A DNA stretch of 58,093 nt from Acidobacteriota bacterium. Lineage in GTDB: Bacteria; Acidobacteriota; Terriglobia; Terriglobales; Acidobacteriaceae. The stretch lies in assembly GCA_021779935.1 (NCBI GenBank), contig JAJXZT010000043.1, forward strand, positions 1-58,093. The letters run 5' to 3'. The notes beneath the pieces were generated by a model that had not been told where the DNA came from, searched no databases, and worked only from the letters and a program-made list of their open reading frames with translations. Below, piece by piece: positions 1 through 58,093 of this stretch (its first letter is position 1; each line of letters begins with the position of its first letter). The position numbers were made by a program, and so were the translations under genes.

Positions 1-92
1 CACAGCTCGCTCCACGGAACCACCTGCTCCATCTCTTCCAGAAACATCGCACGCCGCGTCTTCTTCCCGTACCGCTCGAATCCCGTCGCCAT
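1..92 (-). CDS. IS5-family transposase, N-terminal fragment cut by window edge
   Basis: Read on the minus strand from the ATG at 92, the frame gives about 30 residues, beginning MATGFERYGKKTRR and continuing with a segment ending EQVVPWSEL. This matches the well-known N-terminus of IS5-group transposases (FERYxKxTRR, then FLxEMExVVPWxxLC). The rest of the DDE transposase lies outside the window. The element points away from the mrr remnant, and its end probably falls between about 120 and 178. I could not place the terminal inverted repeat by eye. Identification rests on motif memory only. Confidence 0.7.
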   Translation of the reverse strand, partial: MATGFERYGKKTRRAMFLEEMEQVVPWSEL

Positions 93-177
93 CGCCAAGG
101 TCCCCTGTCGCCAGTGAGTGTTCATCTCGCTGCCACTTTACCTGCAATGCCTGTGGCAACAGGAGAACTAAATCAGA

Positions 178-933
178 GTGTCCCTAAAGTTCGCTGGACT
201 CATAACGTACCCGCGTCGAGGCTATTTTCGGATTACGAACCGTGGCAAGCAGGTCTTGAACAGTGGCGTATCCAGCATCAACGTGAAGTTCCTTAGGCAG
301 TATCCGGAGTTTGTAGCATTTATCAGCGGAGGCAAGGAGCAAAAAGAAGATAAGAAGATAGATGGCAACGATTCCATCGACACTTCTGAAGCCACACCGG
401 AGGAGCAAGTTGAGGCTGGTTATCTAAAGCTTCGGCAGCAACTTGAAACTGAACTACTGACAAGGGTGAAGAAGTGTTCACCCGAATTCTTCGAAGACCT
501 GGTGGTCCGCGTGCTTGTTGCAATGGGCTATGGAGGATCACTTTCAGACGCTGGCCAAGCAATCGGGAAGAGCGGCGATGGGGGTGTTGATGGTGTCATC
601 AAAGAAGACAGGCTCGGCTTGGATGTGATCTATATTCAGGCGAAGAGATGGAATACCGGCACAGTTGGCAGTCCAGAGATTCAGAAGTTCGTCGGGGCAC
701 TACAGGGGCGCAAAGCTCGCCGCGGCGTTTTTATTACGACCTCGACATTTTCTAAAGCGGCACAGGACTACGCTGCCGCTATAGAAACAAAAGTTGTGCT
801 CATTGACGGCGCGAGACTCGCTGAACTTATGTTTGATTTCGGAGTTGGGGTCGCGACCGTCCGGCAGTACGAGGTAAAAACTATTGATAACGATTTCTTT
901 GAGGACGAAGACGAGACTGATTCACCGACGTAG
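178..933 (+). pseudogene. mrr: Mrr-type type IV restriction endonuclease, 5'-truncated
   Basis: The 251 residues retain the end of the N-terminal winged-helix domain (AGLITYPRRGYFRITNRG, residues 6-23) and the complete C-terminal Mrr nuclease domain. The PD-(D/E)xK-like core is visible as GDGGVDGVI (Asp138) and YIQAKRW (Gln154, Lys156). Mrr proteins are usually near 300 residues. The missing part is the beginning of the winged helix that recognises modified DNA. The frame is closed by a stop at 169-171, and IS5-like sequence lies just upstream, so disruption by the IS is the simplest explanation. The GTG at 178 is only the first possible start, not a convincing one. The nuclease core looks intact, so a shortened product cannot be ruled out. 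Confidence 0.75.
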
Positions 934-972
934 TTGACGTATCGCTAGCGCGGTGTCCTGCTATTTGTATTG

Positions 973-1194
973 CTACGCCCACGGCACTCGTCCCTTTTCC
1001 TTGCGTGCCTTCTTCGCCAGCCGTGCGTCGAGTTCATCTTCGTATTTCTCGATGAGTTTGAGGTCCTCGATGGGGACAACAGCCGCGACTGGCTTCTTCC
1101 GGCGGTGCAGGATCGTGCGTTCACCGGCGAACTCGGCCTTGCTGACAATTTCGGAAAATTTCTGGCGTGCCACGCTTGTGCTCATCTTGGTCAT
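973..1194 (-). CDS. Phd/YefM-family antitoxin, no adjacent toxin
   Basis: A 73-residue protein with the Phd/YefM N-terminal DNA-binding fold: MSTSVARQKFSEIVSKAEFAGERTILHRR, then the typical KKPVAAVVPIEDLKLIE strand-helix. In this family the N-terminal half dimerises on operator DNA and the C-terminal tail neutralises a toxin (Doc, RelE/YoeB or PIN type). Here the C-terminal tail (ELDARLAKKARKEKGRVPWA) is short and basic. No toxin-like frame follows downstream: the next gene in that direction is the mrr remnant on the other strand, 39 bp away. It may be an orphan antitoxin or a regulator. An in-frame ATG at 1185 is an alternative start. Confidence 0.75.
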   Translation of the reverse strand: MTKMSTSVARQKFSEIVSKAEFAGERTILHRRKKPVAAVVPIEDLKLIEKYEDELDARLAKKARKEKGRVPWA

Positions 1195-1206
1195 AACACA
1201 ACCTCA

Positions 1207-1233
1207 ATGTACATTATGTACGTATTGTACGTT
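1207..1233. promoter_or_regulatory. Three 9-bp GTAC repeats, likely antitoxin operator
   Basis: Three consecutive 9-mers, ATGTACATT, ATGTACGTA and TTGTACGTT, each centred on GTAC with exactly 9-bp spacing. They sit 13-39 bp upstream of the Phd start, where antitoxin autoregulation normally acts. The spacing is seen directly; the operator role is inferred. Confidence 0.6.
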
Positions 1234-1301
1234 TTGGACAAGATGAGTCTTGCCAGTCCCCCTTTCCTCTGTCTCCGGACCGTCGTATCCTCAACTTCAC
1301 C

Positions 1302-1568
1302 ATGACCGTCGACCCCGAAAGCTTTGTCACCGTCGCGCAGTTCACCACCCTCATTGAATTCGATATGGCGCGCGGTCTGCTCGAGTCGGAAGGCATCGAG
1401 TGTTTCAGCCCGGAGGAGCGCTTCACCGGCATCAGCGGAGGCCTGTACACCTATGCCGTGACCATTCGCCTCCAGGTCCGCTCGCGGGACGAAGAGCGCG
1501 CCCGTGCCCTGCTGGATCAGGCTGAATCGACATTCATCACTCCCGGCGAACCCCCTGAAGAACCGTAA
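1302..1568 (+). CDS. DUF2007-type small protein
   Basis: An 88-residue protein with the pattern of DUF2007 (putative prokaryotic signal-transducing protein): FVTVAQFTTLIEFDMARGLLESEGIECF at residues 8-35, then a strand-rich centre and VRSRDEERARALLDQAE near the C-terminus. The beta-alpha-beta arrangement, in which a residue pair from the first helix reads as movement between A and B subunits, is ferredoxin-like. The biochemical role of the family is not established. No signal peptide or membrane segment. It stands alone, 74 bp ahead of the cytochrome gene on the same strand. Confidence 0.7.
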   Translation: MTVDPESFVTVAQFTTLIEFDMARGLLESEGIECFSPEERFTGISGGLYTYAVTIRLQVRSRDEERARALLDQAESTFITPGEPPEEP

Positions 1569-1641
1569 CCCAGGTAGCACCACCTCTGGGACTTGCAACT
1601 CGCGGCTCAAAATTTGAAACTAACCGGGAGGGAGGTATCTC

Positions 1642-2307
1642 ATGCGCAAGTTCTTGACCGGAGTTGTAGTCACGCTGGTTGCGTTCGCCGTGGGTGCATT
1701 GCTGGTTGTCAATCTTGGCTGGTATCCCATCGGAGCCGACAATCCTCCAAGCTCTCTGGAGCGCGCCATGGCCAACCGCGCCGTGGATGCCTATGTCGGC
1801 CGCCACGCGCCGACGGGCGACAATCCCATCCAGCCAACCGTGGCGAATCTCACCGCCGGTGCGCAGGATTACCAGCAGCATTGCGCTCTCTGCCACGGCG
1901 GCAACGCGCAGCATCCCAGCCCGATGCGCGACCATTTCAATCCGCCGGTGCCGGCCATTGCCGCCCACATTCCAGACGATCCCGACGCGAATCTCTTCTG
2001 GGTCACCAAGCACGGCATCCGCATGACCGGCATGCCCGCCTGGGGAGGCATCCTCTCGGACAATCAGATCTGGACGATCATTGCTTTCATCAAGCATGCC
2101 AACCAGCTTCCGCCGGAAGTGCAGACGGCATGGCATGACGCAGCCACCTCCGCCACGGCGCCGCTGGTCGCGCCCTTGGCAAGCGCGCCCTCGGCTGCGG
2201 ATCAGAAGAAGCTCACGCCCGAGCAGCGCGAACTCCGTCAGGCCGAGGAAGAGGTTCGCCAGCACGGCCCGCAGCCCAAGCCGCACACGCCACCTAAGCG
2301 GAAGTAG
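1642..2307 (+). CDS. Membrane-anchored or exported monohaem cytochrome c
   Basis: 221 residues. Residues 4-25 form an uncleaved-looking signal anchor. The class I cytochrome c domain carries the haem motif CALCH (Cys81, Cys84, His85), and the distal Met probably lies in TGMPAW (Met131). Covalent haem attachment places it in the periplasm. The C-terminal 50 residues are Ala/Pro/Lys-rich and probably disordered. A ribosome-binding site GGGAGG lies 5 bp before the ATG. No oxidase or reductase gene is adjacent, so the electron-transfer partner is unknown. SoxX/CccA-type small cytochromes are the closest look-alikes. Confidence 0.85.
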   Translation: MRKFLTGVVVTLVAFAVGALLVVNLGWYPIGADNPPSSLERAMANRAVDAYVGRHAPTGDNPIQPTVANLTAGAQDYQQHCALCHGGNAQHPSPMRDHFNPPVPAIAAHIPDDPDANLFWVTKHGIRMTGMPAWGGILSDNQIWTIIAFIKHANQLPPEVQTAWHDAATSATAPLVAPLASAPSAADQKKLTPEQRELRQAEEEVRQHGPQPKPHTPPKRK

Positions 2308-2440
2308 GGAGTCCATTTCGGCGCTGGCACGCTCCCCGGCGCCGATTTTCTTCAACTTGCGCGCCCCTTCCTCCATCCAACCACAAGGAGCGTGCCGCAT
2401 TGTGTCCCCGCCCACGCTCCGGCAGTTTCCGTCGCAACAT

Positions 2441-2449
2441 TGATATAAT
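2441..2449 (+). promoter_or_regulatory. Extended -10 promoter element upstream of sucB
   Basis: TGATATAAT is a perfect extended -10 (TGnTATAAT), about 124 bp upstream of the E2 start. The -35 region (around 2421) is not close to consensus, which is common for extended -10 promoters. Between 2308 and 2572 I see nothing else but GC-rich leader sequence. Confidence 0.45.
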
Positions 2450-2572
2450 TTGTAGTTTGCTGTGGGGAGTCTTCTCTCGTTGGAAGTCCCGCCGCGCATG
2501 CGATGCCTCATGGGTGGGGCGTCCACACAAGTGCGGGCGGGGCGCAATCAGTGCATCTGCGGAAGGACAATC

Positions 2573-4246
2573 ATGCCTACTGACGTCATCATGCCCCAGA
2601 TGGGGGAATCAATTTTTGAAGGAACCATCACCAAGTGGCTCAAGCAGCCCGGCGATAAGGTGACTCGCGACGAGCCGCTCTTCGAAATCTCCACCGACAA
2701 GGTCGATGCCGAGATTCCCGCTCCCGCTGGCGGAATCCTCAAGGAGATCAAGGTGCAGGCTGGGGCCACCGTGCAGATCAACACCGTCGTCGGCGTTATC
2801 GACGAAGTTGGTTCTGCCGTAGTCCAACCGGCACAACCCGCGGCGGCTGTCCCGCAACCTGCCGCAGCCGCGCCGGCCCCCGCAGTCAGCGCACCGGCTC
2901 CCGCACCCGTTGCGGCTTCCGGTCCGGCCACCGACGTCGTCATGCCGCAGATGGGTGAATCGATCTTTGAGGGAACCATCACGCGCTGGATCAAGAATGT
3001 CGGCGACAATGTAAATCGCGACGAACCACTTTTCGAGATTTCCACCGATAAGGTTGACGCGGAAATTCCCGCGCCCGCCAGCGGCGTTCTCTCTGAGATC
3101 AAAGTTCCCGCCGGACAAACCGTGCAGGTGAATACCGTCGTCGCCGTCATCGGCGGCACGGCTGGCGCGCCATCCGCTCCCGCGCCACAAGCTGTTGCAG
3201 CTCCCGCGCCTGTTGCCGCTGCTGTCAGCGCACCGGCTCCGGTTGCCGCTGCCACGGCTCCAGTGTCGGCTGCTGCCCTCGGCGCGGAAGAAGTCCGCTC
3301 ATCGCCGCTTGTGCGCAAGCTGGCCATGGAGCACAACGTCGATCTTCGCCAGGTCACTGGTTCGGGCACCGGCGGACGCGTCACCAAGGAAGATATCCTC
3401 GCCTTCATCGAGAAGCATCCCGCCGGCGCTCCAGCCCCGGCTCCTTCAGCTCCCGCGCCGCAGCCTGCATATGCGCCGCCTGCTCCGGCCACGGCCGCTG
3501 CGGTTCCGCCCGCTGCTCCGGCCAATAAGTTTGCCGGCTCGCCGGGCCTCGTCGAACCCATGTCCGTCATGCGCAAGAAGATCTCCGAGCACATGGTGAT
3601 GTCCAAGCGCACCAGCGCGCACGTCCATAGCGTCTTTGAAATCGACATGACGAAGGTTGTTCGGCTGCGCGACAAGATGAAGAACCGCTTCCAGGAAGCC
3701 ACCGGCCTCAAGCTGACCTACACGCCGTTCTTCGCCCGCGCCGTGGCGCACGCCTTGCGTGTGTGGCCCATCCTTAATTCATCAGTCGAAGGCGACAACA
3801 TCCATTACAAGCGCGACATCAATATCGGCATCGCCGTCGCGCTCGATTGGGGATTGATCGTGCCCGTCATCAAGCATGCCGATGAACTCAGCTTCGTCGG
3901 CCTGCAGCGCGCCGTCACCGATCTTGGCGAGCGCGCGCGCACTAAGAAGTTGAAGCCGGAAGACGTCCAGGGCGGAACGTTCACTATCACCAACCCGGGC
4001 ATCTTCGGCGCCAAGTTCGGCATGCCGATCATCAGCCAACCGCAGGTGGCTATCATGGACATCGGCGCCATCACCAAGAAACCTGTGGTCCTCACCGACA
4101 AGGAAGGCAACGACACCATCGCCATCCGTTCTATGATGCACATCGCCATCGCCTACGATCACCGCATCATCGACGGCGCCGTGGCCGACCAGTTCATCGT
4201 CGTCGTGAAGAACTACCTCGAGAACTGGATCGAACCTATCGTGTAA
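2573..4246 (+). CDS. sucB: Dihydrolipoyl acyltransferase (E2) of a 2-oxoacid dehydrogenase, two lipoyl domains
   Basis: 557 residues from the ATG at 2573, chosen because the lipoyl domain begins immediately (MPTDVIMPQMGES). An in-frame upstream extension to 2462 exists but looks non-coding. Domain order: lipoyl domain 1 (about 2-77, lipoylated Lys43 in STDKVDAE), Ala/Pro hinge, lipoyl domain 2 (about 119-195, Lys near 160 in the same motif), hinge, E3-binding domain (about 240-278), hinge, catalytic acyltransferase domain (about 320-557) with the active-site DHRIIDG near 529-535. It moves the acyl group from E1 to CoA in the core of the complex. I call it 2-oxoglutarate (succinyl) type from overall resemblance. 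A pyruvate or branched-chain E2 cannot be excluded, because no E1 or E3 gene is adjacent. Confidence 0.9.
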   Translation: MPTDVIMPQMGESIFEGTITKWLKQPGDKVTRDEPLFEISTDKVDAEIPAPAGGILKEIKVQAGATVQINTVVGVIDEVGSAVVQPAQPAAAVPQPAAAAPAPAVSAPAPAPVAASGPATDVVMPQMGESIFEGTITRWIKNVGDNVNRDEPLFEISTDKVDAEIPAPASGVLSEIKVPAGQTVQVNTVVAVIGGTAGAPSAPAPQAVAAPAPVAAAVSAPAPVAAATAPVSAAALGAEEVRSSPLVRKLAMEHNVDLRQVTGSGTGGRVTKEDILAFIEKHPAGAPAPAPSAPAPQPAYAPPAPATAAAVPPAAPANKFAGSPGLVEPMSVMRKKISEHMVMSKRTSAHVHSVFEIDMTKVVRLRDKMKNRFQEATGLKLTYTPFFARAVAHALRVWPILNSSVEGDNIHYKRDINIGIAVALDWGLIVPVIKHADELSFVGLQRAVTDLGERARTKKLKPEDVQGGTFTITNPGIFGAKFGMPIISQPQVAIMDIGAITKKPVVLTDKEGNDTIAIRSMMHIAIAYDHRIIDGAVADQFIVVVKNYLENWIEPIV

Positions 4247-4270
4247 CGATATGTCGTCCAATAAAAAATG

Positions 4271-4295
4271 CGGCAGGCCACGCGGCCTGCCGTTT
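4271..4295 (+). terminator. Terminator after sucB
   Basis: Nine-bp perfect stem CGGCAGGCC/GGCCTGCCG with an ACGC loop, followed by TTT, 25 bp after the stop. The A-run on the other side (AAAAAATG at 4263-4270) makes it plausibly bidirectional, also ending leftward prophage transcription. Confidence 0.8.
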
Positions 4296-4341
4296 CCATT
4301 GAGAGGGTATTGTCTCGCGACTAACGACTCGTGACTTGCAC

Positions 4342-4602
4342 CTACTTCCCCGCCGCCCATGCCGAAGCGTTCAGGCACTGCACCACACCGTCGATGACCT
4401 TGCTCAGGCCATCGTTGAACTTTCCTTCATCGACGATGTCGCGGTTCGTCACCGCCTCGCCAATGTTCAGGGCCGCGCTCACAAACGACAGCGCAGCCGC
4501 CTTCTTGTCACTGCCCGACTTCCCGCCGAACAGTGCTTCAATGCCGTGAACCACTGCCGGCACAAATGCGATTCCCTTCAACAGCGTCGCTAAAAATCCC
4601 AT
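4342..4602 (-). CDS. Small phage-element protein beside endolysin, function unknown
   Basis: 86 residues. I chose the ATG at 4602 because GGAGGAAA lies 5 bp upstream; longer in-frame starts would overlap the endolysin gene. The N-terminal third (MGFLATLLKGIAFVPAVVHGIEALFGG) is hydrophobic or amphipathic, the rest is helical and soluble-looking (KKAAALSFVSAALNIGEAV). Its place as the last gene of the lysis group suggests a membrane-active or accessory lysis role, but there is no recognisable holin topology with two clear TM helices. It ends 47 bp from the sucB terminator. Confidence 0.6.
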   Translation of the reverse strand: MGFLATLLKGIAFVPAVVHGIEALFGGKSGSDKKAAALSFVSAALNIGEAVTNRDIVDEGKFNDGLSKVIDGVVQCLNASAWAAGK

Positions 4603-4679
4603 GCCTGTTTCCTCCGCAATTAGTAAAGGCAGCCCCAGGGCTGCCCATTCTTCGTTCATCATTCGAACTCCGCTTTCCC

Positions 4680-5123
4680 TTACGTCTTCGCCGTCGTCAC
4701 CTGCTCCAACACTCGCATCAACTTCTCGGCATACTTCGGATCGGTTGCCCAGTGCTTCGCCAGTTCGTGTACAAACTTCTCCACGTCTTTTGCGGCCGCC
4801 TTCGCATCCGCATAAATCGTGCTTGTCGTGATGATCCGGTCGCGGTCTTCGAAGCACTCCTGCATGTTCGCGTACTTGGCGAACCGCGCTCGCAGCACGA
4901 CGTCGCGCCCGTCTACAAATTCATGCGTCTCGTACTCGTGAACTTCATGATGCCCGTGTGCCTTGATGCCGAAGTAGTTGTTCGCTTCGCGCGAAAGCCG
5001 CGACTTTCCCCAGTTACTCTCCAGCGCCGCCTGCGCCACCGTCACGTCTGCCGGCAATCCGCTCTTCGCCGAACTTACCTCCGCTGCTCGCCTCGCCTCG
5101 TCCAGAAACTCTTCTCTTGTCAT
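4680..5123 (-). CDS. Endolysin, FlgJ/GH73-like glucosaminidase
   Basis: 147 residues with the core of the mannosyl-glycoprotein endo-beta-N-acetylglucosaminidase/FlgJ family. TVAQAALESNWGKSRL at residues 28-43 carries the catalytic Glu of the ALESxWG motif, followed by ANNYFGIK and a later YANMQECFEDRDRII segment, both standard family blocks. It would cleave peptidoglycan glycan strands to release particles. No signal peptide, so it needs a holin or other export. It overlaps the upstream TM protein by 4 bp, which indicates translational coupling. A host autolysin is unlikely, given its position among structural genes. Confidence 0.85.
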   Translation of the reverse strand: MTREEFLDEARRAAEVSSAKSGLPADVTVAQAALESNWGKSRLSREANNYFGIKAHGHHEVHEYETHEFVDGRDVVLRARFAKYANMQECFEDRDRIITTSTIYADAKAAAKDVEKFVHELAKHWATDPKYAEKLMRVLEQVTTAKT

Positions 5124-5344
5124 CGATACAGCGTCCTCATGTAGTCGAAGGCAAAATGCACCAGCGTCACCGCCACTGCCAGGGCCGCGCCCACTCCGCC
5201 CATCCTGTGCGACGCTGCCTCATGCTTTTGCAACCGCCCTTCCAGTTCCTGCATCTTGCCCTGGTTTCCGTTTCCCACCAGCCATTGCATATGCGCCTTC
5301 AACTCAGAAAGGTCGCGCAACACGCGTTCTTCAAACTGCGTCAT
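5120..5344 (-). CDS. Small single-TM protein with coiled coil, candidate holin-like
   Basis: 74 residues: a charged helical N-terminal half with heptad character (MTQFEERVLRDLSELKAHM, then EGRLQKHEAASHR) and one C-terminal membrane segment (VGAALAVAVTLVHFAFDYM, about residues 51-69). This layout resembles XhlA/holin-associated phage proteins. It overlaps both neighbours, the large tail gene by 14 bp and the endolysin by 4 bp, so it belongs to one late transcript. The holin role is inferred from topology and position only. Confidence 0.65.
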   Translation of the reverse strand: MTQFEERVLRDLSELKAHMQWLVGNGNQGKMQELEGRLQKHEAASHRMGGVGAALAVAVTLVHFAFDYMRTLYR

Positions 5345-7661
5345 ATCTCACGTCCACATGCAGGAGCGTCGTCCACCGCGAGTATCGCGGCGGTGTCTGG
5401 TTGTCGAACATCCGCAGATAGTATTCGTCCGTTCGTCCCAGCCGCGGCAGCGTGAACGTCCGTGTTGTAAAGCGCCCCACCAGGTTGCGGTCCGTCTCCG
5501 CTCCCCATCCCCAGTCGCCTTCGCGTCGCACTTCGATTCCCCAACCCTCTGCCGGCGTCGCTCCCGCATCCACCGTCATCGTCGTCTGGGTCACGTCCTG
5601 CAACATCAGGTGCGCCAGGCAGGGCACCGGACTCGGCGTCGTCTCCACCGACTCCGCCGTCATCTCCGGCAGGTCTTGCACCGTCACTCTTCCCGTCTGC
5701 ACTGCGATCGGCGCGGCCGCGTCGTTTGCGAAGCGCAGTGTGTATCGCGCCCGCTCATTGCGCGGGTCCACCATCTCCATTTCCACTTCGCGCAATGTCG
5801 CCGTAAACTGTGCGTCGCGTTCGGGCACGTCGACAATCACCGCGTCGCCCGGATACACGTCGCCCTGCATGAAGTCCGTCCACGTCTTGTACTCGCCTGT
5901 CCACGGCGCCTGGGCGCAATCTTCCAGCAACGCTTGCGCCGCCGCGCGACAGTCATCCGAACTCCGCGCCACTGGCGAATTCACTCGCCACATCACGGCG
6001 CGCACACCGTTGTCGCCGCGCTTTGCGTTTGCTGCTGCTGCCTGCGCGTCGGCCACGCGCGCCACCGCGCGCCCGCATCCCCTGTAGCTCAACTGAATCC
6101 ACTCATCCGCCACTGGTTTGAACGGCGCGTAGAAGTACAGCTCCGGCATAGTCGTGATCGTGCACTCCGCCCCTTCCAGCACAGCGCCCACCAGTCGCGA
6201 CCGCGTCGGCTGATCCGGAGCCGTGCTTCGCGCCTCCGCCGTCATCGTCCTGCGCAACCACGTGTAGCTGATCGTGCAATGCATCTCTCCCGCGCACAGC
6301 AGTCCATAGCGTGCAAATGGCGGGACATTTTCAATCACGCCGTCGTAAAGCACCGTCGCCAGCAGCGTCTGCGACTGCGGATTCGCCGGATCGATCTCGT
6401 GTGCCTCCAGCACCACGCGCAAGTCCGCCGCAATCGTTCCGCCGCCCAGCGCATTGTCCGATCCGTGCTCCGACGAGCAGTACCTCTGCGCCACGCGAAA
6501 CACTTCGCTCGCGCACAACTTCGTCGTCAGCACGTAGCTGCAACCCGCGCGTGTCGTCATCGCCGTTCCGTTGTTCGCGCCGTTCACCTTTGCCTGGATT
6601 GTCGTCACGCCGTTCGCCGTCGCAATCGCAAATCCCGCCAGGCACTTCGCCGTTGCGACCTCGTCCTCGTAAATCCCGCCTGCGACTCCATCGCATGTCC
6701 CCGTAAACTCCAGCGCGCCGTGCTCCAGCACATACGCGCCGCCCAGTTCCAGCTTCTCGCCGAGAGTCACGGTCGTGCTCGTGCCTGCCGTGGAGTTCAC
6801 GCGCAACTTGCCGCCGCTCACCTGCACCGCGCCCGTCGAGTCGCTCACTGTCCACATGCGCCCGTCCAACCCATCGCCGCAATATTCCTCTTCCAGCAGC
6901 GTCTCGCTCGGACGCACAAACGGATGCTGCGACATCGCAAACCGCTGCGTGTGTCCGTCGCCAATGAAGTAGTCCTTCACGTACGTTTGCGGTTCGATCT
7001 CGCCTACTGCCGTGATGTCCGTCAGCGCCGTCCCGGTCTGTTCCAGCTTCAAGTCCTGCGGACTGAACGTGTCGTCGCTCGAGCGGATCGCATGCGTCGC
7101 GCCTCCCAATCCCGTCATCCGCACCGCGCCGTTTTCCGCGCGATACACTCCCCGGTTCTGGTTCGCGATCTCCCGCGCGCGCTCCGTCCAGGTTTCTCCA
7201 ACCGGCGGCGTGCTCATCACGAACTTCGCGCCGTCCTCAATCGCCGTCGTGTCAAACGCTCCGCCGCTTGCATCGTCCGTCGTGGTTCGCAACACGTCGC
7301 CGCTGCTGCGGTCCACCGGCGCCGGACGCGCTGGCAACGGACTTCGCTCCATTGCTGCTTCGTCTCCCACTGCGTTGGTTTCGTAGCAAAACACTGCGCC
7401 GTGTTCGCCGTTCCCCAGGTACTCCTGTCGCGGAGCACCTTCCACATATCCGGTAAATAGCGTTGTCATGTCATCGCGCAGCAATTGCACCCGCGAGTCG
7501 GCTCGCGGCAATGTGACCGTCCCCGCCTCTGCCACCAGCCACATCTTCAGTCGAACCGGTTCGTTTAGCTTCCGCGTGATTTTTGGCGGGCGGCTCGAAT
7601 CAATCATCACCGTGCAGTCGCGCACGCCCGTCATGTCAAGGTTGTCGATCAGCAGGATCAT
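5331..7661 (-). CDS. Large phage tail/baseplate protein with C-terminal fibronectin III-like domain
   Basis: 776 residues, the largest structural gene of the element. The N-terminus (residues 1-120; ITRKLNEPVRLKMWL, then VTLPRADSRVQLL and LFTGYVEG) resembles the beta-rich hub domains of distal tail proteins. The middle (about 290-400) has a jelly-roll-like Gly/Thr-rich stretch (GRMWTVSDSTGAVQVSGGKL), possibly lectin-like. The last 100 residues form a fibronectin type III-like domain (VTQTTMTVDAGATPAEGWGI, later EYYLRMFD). There is no long coiled coil, so it is not a tape measure. Placed after the tube-like gene and before lysis genes, it is probably the tail tip or receptor-contact protein. 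Fold assignments are by eye. Confidence 0.7.
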   Translation of the reverse strand: MILLIDNLDMTGVRDCTVMIDSSRPPKITRKLNEPVRLKMWLVAEAGTVTLPRADSRVQLLRDDMTTLFTGYVEGAPRQEYLGNGEHGAVFCYETNAVGDEAAMERSPLPARPAPVDRSSGDVLRTTTDDASGGAFDTTAIEDGAKFVMSTPPVGETWTERAREIANQNRGVYRAENGAVRMTGLGGATHAIRSSDDTFSPQDLKLEQTGTALTDITAVGEIEPQTYVKDYFIGDGHTQRFAMSQHPFVRPSETLLEEEYCGDGLDGRMWTVSDSTGAVQVSGGKLRVNSTAGTSTTVTLGEKLELGGAYVLEHGALEFTGTCDGVAGGIYEDEVATAKCLAGFAIATANGVTTIQAKVNGANNGTAMTTRAGCSYVLTTKLCASEVFRVAQRYCSSEHGSDNALGGGTIAADLRVVLEAHEIDPANPQSQTLLATVLYDGVIENVPPFARYGLLCAGEMHCTISYTWLRRTMTAEARSTAPDQPTRSRLVGAVLEGAECTITTMPELYFYAPFKPVADEWIQLSYRGCGRAVARVADAQAAAANAKRGDNGVRAVMWRVNSPVARSSDDCRAAAQALLEDCAQAPWTGEYKTWTDFMQGDVYPGDAVIVDVPERDAQFTATLREVEMEMVDPRNERARYTLRFANDAAAPIAVQTGRVTVQDLPEMTAESVETTPSPVPCLAHLMLQDVTQTTMTVDAGATPAEGWGIEVRREGDWGWGAETDRNLVGRFTTRTFTLPRLGRTDEYYLRMFDNQTPPRYSRWTTLLHVDVRYDAV

Positions 7662-7730
7662 CCCTGTGTCTCTCCGTTTCCCTCTGCTCCACCGGCATCA
7701 GATGACGCCAGCCCTTTCAATTCGAAAATC

Positions 7731-8705
7731 TCAGTACATCGCGCTTCCGCTTGCCGGAAAGAACGACCGATAGCAGACCACCGGCTCTCCGTCTGTCTCG
7801 TCTTCCCAGGGCAGTGCGACGAATGACGCTCGCAGCGCGGCCACGCGATAGGGCGACGCCAGTTCCGTCACGCGTTCTTCCGCCGGACCTCCCGCTACCA
7901 GCCGTGGGTAGTAGAAACAGATTCGCCCGCCGCTGACTTCCGGCATCACGAACAGCGCCGACCACTCCTGCAGAAAACTTGCGCCCTCGCGGTCGACGAA
8001 TCCCACCACCTTCTGTACCCGCGCGCTGCTCGTTGGAGTTCCTCCCAGCAGTGGCTGTTGCAGCTTCAACGACGTCAGAGTCTTCTCCTCCACCCGGCCC
8101 ACGTTGAATGTCACTCGCCGCACGTAATCGGCGTCATGGTTCACCTTCGACGGATCGGCAACGTATGCCCCCGCAATGCCGCTCCCCACGTAGCCGGCCT
8201 GCTGTGCGTAGTCGACATCCACCGCCACCAGGTCGCCCACGTTGAATCCCGCCAGTCCGTTTGTATCGAGGAACAGTTCGCTCGCCGTCGACCCAGCCAC
8301 CACCGGGGATGCCGCCAGCGCCGTGCTGCCCGCCGCTCTCACTCCGCCGCCCGCATCGCCCGCCAGTACATTCATATGTTGCGATCCAGCCGCCAGCGCC
8401 ATCTGCAGCTTTCCCCACTCGCAGAACTCCAGCGTTACCCGCGCTTCGCTCATGGTGCGGAATTGCAGTTTCGCCATCGCCTTCGTGCCCGTGCGCACGC
8501 TTTCCACCTTGGCCGTCGCGCTCCGTTGCACGTCGCTCACCCAGCCCAGGTCCACCCACGGTGCCGGAGGCGCATCCAGTGCGAACTCCCGCGACGGGTC
8601 GAACACCGTCGCCATTTCCCGTTCGCGGTTCACCGGCGCAAAGAACGCACGTAGCGCACCCGATACCGGCTGCATCTGCCTTCGCATTTCATCTGCCTCG
8701 GTCAT
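7731..8705 (-). CDS. Phage tail (tube-like) structural protein
   Basis: 324 residues. The start at 8705 is set by a TGATG overlap with the stop of the upstream gene; a longer frame reaching 9122 runs antisense-like through other genes and is rejected. A recognisable block is PAPWVDLGWVSDVQR, then EFCEWGKLQMALAAGSQHMNVL, a pattern I associate with tail-tube-type proteins in similar elements. The C-terminal half is beta-rich. Its place after two small connector/terminator-like genes and before the large tail gene fits a major tail protein. No enzymatic motif. Confidence 0.6.
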   Translation of the reverse strand: MTEADEMRRQMQPVSGALRAFFAPVNREREMATVFDPSREFALDAPPAPWVDLGWVSDVQRSATAKVESVRTGTKAMAKLQFRTMSEARVTLEFCEWGKLQMALAAGSQHMNVLAGDAGGGVRAAGSTALAASPVVAGSTASELFLDTNGLAGFNVGDLVAVDVDYAQQAGYVGSGIAGAYVADPSKVNHDADYVRRVTFNVGRVEEKTLTSLKLQQPLLGGTPTSSARVQKVVGFVDREGASFLQEWSALFVMPEVSGGRICFYYPRLVAGGPAEERVTELASPYRVAALRASFVALPWEDETDGEPVVCYRSFFPASGSAMY

Positions 8706-9187
8706 CACGCCACCTCCGCGTAGAAGTACACCGTCACGTCCGCCGACCAATGCAGCACGCCGTTGTCTTCGCTTTTCTTGCCCGCCACCGGCAGCGTCCA
8801 GAAAACTTTCGCCCCCAGCGGCTGCGGCGCGTCTCCGTCGTACGCGCATTTGTCCGTCACGTTCGGCCTGCAGATCGACCGCAGCGTTTGTTCCATCATC
8901 CCCAATGCGCGACCGCGGCTCATTGCTCCCGTCGTTTGCGCATCGCCCGCCGCGTATGTCACGCTGCACACCATCGCCTGCAAACTGTCCGTGCGCCCAT
9001 CCGCGCTCTTCGCCGCGCTCCACTCCAGGCAGTAGACGCCCGTGGGATCTTCCTCGTGTGCCCGCTCGTTTTCGCACACCATCACCGCCGCACGCTCCAC
9101 GCCATCCAGGCTCATCGTCCACTCCGGACGCTCCGCCGCCAGCCGGTCGCGCAAAGTGCAGAAGAACGTATCCTTCGCTGCCTGCAT
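8705..9187 (-). CDS. Phage head-tail joining/tail terminator-like protein
   Basis: 160 residues from the ATG at 9187 (MQAAKDTFFCTLRDRLAAERPEW). The size, the opening helix followed by alternating strands (AAVMVCENERAHEE, SVTYAA, VLHWSADVTVYFYAEVA) and the place two genes before the tail tube are those of gpU/HK97-gp10-type minor tail proteins. It starts 3 bp after the previous stop and shares the TGATG junction with the next gene, so the three are translationally linked. Assignment is by position rather than clear motif. Confidence 0.55.
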   Translation of the reverse strand: MQAAKDTFFCTLRDRLAAERPEWTMSLDGVERAAVMVCENERAHEEDPTGVYCLEWSAAKSADGRTDSLQAMVCSVTYAAGDAQTTGAMSRGRALGMMEQTLRSICRPNVTDKCAYDGDAPQPLGAKVFWTLPVAGKKSEDNGVLHWSADVTVYFYAEVA

Positions 9188-9189
9188 CT

Positions 9190-9573
9190 TTAGTCCCTCG
9201 CTCCTATCGTCCACAGGTAGGTGTATCCGGCAAAACTGTTCGGCGTCACCTTCACCGCGCGCATTGTCCTGCCGTTCACCACCACCGCCGTCACGCTTGC
9301 CAGCAGTGAACTCGCGTCCTGTGCGCCGCACATCGCAACCGCTCGTTCCATTGTTTCGTCGGACGCCACGATCTCTGCGCTCTTTGGATCATTCGCGTTG
9401 TAGCGCACCAGCACCGGCCGGAGCGGGATCGCCCCAATCGCCGGTGCGCTCGCTCCCAGGCCTGTCTTTGTTCCCGCCGCCGTCGTCATTGGAACCTGCA
9501 GCGTCACCTCGTCTTTTCCCAGCGCGCGCAGCAACACATCCGCCGCGCGTATTGCGATGCAATCGCTTGCCAT
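9190..9573 (-). CDS. Small phage structural protein, probably head-tail junction
   Basis: 127 residues from the ATG at 9573 (MASDCIAIRAADVLLRALGKDEVTLQVP), preceded by the stop of the connector gene at 9579. The sequence is beta-rich without charged clusters: AIPLRPVLVRYNANDP, then SLLASVTAVVVNGRTMRAVKV. I do not recognise a family. Between a gp6-like connector and a tail terminator, the usual occupant is a head closure (stopper) protein, which is the working guess. Confidence 0.5.
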   Translation of the reverse strand: MASDCIAIRAADVLLRALGKDEVTLQVPMTTAAGTKTGLGASAPAIGAIPLRPVLVRYNANDPKSAEIVASDETMERAVAMCGAQDASSLLASVTAVVVNGRTMRAVKVTPNSFAGYTYLWTIGARD

Positions 9574-9578
9574 CTTCT

Positions 9579-10202
9579 TCACCCCGCCTTCTGCGCCACG
9601 TAGGGCGCCAGCAGTGCTCTCACATTTGTGTCCAGCAGTGAATCGGAAAAATATTCGAGGTGCATGCGGTCCACCGTATTGCCTCGCACGTTCAGTGCTG
9701 GCGTTGCCTGCGCATTGCGCACGATCGTCGCGCACGCGTGCTTCACTGCTTCCGGCATCGGGTCAAGTCCTGCCGTGTATGTAATTTCCATTTCGCTGAA
9801 CGGCGGTGTCAGCCCTGGCAGTGCCATCGTCAGTTCGCCCGTTTCGTTCCGCACGTCCAGTGAATCCGGCGCCACGTCCGCCCACATTCCAGCCATGCCA
9901 AATGCCTGTGCCACTTCCGCTGCGATTTCATTTACCGGATGCAGATCGCTGCACGCCCTGTAACGTACTCGTGCGCGCACAATCGGCGTCGCTCCCGCCC
10001 CGCATGCCAGCGGAAGGTAGCTCAGCCTCGCGCTCCCCGTCCGTCCCAGCCGCGTTCTCTCCGTGTACTCCGCCACGCCCAGCGTCTTGCGACGGCAATG
10101 TGCATCGATCAGCGCTGAAGCACCAGCCGCCAGGCTCGCCGGTGTCGTCGCGCTCAGCCCATACTTCTCGTATTCGTCTGCTGACAGGTATTCCATCTCC
10201 AC
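9579..10202 (-). CDS. Head-tail connector protein (gp6-like)
   Basis: 207 residues. The all-helical N-terminal part (EYLSADEYEKYGLSATTPASLAAGASALIDAHCRR) and the C-terminal TYTAGLDPMPEAVKHACATIV are typical of phage gp6/YqbG-type adaptor proteins, where xYTAGxxxxPxxVKxA is the recurrent end motif. It lies directly after the major capsid gene in the transcript, the standard place for the adaptor that docks on the portal. GGGTGGAG precedes the start. Confidence 0.75.
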   Translation of the reverse strand: MEMEYLSADEYEKYGLSATTPASLAAGASALIDAHCRRKTLGVAEYTERTRLGRTGSARLSYLPLACGAGATPIVRARVRYRACSDLHPVNEIAAEVAQAFGMAGMWADVAPDSLDVRNETGELTMALPGLTPPFSEMEITYTAGLDPMPEAVKHACATIVRNAQATPALNVRGNTVDRMHLEYFSDSLLDTNVRALLAPYVAQKAG

Positions 10203-10222
10203 CCTTCCCTTTCATGAACAAA

Positions 10223-10243
10223 GGGGCGGATCGTCTCCGCCCC
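10223..10243 (-). terminator. Hairpin between capsid and connector genes
   Basis: Perfect 8-bp stem GGGGCGGA/TCCGCCCC with a 5-base loop, followed on the minus strand by TTTGTTC. It lies just past the capsid stop (10264), where a partial terminator would allow more capsid than connector mRNA. Confidence 0.65.
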
Positions 10244-10263
10244 TCGCCCATCGACTCGTGCGA

Positions 10264-11235
10264 CTATCGCTTCACGTCCACCTTGTAGTGCGCGTAGCTG
10301 GCGCCTTTCACCACAACGCCGCCAAACTTCACCACCACCATCTGCGAAGCCAGCGAGCCCGTCATGCCCAACTGGAAGACGCGCGGATTGGGATCGGTCA
10401 GCCAGTGGTACTCGATCAGGTCTTCCGACACGATGTATGCCGGCAGCACTGCCGAACCGCTGCCCGGAGTGCCGGTGTAAGCCAGCGACCATTCAGGAAT
10501 CAGCGGCAGTTCGCCCGCCTGTGTCGAGAGCGTCTTCACCCGCACTCCGCCTGCAACTTCCGTCGAGGAAAGTACGACGTTGAACTCGCTCTTCATTTCG
10601 CGATCGATCAAGTCGAGCAGTACCGGGTTCGCGTAGATGGCCGTCGGGCGAACTTCGTAATTCGAGTTCGCAACCATCTGCGCAATCGTCTCCTTCAGTC
10701 CGTCGACGATGCTGTCGGTGGTCTCCACCGTAGCGACGTTGCCGCCCGTGGCGATCTGTCCAACCGCGCCGTAATACTGCTGCGAGGTCGGAGTGCTCAG
10801 CGAAGTGTCGTTGCCGTTCCACAGCGCGACATCGTGCGTGCGCATCAGTCCGTCAACAGAGTCCGCCAGGTCCTTCGCCTGCAGGAATGCGAACTGGCTC
10901 TGCTGCTGCCCCAGCTCCATGTCGAACAAGTTGTAGTTGATCTGCGAGATCAACGCCTTCAGCGGAACGCTCCGCTCCACGCGGGTCGGCGAGCTGATCG
11001 TCGCCACCATGTCGCGCGGATCGACGAATGCGTCCGCTGCCGTCGGCGAAGCGATTGCCGTCTGTTCAAAGAACCGCGACGGGTGTCCCGTTGCTGGAAC
11101 CTGCTTGATGCGCTGTCCGAAGACGCCGCGGCGCCGGACGATGTCCGTAATCTCCGTCTGGTACCGCGTGACTTCCACCGCGCCCGGTCCCATGTAGTCT
11201 GCTGCCGCGTGCAAATCGACAAATTGTGTATTCAT
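10264..11235 (-). CDS. Major capsid protein, HK97-type fold likely
   Basis: 323 residues. The body shows HK97-like capsid features: a long helix followed by the E-loop-like strand region (TRVERSVPLKALISQINYNLFDM), then VDGLKETIAQMVANSNYEVRPTAIYANPVLLDLIDREM, the classic P-domain helix followed by a residue run ending in NP. A strand-rich C-terminus (SLASQMVVVKFGGVVVKGASYAHYKV) completes it. There is no long N-terminal delta domain, so scaffolding may come from the small coiled-coil protein just upstream. AAGGAAAAGG precedes the ATG. A terminator-like hairpin follows. Confidence 0.8.
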   Translation of the reverse strand: MNTQFVDLHAAADYMGPGAVEVTRYQTEITDIVRRRGVFGQRIKQVPATGHPSRFFEQTAIASPTAADAFVDPRDMVATISSPTRVERSVPLKALISQINYNLFDMELGQQQSQFAFLQAKDLADSVDGLMRTHDVALWNGNDTSLSTPTSQQYYGAVGQIATGGNVATVETTDSIVDGLKETIAQMVANSNYEVRPTAIYANPVLLDLIDREMKSEFNVVLSSTEVAGGVRVKTLSTQAGELPLIPEWSLAYTGTPGSGSAVLPAYIVSEDLIEYHWLTDPNPRVFQLGMTGSLASQMVVVKFGGVVVKGASYAHYKVDVKR

Positions 11236-11291
11236 CCTTTTCCTTTCGTTGTCTTCTTGAAACTCGAAACTTCTCTTCGGATTTCCTTCGG

Positions 11292-11334
11292 GTGCCCCAC
11301 GTTCGCGCCCTTCTTTTGGGCGATAACGTGGGTC
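11292..11334. repeat. Palindromic repeat, ACGTTATCGCCC type, upstream of capsid gene
   Basis: Arms 11296-11310 and 11318-11332 are imperfect inverted copies (CCCACGTTCGCGCCC against GGGCGATAACGTGGG). The element begins GTGCC and ends GGGTC, like other palindromes in this window. A near-perfect version lies at 21612-21648. Two (T/C)CGAAAC/TTGAAAC heptamers at 11257-11270 lie between it and the capsid start. Confidence 0.75.
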
Positions 11335-11386
11335 TTTTGCTTTGCGAAACTTCCGAAACTTCTCGAAACCTCCGAAACCGTCTTTC

Positions 11387-11764
11387 CTACTCCACCAACA
11401 TCCCCGCTCTTGCCATCTCTGCCTTCACTGCAATCCGCTGCTCCACGCTCAATGCCTGGAGAGCCTTGTCCAGCGCTCCCGCCTCGATCGTTGTCTCCGC
11501 TTCCATGCCGCTCTTTGCCAGCAGCATCGTCACCGTCGACGGCAATGTCTTCCGCTCCGGTGTTGCGGCTGCGGCATGCAAGGCGCCCTCTTCGATCGCG
11601 GCCACGATGCGGTCGACCTTCTGGTTCAGCGACTCGTATTGCGCCTCCAGTTTCCCCAGCACTACCTGCATCGCCTCGGCCGCCGCGTTCAACTTCGCGG
11701 CACAATCCGCCAGTTGCTGTGCTGGCGAAACCTGCTCCTGCACGTTCTCCGTGTTTTCGTCCAT
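11387..11764 (-). CDS. Small coiled-coil protein, candidate scaffold or minor head protein
   Basis: 125 residues, mostly helical. Residues 10-60 (SPAQQLADCAAKLNAAAEAM onward through VLGKLEAQYESLNQKVDRIV) have heptad periodicity. The tail (ALDKALQALSVEQRIAVKAEMARAGM) is another helix. GGAGAAGAA lies just before the start. In position between prohead protease and capsid it fits a scaffolding protein, although those are often longer. Its own gene is bracketed by hairpins on both sides (11782-11802 and 11296-11332). No database family recognised. Confidence 0.55.
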   Translation of the reverse strand: MDENTENVQEQVSPAQQLADCAAKLNAAAEAMQVVLGKLEAQYESLNQKVDRIVAAIEEGALHAAAATPERKTLPSTVTMLLAKSGMEAETTIEAGALDKALQALSVEQRIAVKAEMARAGMLVE

Positions 11765-11781
11765 TTCTTCTCCATGAAAAA

Positions 11782-11810
11782 ACGCCGGCTGCTTGCCGGC
11801 GTCTTTTTTG
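11782..11810. terminator. Bidirectional terminator between protease and coiled-coil genes
   Basis: Perfect 8-bp stem ACGCCGGC/GCCGGCGT with TGCTT loop. CTTTTTTG follows on the plus strand, and GTTTTTTC follows on the minus strand, the direction of transcription here. Confidence 0.85.
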
Positions 11811-11834
11811 TCTACCGCTTCGTCCTTGCGGCGA

Positions 11835-12392
11835 TCACTCCCCTGCCAGTTCTACCCACGTCTCCGCATACGCTGCTTTATTGCGCCGCAGAACCGCCGC
11901 GCCGGTAAAGGTCATTTCCGTCACCGCCCACACCGGAGCGCTCACGTCCGCCACCCTCACGCCCGCAATCTCGTACGACATGCCGAGTGACGCCCGCCCG
12001 TTGCGTTCGATCTCCGCCACGATCTCCGGAAAGTCCCGCTCGAACAGGTATCCCTTCACTTCCAGCGCCTCGCCGCGAGTGCTCTTGCCTCCGCGCAGCT
12101 CCGCTTCCGTAATAATTCCCACCTTGCAGCGTGCGTCATGCTTGTCCAGCGCTGGCGCATAGTCCACCGCCATCCCCAGCAGCGAAGGTAATGCTTTCTC
12201 CGTCGCTATTTTCGTCAGCAATACGCGATGCCCGCGCGCTCCCGCCGGCGGACGTTCCGACGCCTTGCCTACCACCGTCAGCACGCCCCGGAAGGCCCTC
12301 CGGTTCGGATGCCCTTCCACCGCCGGCATCTCCACCGCCATAGACTCCAGTTGGAAATCGCCTTTCATGTTCTGGTCCGTTTCCACGTTCAT
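11835..12392 (-). CDS. Prohead maturation protease-like protein
   Basis: 185 residues. Two blocks match the HK97-type prohead serine protease arrangement: ALDKHDARCKVGIITEAELR (candidate catalytic His in the HDxxxxVG context, about residue 85) and, about 50 residues on, RASLGMSYEIAGV (candidate Ser in the position of the usual LSIGY/F motif). Between them lies LEVKGYLFERDFPEIVAEI, like the family's strand-helix. It overlaps the portal gene by 4 bp (ATGA) and precedes the capsid group, the canonical order portal-protease-capsid. Sequence similarity is weak, so the protease call leans on order. Confidence 0.6.
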   Translation of the reverse strand: MNVETDQNMKGDFQLESMAVEMPAVEGHPNRRAFRGVLTVVGKASERPPAGARGHRVLLTKIATEKALPSLLGMAVDYAPALDKHDARCKVGIITEAELRGGKSTRGEALEVKGYLFERDFPEIVAEIERNGRASLGMSYEIAGVRVADVSAPVWAVTEMTFTGAAVLRRNKAAYAETWVELAGE

Positions 12393-13609
12393 CCGCGTTG
12401 TCCCTCAATCCGCGGCAGCCCGCGCATCCGCCGCACCTCGTCCACCGTCAGCACTCCGTTCCGCAGCAGAATCTCCTGCAACTGCGCCTGTTCCATCTCG
12501 TTCGGAGCATCGACATCGATAAATGCAAATTCCAGGTCGTTCCAGCCCAGCCGCTTTCCAATCGCGTCCCGCGTCAGGTGTTCCGCCAGCAGGCGTGCCG
12601 TCGGCACAATCGCCGTGCGGAATGCCGAATCGCTCATCTCGCCGGCCGTTGCCCGATTCACGTCCGCATGCAATCCCAGGAACTGTGGCGGCAAATCAAA
12701 CGCGTCGGCAATGATGCGAATCAAAAACTCCTGCCATTGCAACCGCAGGTCGGCATCCGTTCCCCCGCTCAGCCGCAGCACCTCCGGTTTGTTCTCTGCC
12801 GAGAGAATCGGCACCTTCCCCGTGCCCTCGATCTCGTCCTGCCACCAGTGAATCAGCCGCTCATGCTGCGTCGGATCCAGCTCTTGCAGCCACAGTGCAT
12901 ACTGCACCACCGAATTGTTCGCCAGCCGTGTCGCGTAGCGATGCGCCCCCAGGAATGCATGAATCGTCTCGAACGCCACCTCCAGCCTTCCCAGTCCAAA
13001 CGGCGTGTGCGTCCGTGGGTTCAGCCGTATGTATGACAACTCGTTGTCGTTCAGCACCACCTTGCCTTCTGCCCCGAACCGTCCCGTGTCCTGCACGTAG
13101 CGCGGGACATCCGGCTTTCCATCCCAATCCGAACGCAACCTGATCGTCGCGCCGTCCACCGGCCACAGCGTCAGTGGTTTCGTCTCATCCCCTGTCAATT
13201 GCAACTCAATCGCCCCGAACCCGCCAACGATCACGTCTTCCAGCACCTGTTCGGCAAACGAGCGAAACGAGTCGTCAGGGTTCGGACGCTCGAACACCTC
13301 CGTCAGGATGCGCATCCTCTCCTCGCCCTGCGGCAGTGCCTCCAGCGCACGTCCTGCTCTCGGCTGGATTCTCCACCGCATTCCAGCCACCCTGTCCTTG
13401 ATCGTGTTGATCGCCTTGCGCGCCACCGGCATCTCCGCGAAGCGCCGCAGGTTTGCCGGTGTCCGCTTTGGCATCGCCTCCAGTCGCGGCGAGTAGGTGC
13501 GGAAGATCGCTGGCAGTGCCGCCGTCCTGCGCTTCTCCACCTCCGCTCCGCCAAACACACGATCGCCTGCGCGCCGCATCGGCGCCCACAACTTCTCTGC
13601 AATGTTCAT
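12389..13609 (-). CDS. Phage portal protein (HK97/SPP1-type)
   Basis: 406 residues. Typical portal blocks: MPVARKAINTIKDRVAGMRWRI (about 60-81), then LEDVIVGGFGAIELQL (about 122-137), LWPVDGATIRL, then LNDNELSYIRLNPRTHTPFGLGRLE with the P-x-G-x-SPLE-like segment, and near the C-terminus FDLPPQFLGLHADVNRATAGEM, the portal signature preceding the crown. AGGAAGGA precedes the ATG. The portal dodecamer is the DNA entry channel and docks to the terminase. In most phages TerL is immediately upstream; here two accessory genes intervene. Confidence 0.9.
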   Translation of the reverse strand: MNIAEKLWAPMRRAGDRVFGGAEVEKRRTAALPAIFRTYSPRLEAMPKRTPANLRRFAEMPVARKAINTIKDRVAGMRWRIQPRAGRALEALPQGEERMRILTEVFERPNPDDSFRSFAEQVLEDVIVGGFGAIELQLTGDETKPLTLWPVDGATIRLRSDWDGKPDVPRYVQDTGRFGAEGKVVLNDNELSYIRLNPRTHTPFGLGRLEVAFETIHAFLGAHRYATRLANNSVVQYALWLQELDPTQHERLIHWWQDEIEGTGKVPILSAENKPEVLRLSGGTDADLRLQWQEFLIRIIADAFDLPPQFLGLHADVNRATAGEMSDSAFRTAIVPTARLLAEHLTRDAIGKRLGWNDLEFAFIDVDAPNEMEQAQLQEILLRNGVLTVDEVRRMRGLPRIEGQRG

Positions 13610-13639
13610 GGATTCCTTCCTGCTTCTTTCTTCCGGCCA

Positions 13640-13665
13640 ACAGAAAAGGCGCCTCGCTGGGCGCC
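13640..13665 (-). terminator. Terminator upstream of portal gene
   Basis: On the minus strand, GGCGCC, loop CAGCGA, GGCGCC, then TTTTCTG. It would separate kinase/DUF3037 transcripts from the portal operon. Confidence 0.7.
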
Positions 13666-13724
13666 CGTCTTTGGTGCTACGTACTAGGCCTTAGATTTCA
13701 CTTTCTCGCTCTACTGCGGCTGCT

Positions 13725-13750
13725 CCATCCTGGGCAACGCGAAGGGTGGG
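13725..13750. repeat. Palindromic repeat, CCATCCTGGGCAACGCGAAGGGTGG type
   Basis: Short imperfect palindrome sharing CTG(A/G)GCAACGCGAAGGGTGG with a copy at 24388-24412 and related to the one at 25454-25486. Confidence 0.6.
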
Positions 13751-13929
13751 ATGAATCACGCCATGAGGCACCCCCGCCGCCCCACTCTTGTGACAAATCA
13801 CCGCTGGCTCTTTTCTCTTTCTCTCCCAATCCATCCGTGTAAATTCGTACTCATCCGTGGCTCTTCCGTTGTGCGATGTTTCCGATTTCCGGTTCGCCTT
13901 ATCCGCGGCCGTCTCCGTTTTTGTTTTTG

Positions 13930-13968
13930 CTAATAGCTAGTAGCTAGTGCCTAGTAGCTAGCAGCTGC
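13930..13968. repeat. Heptamer tandem array (CTAGTAG type)
   Basis: Five consecutive 7-mers: CTAATAG, CTAGTAG, CTAGTGC, CTAGTAG, CTAGCAG, then CTGC. It starts 5 bp past the DUF3037 stop codon. A four-copy relative lies at 21581-21608. Confidence 0.8.
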
Positions 13969-13972
13969 TTTC

Positions 13973-14797
13973 CTACATCCCCATGTTCCGCCGCACGTTC
14001 GCACCGATCCGTTCCATCTCCGCCACGGTCGCCACCACAATCTCGCTCGACTTCAGTGTTGCCAGCGCGAACGCCACGCCATCGTCTTCGCGATTGATTT
14101 CCGCTTCCACCACTGCTGTCAGCGTTGTCTCCGCCTTTTCCGCCCGCGCGATTCCCTCGCGCAGTTTCGGATAGCTGTATGCCAGCACCTTTGCCGCGTT
14201 CACATCGGTCTCCAGCGACACCGCGTGGTACATATGCACCGTGCCGTTCGGCCTGTATCCGCAATCGATCTTCAGGGGATCGCCCTTTTCTCCGTACTCC
14301 GCCGCCGCAATGTTGTGCCGCATCAGGTTCCAGATTCCCTGCCGCTCGAACTCCCCGCGCATCGCGTGATAGATCTGCATCCGTCCGCTCGCCGCGCGTC
14401 CTCCGCGTTTGGCGCGCTCCAGGTACATCTCCGCCAGCCGCCCAATCTCTTCCTGCGGAGACTCTGCCAGCACCGCCCTGCTTGGCGAGAGTTGCACCAC
14501 ATTCGAAAACGTCTCTTCCATCCTGTGCAGCAGCCAGTCGCGGGTCGCGTCGCCCTCGCTCAACCGGTCCTTGATCTCCCGCTCCAACCCTTCCAGCAAC
14601 TCCACTTCTGCCTCCGGGTCCAGGCACCGCACTCGCTTCCAATCCTTTGTAAAGCGCACGTCCGCAAATCCATCCGGCCCCGTCAGCACCACGCCGATAT
14701 TGACGAACTCGTCCTTCACCGCGTCTGGCACGTAGCGCAGCAGGAAGAACTCGCATTGTCGCCGTTCCGGCATCTTATATTCGTGTCGCCGTCGCAT
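13973..14797 (-). CDS. DUF3037 protein, partner of adjacent HipA-like kinase
   Basis: 274 residues. The N-terminal third carries the DUF3037 signature: CEFFLLRYVPDAVKDEFVNIGVVL at residues 15-38, then FTKDWKRVRCLDPEAEVE. The rest is helical with a Lys/Glu/Ala-rich end. The biochemical role of DUF3037 is unknown. Genes of this family are often found next to HipA-family kinases, as here (86 bp downstream of the kinase, same strand). By analogy with HipBA it could be the modulator or target of the kinase, but it has no helix-turn-helix that I can see. GGTGAG precedes the ATG at 14797; a second ATG at 14773 is possible. It lies between terminase and portal, out of keeping with phage gene order. 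Confidence 0.8.
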   Translation of the reverse strand: MRRRHEYKMPERRQCEFFLLRYVPDAVKDEFVNIGVVLTGPDGFADVRFTKDWKRVRCLDPEAEVELLEGLEREIKDRLSEGDATRDWLLHRMEETFSNVVQLSPSRAVLAESPQEEIGRLAEMYLERAKRGGRAASGRMQIYHAMRGEFERQGIWNLMRHNIAAAEYGEKGDPLKIDCGYRPNGTVHMYHAVSLETDVNAAKVLAYSYPKLREGIARAEKAETTLTAVVEAEINREDDGVAFALATLKSSEIVVATVAEMERIGANVRRNMGM

Positions 14798-14882
14798 CGG
14801 GACTCACCTTCACCTCATCCCTATTCTGCGCCCTCGCGACCTCCTCTCCTCATCCTCTTCAACTTTCCCCGTCCCCGCTTCC

Positions 14883-15689
14883 CTAGTTCACCCTCGCCAC
14901 CCATTTCGGAAATGGTTCCCGTGACGACTCCTTGAACGCCCAGATCAGCTCTGCCACCCGCGGGCGCCGTTTTGCCAGTTGTTCCACCAGCCGTTCGATG
15001 TCTGCTGTCTCGCCGTACCACTCTGTCGGCACCGCCTCCGCGCACCGCCACATTGCCTGTTCGTCCATTTGCTCAATCTGTCCCAGCCATGGCTGGAAGC
15101 TCTCCCAGCCCCTCACATCCTTATATACTTCATTCCGCGCGTAAACTCCCCTTAAGGGGCTGTCAGGAAACGACCACTCTCCCGCGTTGAAACAATATCC
15201 CTGGTCGATGAACGACACCGTGAACTTCCGTTCGCGCGCCCGTTTCCAGAACGCCGCCTGCCGTCCGTTCGCGTTACAGGTCCATTTATCCAGCGCCAGG
15301 ATCCCCGCAAACGTCTCCATGTTCCTCACCCGATCCAGCATATGCTCCGGCAGGTAGTCGTACACCCATCCCTGCATTGGCGCCACCACGTAGCGCGACC
15401 CAAATTGCAGTCCCGCCGCGCAGTGCATCGTCCCGTGCACAAACTGCATGCGCAGTTCCGGCGTATGCTCAATCAGCCATTCGTCCACTTCCACCACTTC
15501 CGTCGCCGGAACCGGCAACCCGGCTTTTTCCGCCAGCCGCGTCGCCAGCAGCTCATTCGCCAGCACCCGCTTATGCTGCGGGTTGTTCTGGAACTTCACC
15601 ACGTAGAAATGACCGTCCGAGCAACGCATCAGGTGCCCCTGTGCGCCGCCTCTCATCCTTCTTACGTGTTGGACTGCCGTAATTGCCAT
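14883..15689 (-). CDS. HipA-family protein kinase
   Basis: 268 residues with kinase landmarks of the compact HipA-like type: a Gly-rich opening (RGGAQGHLMRC), ATP-binding Lys32 in YVVKF, the catalytic loop LDKWTCNANGRQ (Asp134, Asn139/141) and the Mg-binding IDQG (Asp162) that takes the place of DFG. All look intact, so an active Ser/Thr kinase is plausible. It lacks the N-subdomain of classical HipA (about 440 residues), as usual for this short subfamily. HipA kinases phosphorylate translation targets such as glutamyl-tRNA synthetase and cause dormancy; the target here is unknown. It is cotranscribed with the DUF3037 gene. No HipB-like regulator is adjacent. Confidence 0.8.
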   Translation of the reverse strand: MAITAVQHVRRMRGGAQGHLMRCSDGHFYVVKFQNNPQHKRVLANELLATRLAEKAGLPVPATEVVEVDEWLIEHTPELRMQFVHGTMHCAAGLQFGSRYVVAPMQGWVYDYLPEHMLDRVRNMETFAGILALDKWTCNANGRQAAFWKRARERKFTVSFIDQGYCFNAGEWSFPDSPLRGVYARNEVYKDVRGWESFQPWLGQIEQMDEQAMWRCAEAVPTEWYGETADIERLVEQLAKRRPRVAELIWAFKESSREPFPKWVARVN

Positions 15690-17495
<1,806 letters not shown>

Positions 17496-17497
17496 TG

Positions 17498-20230
17498 TTA
17501 CTGGATTACCCTCACGTTGTACGTCGTTGCCGTTGGAGTGCCGCCAGCAGCAAGGTTCGTGCAAACCTTAACCGTCACAGTGTTTGCAGAACTAACCAAA
17601 GCCCTGACCGTAAAAGCATCACCGGGGTCTACGCCTCCGGCAGGAGAGGCGGTTGCTGCCATGCTCGTCGTTGCTCCCGTTACAGTCACCGTCCCCGTGG
17701 CACACGTTCCAGCCGTCAGCGCCCCGCCTCCAATGCTCCCACTTGTACCACTCAAAATTGGAGTCGCCATGTGCTGCGTTCCGTTTACCCCGATGTACTG
17801 GACGTACTGGCCTGCCGTTCCCGAAGATAGTCCACCTACCACGGTAGAATTCGTAGCGGCAAGATTTACCGTTTGCCCTACCGAGGTTGGAGTCCCGGAG
17901 AACGTGAAATAGTTTCCGGCTGGAGAGCCGACATTCAGCGTATCGGAGAAGAGTTTTTTTGTCTGCGTATTCCCGCCATAGTCGATAACTTGAAATGCAG
18001 GGTCGCCCGTCTTTGTCGAACTCGTTACGATCCGATAGGAACCTTGATTCGCCTGCGAAAAGTCATAGGCTATCCAGCCCGCCCCGGTAACGCTTGCCCA
18101 TGTGACGTTTGCTCCCCTTGGCACAATACACACCAGATGTTCTGATGCGCTCTGTGCTCCGCAATTGCTCATGCGGGTCGTATCATCAGTACCCGGATAG
18201 TTATAAATGGAAGACCATGCAGGGTTTAGCTGCTGTCCCGTGGAACTGATCTTGTACTGATATTCAGGGAGTGTGTAGGTATATCGGAAAACGGAACCGG
18301 GGGGCAAATATGAGCCTGCTCCCGTATCCCAATCTATCCCGCCTAACGGCTCTCCGGGGTGAGTTCCCCCACCAATTGCTATAGCATGTCTCCCTAAAGA
18401 TACTGCATAGAACGTCGCGCCAGTTTGGGCCGATAAACAGCCGTGCGCTGCCGTGTCTCCGGTGCAGACCCAACGAGGAAGATCAAGAGTAAAGCCATTG
18501 ATGGCCCCATTGAACTGCACACCATAACTCGTACTCGAACCATCTTCGCCAATTCCAGTGACCGATACTCCGATAATCCTGTTCAAATACAAAAATCCAC
18601 CACTGGAGCTGACGGAATCTCCAAAGTACGGCTGCTCAATATCGACTTGCTGTGCATTTGCGATGTAGAACGACCATCTTTGCGGACCACCACTGACGGG
18701 CATCACCAGCTTTGTGCTGTATATGATCGCTGACGTTGATCCGGAGTCGATGTGGTACGAATCATTTGCATTCGCGCAATAGGGCTGATTGAGGATTATC
18801 TGCTCAATCCACCCATACTCGTTATAACAATTGTTCCCGATTAGGTTTCCCCAATAGTGGTTAATCTGGCCTTGCCACACAATGGCAGACGGGGAAACGG
18901 TGTTTGCGCCGGTCAGCGACAGCCCATCCCCGGAAAAATTGACAACAGTAATCCTATTCAAGTCAAACAGCAGAATGTCGCTCTCACCACCATACGCAGT
19001 AGATTTCAGGGTAAGTCCATTGCATCCGCCGTTCGATGCAGACCCACCAGAACAGTTACTAAGCAACTTACCAGCACCGAATATTTCCAGGTCTCTGACA
19101 AAGTTCCCCCGCAAACTTGGCGCCGTCGAAGAGTTCGCGATGGTCACGCAATCGGAATTGGACTGGATGCATTCAATCGTGGAACCGTAGGCCGTCGAAC
19201 TCGGGTTGTAATTATAAGACCTTGAAGTGCCCTCGATCCCGAGGTTCGACTGGCTAATAGTCAGCGGGCAATTGAACTGGTAGATTCCTCCGTTTCTATC
19301 CGCAGGGAAGTACAGCGTCCCGCCTCCAAGAGTCGCGGCGAACGCTATTGCACTTGACCACGCAGTACAATTTGCCGCAGCCAGTGTAGCGTTGGGAGTG
19401 CTTGTATTTGTCGTCACCGCACCAAAGGCGCGAAGATCAATTCGAGGCAGCTTGTCCCAATGATCTTCGAACGACTGCCGGCTCCAACTGTTATTCGTAG
19501 AGGTGATTCCGGGACCTGCCTTGAGCGTGCCCGTATCTCCGGTTCCCCCTATACCACCGTTGAATACTTGCCGCTGCGTGAACGTGTTCCCTGTGTCCAT
19601 GTTCGCCAGGTTTGTCGGCAGGCGTTGCTCGTCGATCGTTCCTGTCAGCTTCGCTGCATCTAGCGATGCCAGCCAGGTCGGGTCCTCGTAGTGCCCGCCG
19701 CTCACCAGTTGACCGCTGCTCAGTGTCGACATCTTCGCCACTGCCGTGTCCACATAGTCCCTGCCCACAAACTGCTCTGCCATCGCAGCCGGAGTCATCT
19801 TCGCTCGAATCGCGGCAATTGTCGTCGTCGCCGCCTGCGGCACTACCCAGTACTCCTCGCTCGTCGTACCGTCATCCAGCTTTAGCGTCACTTCGTATGC
19901 AGTGCCCGCCGGCGTCGCGCCCGTATTCGCCACCAGCGGGATTGAAATTGCTCCCGCCGCGCCAATCTTTATGCTCATCGCGCCTGCTGCTACTGCGCGT
20001 CCTTCGCCCGTCGTGAAAGCCGGCCAACGAATCAGCAGTGTCCCCCCAGCCGGAGTGCCATCCGCGCGGTAAATCGTGTCGTTCACCAGCGTCCGCGCCG
20101 GCCCTTCCAGACCCGTATCTTGCCCGGCAGCATCGGCCGCCCAAACCCGCACTCCCAGCGTGCTCCCCAACAACAGCACCCCCGCTAACAAACAGAAAAA
20201 CCGCCTCATCGGGCGGCCTGGATTCTCCAT
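17498..20230 (-). CDS. Exported right-handed beta-helix protein, tailspike/fibre-like
   Basis: 910 residues. AGGGGA lies 6 bp before the ATG at 20230. The N-terminus looks like a Sec signal peptide (RRFFCLLAGVLLLGSTLGVRVWA, residues 9-31), odd for a virion protein. Residues 40-160 are a beta-rich domain (ARTLVNDTIYRADGTPAGGT onward). DLRAFGAVTTN near 270 is the classic start of a pectate-lyase-3/GH28-like beta-helix, continued by GGGTLYFPADRNGGIYQF and repeated Asn/Ser/Gly rungs to about 700. The C-terminus is Gly/Thr-rich and beta-stranded. It is probably a glycan-binding or glycan-cleaving surface protein: either a receptor-binding spike or a lysogenic-conversion protein. Base composition falls to about 50% GC across 18.2-19.4 kb, below its neighbours, suggesting separate acquisition. 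Confidence 0.7.
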   Translation of the reverse strand: MENPGRPMRRFFCLLAGVLLLGSTLGVRVWAADAAGQDTGLEGPARTLVNDTIYRADGTPAGGTLLIRWPAFTTGEGRAVAAGAMSIKIGAAGAISIPLVANTGATPAGTAYEVTLKLDDGTTSEEYWVVPQAATTTIAAIRAKMTPAAMAEQFVGRDYVDTAVAKMSTLSSGQLVSGGHYEDPTWLASLDAAKLTGTIDEQRLPTNLANMDTGNTFTQRQVFNGGIGGTGDTGTLKAGPGITSTNNSWSRQSFEDHWDKLPRIDLRAFGAVTTNTSTPNATLAAANCTAWSSAIAFAATLGGGTLYFPADRNGGIYQFNCPLTISQSNLGIEGTSRSYNYNPSSTAYGSTIECIQSNSDCVTIANSSTAPSLRGNFVRDLEIFGAGKLLSNCSGGSASNGGCNGLTLKSTAYGGESDILLFDLNRITVVNFSGDGLSLTGANTVSPSAIVWQGQINHYWGNLIGNNCYNEYGWIEQIILNQPYCANANDSYHIDSGSTSAIIYSTKLVMPVSGGPQRWSFYIANAQQVDIEQPYFGDSVSSSGGFLYLNRIIGVSVTGIGEDGSSTSYGVQFNGAINGFTLDLPRWVCTGDTAAHGCLSAQTGATFYAVSLGRHAIAIGGGTHPGEPLGGIDWDTGAGSYLPPGSVFRYTYTLPEYQYKISSTGQQLNPAWSSIYNYPGTDDTTRMSNCGAQSASEHLVCIVPRGANVTWASVTGAGWIAYDFSQANQGSYRIVTSSTKTGDPAFQVIDYGGNTQTKKLFSDTLNVGSPAGNYFTFSGTPTSVGQTVNLAATNSTVVGGLSSGTAGQYVQYIGVNGTQHMATPILSGTSGSIGGGALTAGTCATGTVTVTGATTSMAATASPAGGVDPGDAFTVRALVSSANTVTVKVCTNLAAGGTPTATTYNVRVIQ
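20196..20216 (-). terminator. Terminator-like hairpin inside the start of the beta-helix gene
   Basis: On the minus strand, CCGCC, loop CGATGA, GGCGG, then TTTTT: a rho-independent terminator shape lying over codons 5-11 of the gene and covering an internal ATG (20209). It could be an attenuator. It may also be chance in a signal-peptide codon run (Arg-Arg-Phe-Phe). Confidence 0.45.
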
Positions 20231-20350
20231 AACTATTCCCCTGTGAACGCTTTCGCGACTCCTCGGTTATCTTTCGTTTTGCCATCTCACAAAATGTTCG
20301 CCCGCAATCTGCCGTTATCATGCACCCGGGACACTGGCTCCGCCAGTCAC

Positions 20351-20824
20351 TTATTGGCGACTTAATCGTTCTTCCTTGCCGTATGTTTCCATGAATGCTT
20401 CCACGCTCCGTACGTACACTTCCGGGAAATCCGCAGTCTTCCGTTTCGACTCAATCAGTCGTATCGCTTCCGGTAGCGTATGCCCCATCGCACGCAATAC
20501 CGCCAACGCCATCATCGGAGCTCTGTGCACTCCAGCCGCGCAGTGGACATACAACTTGGTACTCGGAGCTTCCAGCACCGCCAGCGCGAACTCCACGCCC
20601 GACCGGAATACTTCCGTCTCCTTCGGCTCGAAGTCATCGTCCACCGGATTCCACAGCACCGTGATTCCGTGCCGCTTGGCTAATTGCGTATCGTCAAACT
20701 CTACCTGCATGTCGATGATGTGCGTGATCCCCGCCTTCGCCACTTCCCGCATCTCGGACTCTATCCAGATGCCCCCGCCAACCGCCATCCGGTTCAACAC
20801 CCAGGACATATCCATTGCAGCCAC
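20351..20824 (-). CDS. Dual-specificity protein phosphatase-like enzyme
   Basis: 157 residues. The active-site loop VHCAAGVHRAP (Cys95, Arg101; CX5R) is intact, and PVDDDF (about 60-65) offers the general-acid Asp. The size and fold order match small DSP/VH1-like phosphatases acting on Ser/Thr/Tyr phosphates or other phosphoesters. AGGAG lies 11 bp before the GTG at 20824; the ATG three codons later is the alternative. It lies in the early/middle part of the element, about 5 kb from the HipA-like kinase. Whether the two share a substrate is unknown. Confidence 0.85.
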   Translation of the reverse strand: MAAMDMSWVLNRMAVGGGIWIESEMREVAKAGITHIIDMQVEFDDTQLAKRHGITVLWNPVDDDFEPKETEVFRSGVEFALAVLEAPSTKLYVHCAAGVHRAPMMALAVLRAMGHTLPEAIRLIESKRKTADFPEVYVRSVEAFMETYGKEERLSRQ

Positions 20825-20865
20825 CCGTTGCCGTACTCCTTTGGATTCTTTGCTGCCCTTCCCGG

Positions 20866-21246
20866 CTACAGCGAATCTTTCGCGGCTCCTGCCTTCAGCT
20901 TCCGCATCAGCGGCCCCGGATCGATTTCCAGTCTCTCCAGCAACGTCACTACCATGCTCTTATCCAGCACTCCGCCCTCGAGCTTCCGCTCTTCCAGCTT
21001 ATCCATCAGTTCCACCGCCGCCTTCGCGGCCAGGTGGCTTCCTTCTTTTCCCCTTTTCAGCAGCGCGTCAATCACCGCCGGAAACGACAACTCCAGGTTC
21101 ACTTCCGGATCAAGTAGCTCCTTGTTCGGCTTTGGCTTCTTATCCAACCTGCTGGTTTTCGCTTTGGACTGCTCTTTCGCTGTTCTCCTGGTTGTCTTCT
21201 TTGGCCTCTTCGTTCCCGTTTCGCCTTGCGTCCCTTTGCCTGTCAC
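20866..21246 (-). CDS. Basic helical protein, function unknown
   Basis: 126 residues starting at GTG 21246. The first 45 residues are Lys/Arg/Thr-rich and probably disordered (GTKRPKKTTRRTAKEQSKAK). Residues 50-126 are helical (FPAVIDALLKRGKEGSHLAA and AAVELMDKLEERKLEGGVLD). The start overlaps the preceding small frame by 4 bp (GTGA). Just upstream of the phosphatase and terminase genes and DNA-binding in character, it could be a small terminase or a regulator, but no HTH is evident. Confidence 0.55.
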   Translation of the reverse strand: MTGKGTQGETGTKRPKKTTRRTAKEQSKAKTSRLDKKPKPNKELLDPEVNLELSFPAVIDALLKRGKEGSHLAAKAAVELMDKLEERKLEGGVLDKSMVVTLLERLEIDPGPLMRKLKAGAAKDSL

Positions 21247-21428
21247 CGCTTCCCCTCTTGGCTCCCAGGTTCTTCCCCGTTTGCCCTCACATTGTTTTCG
21301 CTCTCACTTACCCCCTCTATTTTTAGAATAGCAATTCGCATAGCCAAAAGGTGACATCGATTTTGAAACTCTATTTCCCTTGTTTCGAACCACTTGCCCG
21401 GATCTTGTGACCAGCGTCCTATTGACAT
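21243..21428 (-). CDS. Possible small protein, function unknown
   Basis: 61 residues (MSIGRWSQDPGKWFETREIE onward). The only support is the 4-bp GTGA overlap with the next gene, typical of coupled phage genes, and a size common in early regions. There is no good ribosome-binding site before the ATG at 21428, and the sequence has no known motif. Confidence 0.3.
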   Translation of the reverse strand: MSIGRWSQDPGKWFETREIEFQNRCHLLAMRIAILKIEGVSESENNVRANGEEPGSQEGKR

Positions 21429-21490
21429 GTTTATTTTTTAGAAATTTGCCTTCGCCAAATCCATCATCCATCTTCCAGATATACCTAATT

Positions 21491-21532
21491 GTGCCCTACC
21501 TTTGTCGCGCGCCGTTCGCGACAGAGTGGCGT
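21491..21532. repeat. Palindromic repeat, TTGTCGC...GCGACAG type
   Basis: Begins GTGCCCTACCTTTGTCGC and returns through GCGACAGAGTGGCG. A degenerate member of the family found at 25612, 25863, 27912 and 51676. It is followed by imperfect GCTTCT hexamers (21537-21575). Confidence 0.7.
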
Positions 21533-21580
21533 AGTTGCTTTTGCTTCTGTTGTTGCTTCTGCTTCTGCTCTTGCTTGTAG

Positions 21581-21648
21581 CTAGCAGCTAGTAGCTAATA
21601 GCTAGCAGCTGCCCACGTTATCGCCCGTTTTTCGGGCGATAACGTGGG
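21581..21648. repeat. Heptamer array plus perfect ACGTTATCGCCC palindrome
   Basis: 21581-21608 is CTAGCAG, CTAGTAG, CTAATAG, CTAGCAG. Directly after it, 21612-21626 and 21634-21648 are perfect 15-bp inverted arms (CCCACGTTATCGCCC/GGGCGATAACGTGGG) with a 7-base loop. It lies between the regulator gene at 21704 and the small frame at 21428. As an RNA it would be a very stable hairpin. Confidence 0.85.
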
Positions 21649-21703
21649 GCCCTTTCACGAGACTCTCTTGCCTTGGCTCGAGTAGCTTTAGTAGCTCGGC
21701 AGT

Positions 21704-22267
21704 TCAGTAGCTCTTGTAGCTTCCTCGCGCCGCGTCTACCTCCTCCTCCGGAGTCAACGGACACACCGAGCACACTGGTTTCTTCGGCGGCAGATCGTCC
21801 TCTTCCTCTTCTTCTTCCATGGCAAACCCCGGCAAAACTCTCAGCAGTCGCTTGCGCAGCAGAATCTTCGACAACCGGTCCAATGCCAGCGGATACAGCC
21901 GTTTCGCGTGCCGTTCCGTAATTCCCAATGCTTTTGCCGCATCCTCCAGCGAGTACTCCACCATCACTGTTGCCGCCAGCATCTCCAACAGCGTTTTGTC
22001 CAGTTTCTCCAGGCAACGCTCCATGTCATAGACAAAAATCGCAATGTCCTCGAACGTGTGTGTGCGGTATGACGTCACCCGCGCCCGGAACGTCTGCCCT
22101 CCCAGTACCGAGGGAACCCGGCCCAGGTCCAGCGCTACCCGGAAGTACCGCCGCAGCAGCGCCACCGTGTGTTTCCGGTACGCTGCCAGCTCGCTTCCGT
22201 CGTCGTCCACCTTCTCCAACAGCTCTTCCACCAGGCGAAGACAGCCATGCTGCGTCGTGCCGTTCAT
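21704..22267 (-). CDS. Sigma-70 region 4-like / phage late regulator
   Basis: 187 residues from the ATG at 22267, which has GGAGG 6 bp upstream and overlaps the preceding stop as ATGA. The C-terminal half has a sigma-4-like helix-turn-helix (YSLEDAAKALGITERHAKRLYPLALDRLSKILL, about 104-136), the arrangement of ArpU/sigma-like phage transcriptional activators. An Asp/Glu-rich stretch follows (EEEEEEDDLPP), then CSVCPLTPEEE. As the only HTH protein transcribed with the structural genes, it is the best candidate to switch them on. It could also be an anti-repressor partner; I see no sigma region 2. Confidence 0.7.
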   Translation of the reverse strand: MNGTTQHGCLRLVEELLEKVDDDGSELAAYRKHTVALLRRYFRVALDLGRVPSVLGGQTFRARVTSYRTHTFEDIAIFVYDMERCLEKLDKTLLEMLAATVMVEYSLEDAAKALGITERHAKRLYPLALDRLSKILLRKRLLRVLPGFAMEEEEEEDDLPPKKPVCSVCPLTPEEEVDAARGSYKSY

Positions 22268-22518
22268 GCGCGCCCTCCTGGCAATACGGTCAGCCGCCCA
22301 CGCCACTGCCCGCCACCGGCGGCCTCGCTCGACGCGTATCGTTCCATCCGTTTCCGTTGAGCCTGGATCTTCGCGCTCCACCACCTCGGAAAATCCCGGT
22401 CATTCACTGCACACCCCGTGCACAGCACGGTGCTCTCGCCTTCGGGCCGCAGCCACAGCCCGCCGCAACGTTCGCAATACTTCAATCCAACTTGTCCCGT
22501 TTGCCCTGAACAATCCAT
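22264..22518 (-). CDS. Small zinc-ribbon-like protein
   Basis: 84 residues. I chose the ATG at 22518 because GGAG lies 9 bp upstream; longer in-frame starts (22539, 22557) have none. YCERCGGLWLRPEGESTVLCTGC gives two CxxC pairs 17 residues apart, a rubredoxin/zinc-ribbon knuckle. The basic C-terminal half (KIQAQRKRMERYASSE) suits nucleic-acid binding. It is coupled to the sigma-like gene by an ATGA overlap. Family not recognised. Confidence 0.6.
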   Translation of the reverse strand: MDCSGQTGQVGLKYCERCGGLWLRPEGESTVLCTGCAVNDRDFPRWWSAKIQAQRKRMERYASSEAAGGGQWRGRLTVLPGGRA

Positions 22519-22610
22519 TCTTTTTGACTCCGTTTTCATGAAAGGAAAAAGCCCCACATCGAAACTCGAAGCGCCAGCATTGCACTTTTAGCTATGCAAT
22601 AGCACTTTCG

Positions 22611-22644
22611 TGTGGATACCCTAAAGCTAATAGAAGTATCCACA
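22611..22644. promoter_or_regulatory. Inverted repeat, candidate repressor operator
   Basis: Perfect 9-bp arms TGTGGATAC and GTATCCACA separated by 16 bp. It lies 93 bp upstream of the zinc-ribbon gene in the non-coding stretch 22519-22780, where the leftward promoter of the regulatory operon should be. A second inverted repeat AGCAGCT/AGCTGCT occurs at 22709-22730. The binding protein is not known; the repressor at 23150 is the obvious candidate. Confidence 0.5.
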
Positions 22645-22780
22645 TGTCTCGATGCAGGGCTCGTTGTTGTTACGATGACCTGCTTGGTTGTATTTAGTTT
22701 TAAATTACAGCAGCTTCCGCGGTAGCTGCTTTCGGCCATGAGAGATCTGGCCTATGCAAGCATATCCGCTAGACAGCGTT

Positions 22781-22999
22781 TTATATCAACCGGTTATCGC
22801 TTCTCCGGCTGAAATACCCCTCTTCGTATCCAGATTTCAGCACGTGACCGTTTTGCACGATCACACTGATTCTTCCGGTGAATTTCAACGTCTCCAGCAG
22901 GCGCAGCGTGGCTCCCGACAGCAGTTCCAATTCCTGCACCTTCCGTCGAAATTCAAGAAACACGCCACCCTCGCCCCCGCTTTCGGGTTCGGGCTTCAT
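22781..22999 (-). CDS. DUF2292-like small protein
   Basis: 72 residues. GGAGGT stands 10 bp before the ATG at 22999, so that start is preferred over 23017. The C-terminal half, ETLKFTGRISVIVQNGHVLKSGYEE, has the DUF2292 pattern (LxxLxxGxIxIxVQDGxVxxIexxE). The N-terminus is Pro/Glu/Gly-rich. The family has no known function. It is the first leftward gene, divergent from the repressor, the usual place of a Cro-like or early protein, but no HTH is visible. Confidence 0.6.
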   Translation of the reverse strand: MKPEPESGGEGGVFLEFRRKVQELELLSGATLRLLETLKFTGRISVIVQNGHVLKSGYEEGYFSRRSDNRLI

Positions 23000-23074
23000 T
23001 TGGCACTTACCTCCCATCGAGGATTAACGCCGCGACTCTACGGCAACCCTCGGCTCAAGTCAACATATTTTGCT

Positions 23075-23093
23075 GAAAGCGAACCGTGCTTTC
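23075..23093. promoter_or_regulatory. Short inverted repeat in divergent repressor promoter region
   Basis: GAAAGC and GCTTTC, 7 bp apart, in the 150 bp between the leftward early gene and the repressor. Position suits an operator for autoregulation. The arms are short and the assignment is tentative. Confidence 0.35.
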
Positions 23094-23149
23094 GTAACAT
23101 ATAACTTTAAGAATTACTACACGATCATTGAAGCGGAAAGGAAGTCACC

Positions 23150-23857
23150 ATGTTGGTTACAAACCTCGAAGATACCCTCCGCCGTCTGGTCCGCCAGCGA
23201 ATCGAAGCGGGAGAACTTACCGGGTCCTCCCTCGCACGCGACGCCGGATTCCGTCAGGCGCACATCTCCAACTTCCTTAATCACCGCCGCGGACTCAGCG
23301 TCGAGGGTTTCGACGCCATCCTGCGCGCCATGCAGATCTCCGTCTACGATCTCGTCTCCGCCAACAAGCCCGGACACTCCAATGGAACCGCCTTCCGCGA
23401 ATATGAGGACGTCCCTCTCGTCTCCATGCTCGACGCCTCCGCACAGGCGGCCTTCGCCCAGCGTCACCTCATTGACGTGCTGAAGTTCAAAAAAAGCTTC
23501 CTCCGCCGCCTCCAGCCTGCCATGCATGGACCGCGTCGCAGTTGGCATCGCTTCGTCATCGTCAAGGCCGACGCCGATGCCGGCTTCGCCATGTACCCGC
23601 GCATTCTGCCCGGCGCCACCCTTCTCGTCGACCGCCATTACAACGGCCTCGACCCTTATCGCCGCCGCGAAGCCAACCTCTACCTTGTGCGCAAGGGCAA
23701 CGTCTGCCTCGTGCGCTTCGTCGAACTCCACGGACGCCAGCTCCTGCTCCGTCCCAGCAATCCCGAGGCCTCGCTCGACTACATCGCTGTCGAGTCTCCT
23801 CGTTCCGCCCCTGACGTCATCGTCGGGCGCATCTGCCATGTCGGCATGGAGGTATAA
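23150..23857 (+). CDS. CI-like repressor: HTH domain plus catalytically dead S24-like domain
   Basis: 235 residues, preceded by AGGAAG. The N-terminal XRE-type HTH (about 15-65: TGSSLARDAGFRQAHISNFL, then GLSVEGFDAILRAM) binds DNA. The C-terminal part (about 125-235) follows the LexA/CI S24 pattern (LPGATLLVD, NLYLVRKGNVCLVRFVE, LRPSNPE, DVIVGRICHVG). The catalytic Ser of the (G)SMxP motif is replaced (FAMYP), and the catalytic Lys of the VKR strand is Arg (LVRFVE). Self-cleavage in an SOS response therefore looks impossible. It is the only plus-strand gene of the core element and divergent from the early operon, as expected for the lysogeny repressor. Confidence 0.8.
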   Translation: MLVTNLEDTLRRLVRQRIEAGELTGSSLARDAGFRQAHISNFLNHRRGLSVEGFDAILRAMQISVYDLVSANKPGHSNGTAFREYEDVPLVSMLDASAQAAFAQRHLIDVLKFKKSFLRRLQPAMHGPRRSWHRFVIVKADADAGFAMYPRILPGATLLVDRHYNGLDPYRRREANLYLVRKGNVCLVRFVELHGRQLLLRPSNPEASLDYIAVESPRSAPDVIVGRICHVGMEV

Positions 23858-24057
23858 CGGCTGTATTTATATGTGTGAATCCTGTCTCTGTCGCTCCGCG
23901 GGTCCGCACCCTCCCCAGGACCCGCCCGCGCCTTTTTTCGCGCATGGGCGTCCGGTGCTCTTTCGCGTTTTTTGTTATGATCTCTACCGTCGCTCTCATG
24001 GAAGACGAAGACGAAATTCAAAGCGAGCCCACTCGCATTCCCGCCGAGGAGTCCCGC

Positions 24058-24273
24058 ATGCCTGACATGCCTGCCGCACATGCTGTCTCTCGCCGCGACG
24101 AGGACATCGCTCTCGACATGATGAAGTTCATCGCCGCCACCACCGGGTACGGCAAAACCAGCGCCACCGCCGCCGGATTCCAGTCCGCCACCGACTCCCG
24201 CGCCGAGGATTACGCCCGCCACCTGCTCGACCTCTACGGCCAGTGCCTCACCGCCGTCAAGGGCCCCCGCTAA
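24058..24273 (+). CDS. Small protein next to repressor, function unknown
   Basis: 71 residues. The ATG at 24058 is selected because GAGGAG lies 6 bp upstream; earlier in-frame starts (23977, 23998) lack one. The sequence (RRDEDIALDMMKFIAATTGYG, then RAEDYARHLLDLYGQCLTAV) is helical with no known motif. It is cotranscribed with the repressor 200 bp upstream and followed by a terminator. It could be an anti-repressor or superinfection-related protein; this is position-based only. Confidence 0.55.
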   Translation: MPDMPAAHAVSRRDEDIALDMMKFIAATTGYGKTSATAAGFQSATDSRAEDYARHLLDLYGQCLTAVKGPR

Positions 24274-24315
24274 CTCTTTCCCTGGCCCTTTCGGCCTTTT
24301 CTTTCGCGCACGCAA

Positions 24316-24346
24316 AAAAGCCGCAGCCTAATCGGCCACGGCTTTT
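24316..24346. terminator. Bidirectional terminator at the right end of the element
   Basis: Stem AAAAGCCG/CGGCTTTT with an internal GC-rich loop, 43 bp after the small gene. The flanking A and T runs let it work for both the repressor transcript and leftward traffic. Confidence 0.75.
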
Positions 24347-24387
24347 CAATTCCTGCGCCTACACGTATCTTCGGAATATCAGGTACT

Positions 24388-24412
24388 CCACCCTGAGCAA
24401 CGCGAAGGGTGG
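24388..24412. repeat. Palindromic repeat, CCACCCTGAGCAACGCGAAGGGTGG type
   Basis: Shares its core with the copy at 13725-13750. Together they put the same repeat both inside and just outside the phage-like element. Confidence 0.65.
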
Positions 24413-24434
24413 AACCACGTTTTGAGCTTCAGTC

Positions 24435-24462
24435 TCGAAACTCGAAACTTGACACTCGCGAC
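24435..24462. repeat. Heptamer array (TCGAAAC type) after histone-like gene
   Basis: TCGAAAC, TCGAAAC, TTGACAC, TCGCGAC: four 7-mers, the last two degenerate, ending 6 bp before the stop of the minus-strand histone-like gene. Confidence 0.7.
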
Positions 24463-24468
24463 TTCTTC

Positions 24469-24966
24469 CTACCGCTTCTTGCCCTTCTTTGCCTTCTTGG
24501 CCGGCTTTTTCGCAGCCTTCGCGGCTTTCTTGATGGCCTTTGTAGCTTTCTTCACGGCCTTTTTCGCCTTCTTTGCGGCCTTCTTGGATCCGCCCTTGGT
24601 CGCCGCCTTTTTCACTGCCTTCTTGGCGACTTTCTTCGCGGGCTTTGCGGCGGCCTTTTTCGCTACCTTCTTCGCCGGTTTCTTGGCTGCTTTCGGAGCC
24701 GCTTTTGGAGCCGCTTTCTTCGCCACCTTCTTCGGCTTCTTCGGAGCCGGTGGTGCCGGCGGAGCCGCTGCCTCCGGTGCCATGCCGCTTTCGGCCGGGC
24801 CCTCGGTGCTTTCGCTCGCTACGGGCACTGCTCTTTCTTCGGCTTCCTCTTCCTCTTCTTCTTCCTCGTCGTATTCTTCCTCGAGGGCCTCGTCGTAAGA
24901 GCTCCCGTCGCCGTAGTCATCCATTTCGTCGTCACGTCCGTACAGGGTCTCGTCGAAAAACGTCAT
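24469..24966 (-). CDS. Histone H1-like Lys/Ala-rich protein with acidic N-terminus
   Basis: 165 residues. Residues 1-60 are strongly acidic (a run of Glu near 30-43). Residues 70-165 are repeats of the PAKKxAKKA type, 30 or more Lys in all, like AlgP/Hc1-type C-terminal histone-like proteins. The basic tail would condense DNA; the acidic head might regulate that or bind partners. GGAGGAAAC lies just before the ATG. Just outside the phage-like element, it is probably a host nucleoid protein. Repeat number in such genes varies readily. Confidence 0.75.
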   Translation of the reverse strand: MTFFDETLYGRDDEMDDYGDGSSYDEALEEEYDEEEEEEEEAEERAVPVASESTEGPAESGMAPEAAAPPAPPAPKKPKKVAKKAAPKAAPKAAKKPAKKVAKKAAAKPAKKVAKKAVKKAATKGGSKKAAKKAKKAVKKATKAIKKAAKAAKKPAKKAKKGKKR

Positions 24967-25928
24967 GTTTCCTCCTGAATTCGTTTACCGCGTTCCGCAC
25001 ATTGGCGGTCTACAAGAGCAACACCTACAACACGACCACTTCGGGATCTCCAGCGCACCGCTCTCTGGAGAAAGATTTTCCGGCACGACTGCTGTGCCTC
25101 TACAGGTGCGGGATTATATGCGCGAACCACGCACTCCCGCAATCACTCGGATGCAACTTCCACGCATTTCATTTGCCCGTGCGCTTTTTCGCACCCGTGT
25201 GTCTCGGAGACTACCACTCACTCCCCCAATCTTGCCAAGCATTTTCCCCATTTCCTCACCCTCACGTCAGCAACAAAAACAACCCATTGCATCTCCCCTC
25301 TCAATTTAGAACCTCACCCCTCTCCACCACCCCCATTTCTCTCCTCCGCCGATACATGTAACATGTTGATTATAAATATGTTATCCGGATAATTACGCCC
25401 ACTCGGTGGCCCATGCACGCTTTCTTTGCTTGCATGGCATCGGCGGAATGCGGGTGCTTCATCCTGAGCGCAGCGAAGGATGGGACTCTCGAAACTCGAA
25501 GCTGTTTTCCTCGTGCCTCATTCAAGTCGCCTTTGCTTGTAGACCTTCTGTGTGGCGGGTGCTTCATTCAAGTCGCTATTGCATGAGTGGGATCGAGTGG
25601 CGGCCTTGCTTGTGCCCTACCCTTGTCGCCTGTTGTTAGCGACAGGGTGGGGTCTTTTGCTTGCAGCTTGTCTTCTTCCAACCTTGTGCATCATTCCCCA
25701 TTCTCCACACATCTTTACGTTATTCGGCCGGGTAACCCATGTCTTGGAACTGAACAGGGTTTGCTTGCATGGGATCGCGGGTGCCCCGTCCTAACTTATT
25801 AGGGCGGGGTCGTTGCAGTTATCGTTCTTCTCGAAACTTGAAACTCGAAACTTTGTTCTCTTGTGCCCTACCCTTGTCGCGCGCCGTTCGCGACAGGGTG
25901 GGGTCGTTGTCGTTGGTAGGGCGCATTC
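24967..25928. repeat. Island of palindromic repeats, no genes
   Basis: 962 bp without a credible gene. 24967-25400 holds only the histone-gene leader and pyrimidine-rich sequence. From 25411 palindromes follow one another: 25411-25437 (CCATGCA/TGCATGG), 25454-25486 (TTCATCCT/AGGATGGGA), half-copy 25513-25530, 25559-25594 (TTCATTCA.../TGAGTGGGATC), 25612-25654 (TTGTCGC/GCGACA), 25736-25773 (CCCATG/CATGGG), 25781-25811 (CCCCGTCCTAA/TTAGGGCGGGG) and 25863-25905 (TTGTCGC/GCGACA). Most begin GTGCC or GTGCT and end GGGTC, GGGATC or GGGAC. Confidence 0.75.
25775..25905 (+). repeat. Composite direct repeat, copy A
   Basis: 131 bp consisting of the CCCCGTCCTAA palindrome, TCGAAAC/TTGAAAC/TCGAAAC heptamers (25831-25851) and the TTGTCGC palindrome. 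By eye it differs from copy B (27824-27952) by four substitutions and a 2-bp indel. The two copies are on either side of blaR1-blaI. Confidence 0.9.
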
Positions 25929-27293
25929 TCAGTACAGCTTGTATGCAACCTCCACGCTGATCGACACCGGCACGGAGTGGCCTTTCAGCGTCGCCGGAGT
26001 AAATCGCCATTTCTTCACGGCTTCCACGGCGTTCTTGTCAAACGCCGGCGCCAGGGACTTTGTCACCTTCACCTGCTGCGGCTGCCCCGTCTCGTCCACC
26101 ACCATGCTCAGCACGCATGTCCCGATGATTTTCTTCCTTGCCTTGAGCGCTTCCGGCGGATATTCCGGGTCAGCTCCCGAGATGAGATTGGGAGCCGTCA
26201 CCTCGCCGCCGACTTGGTACACCTTGTTCTTCGAACCTTCCACCTGCGCTACCGGCTTTTGCACATCGCTGCTTGCCTGCGCCACCGTTGCCGTAAGCGC
26301 ATTCGCCGCGACGCACGCCACCCCAACCGTCACCGCCAGCAACAGCAGTAATCCATACCGCATGCCACGACTCAGAGGTTGCTTCTTCTCCATCAGGTTC
26401 ATGATTCGTTTCTCCAGTATGTTCGCGTCGAACATTCCGACTGCATTTGCTGTCGCGGCGGATGGATGGGCATAAGCGGTCCCCGCGATCCGCAGCAGCG
26501 AGCGAGCGTAGTCGGCCGAACCGGCGACGTAATCCGCCGCCATTTCGTCACAAATAAGCTCTCGACTCTCCGCAATGCGCCCCTTCAAGATCCACGTCGC
26601 GGGATGCCACGCAATCGGCAGCGCCATCGCCTCGTATGCGAGGTTCCGCGCAAAGTCGTTACGCCGGACGTGCGCGCACTCGTGACCCAGCGCCGCTGCC
26701 ACATCCTCGCCTTCCCATTGTGTGAAGAAATCCGGCGGCACAACCAACATCACCCGGCGGAACCCGAGCGTCACCGGTCCGGCGACATCCCGGGACGAAA
26801 CCACGTCAATCGGTCCAATTGAAAAGGCGGAACGGCACCGTTGCCACACGCTTTCGAACTCCTGCGGGATCACGATTGGCTTTGTGCGCTCCGCGAGCCG
26901 CCGCGTCCTTTGAACGCGCCACAGCAGGCGGATGCTCAGGCCAACGAACAACCCCATGTATGCGAAGAACAGTGCGCGATACAGTACCGGGTTCAGTTCT
27001 ATTGCCGCGTGATGGGACATCGAGCCCGCACTCTGCCCGGCTGTATCGGTCAGCAGCACCACGGAATTTGTGTGGCCGGAATAAGCGCTCCGGACCGTCA
27101 TCGATCCGGCGCTCGCACTCCATCCCGGCATGATCGTTGCCAGTGCCAGTGCTGCAACCCAAACAGCGTGCTGCGCTCCGCACCCCATTCGCCGGACGCC
27201 GCGAGTCGCAATCGTCGCCGCAAGGAGGAACAAAGGCACCTGCCACACCGAGTTTACGCAGTAGTTGACGATCCAACGGCTCAGCTCAGTCAT
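25929..27293 (-). CDS. BlaR1/MecR1-like M56 metallopeptidase with C-terminal TonB domain
   Basis: 454 residues. TM segments lie near 16-30, 43-57, 105-125 and around 310-335. The cytoplasmic M56 zinc peptidase has GHECAHVRRND (HExxH at 204-208) and a downstream ELICDEMA Glu. Instead of the penicillin-sensor domain of true BlaR1, the C-terminal 100 residues form a TonB-C domain (ADPEYPPEALKARKKIIGTC, later VEAVKKWRFTPA). It probably senses an envelope signal and cleaves the BlaI-like repressor encoded just upstream, with which it overlaps by 8 bp. TonB-C would sit in the periplasm; its partner is unknown. Such M56-TonB fusions are frequent in this phylum. Confidence 0.85.
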   Translation of the reverse strand: MTELSRWIVNYCVNSVWQVPLFLLAATIATRGVRRMGCGAQHAVWVAALALATIMPGWSASAGSMTVRSAYSGHTNSVVLLTDTAGQSAGSMSHHAAIELNPVLYRALFFAYMGLFVGLSIRLLWRVQRTRRLAERTKPIVIPQEFESVWQRCRSAFSIGPIDVVSSRDVAGPVTLGFRRVMLVVPPDFFTQWEGEDVAAALGHECAHVRRNDFARNLAYEAMALPIAWHPATWILKGRIAESRELICDEMAADYVAGSADYARSLLRIAGTAYAHPSAATANAVGMFDANILEKRIMNLMEKKQPLSRGMRYGLLLLLAVTVGVACVAANALTATVAQASSDVQKPVAQVEGSKNKVYQVGGEVTAPNLISGADPEYPPEALKARKKIIGTCVLSMVVDETGQPQQVKVTKSLAPAFDKNAVEAVKKWRFTPATLKGHSVPVSISVEVAYKLY

Positions 27294-27675
27294 GTTCGCG
27301 CTCCATCTTCTTGAGCTTTCGCGATAGCTCCGCGATGCGTTCCGGCTTGATCTGCCGGGACTTCATCAGGCTCATCACCAGGTCCTCCGCCGATCCGCCG
27401 AACATCCGGTCCACCAGGTCACCCACCGCGTGGCTTAGGGCGTTCTCCTTGGAAACTACCGCGCGGTATTCGTACGCGCGGCCCTGCAGTGCCCGCTCCA
27501 CCTTCCCCTTGCGGTGAAGCACATTCAACATCGTCTGCACCGTCGTGTACGCCAGTTTCCCGCCGAGTTTCTCTTGCACGGTCTGCACATTGACCGCACC
27601 CACCTGCCAAAGGACCTGCATGATCTGCAGTTCGAGAGGTGTCAGCGTCTGCGGTTCTTTTTTCCGTCGAATCAT
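27286..27675 (-). CDS. BlaI/MecI-family transcriptional repressor
   Basis: 129 residues. Winged-helix N-terminus: LTPLELQIMQVLWQVGAVNVQTVQEKLGGKLAYTTVQTMLNVLHRKGKVER, the standard BlaI/MecI DNA-binding block (residues 12-62). The C-terminal dimerisation helix region (DLVDRMFGGSAEDLVMSLM) carries the area normally cut by the M56 peptidase. It heads the operon with blaR1-like gene and overlaps it. Two operator-like inverted repeats lie directly upstream, so autorepression is likely. Confidence 0.9.
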   Translation of the reverse strand: MIRRKKEPQTLTPLELQIMQVLWQVGAVNVQTVQEKLGGKLAYTTVQTMLNVLHRKGKVERALQGRAYEYRAVVSKENALSHAVGDLVDRMFGGSAEDLVMSLMKSRQIKPERIAELSRKLKKMEREHD

Positions 27676-27682
27676 GCATCAA

Positions 27683-27744
27683 CTCCTAAACGATTAGGAG
27701 ATTAAGACGCAACACCGCTCTTGTCAACTAAAAGTTTAGGAGTT
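27683..27744. promoter_or_regulatory. Paired BlaI-type operators
   Basis: 27683-27700 reads CTCCTAAACGATTAGGAG, a near-perfect 18-bp dyad. 27727-27744 carries a second, AACTAAAAGTTTAGGAGTT-like dyad with TTTAGGAG half-sites. The centres are about 44 bp apart, four helical turns, on the same face. The first starts 8 bp upstream of the blaI start codon. Confidence 0.75.
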
Positions 27745-28145
27745 CATCCGGATGGCCGCACAAATTTTCCGCACCTGGGTAAGGCGGGTGGCCCGGGCTA
27801 ACACATTTGCACCAGCAAAAGCCTCGCGGGTGCCCCGTCCTAACTTGTTAGGGCGGGGTCGTAGCAGTTGTCGTTCTTCTCGAAACTTGAAACTCGAAAC
27901 TTTGTTCTCTCGTGCCCTACCCTTGTCGCGCCGTTCGCGACAGGGTGGGGTCTTTGACTTTGACTTTGACTTTGACTTTGCTTTTGCTTTTGCAGTTGCT
28001 TTTGCCGACGACCAACGTCCATCGACCGACGACGCTTTTCGCTCAGCGACTCAGCAGCTCTTCTTTTTTCGTCCTTACAATCGTCAATCAGCAATCGAAA
28101 ATCTACAATCTCTCTGCGCCCTCTGCGTTCAGCTTTTGCTTTTAC
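27745..28145. other. Gene-free spacer with repeats between blaI and mltD
   Basis: No gene seen. Contains composite repeat copy B (27824-27952), an array of TTTGAC then TTTGCT hexamers (27953-27990) and an AT-richer stretch. Transcription from blaI points left and mltD ends here from the right, so part of it is mltD 3' trailer. Confidence 0.65.
27824..27952 (+). repeat. Composite direct repeat, copy B
   Basis: 129 bp counterpart of 25775-25905, in the same orientation and with the same internal order: CCCCGTCCTAA palindrome (27830-27860), heptamers (27880-27900), TTGTCGC palindrome (27912-27952). Confidence 0.9.
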
Positions 28146-28173
28146 TCGAAACTTGAAACTCGAAACTCGAAAC
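28146..28173. repeat. Heptamer array (TCGAAAC type) after mltD
   Basis: TCGAAAC, TTGAAAC, TCGAAAC, TCGAAAC: four copies, beginning 3 bp past the stop of the minus-strand transglycosylase gene. Confidence 0.85.
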
Positions 28174-28175
28174 TT

Positions 28176-30053
28176 CTACCTGATCACAATCACCTGTCCC
28201 GGCCTCAGGTCTTTTTCCACGCCGCGATTGTCCCGCTTCAGCGCGTCCACCGTCGTGTTGTATTTCTGCGCGATGCTCCACAGCGACTCGCCCTCGCGCA
28301 CCGTATGTCTGACGGGTGCTCCGCGTCTGCCTTCTTTGCGCGGACGTGGGTCCGCTGTTCGACGCCGTATTGCTTCCTCTTCCCGCGCCGTCAGCGGACG
28401 ATAGATCAGCAGCCACCGTCCCGCGCGCAGCATGTTTCCTCTCAGCCGGTTCCACCGCCGCAGCCGTTCCGCCGGAACCCCAAAGTCGTCCGCCACCGAC
28501 AGCACCGTGTCTCCCCGCCTCACCTTGTAGCGCGTCGGACGCTTCGCATATGCAATCCGTTCCGCGCTCCGCCCCGGCGACACCGGAATCACCAGCGTCG
28601 CGTCTTCTTGCAGATCGGCCGCGCGCTTCAGGTTGTTGACCTCGGCAATTGCCGTCTCCGTCGTGTGATACTTCCGCGCAATCTCTGCCAGCGTCTCGCC
28701 CCGCTCCACCGTGTGATAGCGCCACCACACACGCATGTCCTGGGGAATCTGCGCAATCGCCTGTTCGAACTTGTCCGCCGTTCCCTGCGGCAAATGAAGA
28801 TCAAACTCCTCGCCTTTTGGCGTCGTCATCCGCAGCAGGCTTGGATTCAGGTCCTGCAGTTGCTTCACCGGAGTATCGACAATCTCGGAAACCAGTCGCA
28901 GGTCCACCGGGTAGTCGATCTCCACCGCGTCCGTCTTGATCGGCTTGTCCGGCACAATGTTTTCCAGCCCGTACTGCGCCGGATTCTTCGCCATGATCGT
29001 CATCGCCAGGATGATCGGCACGTAGTTCTTGGTCTCCGCCGGCAGAGCGTTCCGCCTGTAGAGTTCCCAGAAATCCGCGTACCCCGTGCGCTGCACCGCG
29101 CGCTGCACCGTCAGAGGACCCGAGTTATACGCCGCCATCGCCAGGTACCAGTCGCCAAACTCGTGGTAGAGGTCCTTCAGGTGCTTGGCCGCCGCTTCCG
29201 TCGACTTCTCCGGGTCTTGCCGGTCGTCCACCCACCAGTTGCGTTTCAGTCCGTAACCCTCGCCGCGGCTCGCCATGAACTGCCACATCCCGCGCGCTCC
29301 CGCCCGCGATAGCGCCAGCGGATGGAACCCCGACTCCGCCTGTGCCAGGTAAATCAGGTCCTGTGGTATGCCTTCCTTCTTGAAGATCCTCTCGATCATC
29401 CCGCGATAGCGCCCCGAACGCTCCAGCGCCCGCTCGATCGTGCCACGGCCCTTGGTCGAAAAGTAGCTGATAAAGCTGGCAACCTCGTCGTTCATCACCA
29501 GCGGCAAATCCGAATGCGTCTCTCGCACCTCGGCTTCGCCCTTTTCCCGCACCGCCGGATCAACCGGGAACGTCACTTCATTCGCTTCGTCGATTGGCGC
29601 CGGTTCGGGCTTCTGTTCCGTGAAGCCGTCGCCCTCCTTCAGCGCCTGCATCTCCAACTGGCTCACGTTCTCCACGATCTTGTCGAACTCGCGCTCCAGC
29701 CGTTCGTCCGAGTGCACCGGAATCTTGCTCTCCAGCACGATGTCGAACGCCTTGTCGAAGTTGTCCTTCGCTGCGTCCAGGTGGCCTGCCTGGTAGTTGG
29801 CTTGTCCAGCCTTGAACTCCGCCTCGGCCTTCTCCACCACCGCCTCCACCGGATCGACCGGCGCGGCCGCCGGCGTCTTTGCCTGCTGTGGAGCCTGTGC
29901 CGTCTCGCTCGGAGTTGGTTGCGTCACCGTCGGCGCCATCGCTTGGGGTGGAGGCGTCGCAGTCGTGTTCTTCTGCTCGGTGGTCTTGCACGAGGTGGAG
30001 AGAATCACCGCGCCCAGTAGGGGGAGTGTCAGATAAAACTTCGTGATCTTCAT
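28176..30053 (-). CDS. mltD: Membrane-bound lytic murein transglycosylase D-like lipoprotein with LysM repeats
   Basis: 625 residues. Lipoprotein signal with lipobox LSTSC (Cys22). Pro/Ala/Gln-rich linker (30-70), then a helical region (70-150). The SLT domain (about 220-350) has the catalytic Glu240 in AQAESGFHP and the family motifs GARGMWQFM and MAAYNSGP. Three LysM modules follow: about 434-478 (YHTVERGETLAEIARKY), 509-554 (YKVRRGDTVLSVADDF) and 582-625 (HTVREGESLWSIAQKY). It cleaves peptidoglycan with 1,6-anhydro ends at the inner leaflet of the outer membrane. The architecture is that of MltD (E. coli: 452 residues, two LysM), with an extra LysM and a longer N-terminus. Confidence 0.9.
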   Translation of the reverse strand: MKITKFYLTLPLLGAVILSTSCKTTEQKNTTATPPPQAMAPTVTQPTPSETAQAPQQAKTPAAAPVDPVEAVVEKAEAEFKAGQANYQAGHLDAAKDNFDKAFDIVLESKIPVHSDERLEREFDKIVENVSQLEMQALKEGDGFTEQKPEPAPIDEANEVTFPVDPAVREKGEAEVRETHSDLPLVMNDEVASFISYFSTKGRGTIERALERSGRYRGMIERIFKKEGIPQDLIYLAQAESGFHPLALSRAGARGMWQFMASRGEGYGLKRNWWVDDRQDPEKSTEAAAKHLKDLYHEFGDWYLAMAAYNSGPLTVQRAVQRTGYADFWELYRRNALPAETKNYVPIILAMTIMAKNPAQYGLENIVPDKPIKTDAVEIDYPVDLRLVSEIVDTPVKQLQDLNPSLLRMTTPKGEEFDLHLPQGTADKFEQAIAQIPQDMRVWWRYHTVERGETLAEIARKYHTTETAIAEVNNLKRAADLQEDATLVIPVSPGRSAERIAYAKRPTRYKVRRGDTVLSVADDFGVPAERLRRWNRLRGNMLRAGRWLLIYRPLTAREEEAIRRRTADPRPRKEGRRGAPVRHTVREGESLWSIAQKYNTTVDALKRDNRGVEKDLRPGQVIVIR

Positions 30054-30199
30054 GTCCCGTTTTCTGCTTCTGGGCGCTGCCTTGACACCCGGTTACTCAA
30101 ACTCTACCCGCCAGTATTGAAAGGGTCAATGCGCGATGGTAACAGTAGGTTACTGGTAACTGGTTAGCTAATCGCGGTTTTTTCCGTCATCCAAAATGC

Positions 30200-31387
30200 C
30201 TACGCGCGGCTTAAAGCCTGGGCCAAATCGCTGATCAGGTCCGCTGAATCTTCAATCCCCAGCGACAGCCGCACCGTCGCCGCCGACACATCCAGCAGCC
30301 GCAAACTCTTTTTACTCAATCCCACATGTGACGACAGCAATGGATACGACACTGTTGACTCCACGCCGCCCAGGCTCGTCGCCAGGTACCACGTCTTCAG
30401 CGCATTAATAAAGCGTTCCGCCGCACTGCCTCCGCCTTTGATGTCAAACGAAACCATCATTCCGAAGTCGCGCATCTGGCGCAGCGCAATCGGATGCGAC
30501 GGACTGTCAACAAGTCCGGGATACATCACGCGCGCCACCTTCGGATGCTCGCGCAAAAACTCCGCGACGTGAAAAGCGTTGATGCAGGCACGCTCCACGC
30601 GCACTTCCAGCGTCTTCATTCCGCGCAGCAGCAGATACGCAACGCCCGGATCGGAGCACCCGCCCGACTGAATCATCATCGTGCGAATCGGATCAATCCA
30701 CTTCTTCGCCCCAATCGCCGCACCCGCCGTGAGGTCGCTGTGTCCGCCGAGATACTTCGTTGCCGAGTGCACCACCACGTCCGCACCATGCTGCAACGGC
30801 TTCTGCAAAATCGGCGTCGCAAAAGTATTGTCGACCACCACGCAGATGCCGCGCCGATGCGCTTCATCGGCCATCGCCTGCAAGTCCACGCAACGCAGCG
30901 TCGGATTCGTTGGACTCTCCAAGAACAACATGCGCGTGCGCCGGTTGAAGTAGCGCGCCAGTTTGCCCAGCTCCGTGAACGGTACAAGATGCGTCTTGAT
31001 CCCGCATCGTGTCAGCACATTGTTGAATAGCTTGATCGTGCCGCCGTAAATATCCAGCATGCTCACGATCTCGTCGCCTGCTTTGCAGATGCCGAGCGCG
31101 GTGACCATCTCCGCCGCCATTCCACTCGCCGTCAGCACGCACGATTCACCCGCTTCCAGTGCGGCCACTTTCTCTTCCGCGGCGCGAATCGTCGGATTGC
31201 CGTAGCGCGAGTAGAGGTACACATCTGCCTTGCCCGCGGCATAACGGCGCAACTCATCCACGTTTTTCAGCGTAAACACGGAAGTCTGCGCGATCTCCGT
31301 CGTGAGCGGAGCGCTACGTCCGTGACGATCTTCGCCGGCGTGCACGCAAATCGTAGGGTCTGACGGAAAATTCTTTTTCGTGTTCAT
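30200..31387 (-). CDS. PLP-dependent trans-sulfuration enzyme (cystathionine gamma-synthase/lyase family)
   Basis: 395 residues from the ATG at 31387; the in-frame extension to 31507 would run through the receptor terminator. PLP is bound by Lys211 in HSATKYLGGHSD. Other family marks are YSRYGNPT (59-66, contacts PLP phosphate from the neighbour subunit), LTASGMAAE and VVVDNTFATP. It converts O-acyl-homoserine plus cysteine or sulfide to cystathionine/homocysteine, or cleaves such substrates. Family members (MetB, MetC, MetY, MGL) are not separable by eye, so I give no symbol. It stands alone between mltD and the TonB receptor. Confidence 0.85.
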   Translation of the reverse strand: MNTKKNFPSDPTICVHAGEDRHGRSAPLTTEIAQTSVFTLKNVDELRRYAAGKADVYLYSRYGNPTIRAAEEKVAALEAGESCVLTASGMAAEMVTALGICKAGDEIVSMLDIYGGTIKLFNNVLTRCGIKTHLVPFTELGKLARYFNRRTRMLFLESPTNPTLRCVDLQAMADEAHRRGICVVVDNTFATPILQKPLQHGADVVVHSATKYLGGHSDLTAGAAIGAKKWIDPIRTMMIQSGGCSDPGVAYLLLRGMKTLEVRVERACINAFHVAEFLREHPKVARVMYPGLVDSPSHPIALRQMRDFGMMVSFDIKGGGSAAERFINALKTWYLATSLGGVESTVSYPLLSSHVGLSKKSLRLLDVSAATVRLSLGIEDSADLISDLAQALSRA

Positions 31388-31471
31388 GGCGACAGATGAT
31401 TGTCGCGCCCGATGGCGGCACGGCGCAAGTTCTCTATCGCTCGTTTTCTTTCGGAATACCCGCAGACGAAG

Positions 31472-31497
31472 AAAAAGACCCCGGCACATAGCCGGGG
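31472..31497 (-). terminator. Terminator of the TonB-dependent receptor gene
   Basis: On the minus strand, GCCGGGG-type 7-bp stem (CCCCGGC/GCCGGGG, loop of 5) followed by TCTTTTTC, about 30 bp after the receptor stop. Confidence 0.8.
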
Positions 31498-31525
31498 CCC
31501 CCATCATGAAGAAGCTTGCTTCAAA

Positions 31526-34500
31526 TCACCACGTCAGTCGCAGCGCCAACTGGAACTGACGAGGATCGAATGCGGCAGTCGGCGTGCCTGCCTGGTTCCA
31601 GAGCGGGTTCACATCAGCCACGTTGAATTTGTTCATCAGGTTGAAGACATCCATGATGCCTTCAAACGTGTAGCGCTCACCAAAGTGCACACGCCTCGAG
31701 ACTCGGAGATCGGTGAACACCGTGTACGGCTTGATGCCCGCATTGCGTGGGAGATTGCCGGTGAACACTCCGTCGGCAAAACAACCGGGAATCAGATACC
31801 CGGTCGGCGAGTACGGCGATGCAACCGCCGTCTGTCCGCATGAGTTGGTCTGACCGGCTTTTGCTTCGACTGGACGGTCGGTTGTCGAACCGAAATCGTT
31901 GTTAGAGTCGATACCCGTGATGATGTTGAACGGCCGGCCGGAGCTGATTTCGATGATTGGCGCCAGCGTCCAATCGCTGAACAACTTGCTCATCGCGCGA
32001 CGGCCGGTGAACGCCTTGCCGCTCTCATACACTCCACTGATCACCAACCGGTGCCGTTGATCGAACAGAGAGGTTGAGCGCTCAGCCTTCGGGTTGTAGT
32101 TGTTCTGCGGAGACAGCGGCGACTGCAGGTCAGTCGAGTCATCAATCGCGTGCGACCATGTGTACGAGACCAGCCCTTCATACTTCTCTGAAAAACGCTT
32201 CCGCAGGTTGGCCGTGAATCCGTGATACACCGAGCTGCCGTTTGAGTAGTTCGCCGGCATATCGCTGAACGGCACGGTCACTCCAAGTCCAATTCCATCG
32301 AGTTTCGCGAGTTGGTTGGCCAGTCCCCAGCACTGCGCACCACCCGGCGAAGCATTCAGCGCCGCCTCGTAGGATGGGTTCACCCCCGAACGACGGAAGA
32401 AGTTCATGATCGCCGATGCCACCCACGGCACGCCGCCGGGACCGATGCCGCAGGGCGCACCTACCGAACCCACGAACAATGGGCCGCTTTGTGCACCCAC
32501 ATCGCCGGCCGCCAGCGCGGTTTTCCAATTGTTGTAGAGCAGGTCGGAGCGCACTGCATTTGCGTTGATCGGGCGGTTCAGGTGACGGCCGCCGTTGAAG
32601 TTGTACTGCAGGCTCAACGACGTATTTTTGCCAAACTCATGCTCGAAAGTCAGGTTCACCTGGTTCGAGTAGGGGTAGACAAAGTTCTTCGCCGTTGGGA
32701 ATCCAAACGGCAGGAAAGGCAGCGGCACACCCGCGTTCAGGAATGCCTGGTTTGCCCAGATGGATGGCGCGTTCGGCGCGGGGTTGAAGCGCTGCTCGTT
32801 CGGCAGGTAATTGAAAGACGAGGGTAGACAGCCAAGGCGTCCGGTGAAGGCATTCGCCGCGTTGAGATTGCACCCGGAAGGACTTCCTCCGAACAGCACG
32901 ATCTGCGGTGCCTGCGATCCATCTGCTACTGCCGAATCGAATGCCAGCGCGAGCAGCGGGTGATCATAAAAGATTCCGTACGAAGCACGGACGACCGACT
33001 TGCCGTCTCCCCACGGGTCCCACGCCAGGCCGATGCGCGGAGCAATGTTGTTGTAGTCCCGCGGAATACCCTTGGTGATTCCCAGGGCATCGGCGGCCGC
33101 TTGCGCCAGCGCCGTGGGCTCCTTGAACGTCGGCGTCCACTCGACGTCATAACGAACGCCGTAGTTGAACGTGAGCCGGCGATTGACGCGCCACGAATCC
33201 TGCAGGAACACCCCCAGCGTCTTGTTGCTGAACTGGTCGTGTGGATTGCCCACGCCTTGAATGAGGTTCTGCGGCAGTCCCGCACCATACGCCTGAATTG
33301 GACTGAGCGACGGCAACGTCGGGCTTAATTGGATGTCGCCGAAGTTGTAGATGCCGCCGAAGTTCACCGTGAAGTCCGCCGTCAGGGGAAGGTAATTTAC
33401 GTCGGCGCCGAACTTGATCGTATGCGTGCCCTTCGTCAGCGTGAAGTTGTCGGTCCACTGGTTGCGAATTTCCGTGCGGCGCACGTAGCTGAACGGCTCG
33501 CGTCCGAAGAAGGCATATCCAGGAATGTTGACGGCCACGCTGCTTCCGCCCGGCGCTTCGCGCGAATAGCTGTAAAGCAGGCCACGGCGCGAGAACTGGT
33601 ACCGGAATTCATTGACCCGGTTGTTGCCGATCGTCCAGGTGTGCTGCAGCGAAATCGACATGTCGCGGAACGTCTGGTCGGACGTGCGTGACCAGGCGTT
33701 CTGGCCATAGTTTTGCGGTCCCTGCGCGTTGACCTGGATTCCATTGACCGTGCTGGGGCTCGCGCTGCCGCGCAAGCTCAGTTGTTGGTCGTTATTGATG
33801 CGGTGATCGATTCGCAGGCTGTAAATACTGGTTCCCTCGAAGAGCGGGAAGTTACCCCGGAGAGAATTCAGGTTCACGTAAGAGGCCGGCAGCTTGTCGA
33901 ATTGGGGTGCGCCGCCAGGACCAAGCACGCTCGGGGCGAAGTAGCCTCCTCCGAGGCCGAGCAGCGCGGTCACTGGATTTACACCTGTCAATGCAACCGA
34001 ACCGCCGGTTCCGGCCAGGATCGCGTATTGCGCGATGGATGCCGCCTGGGCCCGCGTCGCCGGGTTGGATGCCAGGTACGCAAACGGGATCTGCGCCAGC
34101 GCCGCCTGCTGCTGCGGCGTCACGGGAGTCATCAGCAGACCCGGGGGAATTGGCTGGCCCGTCATGAACGAGACATAGGGCGCGAGGTCAATTGAACTGG
34201 TGAGTCCAAAGTTGTTCTCTCCGATGCTGCTGAATCCGGTCTCGTGCCGCCGCGTGGTCTCAAAGGAGAAGAAGTAAAAAGTTCTGTCCTTCTTGATTGG
34301 ACCGCCAAGCGTCAAGCCCGTCTGCACGCGGGTGTAACCAGGTTGGTAGACGTTGCTGAATGGGTTCGTCGCCTGGAGATAGCGGTTGCGAAGGTAGCCA
34401 TAGACGCTACCGTGGAACTGGTTCGTGCCGCTCTTGGTGATGATGTTGATGACGCCACCGGACGCCTGTCCGTACTCTGCGGAGTACCCGTTGGTCAACA

Positions 34501-35158
34501 CCTGGAACTCCTGCACGGCGTCCTGCGAGACGGTCGAGCGGATGCCGTTTGTTGAGTTGTCCACCGCGTTCATGCCGTCGACGTTGACCAGGTTGTTGCG
34601 CGCCCGCTGCCCCCCGACATTGAGACCGGAGGTCGGTGCGGCGCCGATGCTGGGCGCGTCGTCGCGCGCGAATTGAGAATCGGTTAGCGCAAAGTTGATG
34701 TAGTTACGGCCATTGATCGGGAGATTGTCTATGCGAGTCTGTTCAATGGTCATCGCCGCGGAAGTACGCTGCGTCTCGACCAGGTCTGCCGCCGACGACA
34801 CGTTCACCACTTGGCTGACGGTTGCCAACTGCAGCGCAACGGGCAACTCGGCGATCTGTCCGACGGTCAGCACCACGTCCTTGGCGATGGCCTTGGCGAA
34901 GCCTTCGGACTGGACTGTCACCACGTAGTGACCGGGCGGCAAGCCGCGGAAGGAGTACTCACCCTCCACGTTTTCGGTTTGCGCGCGTCGCGTGTGTGTA
35001 ATGTCGTTTTCGACGGTAACGGTCGCGTTCCGCACAACCGCGCCCTTCGCGTCTTTGACGGTTACGTGGAGTTCGGCAGACGCCACTTGCGCCACGGCCG
35101 AAGCCGTAAGAAGTGACAGCACGGTGACCAACGCAAACAGCCTCAACATCCTGATCAT
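31526..35158 (-). CDS. Oar-like TonB-dependent outer-membrane receptor
   Basis: 1210 residues. Signal peptide about 1-23 (LFALVTVLSLLTASAVA). A carboxypeptidase-regulatory-like (Cna-B type) domain covers about 27-108 (ELHVTVKDAKGAVVRNATVTVENDI, then YSFRGLPPGHYVVTVQSEGF). The plug covers about 120-230 (INGRNYINFALTD, VNVDGMNAVD, EFQVLTNGYSAEYGQASGGVINIITKSGTN). The rest is a 22-strand barrel ending FQLALRLTW with the C-terminal aromatic expected for BAM insertion. It imports large ligands, probably glycan- or peptide-derived, using TonB energy; the ligand cannot be read from sequence. This subfamily is heavily expanded in Acidobacteriota. No transporter or polysaccharide-degradation gene adjoins it. 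Confidence 0.9.
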   Translation of the reverse strand: MIRMLRLFALVTVLSLLTASAVAQVASAELHVTVKDAKGAVVRNATVTVENDITHTRRAQTENVEGEYSFRGLPPGHYVVTVQSEGFAKAIAKDVVLTVGQIAELPVALQLATVSQVVNVSSAADLVETQRTSAAMTIEQTRIDNLPINGRNYINFALTDSQFARDDAPSIGAAPTSGLNVGGQRARNNLVNVDGMNAVDNSTNGIRSTVSQDAVQEFQVLTNGYSAEYGQASGGVINIITKSGTNQFHGSVYGYLRNRYLQATNPFSNVYQPGYTRVQTGLTLGGPIKKDRTFYFFSFETTRRHETGFSSIGENNFGLTSSIDLAPYVSFMTGQPIPPGLLMTPVTPQQQAALAQIPFAYLASNPATRAQAASIAQYAILAGTGGSVALTGVNPVTALLGLGGGYFAPSVLGPGGAPQFDKLPASYVNLNSLRGNFPLFEGTSIYSLRIDHRINNDQQLSLRGSASPSTVNGIQVNAQGPQNYGQNAWSRTSDQTFRDMSISLQHTWTIGNNRVNEFRYQFSRRGLLYSYSREAPGGSSVAVNIPGYAFFGREPFSYVRRTEIRNQWTDNFTLTKGTHTIKFGADVNYLPLTADFTVNFGGIYNFGDIQLSPTLPSLSPIQAYGAGLPQNLIQGVGNPHDQFSNKTLGVFLQDSWRVNRRLTFNYGVRYDVEWTPTFKEPTALAQAAADALGITKGIPRDYNNIAPRIGLAWDPWGDGKSVVRASYGIFYDHPLLALAFDSAVADGSQAPQIVLFGGSPSGCNLNAANAFTGRLGCLPSSFNYLPNEQRFNPAPNAPSIWANQAFLNAGVPLPFLPFGFPTAKNFVYPYSNQVNLTFEHEFGKNTSLSLQYNFNGGRHLNRPINANAVRSDLLYNNWKTALAAGDVGAQSGPLFVGSVGAPCGIGPGGVPWVASAIMNFFRRSGVNPSYEAALNASPGGAQCWGLANQLAKLDGIGLGVTVPFSDMPANYSNGSSVYHGFTANLRKRFSEKYEGLVSYTWSHAIDDSTDLQSPLSPQNNYNPKAERSTSLFDQRHRLVISGVYESGKAFTGRRAMSKLFSDWTLAPIIEISSGRPFNIITGIDSNNDFGSTTDRPVEAKAGQTNSCGQTAVASPYSPTGYLIPGCFADGVFTGNLPRNAGIKPYTVFTDLRVSRRVHFGERYTFEGIMDVFNLMNKFNVADVNPLWNQAGTPTAAFDPRQFQLALRLTW

Positions 35159-35360
35159 GCTTGTCTCATCCCTTGTGCCCTAATGGGCAGGCAGAATTCG
35201 GCGACAGCGGATGCCTGTATGGACCCGGTTTTAAATTACGTTGGGAATGGCACCACCCCCATGCGATTGCCATCCACCATCGCCAGTAGGTGCGCCGAGT
35301 GTTATATGTCAGAGACCACTTAAAGGCAAGACAAACTGAATGATTATTCAGCACGAAAGG

Positions 35361-36278
35361 CTAATTCGGAAATTTTACTCCGGCACTACTATGCTCATGG
35401 CGCCTCAAAGCCCAAGCCATACGGGGGGTATTGTGGGCGATTCCGACCCGACCCTGCCTGTCTACTAAGATGATTCCCCCATGGCCGTTCAGGCGGCGAT
35501 GAAGGTGCCGGATCGACTCCGGAGCGACTTCTTCGGGCGAGTGCTCCCAGGTGACCTGGTCGGTGGCCCACTTGGCGAAGACCAGCTTCATCATGGGTTC
35601 GCCCCAACCGGTGGTGGAAGCAGCCGCAGTGTCGTTGTCGGCGTAGCATCCACAGCCAATCAGCGAAGAGTCGCCGACACGGCCCGGAGCCTTATTGAGC
35701 GTGCCGCCGGTCGAAGTAGCCGCAGCGATGTTTCCCTCGGCATCAAGAGCCACGGCTCCAACCGTGTCATGGGAATTGGTTGGACCGCAGAATTCGCTGG
35801 GGACAGTGAGGTAGGACTGCTCTTTCGCCTGCTTCCAGCGCTCGAGTTCGCGCGGCAGGACGAGGTCGGCATTGTCGCAGAGTGTCACTCCATGCTCTTC
35901 GGCATAGCGCTCGGCGCCTTCTCCAACAAAGTAAATATGCGGGCTCTTTTCGAGAATCACGCGGGCCGCGCGGACGGGATTCTTGATCCTCTCGACGCAA
36001 CCGACGCCTCCGGCGCGCAGCGTGGCGCCGCACATCATGAGGGCGTCCAGTTGTACCTTGCCGTCGCGGTTGAGAAACGAACCACGGCCAGCGTCAAAAG
36101 TATCGTCGTTCTCCAGAACGGCAACGGCCTCTTCCACGGCATCGAGCGCGCAACCGCCTTTTTCAAGCGCGCGCCAGCCGGCCCCGGCTGCGTTGTTTAC
36201 GCCGTTGGTATGTGCTTCCACCATGTCGTCTGGAATGGCCCAGGCGCCGCCATGCACGAGGAGAACGGGATTTGCCAA
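35361..36278 (-). CDS. Isoaspartyl peptidase / plant-type L-asparaginase (Ntn hydrolase)
   Basis: 305 residues. The opening PVLLVHGGAWAIP is the family signature. Autocleavage is predicted before Thr172 in NSHDTVGAVALD, which becomes the N-terminal nucleophile of the beta subunit. GRVGDSSLIGCGCYAD (about 199-214) and STTGWGE supply substrate-binding residues. It removes isoaspartyl (beta-Asp) linkages from damaged-protein peptides and hydrolyses asparagine. No signal peptide, so cytoplasmic. Slightly shorter than many homologues (315-340), but all blocks are present. Confidence 0.9.
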   Translation of the reverse strand: MANPVLLVHGGAWAIPDDMVEAHTNGVNNAAGAGWRALEKGGCALDAVEEAVAVLENDDTFDAGRGSFLNRDGKVQLDALMMCGATLRAGGVGCVERIKNPVRAARVILEKSPHIYFVGEGAERYAEEHGVTLCDNADLVLPRELERWKQAKEQSYLTVPSEFCGPTNSHDTVGAVALDAEGNIAAATSTGGTLNKAPGRVGDSSLIGCGCYADNDTAAASTTGWGEPMMKLVFAKWATDQVTWEHSPEEVAPESIRHLHRRLNGHGGIILVDRQGRVGIAHNTPRMAWALRRHEHSSAGVKFPN

Positions 36279-36435
36279 GAGAATGCCTCAAACGCAGAAT
36301 TTACACTGGCCCTCGGAGCGCGAGTGGCGCCCCATGCCAGCCTCATCGCGAATCGCGACCGGCGTGGCGGCGTGGCGGAACCAGAAACCTGACAGGATAG
36401 CATCAAGCCGATGAATACGACGAATCGCCGCGGCG

Positions 36436-37083
36436 CTAGCTCTGGAGGGCGGTCTGCGAATTCTCGCGGGCCTGCTGGCGCATGGTCGTCTGCTCGTAAG
36501 TAAACCGGATGCGGTGAATCACGGTAATGGTGGAAAGTACGGCAATGACCCATAGCACCGGGGCCATGCGGTTGAACAGCGCTCCGATGATCACCAGCAC
36601 GATGCGCTCCGGCCTCTCCATGAAACCAACCTTGCACTTTTCAATCATGGATTCGGCGCGCGCGCGGGTGTAACTGACCATCACCGAACTGGTCATGACG
36701 AACGCTACCAGTACAACGTAGAAAAAGCGGTTGGCCCGGGCGTAATAGACCAGCAGTCCGAAGAACAGGGCGACGTCGCTATAGCGGTCGATGACGGAAT
36801 CGAAAAAGCCGCCGAAATCCGTAACCTGGTTGGTGGCGCGGGCCACGCGGCCGTCGACCATGTCGAAGATTCCCGCGCCGATAATGACCAGCCCGGCGTA
36901 AAGGAACATGCGGGGCTGATTATTGTCTGCGCTGGCAAAGCCGAAGAACAGCGCCGCCACCACGTTGATCACCAGGCCGATGAAGGTGAGGGCATTCGGC
37001 GAGATGCGCGTAAGCGCAAGACCGTCCACGATCTTGTAGAGCAACTTTCCGCATGCCTTGCCGACTGCGCTTGTCCAGGTCAT
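36436..37083 (-). CDS. CDP-alcohol phosphatidyltransferase family membrane enzyme
   Basis: 215 residues with about six TM helices. The family motif DxxDGxxARx8GxxxDxxxD is complete: Asp74, Asp77, Gly78, Ala81, Arg82, Gly91, Asp95, Asp99, which hold Mg and the CDP-lipid. It transfers a phosphatidyl group from CDP-diacylglycerol to an alcohol in the inner membrane. The substrate (glycerol-phosphate, inositol-phosphate or other) cannot be told; the sequence looks more like the PgsA/phosphatidylinositol-phosphate synthase group than phosphatidylserine synthase. The start overlaps the greA stop by 4 bp, so the two are cotranscribed. Confidence 0.85.
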   Translation of the reverse strand: MTWTSAVGKACGKLLYKIVDGLALTRISPNALTFIGLVINVVAALFFGFASADNNQPRMFLYAGLVIIGAGIFDMVDGRVARATNQVTDFGGFFDSVIDRYSDVALFFGLLVYYARANRFFYVVLVAFVMTSSVMVSYTRARAESMIEKCKVGFMERPERIVLVIIGALFNRMAPVLWVIAVLSTITVIHRIRFTYEQTTMRQQARENSQTALQS

Positions 37084-37553
37084 TCCGCCTCGTCGTGAAT
37101 GGTGGTCAGCTTCAGAACTTCCAGCTCGCGCTTACCGTTCGGAGTTACCACGGTCGTCGTATCGCCGACTTTTTTGCCCATCAGGGCGCGGCCAATCGGA
37201 GATGAAGTTGAGATGAGCCCCTTGGTGACGTCGGACTCCTCGCTGGTCACCAGCTTGTACTCGATCTCCTCTTCCTTGGTCGAATCGTAGATGACCAGGG
37301 TGGAGCCCAGGGCTGCCTTGTCCCTGGGGATGTTCGCCATGTTGATCAGCGACAGGTCGGCCATGCGTTTCTTTAGCTGGCCGAGGCGCGCGCGTACGAA
37401 CTCCTGCCGCTGCTTGGCCATGTGGTACTCGGCGTTCTCACTGAGGTCGCCAAGGGCCACTGCCTTCTTCAGTTCTTTCGGGAGTTCGTGATTGAGTTCG
37501 TGCTCCAGGATTTCGATCTCATCCTGGAGTTTCTTCTTTACATGTTCCGGCAT
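37080..37553 (-). CDS. greA: Transcription elongation factor GreA
   Basis: 157 residues, the usual length. The N-terminal coiled coil ends in the tip motif GDLSENAEYHMAKQRQ (about 35-50), whose acidic residues reach into the RNA polymerase secondary channel and stimulate cleavage of backtracked RNA. The C-terminal FKBP-like domain has STSSPIGRALMGKKVGDTTTV (about 114-134). It heads a two-gene operon with the phosphatidyltransferase. Confidence 0.95.
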   Translation of the reverse strand: MPEHVKKKLQDEIEILEHELNHELPKELKKAVALGDLSENAEYHMAKQRQEFVRARLGQLKKRMADLSLINMANIPRDKAALGSTLVIYDSTKEEEIEYKLVTSEESDVTKGLISTSSPIGRALMGKKVGDTTTVVTPNGKRELEVLKLTTIHDEAE

Positions 37554-37768
37554 CTACAAACACCGCCTGCTGCAATACATCGAAGTATTATAGCTCGCCA
37601 CCGTGGAAGGGAACTGTCTCTCCGCCGCTCGCTGCGATGTGTGCTCCGCTTCACCGGCTTTGACAGCGGCAGGCGGACACGCGCGATTGACGAGAATATT
37701 TCTGGTCACCACGGAGCACCACGTACGTGCTGAAGAATAGTATCAGCGGCAGTTACCTCTTTGTAAGA

Positions 37769-37798
37769 TTGACTGGGGCAAGTTAACGATCGTATAAT
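37769..37798 (+). promoter_or_regulatory. Sigma-70-type promoter of carD
   Basis: TTGACT (37769-37774), 18-bp spacer, TATAAT (37793-37798), 45 bp before the carD start. The best -35/-10 pair seen in the window. Confidence 0.75.
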
Positions 37799-37842
37799 CA
37801 TTTTGTTCCCTTCGCCTCCTGCTAACTTTCGCGGGGCCCCTC

Positions 37843-38373
37843 ATGAGCACTCCGACCTTCAGTATTGGCGACAAAGTTGTATATCCCAACCACGGCGTAG
37901 GCGTGATTGAGCAGATCAGCTCACGCACGATCGGCGCTACGGTTCAGAAGTTCTACCTGCTTCGCATAAAGTCGAGTAGCCTGAAAGTGATGGTTCCCTT
38001 CCATAACGTTGAAAGCGTGGGGCTGCGGCGCATCGTCAAGAACGGCGAAATCCAGAAAATCATCGAATTTCTCACCGACGGCAAGTGTGAGAGCAATAGC
38101 GACTGGAAATACCGCTTCAAGGAAAACTCCGACAAGATGCGGACCGGCTCGCTGATGGAAGTAGCAGTCGTTTTGAAAGGCCTGCTGTTTCTCGCTCAGC
38201 AGAAGCCGCTGAGCTTCCGCGAAAAGAAGATGCTGGAACGCGCCCGCTACCTGCTCGTCAGTGAACTGGCGATGGCGCGAAACTGGGAAGAGACCGACGT
38301 CGAAGACGAACTCCGCAAAGCTCTCGGCAAAGGCAAGCTGCGCTTCCCCGAGGCTGCCAGCTTCGAAGCGTAA
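37843..38373 (+). CDS. carD: CarD family RNA-polymerase-binding regulator
   Basis: 176 residues. The N-terminal Tudor-like RNAP-interaction domain reads FSIGDKVVYPNHGVGVIEQI (6-25), with VMVPFHNVESVGLRRIV (about 49-65). The helical C-terminal domain (about 70-176) includes WKYRFKENSDKMRTGSLMEVAVVLKGL and REKKMLERARYLLVSELA, the part that props open the upstream edge of the promoter bubble. It stabilises open complexes, often at rRNA promoters. Length and motifs match typical CarD (about 160-170). Confidence 0.95.
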   Translation: MSTPTFSIGDKVVYPNHGVGVIEQISSRTIGATVQKFYLLRIKSSSLKVMVPFHNVESVGLRRIVKNGEIQKIIEFLTDGKCESNSDWKYRFKENSDKMRTGSLMEVAVVLKGLLFLAQQKPLSFREKKMLERARYLLVSELAMARNWEETDVEDELRKALGKGKLRFPEAASFEA

Positions 38374-38454
38374 TCTCAGCTTCAACCTACGCAGCGTCAA
38401 TCCTGAAAAGTGCTGTCTGGCAACCGTTTTGAGCCGTGTGGCATCTACGCCGTC

Positions 38455-38733
38455 ATGGCAGGCACATTACATCTTTTCCGTCGCAACCTATCCGGTGACT
38501 CTCCCGTATATCAAGTCACCATCACGGAAGTGAGCAACACATTCGTCAAGTTATTCGAGGAGAAAGACGACATCGAGGAGTTCCTGGTCGCAGTGGCGGG
38601 AGTGGATGACACAACCGCGGAATCGCTGCTGCATGACCTTGGTCAGACGGGGAATGTCGTTTTGGAAGGTATCCCGCTGAAGGGCAGCACGGCGATGGCC
38701 GCCGGCATGATCGCGGTGAAGAGCGAGTTCTAG
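38455..38733 (+). CDS. Small conserved-looking protein, function unknown
   Basis: 92 residues from the ATG at 38455 (MAGTLHLFRRNLSGDSPVYQVTI); the upstream extension to 38410 looks non-coding. Pattern: strands, then FEEKDDIEEFLVAVAGVDDTTAESLLHDLGQTGNVVLEGI, a helix-turn with acidic residues. No family recognised and no clear ribosome-binding site. It follows carD on the same strand by 81 bp and could share its transcript. Confidence 0.55.
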   Translation: MAGTLHLFRRNLSGDSPVYQVTITEVSNTFVKLFEEKDDIEEFLVAVAGVDDTTAESLLHDLGQTGNVVLEGIPLKGSTAMAAGMIAVKSEF

Positions 38734-38791
38734 GAAGCGGACGGAAGTCCTCATTCCCCGGCGATGCGCCGCGATCTAACAAACGGTCGCG

Positions 38792-39958
38792 TCACTCGCC
38801 CAGCCACGCTCCGTATGGCCGGAGCGTGTCAATGTGGTCGAGAATAATCTTCAGCGCCGCCGTTAACGGGATCGCCAGTATGAGTCCCACCGCTCCCCAT
38901 AGCCATCCCCAGAAAAGCAAAGCTATGGTGACTGCCAGCGGGTTCAACTGCGTCCGGCGCCCGATCAGCTTGGGATAAAGCACGTTGAGCGCGAACAGGT
39001 GCAGGGCGATGATGGTACAGACAATGACCACGAACTGTTCGGTGTGGATGATGCCGAGGCCTGCGGTGATCGGAGGCAGCATCGCCAGCACGATGCCGAG
39101 ATAGGGCACCAGCGTGAGGAAGCCGCTGATGGCGCCGATGAAGTAGAAGTACGGCACGCCGATGACGCCGAAAGCGATGATGCTGACAATGCTGCTGAAG
39201 ATCCCCACCAGCAGGTTGCCCACGATAAAACTCCGGATCATTGCCGAAATCAGCCCCAGCGTCACATAGGCCGTGTGCCGGTGATCCATGCGGAAGAGCA
39301 TCACCGTGGCGGTTCGCACGTGCTCCTGCCAGCTCAGCATGAAATAAACAAGGAACGGAACGAAACCAGCCAGCAGCACGATTTCGGTGGCATTGACGGC
39401 GCCTTGTGTCAGTGTCTCCGTCCAGTTGCTGGTCTGCCGCACGGTCACCGCGTTTTTCTCTTCCTGGTCCTGCGACAGGACGGTTTCGGTTGTCTTCTTG
39501 ATGTTCTCCGCGTGCTCACGGAAGCGCATCACCGTTTCGCGAATCTTGCCGGAATACTGTGGCAACTGCTGAAGGAATCCCACTGCCCTGTTATACGAAA
39601 GGTAGGTAAGTCCGTAGGTGAGCGCGACCAGCAGAAGCACGGCCACGAACGCTCCCACGGCCTTCGGCAAATGAACATACCGCTCCAGGAAATCGACAAT
39701 CGGAGCGAGCGCAAACGCCAGCAGCACCGAGACGAGCATCACGATGAGCACGGGCTTGGCCACATACATCATCGTCAACACTGCTCCGGATGCGAGGACG
39801 GCAAGGGATGCCGCCTGCACACGCGAGTGGCGGCGGCGTTCATTCTCGATGGGCGCCACGATAGGTACGCCATCGTGCTGCGCCGGATGTCCGGGGCTCG
39901 GTTCGCCTGTTTCGCTGTTCGCTGCCGGTACGGATTCCTCTGGCGCTTGCATATTCAT
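38792..39958 (-). CDS. AI-2E (PerM/YdiK) family transporter
   Basis: 388 residues. A disordered N-terminal 45 residues precede seven or eight TM helices. The characteristic motifs near the C-terminal end are SGFLTLVPYLGIVLAMLPP (VPYxG), LYPKLIGRRTQLNPLAVTIALLFWGWLWGAVGLILAIPL (PxxxGxxxxLxPLxxxxxxxxxGxxxGxxGxxLAxP). Members move autoinducer-2 or ions, and many are uncharacterised; the substrate here is unknown. It is transcribed opposite to ruvX, with starts 48 bp apart. Confidence 0.85.
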   Translation of the reverse strand: MNMQAPEESVPAANSETGEPSPGHPAQHDGVPIVAPIENERRRHSRVQAASLAVLASGAVLTMMYVAKPVLIVMLVSVLLAFALAPIVDFLERYVHLPKAVGAFVAVLLLVALTYGLTYLSYNRAVGFLQQLPQYSGKIRETVMRFREHAENIKKTTETVLSQDQEEKNAVTVRQTSNWTETLTQGAVNATEIVLLAGFVPFLVYFMLSWQEHVRTATVMLFRMDHRHTAYVTLGLISAMIRSFIVGNLLVGIFSSIVSIIAFGVIGVPYFYFIGAISGFLTLVPYLGIVLAMLPPITAGLGIIHTEQFVVIVCTIIALHLFALNVLYPKLIGRRTQLNPLAVTIALLFWGWLWGAVGLILAIPLTAALKIILDHIDTLRPYGAWLGE

Positions 39959-40005
39959 CCACCCAGACTACGCGGCAATCTATCGGAAGCCACTATACTT
40001 GCGGA

Positions 40006-40467
40006 GTGTCATCCGATGAAACGACAAAATCTGCCGGACGGATCCTTGCGCTGGACATTGGGTCCAGAACGATAGGACTGGCCGTAACGGACCTTTTGGG
40101 TATTACCGCCCAAGGCATGCAAACTCTTCGGCGGAAAAATAAGCGCACAGACCTCGCCGCGCTGGAAGCCGTCATCCGCAAATACGAGGTGGTGGAGATC
40201 GTTGCCGGCTTGCCTCTCCGCATGAGTGGCGCCGAGGGACGGCAGTCGGAGAAAATCCGGGAGTTTGTCGAAGTCCTCCGCAAGCACTTCGCCATCCCGG
40301 TACATCTGTGGGACGAGCGCCTTACATCCGTCGAGGCCAACCGCGTGCTTCGCGAATCGGAGATGTCGATCCACCGGCGGGCTGAAGTCGTGGACCAACT
40401 GGCCGCCGTCCTCATTCTTCAGAATTTTCTGGAGGCAAGAAAGTCCCGCCGCGAGCACGGCGAATGA
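40006..40467 (+). CDS. ruvX: RuvX/YqgF family Holliday junction resolvase-like protein
   Basis: 153 residues. RNaseH-like fold with ILALDIGSRTIGLAVTD (13-29, first Asp), IVAGLPLRMSGAEG (65-78), VHLWDERLTSVEA (98-110, Glu in DERLTS) and VVDQLAAVLILQNFL (second Asp). It is an essential-type protein implicated in pre-16S rRNA 5' processing and junction resolution. It is followed on the same strand by mltG, a common pairing. Confidence 0.93.
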   Translation: MSSDETTKSAGRILALDIGSRTIGLAVTDLLGITAQGMQTLRRKNKRTDLAALEAVIRKYEVVEIVAGLPLRMSGAEGRQSEKIREFVEVLRKHFAIPVHLWDERLTSVEANRVLRESEMSIHRRAEVVDQLAAVLILQNFLEARKSRREHGE

Positions 40468-40588
40468 GATTGAAGCCCACAGGTTTCAAGCGACATGGTC
40501 GCGTTCCGCTGTCTGGACGAAGGCAACCTTGGCTTGCATCTCGTGACGACTCCCCAAGAATGGCCCGGATCATCTAAACTCGACGTGC

Positions 40589-41581
40589 ATGTTTCGCGCG
40601 ATCTTCAAGTTTGCCATCGTCTGCGCGCTGGCGATTGCCGCCTGGCTCGCATGGGCATTATTGGTCCCGGTCACGCCTCGCGGAGAAACTCACGTCATGC
40701 TCCCGGCGGGCTCCTCGAGCAGAAAAGTAGCCGGCATCCTGGAGAAGGCAGGCGTCATCCGTAGCGCCAATGCGTTTCTCCTGCTCCACTATGCGCAGCC
40801 CTCGCGCAAGCTCAAGGCGGGGGAGTACCGTTTCGTTCGCACGGCTGACGCGGAGGAGGTTCTGGACCGCATCGCGCGCGGTGACGTCCTTTCGCACACC
40901 GTCGTGATTCCCGAAGGCTTCACGATGTTCGACATTGCCAGCGCCTTGCAGGATGCCGGACTCGGGAGTGCCCAGGATTTTCTGAAAGTGGCGCGGACGG
41001 ACACGGCGCTTGTTCAAGGGATTGACCCGCAGGCAAAAACCCTCGAGGGATATCTCTTCCCCGATACGTACGAGTTCACGCGCACGCAATCGATGCGCGA
41101 CATCGCCGCCGTCATGGTCCATCGCTTCCAACAGGAAGCACAGAAGATTGGCCTGACGCAGAACGTGCACGAGGTCGTGACCATGGCCTCGATTGTCGAG
41201 AAGGAAACGGCAATTCCGGCGGAGCGCCCCGAAGTCGCCAGCGTTTACTACAACCGTCTCTCCAAAAACATCGCTCTCGCCGCCGATCCCACGGTGGTTT
41301 ACGCCGCGCTGCTCGATGGAAGTTATCGCGGCGCCATCTTCCAGAGCGACCTGCAATCCGATTCTCCTTACAACACTTACAGGCATCCCGGACTTCCTCC
41401 GGGACCCATCGCCAACCCGGGCGTGGCCTCGCTTGAAGCGGCCATGCATCCCGCGAAGACGGACTATCTCTATTTTGTCGCCGATGGCACGGGAGACGGC
41501 CACCACCGCTTTACCAGCAACTATCAACAACACGAGCGCAATGTCGCGGCATACCGGCGTGCGATGAAATCCCGCCAGTAA
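40589..41581 (+). CDS. mltG: Endolytic murein transglycosylase MltG
   Basis: 330 residues. One N-terminal TM segment (about 7-27). A LysM-like subdomain spans 35-110 (LPAGSSSRKVAGILEKAGVI). The YceG catalytic domain contains TLEGYLFPDTYEF (151-163) and the active-site MASIVEKETAIPAERPEVA (199-217) with catalytic Glu, then NTYRHPGLPPGPIANPG. It cleaves nascent glycan strands and sets their length. It follows ruvX by 121 bp. Confidence 0.93.
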   Translation: MFRAIFKFAIVCALAIAAWLAWALLVPVTPRGETHVMLPAGSSSRKVAGILEKAGVIRSANAFLLLHYAQPSRKLKAGEYRFVRTADAEEVLDRIARGDVLSHTVVIPEGFTMFDIASALQDAGLGSAQDFLKVARTDTALVQGIDPQAKTLEGYLFPDTYEFTRTQSMRDIAAVMVHRFQQEAQKIGLTQNVHEVVTMASIVEKETAIPAERPEVASVYYNRLSKNIALAADPTVVYAALLDGSYRGAIFQSDLQSDSPYNTYRHPGLPPGPIANPGVASLEAAMHPAKTDYLYFVADGTGDGHHRFTSNYQQHERNVAAYRRAMKSRQ

Positions 41582-41659
41582 TCCGACCGGATACTGGATA
41601 CTGGCAGCCTGGGCGAGAACCATTTCTTTCACCGTATCCGTGGTCTTCCGCCCACAATC

Positions 41660-42604
41660 ATGGGCCGCGAACGATATACTAAAAAGCTGGATACTACCCA
41701 CTGGCAGGCAACGTTGCGCGCTCGCATATTTTTGGCACTCCTTATTCTCGGCACGATTGGCACCTCGGGATGTCTGTTCCGCTCGCATCGCGTAGAGTCG
41801 CGCCTCTCCAACGCCCCGCTGAAAGAGGCCACGCAGCAGCAGCTTATCGACATCGTCAATAAGGCTGCGGCGCAAATTACTACTCTGAACGCGACCGTCG
41901 ACATCGACACCACGGTGGGCGGACAGAAAAAAGGCAAGGTCACCGAGTACCAGGAGATCCGCGGCTACATCCTCGCTGAAAAGCCGGCCATGTTGCGCAT
42001 GATCGGGCTCTTCCCTATCGTCCGCAACCGCGCCTTTGACATGGTCAGCAACGGTCACGACTTCAAGCTTTCCATCCCTCCCAAAAACCAGTTCATCATC
42101 GGCACCAACCAGATCACCAAGCCGTCTCCCAACGCCCTGGAAAACCTTCGTCCACAGGCTTTCTCGGACGCGCTATTGATGCGGCCAATTGATCCAGAGA
42201 GTGAAATCGCGGTGATGGAAGGCGGGATGCAGAACGTGGTAGACCCCAAGACACATCGCCTGGTCGAGCAGCCCAACTATCGTCTCGACGTCATTCGCCG
42301 CGACGGCAAGGGAAACTGGTTTCTGTCGCGCAAAATTTACTTCGACCGCACCGACATGACTCCTTACCGGCAACTTATCTTTGACCGCGAAGGCAACGTC
42401 GCCACCGACGCCACTTACCAGGCGGTAAAGGATTTCAATGGGATTCCGTTTCCGACGTATATCGACATTGTGAGGCCGCAGGAGGAGTACAAGGTCGGCC
42501 TGACCATCGTCGAGTTGAAACTGAATGTCCCACTGAAGCCGGCGCAGTTCGATCTTCAGCAACCACCCGGCGCACAGGTAAAAATCCTCAACGGCAGCAA
42601 GTAG
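41660..42604 (+). CDS. LolB-like outer-membrane lipoprotein (DUF4292-type)
   Basis: 314 residues. Lipobox GTSGC with Cys38 after a long signal peptide (hydrophobic 22-36). The mature part is a beta-barrel half-pipe type sequence: ITTLNATVDIDTTV, then YQEIRGYILAEKPAMLRMIG, RNRAFDMVSNGHDFKLSIPPKNQF and later PTYIDIVRP, matching the LolA/LolB-like DUF4292 pattern. Such proteins bind lipids or lipoproteins at the outer membrane. The next gene is an FtsX/LolC-type permease (82 bp on), which makes a lipoprotein or lipid transport role attractive but unproven. Confidence 0.75.
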   Translation: MGRERYTKKLDTTHWQATLRARIFLALLILGTIGTSGCLFRSHRVESRLSNAPLKEATQQQLIDIVNKAAAQITTLNATVDIDTTVGGQKKGKVTEYQEIRGYILAEKPAMLRMIGLFPIVRNRAFDMVSNGHDFKLSIPPKNQFIIGTNQITKPSPNALENLRPQAFSDALLMRPIDPESEIAVMEGGMQNVVDPKTHRLVEQPNYRLDVIRRDGKGNWFLSRKIYFDRTDMTPYRQLIFDREGNVATDATYQAVKDFNGIPFPTYIDIVRPQEEYKVGLTIVELKLNVPLKPAQFDLQQPPGAQVKILNGSK

Positions 42605-42686
42605 AGTTCCGGCGTTTTTTCAGCCCGGTCGCAAGATCCTGGACATTGACGGGAACTCTCCTCGCGCATTTGGTACTCTTAATTCG

Positions 42687-43805
42687 ATGAACAAGATGAT
42701 TGTGTCCAACCTGGTGCACCGGCCGTTACGTTCGGCCATCAGCATCATTGCGATTGCCATTGAAGTCACGCTGATCCTGCTGATTGTCGGACTCTCTATC
42801 GGCATCCTGGAAAATTCCGCCGATCGCCAGAAAGGTGTTGGCGCGGATATCATGGTTACGCCGCCGGGAGCCTCTTTTATCACCGGTATCAGCGGCAGCC
42901 CCGCTCCCATCAAGATCGCCGACCTGCTGCGCAAGGTGCCCCACGTCTCCGCGGTTGCGCCGGTCGCCATGCAGATCAACACGCAGGGCAATGTGGAGAT
43001 CATCGACGGCATCGATCTCAATCCCAAGTCTCCGAATGACTTCAATAAGATGGGCGCGCCCTTTCAGTACCTGGCCGGAGGACCGTTCGAGGGGCCGGAC
43101 GATATGCTGGTGGACGACATCTTCGCCAGCCAGAAAAACATTCACATTGGCGAAACCCAGGAACTCCTCAACCACAAATTCCGCGTCTGCGGAATCGTGT
43201 TGCATGGCAAGGGCGCACGCAAGTACCTGCCACTGGCGACGCTGCAGGACCTCACCGGCTCCACCGGCAAAGTCTCTATCTTTTACGTGAAGGTCGATGA
43301 GTCGAAGAATATAGACGGCGTGGCCAAGGCGATTCAGGCCATTCCTGGCATGGATAATTACGGCGTGCGCACTCTGGCCGAATACATGTCGATGATGACG
43401 GCGCAGAACCTTCCGGGCTTTTCGAAGTTTATCGACGTGGTCATTGGAATCTCCGTCATCATCGGTTTCATCGTCATCTTCCAGTCCATGTATACGGCGG
43501 TAATGGAGCGTACACGGGAGATTGGCATCCTGAAATCACTGGGCGGCAGCAAATTCTATATCGTCAACGTGATCCTCCGGGAGACGATCGCACTTGCCGT
43601 CTGTGGAGTTGTCGTCGGAATTATCGTTAGTATGCTGGCGCGCATGGCCATCCGCCACATGTTTCCGCTGTTGACCATCATGATGTCGCCCGAATGGGTC
43701 TTGCGGGCGGCGATCATCGCGATTGTCGGCGCCATCCTCGGCGCGCTTTATCCTGCGTTCAAGGCCGCGCAGAAGGATCCAATCGACGCTCTGGCTTACG
43801 AATAG
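42687..43805 (+). CDS. FtsX/MacB-type ABC transporter permease
   Basis: 372 residues. TM1 about 15-40 (LRSAISIIAIAIEVTLILLIVGLSIGI), a periplasmic MacB-like domain about 45-245, then TM2 (IDVVIGISVIIGFIVIFQSM), the cytoplasmic ERTREIGILKSLGGSKFYIV coupling helix, TM3 (ETIALAVCGVVVGIIVSML) and TM4 near the end (AAIIAIVGAILGALYPAFKA), closing with DPIDALAYE. This is the four-TM MacB/LolC type. No ATPase gene is next to it in the window, so its partner is elsewhere or beyond the strand switch. Confidence 0.88.
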   Translation: MNKMIVSNLVHRPLRSAISIIAIAIEVTLILLIVGLSIGILENSADRQKGVGADIMVTPPGASFITGISGSPAPIKIADLLRKVPHVSAVAPVAMQINTQGNVEIIDGIDLNPKSPNDFNKMGAPFQYLAGGPFEGPDDMLVDDIFASQKNIHIGETQELLNHKFRVCGIVLHGKGARKYLPLATLQDLTGSTGKVSIFYVKVDESKNIDGVAKAIQAIPGMDNYGVRTLAEYMSMMTAQNLPGFSKFIDVVIGISVIIGFIVIFQSMYTAVMERTREIGILKSLGGSKFYIVNVILRETIALAVCGVVVGIIVSMLARMAIRHMFPLLTIMMSPEWVLRAAIIAIVGAILGALYPAFKAAQKDPIDALAYE

Positions 43806-43821
43806 GAATTGCAGAAGTGGA

Positions 43822-43850
43822 AAAGGGCGCGGCTTCGGCTGCGCCCTTTG
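43822..43850. terminator. Bidirectional terminator between permease and binding-protein genes
   Basis: AAAGGGCGC/GCGCCCTTT stem with a GGCTTCGGCT top containing a TTCG tetraloop, then TGTTT. It separates convergent transcripts. Confidence 0.85.
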
Positions 43851-43877
43851 TGTTTCGAGAAAATGTGGCGGCCGCCT

Positions 43878-44777
43878 CTACAATGGTTTCAGCGATTCCA
43901 GCGCGGGATACGACACCGGCTTAATCACCGTCTGCTGTGCCGGTGCGACGCCGCTCTCCAGCGCCCGGACCGCCATCTCAAGGGCCACACCGGCGACCAC
44001 CGGAAGGACAACGGATGCCGCAAGCAGTCCCCTCTTTACCCACTCCTGACCGGTTTCAGGGCAGGCATCGCAACCGAGGTAGGGCAAACTCATCCAGTAA
44101 TCTTTCTCGAGGCCGGAGGTTCCGGCTTCCAATGCCCGGCGCGCCCCCAGGGCGAGCGTGTCATTCTGCGCCGCGATAAGGTTGATTCTTGCCTCGTGCG
44201 ACGTCGATAGTTGCAGCCACGCGTTGATCGCGTTTAAGGCGCTCTCCTCTGTGAACTGCGCACGCAACATCCTTACGTTCACCGTTCCGGGCTTGGTCGC
44301 CATCATCCCCTCGGTGCGCGCCTGCGACGCTGGAATTCCGGCCGGCATCTGGAGATAGAGAGCGTTTCCTCCCTTCGGTAGCAGAGCTCCAAATTGCCTG
44401 CCCTGTATCCGGCCGATCTCCTTCTGGTCCGTGGTGACCACAAATGCCGGGACCTTTGCGTTCTTTCGCAGATCCGTAAGGTATTCGGCTTCGCGGTGCA
44501 GCACTCCCCACCCGATACCGGCGCTCACCGCGGCTTGGGCCACCTGCGGCATTGTGGTTCCGGCGGGCTCGCAAAGAATGACGTCGGGCTTCGCCACTCC
44601 CTTGCCGTAGATCGCGTCGAGCAATTGGCTGCTCTGCCGCAACGGGTCACTGTCGGCATAGACAATGTCGAGCAGCGCTCCAAGCCGTCCCGCTTCCCGG
44701 CGCGCAGCGGCAGCTTGTTCGCGTTGATAGTCGTTTTGGTCCGTGATCAGGGAAAGAAGAATTCTGTGCTGTTTCAT
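43878..44777 (-). CDS. Substrate-binding (Peripla_BP_4-like) protein without signal peptide, paralogue 1
   Basis: 299 residues. The opening ILLSLITDQNDYQREQAAAARREAGRLGALLDIVYADSDPLRQSSQLLDAI is the first lobe of a sugar-binding/LacI-like periplasmic binding fold; KVPAFVVTTDQKEIGRIQGRQFGALL, then NLIAAQNDTLALGARRALEA and TVIKPVSYPALESL complete it. There is no signal peptide, membrane segment or HTH, so as written the protein is cytoplasmic. It is about three quarters identical to the next gene (44915-45814). A soluble ligand sensor is possible. No kinase or permease is adjacent. Confidence 0.7.
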   Translation of the reverse strand: MKQHRILLSLITDQNDYQREQAAAARREAGRLGALLDIVYADSDPLRQSSQLLDAIYGKGVAKPDVILCEPAGTTMPQVAQAAVSAGIGWGVLHREAEYLTDLRKNAKVPAFVVTTDQKEIGRIQGRQFGALLPKGGNALYLQMPAGIPASQARTEGMMATKPGTVNVRMLRAQFTEESALNAINAWLQLSTSHEARINLIAAQNDTLALGARRALEAGTSGLEKDYWMSLPYLGCDACPETGQEWVKRGLLAASVVLPVVAGVALEMAVRALESGVAPAQQTVIKPVSYPALESLKPL

Positions 44778-44914
44778 GGAGGATGATCCCGAGACATCCT
44801 ACGACATCCATATCAGAGGGAAAGTAACGATGGTTATACGACCAGCAGTATCCTCATCGGACACACTGTCGTATCTCCCGCAAGAGGCAATTCGCGCGGG
44901 ACATGTTTACAACG

Positions 44915-45814
44915 CTATTTTGCGGTCAGCGATTCGAGAGCAGGGAACGATTTTGGCTTAATCACAGTCTGTTGTACCGGTTGGCTTCCGGCTTCAACGG
45001 CGCGAACCGCCAATTCCAGCGCAACACCGGCAGTGACTGGAAGAACGACCGAGGCAGTGAGCCATCCTTTTTTCACCCACTGCTGCCCTGATTCCGGACA
45101 AGCGTCGCAGCCCAGGAACGGAAGCCCCATCCAGTACTCTTTCTCGGGACCATTGGTGCCGGCCTCGAACGCCCGTCGCGCTCCCAGCGCGAGGCTGTCA
45201 TTTTGTCCGGCAATCAGTCCAACCTTGGCCTCGTGCGAAGTCGAAAGTTGCAGCCAGGTGGTTATCGCATTGAAAGCACTTTCTTCCGTCCACTGCGCAC
45301 GCAGCGTCCTGATATTTACATTGCCCGGTTTGGCCGACATCATGCCTTCCGTACGCGCCTGGGCCGCGGCACTCCCGGAGGGCAACTGCAGGTAGAGCAC
45401 GTTTCCGCCCTTTGGCATCAGTACGCCAAACTGCCTTCCCTGTATCCTTCCAATCTCCGTCTGATCCGTGGTAACGACAAACGCCGGAACCTTGGCGTTC
45501 CGCCGCAGGCCGGCCAGGTAATCGGCGTCGCGGTTCAGCACACCCCATCCGATACCCGCGCTCACCGCGGCCTGCGCCACCTGCGACATCGAGGTGCCCG
45601 CCGGGGCGCACAAGATGACGTCGGGCTTCTCCACTCCCTTTCCGAAGATCGCGTCCAGCAGTTGACTGCTCTGTCGAAGTGGATCGCTATCCGCGTAGAT
45701 AATTTCAAGCGACACACCGAGCCGGTCGGCTTCACGCCGTGCAGACGTTGCCTGTTCGCATTGGTAGTCGTTTTTATCGGTAATCAGCGAGAGAAGAATT
45801 TTGCGCTGCTTCAT
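44915..45814 (-). CDS. Substrate-binding (Peripla_BP_4-like) protein without signal peptide, paralogue 2
   Basis: 299 residues, exactly the same length as paralogue 1 and alignable end to end without gaps by eye (ILLSLITDKNDYQCEQATSARREADRLG; TVIKPKSFPALESL). Differences are scattered, so the duplication is not recent. It too lacks a signal peptide. Both genes have short AT-rich leaders with a similar sequence around ACATC(C/T)(T/G), suggesting the promoter was duplicated along with the gene. Confidence 0.7.
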   Translation of the reverse strand: MKQRKILLSLITDKNDYQCEQATSARREADRLGVSLEIIYADSDPLRQSSQLLDAIFGKGVEKPDVILCAPAGTSMSQVAQAAVSAGIGWGVLNRDADYLAGLRRNAKVPAFVVTTDQTEIGRIQGRQFGVLMPKGGNVLYLQLPSGSAAAQARTEGMMSAKPGNVNIRTLRAQWTEESAFNAITTWLQLSTSHEAKVGLIAGQNDSLALGARRAFEAGTNGPEKEYWMGLPFLGCDACPESGQQWVKKGWLTASVVLPVTAGVALELAVRAVEAGSQPVQQTVIKPKSFPALESLTAK

Positions 45815-46212
45815 GTGGAGAACCTGAGGACATCTGAAGATATCCTACGACAATCGCAAAAGGAAGAAAGTGACGAAGGTCATACGACCGAATTATTCTC
45901 CAGCCAAAGTGAAGGAGTGCACCCAAGCGGCATAAGAGTCGCGCATTTCGGCTCACATCGTGAGACGATCAGAAAGATTTCGCCGATTATCCCAGTTGAA
46001 AATTGATCTCAATGGCGATCACCACCGGGAGTGGCGTGCCGTCTGTTTTCAAGTGCGCCGGTTCGAATCGTAGCTTGAGCAAGTCGAACGATCATCGGCG
46101 TGAGTGATCAGTAAATGACATACTCGCCATTCTTCGCCGGACGCGATAGAATAACAAAAGCGAAAACAGGGTTCCCTGGGTTCCGCGGGGCTGGCGATTT
46201 GGCCTTCCCGCG

Positions 46213-46242
46213 TTGACATTCCGTGGCGCCTTGCACTAGCAT
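46213..46242 (+). promoter_or_regulatory. Promoter of rplM-rpsI
   Basis: TTGACA (46213-46218), 18-bp spacer, TAGCAT (46237-46242). The -35 is perfect; the -10 matches 4 of 6 positions. A 236-nt leader to rplM follows. Confidence 0.65.
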
Positions 46243-46400
46243 AAAGTCTTTCGGCTGTCCTGCGGTTGCCCGCCTGACGGTCCCCGTCGCAGAGTTGTTC
46301 GGCTGACGGGCTCACCCCGCACCAGTGCGTGCCAGGAACCTCGGATTAAAGTCTAGAGGTGCCTTCGGGTCCCAAAGAGCCATGCTTTTTGGACGGGGTT

Positions 46401-46424
46401 CCCCTTGAGCAAGTGCTCACGGGG
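46401..46424 (+). promoter_or_regulatory. Hairpin in the rplM leader
   Basis: CCCC-TTGAG/CTCA-CGGGG type stem (46401-46424) with inner TGAG CAAGTG CTCA, 55 bp before the rplM start. Ribosomal-protein leaders often carry autoregulatory structures, and this is a candidate. No U-run follows, so it is not a simple terminator. Confidence 0.4.
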
Positions 46425-46478
46425 ACGGAAGCCGTGCGCGGTCTTCTCAGCGGTTTTTACATTCAGGGAGAGTTTGGA

Positions 46479-46907
46479 ATGTCTACGTATTTCCCCAAGG
46501 GGGAGATTGCGCGTAAATGGTACGTTGTCGACGCCGATGGTCAGACCCTCGGTCGCCTGGCAACTCGTGTGGCGCGCATTCTTTCCGGCAAGGATAACCC
46601 CCGCTATACGCCCTTCCTCGACACTGGCGACCACGTCGTCGTGCTCAACGCCAGCAAGGTGAAGTTGACCGGCCTCAAGGCAAGCGCCAAGGTCTATCGT
46701 CACTACACGGGGTATCCCGGTGGCCTGCGGGAAGAAGAATTTCTCAAGCGCCTCGAACGCAAGCCCGAGCTGATCGTGCAGGAAGCCATCCAAGGCATGT
46801 TGCCCAAGAGCAAGCTCGGCAAGGCCATGGCAAAGAAGCTAAAAGTTTATCGCGACGACAAGCACCCGCATGAGGCCCAGAAGCCCGAAGTGCTGGCCGC
46901 GAAGTAA
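46479..46907 (+). CDS. rplM: 50S ribosomal protein L13
   Basis: 142 residues from the ATG at 46479 ([32 protein letters not shown]), preceded by AGGGAGAG; the in-frame extension to 46359 is leader. Typical blocks [29 protein letters not shown] and [22 protein letters not shown] are complete. Binds 23S rRNA early in 50S assembly. Cotranscribed with rpsI, 24 bp downstream. Confidence 0.97.
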
Positions 46908-46931
46908 CGACTTCAAGGATCGGAATTTTCA

Positions 46932-47327
<396 letters not shown>

Positions 47328-47402
47328 ACGCTTTGGCTGGCTCCGGGCCCAGGTCCGGAGCTTTGCGCTGTCCTGGCAAAAGGTTTCGCTCTCGCATCGT
47401 TT

Positions 47403-47442
47403 GGTTCCGGCGGTGCAAGTTGCGATGTTGTCATCCGGAACC
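47403..47442 (+). promoter_or_regulatory. Hairpin in rpsB leader
   Basis: Perfect 8-bp arms GGTTCCGG and CCGGAACC around a 24-nt loop that contains a second small stem (GCAA/TTGC). It lies 121 bp before the rpsB start. It could be a partial terminator of rpsI or part of an S2-responsive leader; no U-run follows. Confidence 0.45.
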
Positions 47443-47563
47443 TAATTCTTCTCGCTCCCGCTGTTCGGTTCACAACGGGGCGGGCACGGGAATGCAAATC
47501 CAAAGCGCCCGATGATGGGGAATCCATCACAACGCGGAGGATGCAAACCAACTGGGAGGTTGC

Positions 47564-48445
47564 GTGGCAAACATTACGATGAAAGAGTTGCTCGAAGCTG
47601 GCGTTCACTTCGGGCACCAGACCAAGCGTTGGAACCCGAAGATGAAGGAGTATATCTTCGGCGAGCGCAACGGCATTTACATCATTGACCTGCAGAAGAC
47701 GCTGAAGATGTTCAAGGAAGCGTCCAAGTTCGTTACCGAGCAGGCCGCGGACGGCAAGCTTGTTCTTTTTGTCGGCACCAAGCGCCAGGCACAGGACGCG
47801 GTTGCCGAGGAAGCAAAGCGTTGCGGCATGTTCTACATCAACCAGCGCTGGTTGGGCGGTCTGCTGACCAACTGGATCACGGTACAGAAGTCCGTGAAGC
47901 GCCTGAAGGACCTCGACGAGATGGCCACCGATGGCCGCTACGAGCTGCTCCCGAAGAAGGAAGTTGTAAAACTGGAGCGCGAGCGCAAGCACCTCGAAGC
48001 CAACCTCGCCGGTATCAAGAATCTCAACCGCCTGCCCGATGCGCTGTTCGTGATCGACTCCAACAAGGAGCAGATCGCCGTGAAGGAAGCGCGCAAGCTG
48101 GGCATTCCGGTTGTCGCAGTGGTCGACACCAATTGCGACCCGAGTGAAGTCGATTACGTCATTCCCGGCAACGATGATGCCCTGCGCGCCATCCGCCTCT
48201 TTGCCTCGAAGATCGCCGATTCGGTGGTCGAGGGTTCACAGGCGGCGACCGACAAGCAGGCTGCCGATCTGGCCGCCGGCATCAGCATGGCCGAAACAAC
48301 CGGCGATGCACCGGCAGAGACAGCGGACGCAGCTGCCGCCGAAGACGTCAAGATGGAAGACGTGCTCGGCAAGGGCGTACGCAAGCAGCCGGAGATCGAA
48401 ACGCTCGACGACGCAGGCGACGAGGCTTCAGTAGAAAAAGTTTAG
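47564..48445 (+). CDS. rpsB: 30S ribosomal protein S2
   Basis: 293 residues starting at GTG 47564 with GGGAGGT 4 bp upstream. Signature blocks [22 protein letters not shown] (5-26), [17 protein letters not shown] and [29 protein letters not shown]. The core ends near 230; a 55-residue acidic Ala/Asp/Glu tail follows, longer than E. coli S2 (241). Followed by a terminator-like hairpin, then tsf, as in most bacteria. Confidence 0.97.
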
Positions 48446-48478
48446 TTTTCCGGGCGACGATCAAAGCGAGTTCAGACT

Positions 48479-48511
48479 GACCCGCGCTGCGTCCATGGCG
48501 CGGGTCGTTTT
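48479..48511 (+). terminator. Terminator/attenuator between rpsB and tsf
   Basis: Stem GACCCGCG/CGCGGGTC (8 bp) with a 12-base loop, then GTTTT. It would reduce read-through from rpsB into tsf. A second hairpin GCGGGG/CCCCGC lies at 48547-48564 in the tsf leader. Confidence 0.7.
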
Positions 48512-48646
48512 GTAGTGGCCCGTCCTGCACGGGTATGAATTGGAAAGCGGGGATTCAACCCCGCGTCATAGCGAAGATGAATGGAGCGCAGGCTCCGAGG
48601 CGTAAGGCCGGAAACGGCCCGCATTCTTCAGAAAGGTTCCTACGAA

Positions 48647-49297
48647 ATGGCAGATATCACCGCAGCAATGGTGAAGGAGCTCCGCGAGAAGTCCGGCGCT
48701 CCCATGATGGATTGCAAAAACGCTCTCACCGAGGCCAAGGGCGACATGGAGCAGGCGTTCGTCGTGCTCCGCAAGAAGGGCATGGCCACGGCCGCCAAGA
48801 AGGCCACCCGCTCCACCAGCGAAGGCGTTGTCACCAGCTATATCCACGCCGGAGGCAAGATCGGAGTGCTGCTCGAGGTCAATTGCGAGAGCGACTTCGT
48901 CGCCCGCACCACGGACTTCCAGAACCTTGTGCACGACATCGCGATGCACATCGCCGCCGTCGACCCGAAGTTCGTCCGCAAGGAAGACGTCACACCCGAG
49001 GCCTTCGAGAAGGAAAAGGAGATCTACCGCGCGCAGGCTGCCCAGACCGGCAAGCCCGCCCCGGTGATCGAGAAGATCGTCGAGGGCAAGATGGCGAAGT
49101 TCTACGAGGAAGTCTGCCTGCTGGAGCAGCCTTTCATCAAGGAACAGACGGTCAGCATCTCTCAACTGATTGCCACCGTCATCGGCAAGCTCGGCGAGAA
49201 CATCACCGTCCGGCGCTTCGCACGCTTCAAGGTTGGCGAGGTCGGCGAGACCGTCGCTGTTACCAAGCCGGCGGCGGAAGAAGCCAAGGCTGAGTGA
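48647..49297 (+). CDS. tsf: Translation elongation factor Ts
   Basis: 216 residues from the ATG at 48647 (MADITAAMVKELREKSGAPMMDCKNALTEA); the longer frame from 48581 is leader. The N-terminal UBA-like domain and KSGAPMMDCKNALTEAKGDMEQA signature are clear, followed by GVLLEVNCESDFVARTTDF, the EF-Tu-contact block. It is shorter than the E. coli protein (283), resembling the compact Thermus-type form with one core repeat. Recharges EF-Tu with GTP. Confidence 0.97.
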   Translation: MADITAAMVKELREKSGAPMMDCKNALTEAKGDMEQAFVVLRKKGMATAAKKATRSTSEGVVTSYIHAGGKIGVLLEVNCESDFVARTTDFQNLVHDIAMHIAAVDPKFVRKEDVTPEAFEKEKEIYRAQAAQTGKPAPVIEKIVEGKMAKFYEEVCLLEQPFIKEQTVSISQLIATVIGKLGENITVRRFARFKVGEVGETVAVTKPAAEEAKAE

Positions 49298-49341
49298 AGT
49301 CTTTCCTGTCACATGTCGCCGGACTGGCGACCGTAAACCTT

Positions 49342-49375
49342 AACGGGGCGGATCATCCGCCCCGTTTGTTTTTGC
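49342..49375 (+). terminator. Terminator of tsf
   Basis: Ten-bp stem AACGGGGCGG/CCGCCCCGTT with ATCAT loop and TGTTTTTG tail, 45 bp after the stop. Confidence 0.9.
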
Positions 49376-49402
49376 GTGATCCTACGCTCCGGACCTCAGT
49401 CG

Positions 49403-49885
49403 TCACCCTTTCTCGCAAGTATCGTTGGCCGTCGGAACGAAAAAAAACGACCTGATCGGCAGGAGCAGGGCAATCAGCAGCACGATGAACAGTAGGATTC
49501 CCTCTGCTGTCGCACGTGCGGGCCCTGGACCTTCCAGAGCGTCATGAATGGCCTCGGTCAGCGTTGGTCCCATCGTGTGCTGAAACAGTGGCAGCACCAG
49601 AATCGAGAATGCTCCTACCCACACGATAACGAACATCACAAACCATGCGGAAAGCCGTCTCTTCAGAAACCCCGTCCAGACAACCAGAAGCCCAACAAGG
49701 ATGTTCGACAATAACGCAAATCCTCCAGCTTGACGTATGAGATCGTCCTTGTATAAAGCATTCTCCACGCATGTTGGAACTGGAATAAGCAATGCGACGG
49801 TAAACAACACGCTCGATATGACGACTCGATCGACGCGAAATCCGGTTCTGGCTTGGCCGCCATCCTCCTGCTGTTGATGTGACAT
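49403..49885 (-). CDS. Small four-TM membrane protein, function unknown
   Basis: 160 residues from the ATG at 49885, chosen because GGAGGAGG lies 6 bp upstream. Four hydrophobic segments: about 20-38 (VVISSVLFTVALLIPVP), 55-70 (GGFALLSNILVGLLVVW), 80-103 (AWFVMFVIVWVGAFSILVLPLF) and 128-148 (GILLFIVLLIALLLPIRSFFF). No conserved charged motif. Gene stands alone and reads toward tsf. Family not recognised. Confidence 0.65.
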   Translation of the reverse strand: MSHQQQEDGGQARTGFRVDRVVISSVLFTVALLIPVPTCVENALYKDDLIRQAGGFALLSNILVGLLVVWTGFLKRRLSAWFVMFVIVWVGAFSILVLPLFQHTMGPTLTEAIHDALEGPGPARATAEGILLFIVLLIALLLPIRSFFFVPTANDTCEKG

Positions 49886-49979
49886 CGATCCGCCTCCTCC
49901 TTTCATTGCGCCCTGGCAAACTGCTCCTCTCGCCTTCAGCCACGGCTGCTCAACTACTCGAGCCCTCATGTACTTTGCT

Positions 49980-50699
49980 TTACTTCTTCTTGTGGATCGC
50001 TGCCAGCACCTTCTCCTTCTCGATCTTCTTCGTGCAGAAGAACCAGTCGCCGCAGTTTACCTGGTCCTTGCCCTCCATGCGATCCTTGGCCGCTCCGCAG
50101 GAGCCCGCCGGCGGAACGATCACGTCGTCGCCCGGATGCCAGTCCGCGGGCGTGGCCACCGAGAAGTTGTCCGCCGTCTGCAATGCGGCCAGCACGCGCA
50201 ACAGTTCGTCAAAGTTGCGTCCCAGGCTGAGCGGGTAATAGATGATCGCGCGGATCGTGCCCTTCGGATCGATGAAGAACACCGCGCGCACAGCCTTCGT
50301 CGAACTCTCGCCCGGCTGGATCATCCCGTACTTGCGCGCCACTTCCATCGTGATGTCTTCGATCAGTGGGAACTTCACTTCGACGTTCTTCATGCCCTTG
50401 AATTCGATCTTGTCCTTGATCGTGCGCAGCCACGCGATGTGGCTGTAGAGTCCGTCCACCGAGAGTCCCACCAGTTTGCAGTTCAACTTCGCAAACTCCG
50501 CCTCTCTCGATGCAAACGTCATGAACTCCGAGGTGCAAACCGGCGTGAAATCCGCCGGATGACTGAAGAGAATCACCCAGCCGCCAGCGAACTGATCGGG
50601 GAAGTTGATCTCGCCCTGCGTGGTGACGGCCTTGAACGCCGGGGCCTTGTCTCCGATGCGGGGCATGGAGACACTCTGGACTTCAATTGTCGCTTCCAT
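49980..50699 (-). CDS. Peroxiredoxin (AhpC/TSA; Prx6-like with C-terminal cysteines)
   Basis: 239 residues from the ATG at 50699 with AAAGGA upstream; the frame extends to 50912 without support. Peroxidatic Cys55 lies in HPADFTPVCTSEF. The C-terminal arm has three further cysteines, Cys201 (GSCGAAKDR), Cys216 and Cys222 (VNCGDWFFC), the arrangement of the archaeal/thermophile Prx6-group enzymes that resolve Cys55 with a distal Cys. Reduces H2O2 and organic hydroperoxides in the cytoplasm. No dedicated reductase gene is adjacent. Confidence 0.92.
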   Translation of the reverse strand: MEATIEVQSVSMPRIGDKAPAFKAVTTQGEINFPDQFAGGWVILFSHPADFTPVCTSEFMTFASREAEFAKLNCKLVGLSVDGLYSHIAWLRTIKDKIEFKGMKNVEVKFPLIEDITMEVARKYGMIQPGESSTKAVRAVFFIDPKGTIRAIIYYPLSLGRNFDELLRVLAALQTADNFSVATPADWHPGDDVIVPPAGSCGAAKDRMEGKDQVNCGDWFFCTKKIEKEKVLAAIHKKK

Positions 50700-50944
50700 C
50701 GTAGTCGTTCCTTTCGCCGCAATTGCGCGATTGTGTTCTTGTAAGGTGTTTGTGCTGCTGAAATCCCCATGCAAACAAGGCCAGTATAGTGACCGTCGGA
50801 AGACAATTGAATGAAAGGAAATCGCGTTGTAGCAGGCCGTTCGCTTTTGGTATGAGGGCTCGGGAGAGGGGCCGTGGCACTTTCCGGCATTTATGCGGCA
50901 GCCTTCTTCCATCGCGTCCTGATCATTTACACTAATCAGTAACT

Positions 50945-51658
50945 ATGTCTTCACCTGTTTATAAACGCATTCTCCTCAAGCTCTCCGGCGAAGCGCTCGC
51001 CGCGGATAAAGGCTTTGGCGTTGATAGCGAGCGCGTCAGCGAAATCGCGGCGGAAATCACCGATGTCCACAAGCTGGGCGTGGAGATCGCCATTGTCGTC
51101 GGCGGCGGAAACTTTTTCCGCGGCGTCGAGCAATCGAGCGACATGGACCGCGTCTCGGCCGACCACATGGGCATGCTCGCCACCATGATCAACGCGCTGG
51201 CGTTGCAGAACGCGCTGGAAAAGTGCGGCACGTTTACCCGCGTCATGTCGGCAATCGAAATGAACCAGGTAGCCGAGCCCTTCATTCGCCGGCGTGCCAT
51301 GCGTCACCTGGAAAAGGGACGCGTCGTCATCTTTGGCGCCGGCACGGGCAATCCTTATTTCTCCACCGATACCGCCGCCTCCTTGCGCGCCATGGAAATC
51401 AAGGCAGACGTCATCATGAAGGCCACCAAGGTCGACGGTATTTACAACGCCGATCCAGCCAAGGTGAAGGACGCGACCATGTTCGACAAGATCAGCTTCA
51501 CCGAAGTGCTGAGCCAGGGATTGCGCGTCATGGACGCCACTGCCATCAGCCTCTGTCGCGAGAACGACCTGCCGATCATCATCTTCAACCTCAATACTTA
51601 TGGGAACATCCGGCGCGTCGTATTGGGCGAAAAGGTCGGTTCGATCGTCACGGCCTAA
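50945..51658 (+). CDS. pyrH: UMP kinase
   Basis: 237 residues, standard length. [13 protein letters not shown] (8-20), [13 protein letters not shown] (47-59), [19 protein letters not shown] (about 129-147) and [18 protein letters not shown] complete the amino-acid-kinase fold. Phosphorylates UMP to UDP. Upstream of frr as in most bacteria, but separated from tsf by two minus-strand genes. Confidence 0.96.
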
Positions 51659-51675
51659 CCTGCATTGGGCTCCTG

Positions 51676-51718
51676 GTGCCCTACTCAGGACGCGCGCAGT
51701 TTGCGACAGGGTGGGGTC
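51676..51718. repeat. Palindromic repeat between pyrH and frr
   Basis: GTGCCCTAC at the left and GCGACAGGGTGGGGTC at the right, with a diverged left arm (TCAGGACGCGCGC). A member of the TTGTCGC family, 26 kb away from the others. Confidence 0.75.
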
Positions 51719-51782
51719 CCTGCTTTTTATTCAGCAGCTTCGTATTTGCCTGCTGTTTCCCTTTCCCCCTTGTACCACGCTG

Positions 51783-51788
51783 TATAAT
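51783..51788 (+). promoter_or_regulatory. -10 element upstream of frr
   Basis: Perfect TATAAT 36 bp before the frr start; the -35 region (about 51760) is poor. Would give frr its own transcript apart from pyrH. Confidence 0.4.
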
Positions 51789-51823
51789 CGCTCTTTTGAA
51801 TTCATCGAATCAGGCGGAGAATT

Positions 51824-52411
51824 ATGGCTCAAGTCAGCATGGCGGCACTGCCCGCACTCAAAGACACCTTCCTCCAGTTGAAAGCTCGCATGGACAAGGC
51901 CGTCGAGGACTTTCGCAAGGAGATGGCGGCACAACGCACCGGCCGCGCCTCGGTCCACATGCTCGATGCGGTCCACGTCGAGGCCTACGGATCACAGATG
52001 CCGCTGAACCAGGTCGCGAATGTCAGCGCTCCTGAGCCTCAGTTGATCACGGTACAGCCTTGGGATGTCAGCTTGATTGGCGCGGTCGAAAAGGCCATCC
52101 GTACAGCCGATCTCGGCCTCAATCCGATGAACGACGGCAAGCTCATACGAGTACCCGTGCCCGCTTTGACGGAAGATCGCCGCAAGGAAATGGTGAAGCA
52201 CCTGAACAAGGTGCTCGAGGATCATCGCACCGCCGTCCGCAATATCCGGCGCGATGGCAATGATGCCATCAAGAAGGCGATGAAGGACAAGAAGATCACC
52301 GAAGACGAAGAGCGCGGTTCGCTCGACCAGATGCAGAAGCTGACCGACGACGAGATCAAGAAAATGGACGAGATGGCCAAAGCAAAGGAAAAAGAGATCA
52401 TGCAGGTCTGA
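51824..52411 (+). CDS. frr: Ribosome recycling factor
   Basis: 195 residues (usual about 185; the extra is at the N-terminus). RMDKAVEDFRKEMAAQRTGRASVHMLDAVHVEAYGSQMPLNQVANV, then the hinge region and the C-terminal helix DIRRDGNDAIKKAMKDK-like RNIRRDGNDAIKKA and DEIKKMDEMAKAKEKEIMQV are diagnostic. Splits post-termination ribosomes with EF-G. Confidence 0.96.
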   Translation: MAQVSMAALPALKDTFLQLKARMDKAVEDFRKEMAAQRTGRASVHMLDAVHVEAYGSQMPLNQVANVSAPEPQLITVQPWDVSLIGAVEKAIRTADLGLNPMNDGKLIRVPVPALTEDRRKEMVKHLNKVLEDHRTAVRNIRRDGNDAIKKAMKDKKITEDEERGSLDQMQKLTDDEIKKMDEMAKAKEKEIMQV

Positions 52412-52433
52412 TCTATCTGCCTGCATCGGATCA

Positions 52434-52465
52434 GGGCGTGCCCATCGGCGCGCCCTTTTCCTTTT
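52434..52465 (+). terminator. Terminator of frr
   Basis: Stem GGGCGTGCC/GGCGCGCCC (9 bp, one G-U) with CATC loop and TTTTCCTTTT tail, 23 bp after the stop. Confidence 0.9.
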
Positions 52466-52609
52466 GCCGCCGACGAAAACTCGGCCAGTGAATATGCAGA
52501 CCGCGCACTCGCCAGTGTGTTCGTTTGTTCTGAATTCAGAAATTGGGCTGGAATCGGCGCTCTCGTGCGCTTGCACGAAGGAAAGATTACGGCGGTAACA
52601 TTTCGAAAA

Positions 52610-53284
52610 TCAGCCCGCCTTTTGGAAGCGTGCTTGCCTAGGCCGATTAAAAGAACGCATCACAAAATAGCTCATTACGGCTTCTGAACTGATCCCTGAC
52701 TGGCTGTCGGAACTCAATATTTGGGCCTCAACTTCGTCGTCGATGGCGAACATTTCGCGCGCGCAGATGCGCCGGAAGCACTGTATCTTCTGCTTAATGT
52801 CCTCGGGGGCGGCTGCTGGACTGTCGCTCGGAGCGGCCCGGAGAGCAGCCGTGGTCATCGACGCAATTCGCTCCCAGATATCGGCCGTCCCCCTGTACGT
52901 GCGAACCAGGTACTCGTGCATCAACGTCAATAGATAGGCTTCCTTTTCGCACGCGGAGGCCGCTGCTGACGCAACCACCGGAGAGGTTTCGAAGCGGGCA
53001 GAGGGCTCATCCGAATGGGCCGGGGCTGGCGACTGGGGTGACGGGCCTCCAGGCGCAGCCTCCATCGGAGAATCCACTGACCCTCCACCCGCAAGCTTGA
53101 CGTGGAGCCACTTTAATAGAAGCTTTTCGAGGTAAAACGGGTCAGCACCGTTCATGGCGAGATCGCCTAGAACGTCTTTCTGGTCGCACTCGTGGAACCG
53201 TGCTTCCCAACCCGGAAACGCTGCTTCGAGCACGGACCTTTCTTCCTGGTCCGCTGGACCCGTCTCTTGATTACCGAAGTACAT
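52610..53284 (-). CDS. Hypothetical protein
   Basis: 224 residues from the ATG at 53284, preceded by AGGTGGGGG; the frame continues to 53383. The N-terminal 60 residues are folded-looking (ERSVLEAAFPGWEARFHECDQKDVLGDLAM). A Pro/Ala/Ser-rich linker (about 70-105) follows, then a helical C-terminal part (KEAYLLTLMHEYLVRTYRGTADIWERI). It resembles no family I know. The layout of two helical parts with a flexible linker could be regulatory. Codon use is a little less GC3-biased than in neighbours. Confidence 0.55.
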   Translation of the reverse strand: MYFGNQETGPADQEERSVLEAAFPGWEARFHECDQKDVLGDLAMNGADPFYLEKLLLKWLHVKLAGGGSVDSPMEAAPGGPSPQSPAPAHSDEPSARFETSPVVASAAASACEKEAYLLTLMHEYLVRTYRGTADIWERIASMTTAALRAAPSDSPAAAPEDIKQKIQCFRRICAREMFAIDDEVEAQILSSDSQSGISSEAVMSYFVMRSFNRPRQARFQKAG

Positions 53285-53442
53285 ACCCCCCACCTGAGTT
53301 GTAGTTTCCCATCTGCACGGTGGAAACCCCGGCGGGATGCACATCTTTCTAGAATCAGAACAAGGCAGGTTTATGCACGCCAACCTTCCCGGACTTCAGG
53401 TAGAGTGCGCTGACTGAGCCCCAGTGGTCCCGAGGTGGTTCC

Positions 53443-53766
53443 ATGAACGTCTGGCAACGCGTCGGCGCAATTGCAGCGATCATCACGATAGCGCTCGTCT
53501 GGGCATTCCACCGGTCGTTATTGCCGCTACCCTTTGCTGTGATGATCGTCGTAGAGGTCCTGTTCCTCTACGTGATTGCATATCTTCCTGCGGAGAGGAT
53601 CGCCATCAAAATCTTAATTACGATCCCGGCCGCGACGGCCATTATTGCGCTAATCTTTGCGTACCACGGCAACCTGTCTTTGTGGCCGACGATGGCGTTA
53701 GGAATCTTGGGCGCCGGGGCACTCGTATTGCTGCTTGACCCACACTTACAACGGCGTAATCAGTGA
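53443..53766 (+). CDS. Small membrane protein, function unknown
   Basis: 107 residues, almost entirely hydrophobic, with four TM segments: about 6-22, 29-49, 55-73 and 77-98. GAGGTGG lies just before the ATG. No charged motif inside the membrane. It precedes the molybdopterin oxidoreductase gene by 155 bp on the same strand, but nothing indicates that it is its membrane anchor. Confidence 0.65.
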   Translation: MNVWQRVGAIAAIITIALVWAFHRSLLPLPFAVMIVVEVLFLYVIAYLPAERIAIKILITIPAATAIIALIFAYHGNLSLWPTMALGILGAGALVLLLDPHLQRRNQ

Positions 53767-53920
53767 GCGTGCGACCGCGCAGGTTCTAGTGCGATGAAGT
53801 CCCGTCATCGATTGCTCCGCCTTCAATGCCAACGGAGATGCCACGAGAATCTTTATCTTTTCTGACCGTCACAAGACGCGATGTGTCCACGCCCCTCTTA
53901 TGCCATAATTCCCTTCTCCC

Positions 53921-56023
53921 ATGAAAAAAGTTGTTCACGCCGCCTGTCCTCACGATTGCCCGGATGCTTGTGGTGTGCTCATCACGGTCGAAGATGGGCG
54001 TGCGACGAAGATTCAGGGTGATCCGCGGCATCCCATCACGCGCGGTTTTCTCTGCGCAAAGGTCGCCAAGTACCTTGATCGCGTCTACTCGCCCGACCGC
54101 CTGCTTTATCCGATGCGGCGCATCGCGCCGAAAGGCGCTGGAGGCCTCGAGGCCTTCGAGCGTATTTCGTGGGACACTGCACTGGACGCAATCGCCGCAA
54201 AATTTCGCGAGGTAAGCGCCGAGTTCGGAGCCGAGGCCGTCCTCCCTTACTCCTACGGAGGAACCCTGGGAACGATCCAGGGAAGCACGATGGATCGCCG
54301 CTTCTTTCACCGGTTGGGTGCGTCGCAACTCGACCGGACAATCTGCTCATCTGCCGGAGAAGCCGGATTGCTCAGCGTGCTCGGCATGAAGCTGGGCACG
54401 GAGCCGGAGCAGTTTCGTCATTCGCGCACGATCATTGCCTGGGCATGCAACATCCACGGCAATAACGTCCACCTCTGGCCGTTCGTCGAGGAGGCGCGGC
54501 GCAACGGCGCAAGGCTCATCGTCATCGATCCTTACCCGACGCGAACCGCAAAGCTTGCGGATTGGTATTTGCCGATCCATCCCGGCACGGACGCCGCCCT
54601 CGCACTCGGCTTGATGCACGTCATCATCGGCGAGAACCTTCATGATGGCGAGTTTGTCGCGAAACATACGCTTGGCTTCGAGCAGCTCCGGCAGCGTGCG
54701 GCAGAGTATCCGCCCGAGCGCGTTTCGCAGTGGACGGGCATCAGTGCGGACGACATCCGCCGCCTTGCTCGGGAATATGCGACCAATACTCCTGCCTCCA
54801 TCCGCGTAAATTACGGCGTGCAACGTTCGCAAAATGGCGGCATGGCCATGCGAGCCATCTGCATGTTGCCCTGCCTCACCGGGTCATGGCAGCATCCCGG
54901 CGGAGGTTTGCAACTCTCCACCAGCGGAGCCTATCCGCTCAATCGCGACGCCCTGAAGCGGCCGGACTTGATGTCCATGTCGGCAGGTCACGCAACGCGC
55001 CTGCTCAACATGAACAAGCTGGGCGACATCCTCAATCATCTTGACGACCCTCCGGTGAGGGCGCTTTTCGTCTACAGTTGCAATCCTGCGGCAGTGTGCC
55101 CTGACCGCAATGCGGTGGTCCGCGGACTCTCGCGTCCTGATCTCTTCACCGTCGTACACGAACAGTTCATGACGGACACCACCGACTACGCGGACATCGT
55201 GTTGCCCGCCACCACATTTTTCGAGCACAAGGATTTGCAGACCGCGTACGGCCATTATTTCCTGCAAATCTCCGATCAGGCGATTGCGCCGCTCGGCGAA
55301 GCGCGTTGCAACGCCAATGTCTTCCGTGCTCTCGCGCAAAAAATGGGCTTCGACGACGAGTGCCTGAAGGAAGCTGACGACACGATCATCGACATGGCGC
55401 TTTCCAGCGACCACCCATGGCTGGAAGGAATCGACCGCGATCGGCTCCAGCGTGAACACTTTGTTCGCTTGAATTTTGCCGCGAACGGAAGCGACAAAAT
55501 GGTCGCCGGTGAGAATTTCTTCCTGCCGTTTGCCAACGGCTTTCCCACGCCCAGCGGGAAGGCGGAGTTTTACAGCGAGTCCATGGCGTCTGCGGGACTT
55601 GATCCGGTAATCTCCTTCATCCCTCCCGTCGAATCGCGGCACTCGGAGAATTCGAAGCGGTATCCCCTGGAATTACTGGCCCGGAAGTGTGACAACTTCC
55701 TCAATACCAGCTTCGCCAACTTGCCCCTTCTTCAGCGAATGGAGGGTCAAAACTACCTGGAAATTCACCCGCAGGACGCAAATCCTCGTGGCATCCGAGA
55801 CGGAGACGCGGTTCGAGTGTTTAACTCACGAGGAGAACTTCGCCTGGAGTGCCGGGTAGACGGCGCGGCCCAGCCAGGCATGGTGGTTGCCCGTCTTCAC
55901 TGGGCCAAGCTTTCGCCCACGGGACACAACGTAAACGTGCTTACCTCCCAGCGCCTTACCGACATGGGAGGCGGCTCGACTTTCTATTCCGTTCTGGTGG
56001 ATGTCGAGGCGATTCGGCCGTAG
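53921..56023 (+). CDS. Molybdopterin-dependent oxidoreductase with N-terminal 4Fe-4S site
   Basis: 700 residues. The 4Fe-4S motif is ACPHDCPDACG (Cys9, Cys13, Cys17) with the fourth Cys45 in GFLCAK. The molybdopterin domains follow: YSYGGTLGTIQGSTMDRRF, DRTICSSAGEAG near residue 145, WACNIHGNNVHLWPF, LIVIDPYPTRTA and LPIHPGTDAALALGLMHVI. The C-terminal dinucleotide-binding domain begins about 580 and contains LLARKCDNFLNTSFANLP. No twin-arginine signal, so cytoplasmic. No electron-transfer or membrane subunit is adjacent. Substrate unknown: formate dehydrogenase, nitrate reductase and thiosulfate-type enzymes share these blocks. Confidence 0.88.
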   Translation: MKKVVHAACPHDCPDACGVLITVEDGRATKIQGDPRHPITRGFLCAKVAKYLDRVYSPDRLLYPMRRIAPKGAGGLEAFERISWDTALDAIAAKFREVSAEFGAEAVLPYSYGGTLGTIQGSTMDRRFFHRLGASQLDRTICSSAGEAGLLSVLGMKLGTEPEQFRHSRTIIAWACNIHGNNVHLWPFVEEARRNGARLIVIDPYPTRTAKLADWYLPIHPGTDAALALGLMHVIIGENLHDGEFVAKHTLGFEQLRQRAAEYPPERVSQWTGISADDIRRLAREYATNTPASIRVNYGVQRSQNGGMAMRAICMLPCLTGSWQHPGGGLQLSTSGAYPLNRDALKRPDLMSMSAGHATRLLNMNKLGDILNHLDDPPVRALFVYSCNPAAVCPDRNAVVRGLSRPDLFTVVHEQFMTDTTDYADIVLPATTFFEHKDLQTAYGHYFLQISDQAIAPLGEARCNANVFRALAQKMGFDDECLKEADDTIIDMALSSDHPWLEGIDRDRLQREHFVRLNFAANGSDKMVAGENFFLPFANGFPTPSGKAEFYSESMASAGLDPVISFIPPVESRHSENSKRYPLELLARKCDNFLNTSFANLPLLQRMEGQNYLEIHPQDANPRGIRDGDAVRVFNSRGELRLECRVDGAAQPGMVVARLHWAKLSPTGHNVNVLTSQRLTDMGGGSTFYSVLVDVEAIRP

Positions 56024-56139
56024 CGTATCGTTACGGCCACCAAACGTGGCCGGTGGTCGTCCGGGCAGGGACTTCCCCCCAAGAGGGCAAGGGATAGGGT
56101 TTCAGGGTGTCGGCGTGGTATTTCATGCTGGCCACCCTG

Positions 56140-56145
56140 TATAAT
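56140..56145 (+). promoter_or_regulatory. -10 element upstream of bamA
   Basis: Perfect TATAAT 97 bp before the chosen bamA start; the -35 position (56117-56122, GGTATT) is weak. Confidence 0.4.
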
Positions 56146-56241
56146 TGGCAATTCCGCGCTCCGATAGTTCAAGCGATCGAGGGTCTTCCTATTTCTGGCA
56201 TTCATCAGGTCAGTGTTGCGCCCCAGGGTGGCCGCTCCATA

Positions 56242-58093
56242 ATGAGCGGCTGGAGTGTCTTCGTGCGTTTAGTCGCCATCGTACTGGTTCTGTGTGGCGT
56301 AGCTGCGGCGCAGCAGGGGATCATCGAGAAGATCGAGATCCATGGTAATCGCCGCATTCCGCAGGAGACGATCAAGGCACGTATGTTTACCCGGCCGGGT
56401 GACGTCTACGACCAGAGTTCGCTGGAACGGGATTTCAACTCTCTGTGGAATACGGGCTATTTTGACGATTTGCGATTCGAGCGTGAAGCCAGCCCCAAAG
56501 GCTGGATCATTCACGTTTACGTCAAGGAAAAGCCGACAATCCGCGAGATCAAATATCTCGGCCTCAATTCCGTATCGCAGTCGGACGTACTCGATAAATT
56601 CAAGGATATGAAGGTCGGTCTCTCGCCGGAGAGCCAGTTCGATCCGACCAAGGTAAAAAAGGCGGAAGTCGCGATAAAAGATCTGCTGGCTGCCCATGGC
56701 CGTCAATTCGCCACCATCCGCACTGAAGTGCAACAGATTCCTCCGGCCGCCGTCCGCATCATCTTTAACGTGAAGGAAGGCCCCAAGGTCAAGGTCGGCA
56801 AGATCCGCTTCGAAGGCAACAAGCGCGTCAGCTCGCGCTACCTGCGCTCGGCGATGAAGAACACCAAGCCGATTGGCATCCCGCACAGCATCATTCTTGA
56901 GGGCCTGTTTGCGCGTACCTTCGACGCCACCAAGTTGAACGAGGATCAGGAGCGCATCCGCCTGGCATACCAGGACAAGGGCTTCCAGAAAGCCGTTGTC
57001 GAGGACCCGCAGACCAAGATTCGCGACGTCGGCGGCCTCCATTGGTACTTCCCCTTCAAGACCTACCACGGCAAGGTTGTCGATATTACTGTTCCGGTGG
57101 AAGAAGGCGACCAGTATCGCCTGAAGCAGATCAATTTCACCGGCAACAAGGCGTTCCCGAATTCCGCGTTGCTCCGCAAGGCCTTCCGCATCAAGGATGG
57201 CGACGTCTTCAATCGCACTGCGATTGCCAAGGGTTTGGAAGAACTCCGCAAGATCTACGGTTCGCAGGGTTACATCAACTTCAGCCCCGTGCCGAACACC
57301 GTCTTCGACGAGAACAAGAAGCTCATCACGCTCGATATCGATATCGACGAGGGTAAGCCGTTCTATGTCCGGCGCATCGAATTCGTTGGCAACACCACCA
57401 CCCGCGACAAGGTCATCCGTCGCGAACTGGCGCTCGAAGAAGGAAACGTCTACAACAGTCAGCTCTGGGAACTGAGCCTGCTCCGCTTGAACCAGTTGAA
57501 TTATTTCGAGCGGCTCAAGCCCGACGAGGATACCGAGGTCAAGCAGAACCCCGAGAACCACACCGTCGACATCACGTTGAAGGTGAAGGAGAAGGGCAAG
57601 AACTCCATCGGCCTCACCGGCGGCGTCAGTGGACTTGCCGGCTCGTTCGTCGGAATCAATTACGAGACCAACAACTTCCTCGGACTCGGCGAAACGCTCA
57701 GCGTTTCTGCCAGCGTTGGCAGCTACCAGCGCGATATCCTGTTCGGCTTTACCGAGCCGTACATGTTTGACCGCCCGTTGCAGGTCGGGTTCACCGTCTA
57801 CTCGCGCCGGTATAACTACAACCAGGCGAAGCAGGCGAATATCTCTTACGGCACGAACCTCAACCTGCCGCAGAATTACCTCGACGCGTTGCAGAACTTC
57901 ACGCAGAACAGCACCGGATTCACGATTTCCGCCAGCTATCCGCTGCACCGTTCCTTCAAGCGCGTCGGCCTCACGTACTCGCTCGACCGTACATCGATTA
58001 CCACCTACACCACGGCTTCGCAGCAGTACTTCCAGTACCTCAATTTCCGTGCAAATGTCTCCGGCCCGAACGCCCTGCAGGGCATCATTACCA
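56242..58093 (+). CDS. bamA: Outer-membrane protein assembly factor BamA, 3' end beyond window
   Basis: 617 residues visible, open at the window end. The ATG at 56242 gives a signal peptide (FVRLVAIVLVLCGVAAAQQ); an in-frame ATG at 56124 would bury it. Five POTRA domains follow: about 23-95 (IEKIEIHGNRRIPQETIKARMFTRPGD), 96-180, 181-270 (VKVGKIRFEGNKRVSS), 271-355 (YRLKQINFTGNKAFPNSALL) and 356-430 (YVRRIEFVGNTTTRDKVIRRELALEEG). The barrel begins near 445 (GLTGGVSGLAGSFVGINYETNNFLGLG). Inserts beta-barrel proteins, including receptors like the one at 31.5-35.2 kb. The long minus-strand frame antisense to it is a shadow. Confidence 0.95.
   Translation, partial: MSGWSVFVRLVAIVLVLCGVAAAQQGIIEKIEIHGNRRIPQETIKARMFTRPGDVYDQSSLERDFNSLWNTGYFDDLRFEREASPKGWIIHVYVKEKPTIREIKYLGLNSVSQSDVLDKFKDMKVGLSPESQFDPTKVKKAEVAIKDLLAAHGRQFATIRTEVQQIPPAAVRIIFNVKEGPKVKVGKIRFEGNKRVSSRYLRSAMKNTKPIGIPHSIILEGLFARTFDATKLNEDQERIRLAYQDKGFQKAVVEDPQTKIRDVGGLHWYFPFKTYHGKVVDITVPVEEGDQYRLKQINFTGNKAFPNSALLRKAFRIKDGDVFNRTAIAKGLEELRKIYGSQGYINFSPVPNTVFDENKKLITLDIDIDEGKPFYVRRIEFVGNTTTRDKVIRRELALEEGNVYNSQLWELSLLRLNQLNYFERLKPDEDTEVKQNPENHTVDITLKVKEKGKNSIGLTGGVSGLAGSFVGINYETNNFLGLGETLSVSASVGSYQRDILFGFTEPYMFDRPLQVGFTVYSRRYNYNQAKQANISYGTNLNLPQNYLDALQNFTQNSTGFTISASYPLHRSFKRVGLTYSLDRTSITTYTTASQQYFQYLNFRANVSGPNALQGIIT

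Follow-up and report, generated by a model that had tools for sequence, protein, structure and literature searches.

Palindromes with common ends and varied cores in an acidobacterial genome as probable REP elements of RAYT genes, oriented with respect to GC skew

The clustered palindromes of an acidobacterial contig are, in our reading, REP elements of a Terriglobia clade of RAYT/TnpA_REP, and their orientation would come from the action of the RAYT on one DNA strand; we give this reading a probability of roughly 0.88. The evidence comprises the recurrence of the palindromes, their occurrence on both sides of RAYT genes and their close agreement with local GC skew.

Results

Palindromes in the window and in the genome

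The draft genome studied is 4.49 Mb in size, and the window, that is, the whole analysed stretch of 58,093 nucleotides, is its contig C55. The first-pass annotation had described here a family of palindromes with varied cores and common ends, and direct reading found all 14 of the named palindromes, each in the + orientation. Eight of them, five clear and three decayed, lie within 25406-25905. The clear ones are a class E palindrome with the tag GTGG (CCCATGCA..GCATGG, 25406-25441), a class D palindrome (ATCCTGAGC..GCGAAGGAT, 25454-25486), a class A palindrome (CCCTTGTCGC..GCGACAGGG, 25612-25654), the core of which is present in identical form beside the RAYT gene on contig C63, and a class B (25781-25811) and a class A palindrome (25863-25905) arranged head to tail around a linker as a composite unit (25781-25905). 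The decayed ones are two class G-like elements, at 25513-25548 (weak pairing) and 25559-25594 (end GGGATC), and a class E remnant that has no tag (25733-25776, start approximate). Six further palindromes were confirmed outside this cluster: a class C element (CCCACGTTCGCG..CGATAACGTGGG, 11292-11334), a class A element with a decayed right arm (21491-21534), a near-perfect class C-like palindrome with a changed tag (named at 21612, spanning 21607-21652), the class B (27830-27860) and class A (27912-27952) members of a second copy of the composite unit (27830-27952), and a class A element with a decayed left arm, 18 bp past an amino-acid kinase ORF (51676-51718). The start GTGC[C/T] was found in 11/14 window palindromes, and the end GGGRTC, GGGTC or GGGAC in 10/14. 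The contig shared with the palindromes also carries an ORF for a phage portal protein (12389-13609).

Genome-wide, the pattern GTGCCC-N14..44-GGGRTC yielded 55 matches vs 10 for the reversed pattern. The occurrence of core classes in many copies, which had been proposed as a check, was borne out by the exact cores of class A (37 places) and class E (16 places, 32 strand hits), with 0 places for the reversed patterns of either; classes B, C, D, G, I and others also recur, in fewer copies, in the part of the genome examined. Intact copies in the window and the genome are 31-45 nt long, which fits a short REP palindrome (20-50 nt), and they are mostly intergenic, since rough gene calls placed 11/93 REPs inside ORFs. 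Among class E copies, which were collected by a search demanding exact stems, the stem is constant and the loops are nearly all different, mostly with TT ahead of the right arm. A strict scan of 19 stretches of the genome picked independently of hits gave 12 matches vs 6 for reversed and 9 for shuffled controls; outside clusters, the palindromes hardly exceed the background. Of the stretches examined first, about half had been selected by hits. A loose-tag scan was mostly noise (83/155 matches unclassed; 101 in the reversed control) and was superseded by the strict scan.

RAYT genes of the genome and their palindromes

The search for a REP-associated Y1 transposase gene, suggested by the first-pass annotation, was successful. 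Five Y1_Tnp matches were found in the genome, and the three of them covered by the scan with NF047646, the REP-associated tyrosine transposase model (P0001-P0003), exceed both its cut-off and that of PF01797. Relative to the first RAYT, the second and third have identities of 58 and 57%, HVH and YIHRNP motifs were read in the RAYT sequence, and among solved structures E. coli TnpArep (4er8) gave the best match. Direct reading showed inverted palindromes on the flanks of all three paralogs, with the common end and a core proper to each: class B on contig C15, class G on C48 and class A/A2 on C63, where the upstream palindrome lacks the tag and the locus was missed by the automatic scan. The idea that an enzyme goes with the ends is supported by these RAYT genes of the genome, flanked by these very palindromes. 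One RAYT gene runs at its 3' end into the downstream REP (L012:1288-1330), and the palindrome therefore encodes the last residues of the protein.

The two remaining Y1 genes were considered as carriers of these classes and rejected: no palindromes were seen by eye in the flanks of the gene on C4 (L011), and the flanks of the gene on C3 (L015) hold GTAGGCCCAGCC-type repeats. The latter is a different Y1 transposase gene (L015:1378-1990), located between GTAGGCCCAGCC-type palindromes, so that the classic GTAG tag is also present in this genome.

No cognate RAYT of class E was found among the five Y1 genes. The exact class E core is present in 6/200 family genomes, including the genome studied, and elsewhere reaches several copies only in G041 (7 places), in which the copies sit on other contigs than both RAYT hits of that genome. 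Cores like those of classes C and I adjoin RAYTs in relatives (L119/L206, as for the class C element at 11292; L104/L203; L105/L196). The classes without a RAYT in our assembly (C, E, D, I and F) are probably remnants of lost RAYTs or were moved in trans. The AGGTCTCG core, which belongs to relatives, is present with the full pattern in 25/200 genomes, in up to 20 copies; in the five genomes whose fetched RAYT bears this core (G012, G090, G130, G180 and G194), 8-17 copies each were counted, flank copies included.

Tagged hairpins at RAYT loci across the family

RAYT matches (E up to 1e-30) were present in 131/200 family genomes, and from 259 confirmed RAYT loci in named genomes, the best 80 were kept, all Acidobacteriota by title and many of them Terriglobia. 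In total, 172 loci were used: 3 from the genome studied, 109 from the searches of named and family genomes, and 60 additionally fetched from the family listing. Using a search pattern that itself fixed part of the tag, we found a tagged hairpin in the expected orientation on at least one side of 168/172 loci and on both sides of 125/172; with the orientation reversed the count was 49 loci, and with shuffled flanks 3.

Could these be unrelated palindromes, with ends alike through base composition or the search pattern? The tag positions fixed in the 172-locus search lend this explanation something, but a test in which the tag was not required speaks against it, as do the reversed and shuffled controls. 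Among the strongest flank hairpins (n = 249), 171 carried the forward tag only, 3 carried it in both senses, 18 carried it reversed and 57 had none, with 25 flanks lacking a strong hairpin; in stretches away from the RAYT gene, the forward tag was present in 19/192. The check that the first-pass annotation had set against itself, concerning the frequency of the end motifs relative to expectation and their position at palindromes, was run and left its claim standing (55 vs 10 genome-wide; 174/249 vs 19/192 for the tag-free hairpins).

The match between upstream and downstream cores tells further against unrelated palindromes, to which we give practically no weight. After near-duplicate loci were set aside, 137 remained for core comparison, and the two cores agreed (at least 7 of 9 positions) in 90/98 non-redundant loci vs 19% between loci. 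Core identity was 0.92 within a locus vs 0.50 between loci, and core distance tracks RAYT distance (Mantel r 0.41, 0/2000 permutations). The suggestion that the core is a replaceable cargo stem loses ground here, because the core matches the adjacent RAYT and fits a recognition part better.

Tag, foot and core

The constant part of the palindromes is the 5' end, which reads GTG[CG]CC and is faced by GGG at the other end of the palindrome. The tag of 231 RAYT-flank hairpins was GTGC in 188 cases, GTGG in 42 and GTGT in 1; most classes thus have a variant tag and not the canonical GTRG 5' tetranucleotide. The earlier statement that both ends are kept holds for the 5' side, but not generally for the 3' side: a 3' TC is frequent in dispersed copies, and the five bases past GGG around RAYT genes hold only 0.04-0.26 bits each. 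In class A, GGGG is followed by TC, TA, CT, AA, TT or AT, and one class A copy has no GGGG at its 3' end. A prediction of cleavage sites by the guide rules in the available part of Corneloup 2021 was tried and dropped, as the 3' ends misfit.

A set of 64 distinct cores, selected for having 7 or more of 9 pairs and with the first two C dictated by the search, was compared pair by pair. Almost all have C-G at pairs 1-3, while each of pairs 4-11 occurs as three to six standard pair types; the outer stem is thus fixed, and the two sides of the inner pairs change in concert. Pairing is absent at pairs 9-11 in 14-15/64, and the loops are T-rich toward the 3' side. Loop bases and stem irregularities are given as recognition points of related enzymes in the available text of Corneloup 2021. 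The ends are therefore a tag and stem foot common to the gene family, and the core goes with the individual RAYT. This arrangement had been set apart from ordinary REPs, which were supposed to keep the core and vary outside it; the published accounts, as far as their text was available, describe otherwise, with a constant 5' tetranucleotide, stems that differ and are family-specific, and repeat-specific RAYT loci (Di Nocera 2013, PMC3733652; Nunvar 2010, 2013, PMC2817692, PMC3686654).

Orientation relative to GC skew

In the genome studied, the tag is located on the C-rich strand in 88/93 known-class REPs and 56/60 clusters (P about 1e-12), and 5/93 REPs run against this rule; the set covered 61 stretches, of which 34 contained known-class REPs, and the REPs together with 300 bp around them were masked. 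GTG[CG]CC words without a following GGG lie on the C-rich strand in 63% of cases (484/772), and in 57 and 56% in the relatives G130 and G058. The skew belongs to the strand itself, as the third codon positions of genes in both directions change in parallel (r 0.94-0.96 in our genome, G130 and G058; 0.84 and 0.90 in other relatives). The rule held for 28/29 and 21/22 REPs with both flanking genes on the C-rich or both on the G-rich strand, respectively, and for 39/42 with mixed flanks, showing that REP orientation is independent of gene direction.

This independence of the flanking gene strand bears on a further explanation, in which the palindromes serve host genes as intrinsic terminators or as hairpins at RNA ends. 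GC-rich hairpins, some located directly past genes (51676), and T as the commonest base at positions 2-5 past many copies are what such an explanation would lead one to expect, but no terminator-like site was found at the palindromes in 25300-28200 (1 elsewhere in that region vs 3.0 expected in shuffles), no Rfam match was obtained in 10000-58093, and like cores flank RAYT genes. We regard terminators as highly improbable.

The same orientation rule was found in two one-contig assemblies of other genera, in which 60/66 REPs of G130 and 67/77 of G058 agree with the skew (127/143 in total), as do 41/46 and 34/44 of the singletons, respectively. The skew had the predicted sign in 19/20 stretches of each genome, the 40 stretches having been picked by REP orientation among the matches listed and the skew measured afterwards. 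In G058, the one stretch whose sign was unclear (L312) shows an abrupt change of skew around 10-12 kb, where a + REP at 10547 is followed, 275 bp apart, by a - REP at 10854. Within L312:10000-12000, the skew goes from about -0.15 to +0.2, and a 16S rRNA gene lies about 7.5 kb further on. Among the relatives, 28/32 singletons and 66/100 REPs overall were on the C-rich strand. RAYT genes share this lean weakly (32/49).

In the G130 and G058 stretches (L286-L325), the skew sign flips many times between 20-kb samples, often with values of 0.1-0.2, unlike a two-replichore pattern. Such repeated sign changes on one-contig chromosomes suggest many inversions that carried the REPs along. No bias was seen in a 400 kb sample of E. 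coli K-12, examined with what we take to be the REP consensus and replichores of that strain: 36/78 REPs were on the C-rich and 42 on the leading strand, and the singletons gave 11 C-rich and 15 leading.

Arrangement of neighbouring elements

Neighbouring REPs stand head to tail because they follow the local GC skew. In the strict scan of our genome, all 26 pairs of neighbours within 150 bp, RAYT-locus copies included, were head to tail, and 23 of them combined different cores; inverted exceptions appeared under other filters, in 1/23 close pairs with a loose tag and in 1/30 neighbours within 1.5 kb. In 20 stretches of 14 other genomes, picked near RAYTs or REPs, 13/16 close neighbours were inverted.

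These inverted neighbours argue against the explanation that selection keeps one orientation, the REPs being polar chromosome signals for segregation or repair. Chi, KOPS and AIMS are examples of such signals. The close tracking of strand asymmetry, down to the two L312 REPs that flip within the 2-kb bin of the skew switch, is what a polar signal would display. However, class content varies among genomes, and spread is explained by RAYT linkage without selection; we consider such signals unlikely.

The composite unit of class B, linker and class A is present in three copies, at 25781-25905, at 27830-27952 and on contig C15. The similarity runs from GGGTGCCCC to GGGGTC, with few shared bases beyond, and the linker is 25 nt longer in one copy. 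Judged from the three aligned copies, this confined similarity looks as if the segment had moved as one unit. Compared with an autonomous IS200/IS605-type unit, it has boundaries in three copies and no transposase inside. REP linkers (25820-25862, 27870-27911 and many others) contain near-repeats of CTCGAAACTTGAAACTCGAAACT and T-rich GTTGCTTTTGC runs.

Replication polarity

Does the C-rich strand correspond to the leading or to the lagging strand? The marker genes gave mixed evidence. A search for 16S rRNA in our own assembly found none; in G058, one 16S rRNA gene lies on the locally G-rich strand. The G-rich strand also carries 10/13 of the tRNAs found. The C-rich strand carries tmRNA in 3/3 cases, 4/5 E. 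coli-derived marker genes, and dnaA and dnaN as judged by third-position skew, and genes found by motif split 3 to 3 between the strands.

These markers bear on the possibility that the orientation is a bias of loss, the RAYT or the fork removing a REP when the lagging-strand template exposes its tag strand, so that REPs of the other orientation alone survive. The 16S rRNA gene and the tRNAs fit it, since the tag strand would then not be exposed on that template, but tmRNA, the E. coli-derived markers and dnaA/dnaN point the other way, and the motif-found genes are evenly divided. We hold a loss bias to be less likely than not.

Discussion

Proposed mechanism

We propose that the RAYT paralogs recognise single-stranded DNA by the 5' tag and the CCC/GGG foot. 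Each RAYT would owe its own REP class to a stem that differs between paralogs, possibly with a contribution of the T-rich loop. The RAYT may then cut and move single REPs or short REP-linker-REP units, and would act on one strand of replicating DNA, inserting one orientation or removing the other. The palindrome is nearly alike on both strands, and therefore it can be oriented only by something that reads the tag on a single strand. In the papers, as far as available, REPs are processed by RAYTs in vitro as single strands (Corneloup 2021), and the lagging-strand template is where the related elements IS608 and ISDra2 act (Quentin 2018); single-strand RAYT action at the fork is what we infer from this combination.

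We lean slightly toward a more specific version, in which REPs of Terriglobia are strand-locked: RAYTs would insert or leave one orientation relative to the replication strand, mixed-core arrays could build up head to tail, and each REP would record the polarity of its segment. In the literature searched, from which subscription papers were mostly outside and which was available in part, no report of strand-locked REPs was found, including their head-to-tail order and the tag on the C-rich strand. RAYTs cut REP hairpins in vitro, and in the same literature, as available, movement in cells is not shown.

An orientation bias of about 95%, gene-independent and absent in the E. coli sample, opens the fork hypothesis to direct testing, and a constant tag and foot combined with dozens of cores provides matched enzyme/substrate pairs for studying how RAYTs, as domesticated transposases, distinguish their repeats. 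If our reading is true, strand-locked REPs are genomic evidence of RAYT action at replication forks, the co-flipping of REPs and skew marks past inversions, and the 64 or more cores form a natural library for reading the RAYT specificity code.

Comparison with known systems

The elements are of a known kind, REPs of RAYT/TnpA_REP, in variant form. In the available text of the reports on RAYT/TnpA_REP with GTRG REPs (Nunvar 2010, 2013; Di Nocera 2013; Quentin 2018; Corneloup 2021), the shared features are an HUH Y1 transposase, inverted REPs on both sides of its gene, a constant 5' tag, class-specific stems, a core diverging with the RAYT, and dispersed copies. The elements studied here differ from those descriptions in a tag that is mostly GTGC, a fixed CCC/GGG foot, same-orientation arrays of mixed cores (in our genome) and an orientation tied to GC skew.

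REPINs and BIMEs are likewise short two-REP units, and relatives such as G151 (L245) show inverted pairs with a nearly identical core. In our genome, however, close pairs are head to tail, and 0/26 are inverted.

TIRYT genes are described in Acidobacteria (Koribacter, Terriglobus, Granulicella and others) with long inverted repeats, several of them with GGGGWSAS; Koribacter has three TIRYT genes with different TIRs, one of the three being a repeated family (Di Nocera 2013, PMC3733652, as far as the text was available). Compared by this description only, they share with our genes the phylum and a place in a distinct acidobacterial transposase group, and perhaps the two are the same group; the flanks here differ in being tagged hairpins with dispersed copies.

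Class 3 TnpA_Y1, which also occurs in Acidobacteria, is associated in the available text of Quentin 2018 with CnGA-tagged structures in Planctomycetes, Acidobacteria and Proteobacteria and has many copies in Solibacter. It has the signature Y----Q and another tag, whereas YIHRNP of the present RAYTs corresponds to the class 2 signature Y---NP. The same text cites Gomez 2014 on transposon orientation.

The ends of IS200/IS605 elements (IS608, ISDra2) resemble our REPs in a 5' guide tetranucleotide with a hairpin and in strand-specific action at the fork. Both end hairpins of IS200/IS605 have the same orientation. The present elements differ in being dispersed units without a transposase, and their tag apparently lies on the other strand if G-rich means leading; under that condition the tag strand is opposite to the IS608 expectation, and a plain IS608 insertion model therefore misfits.
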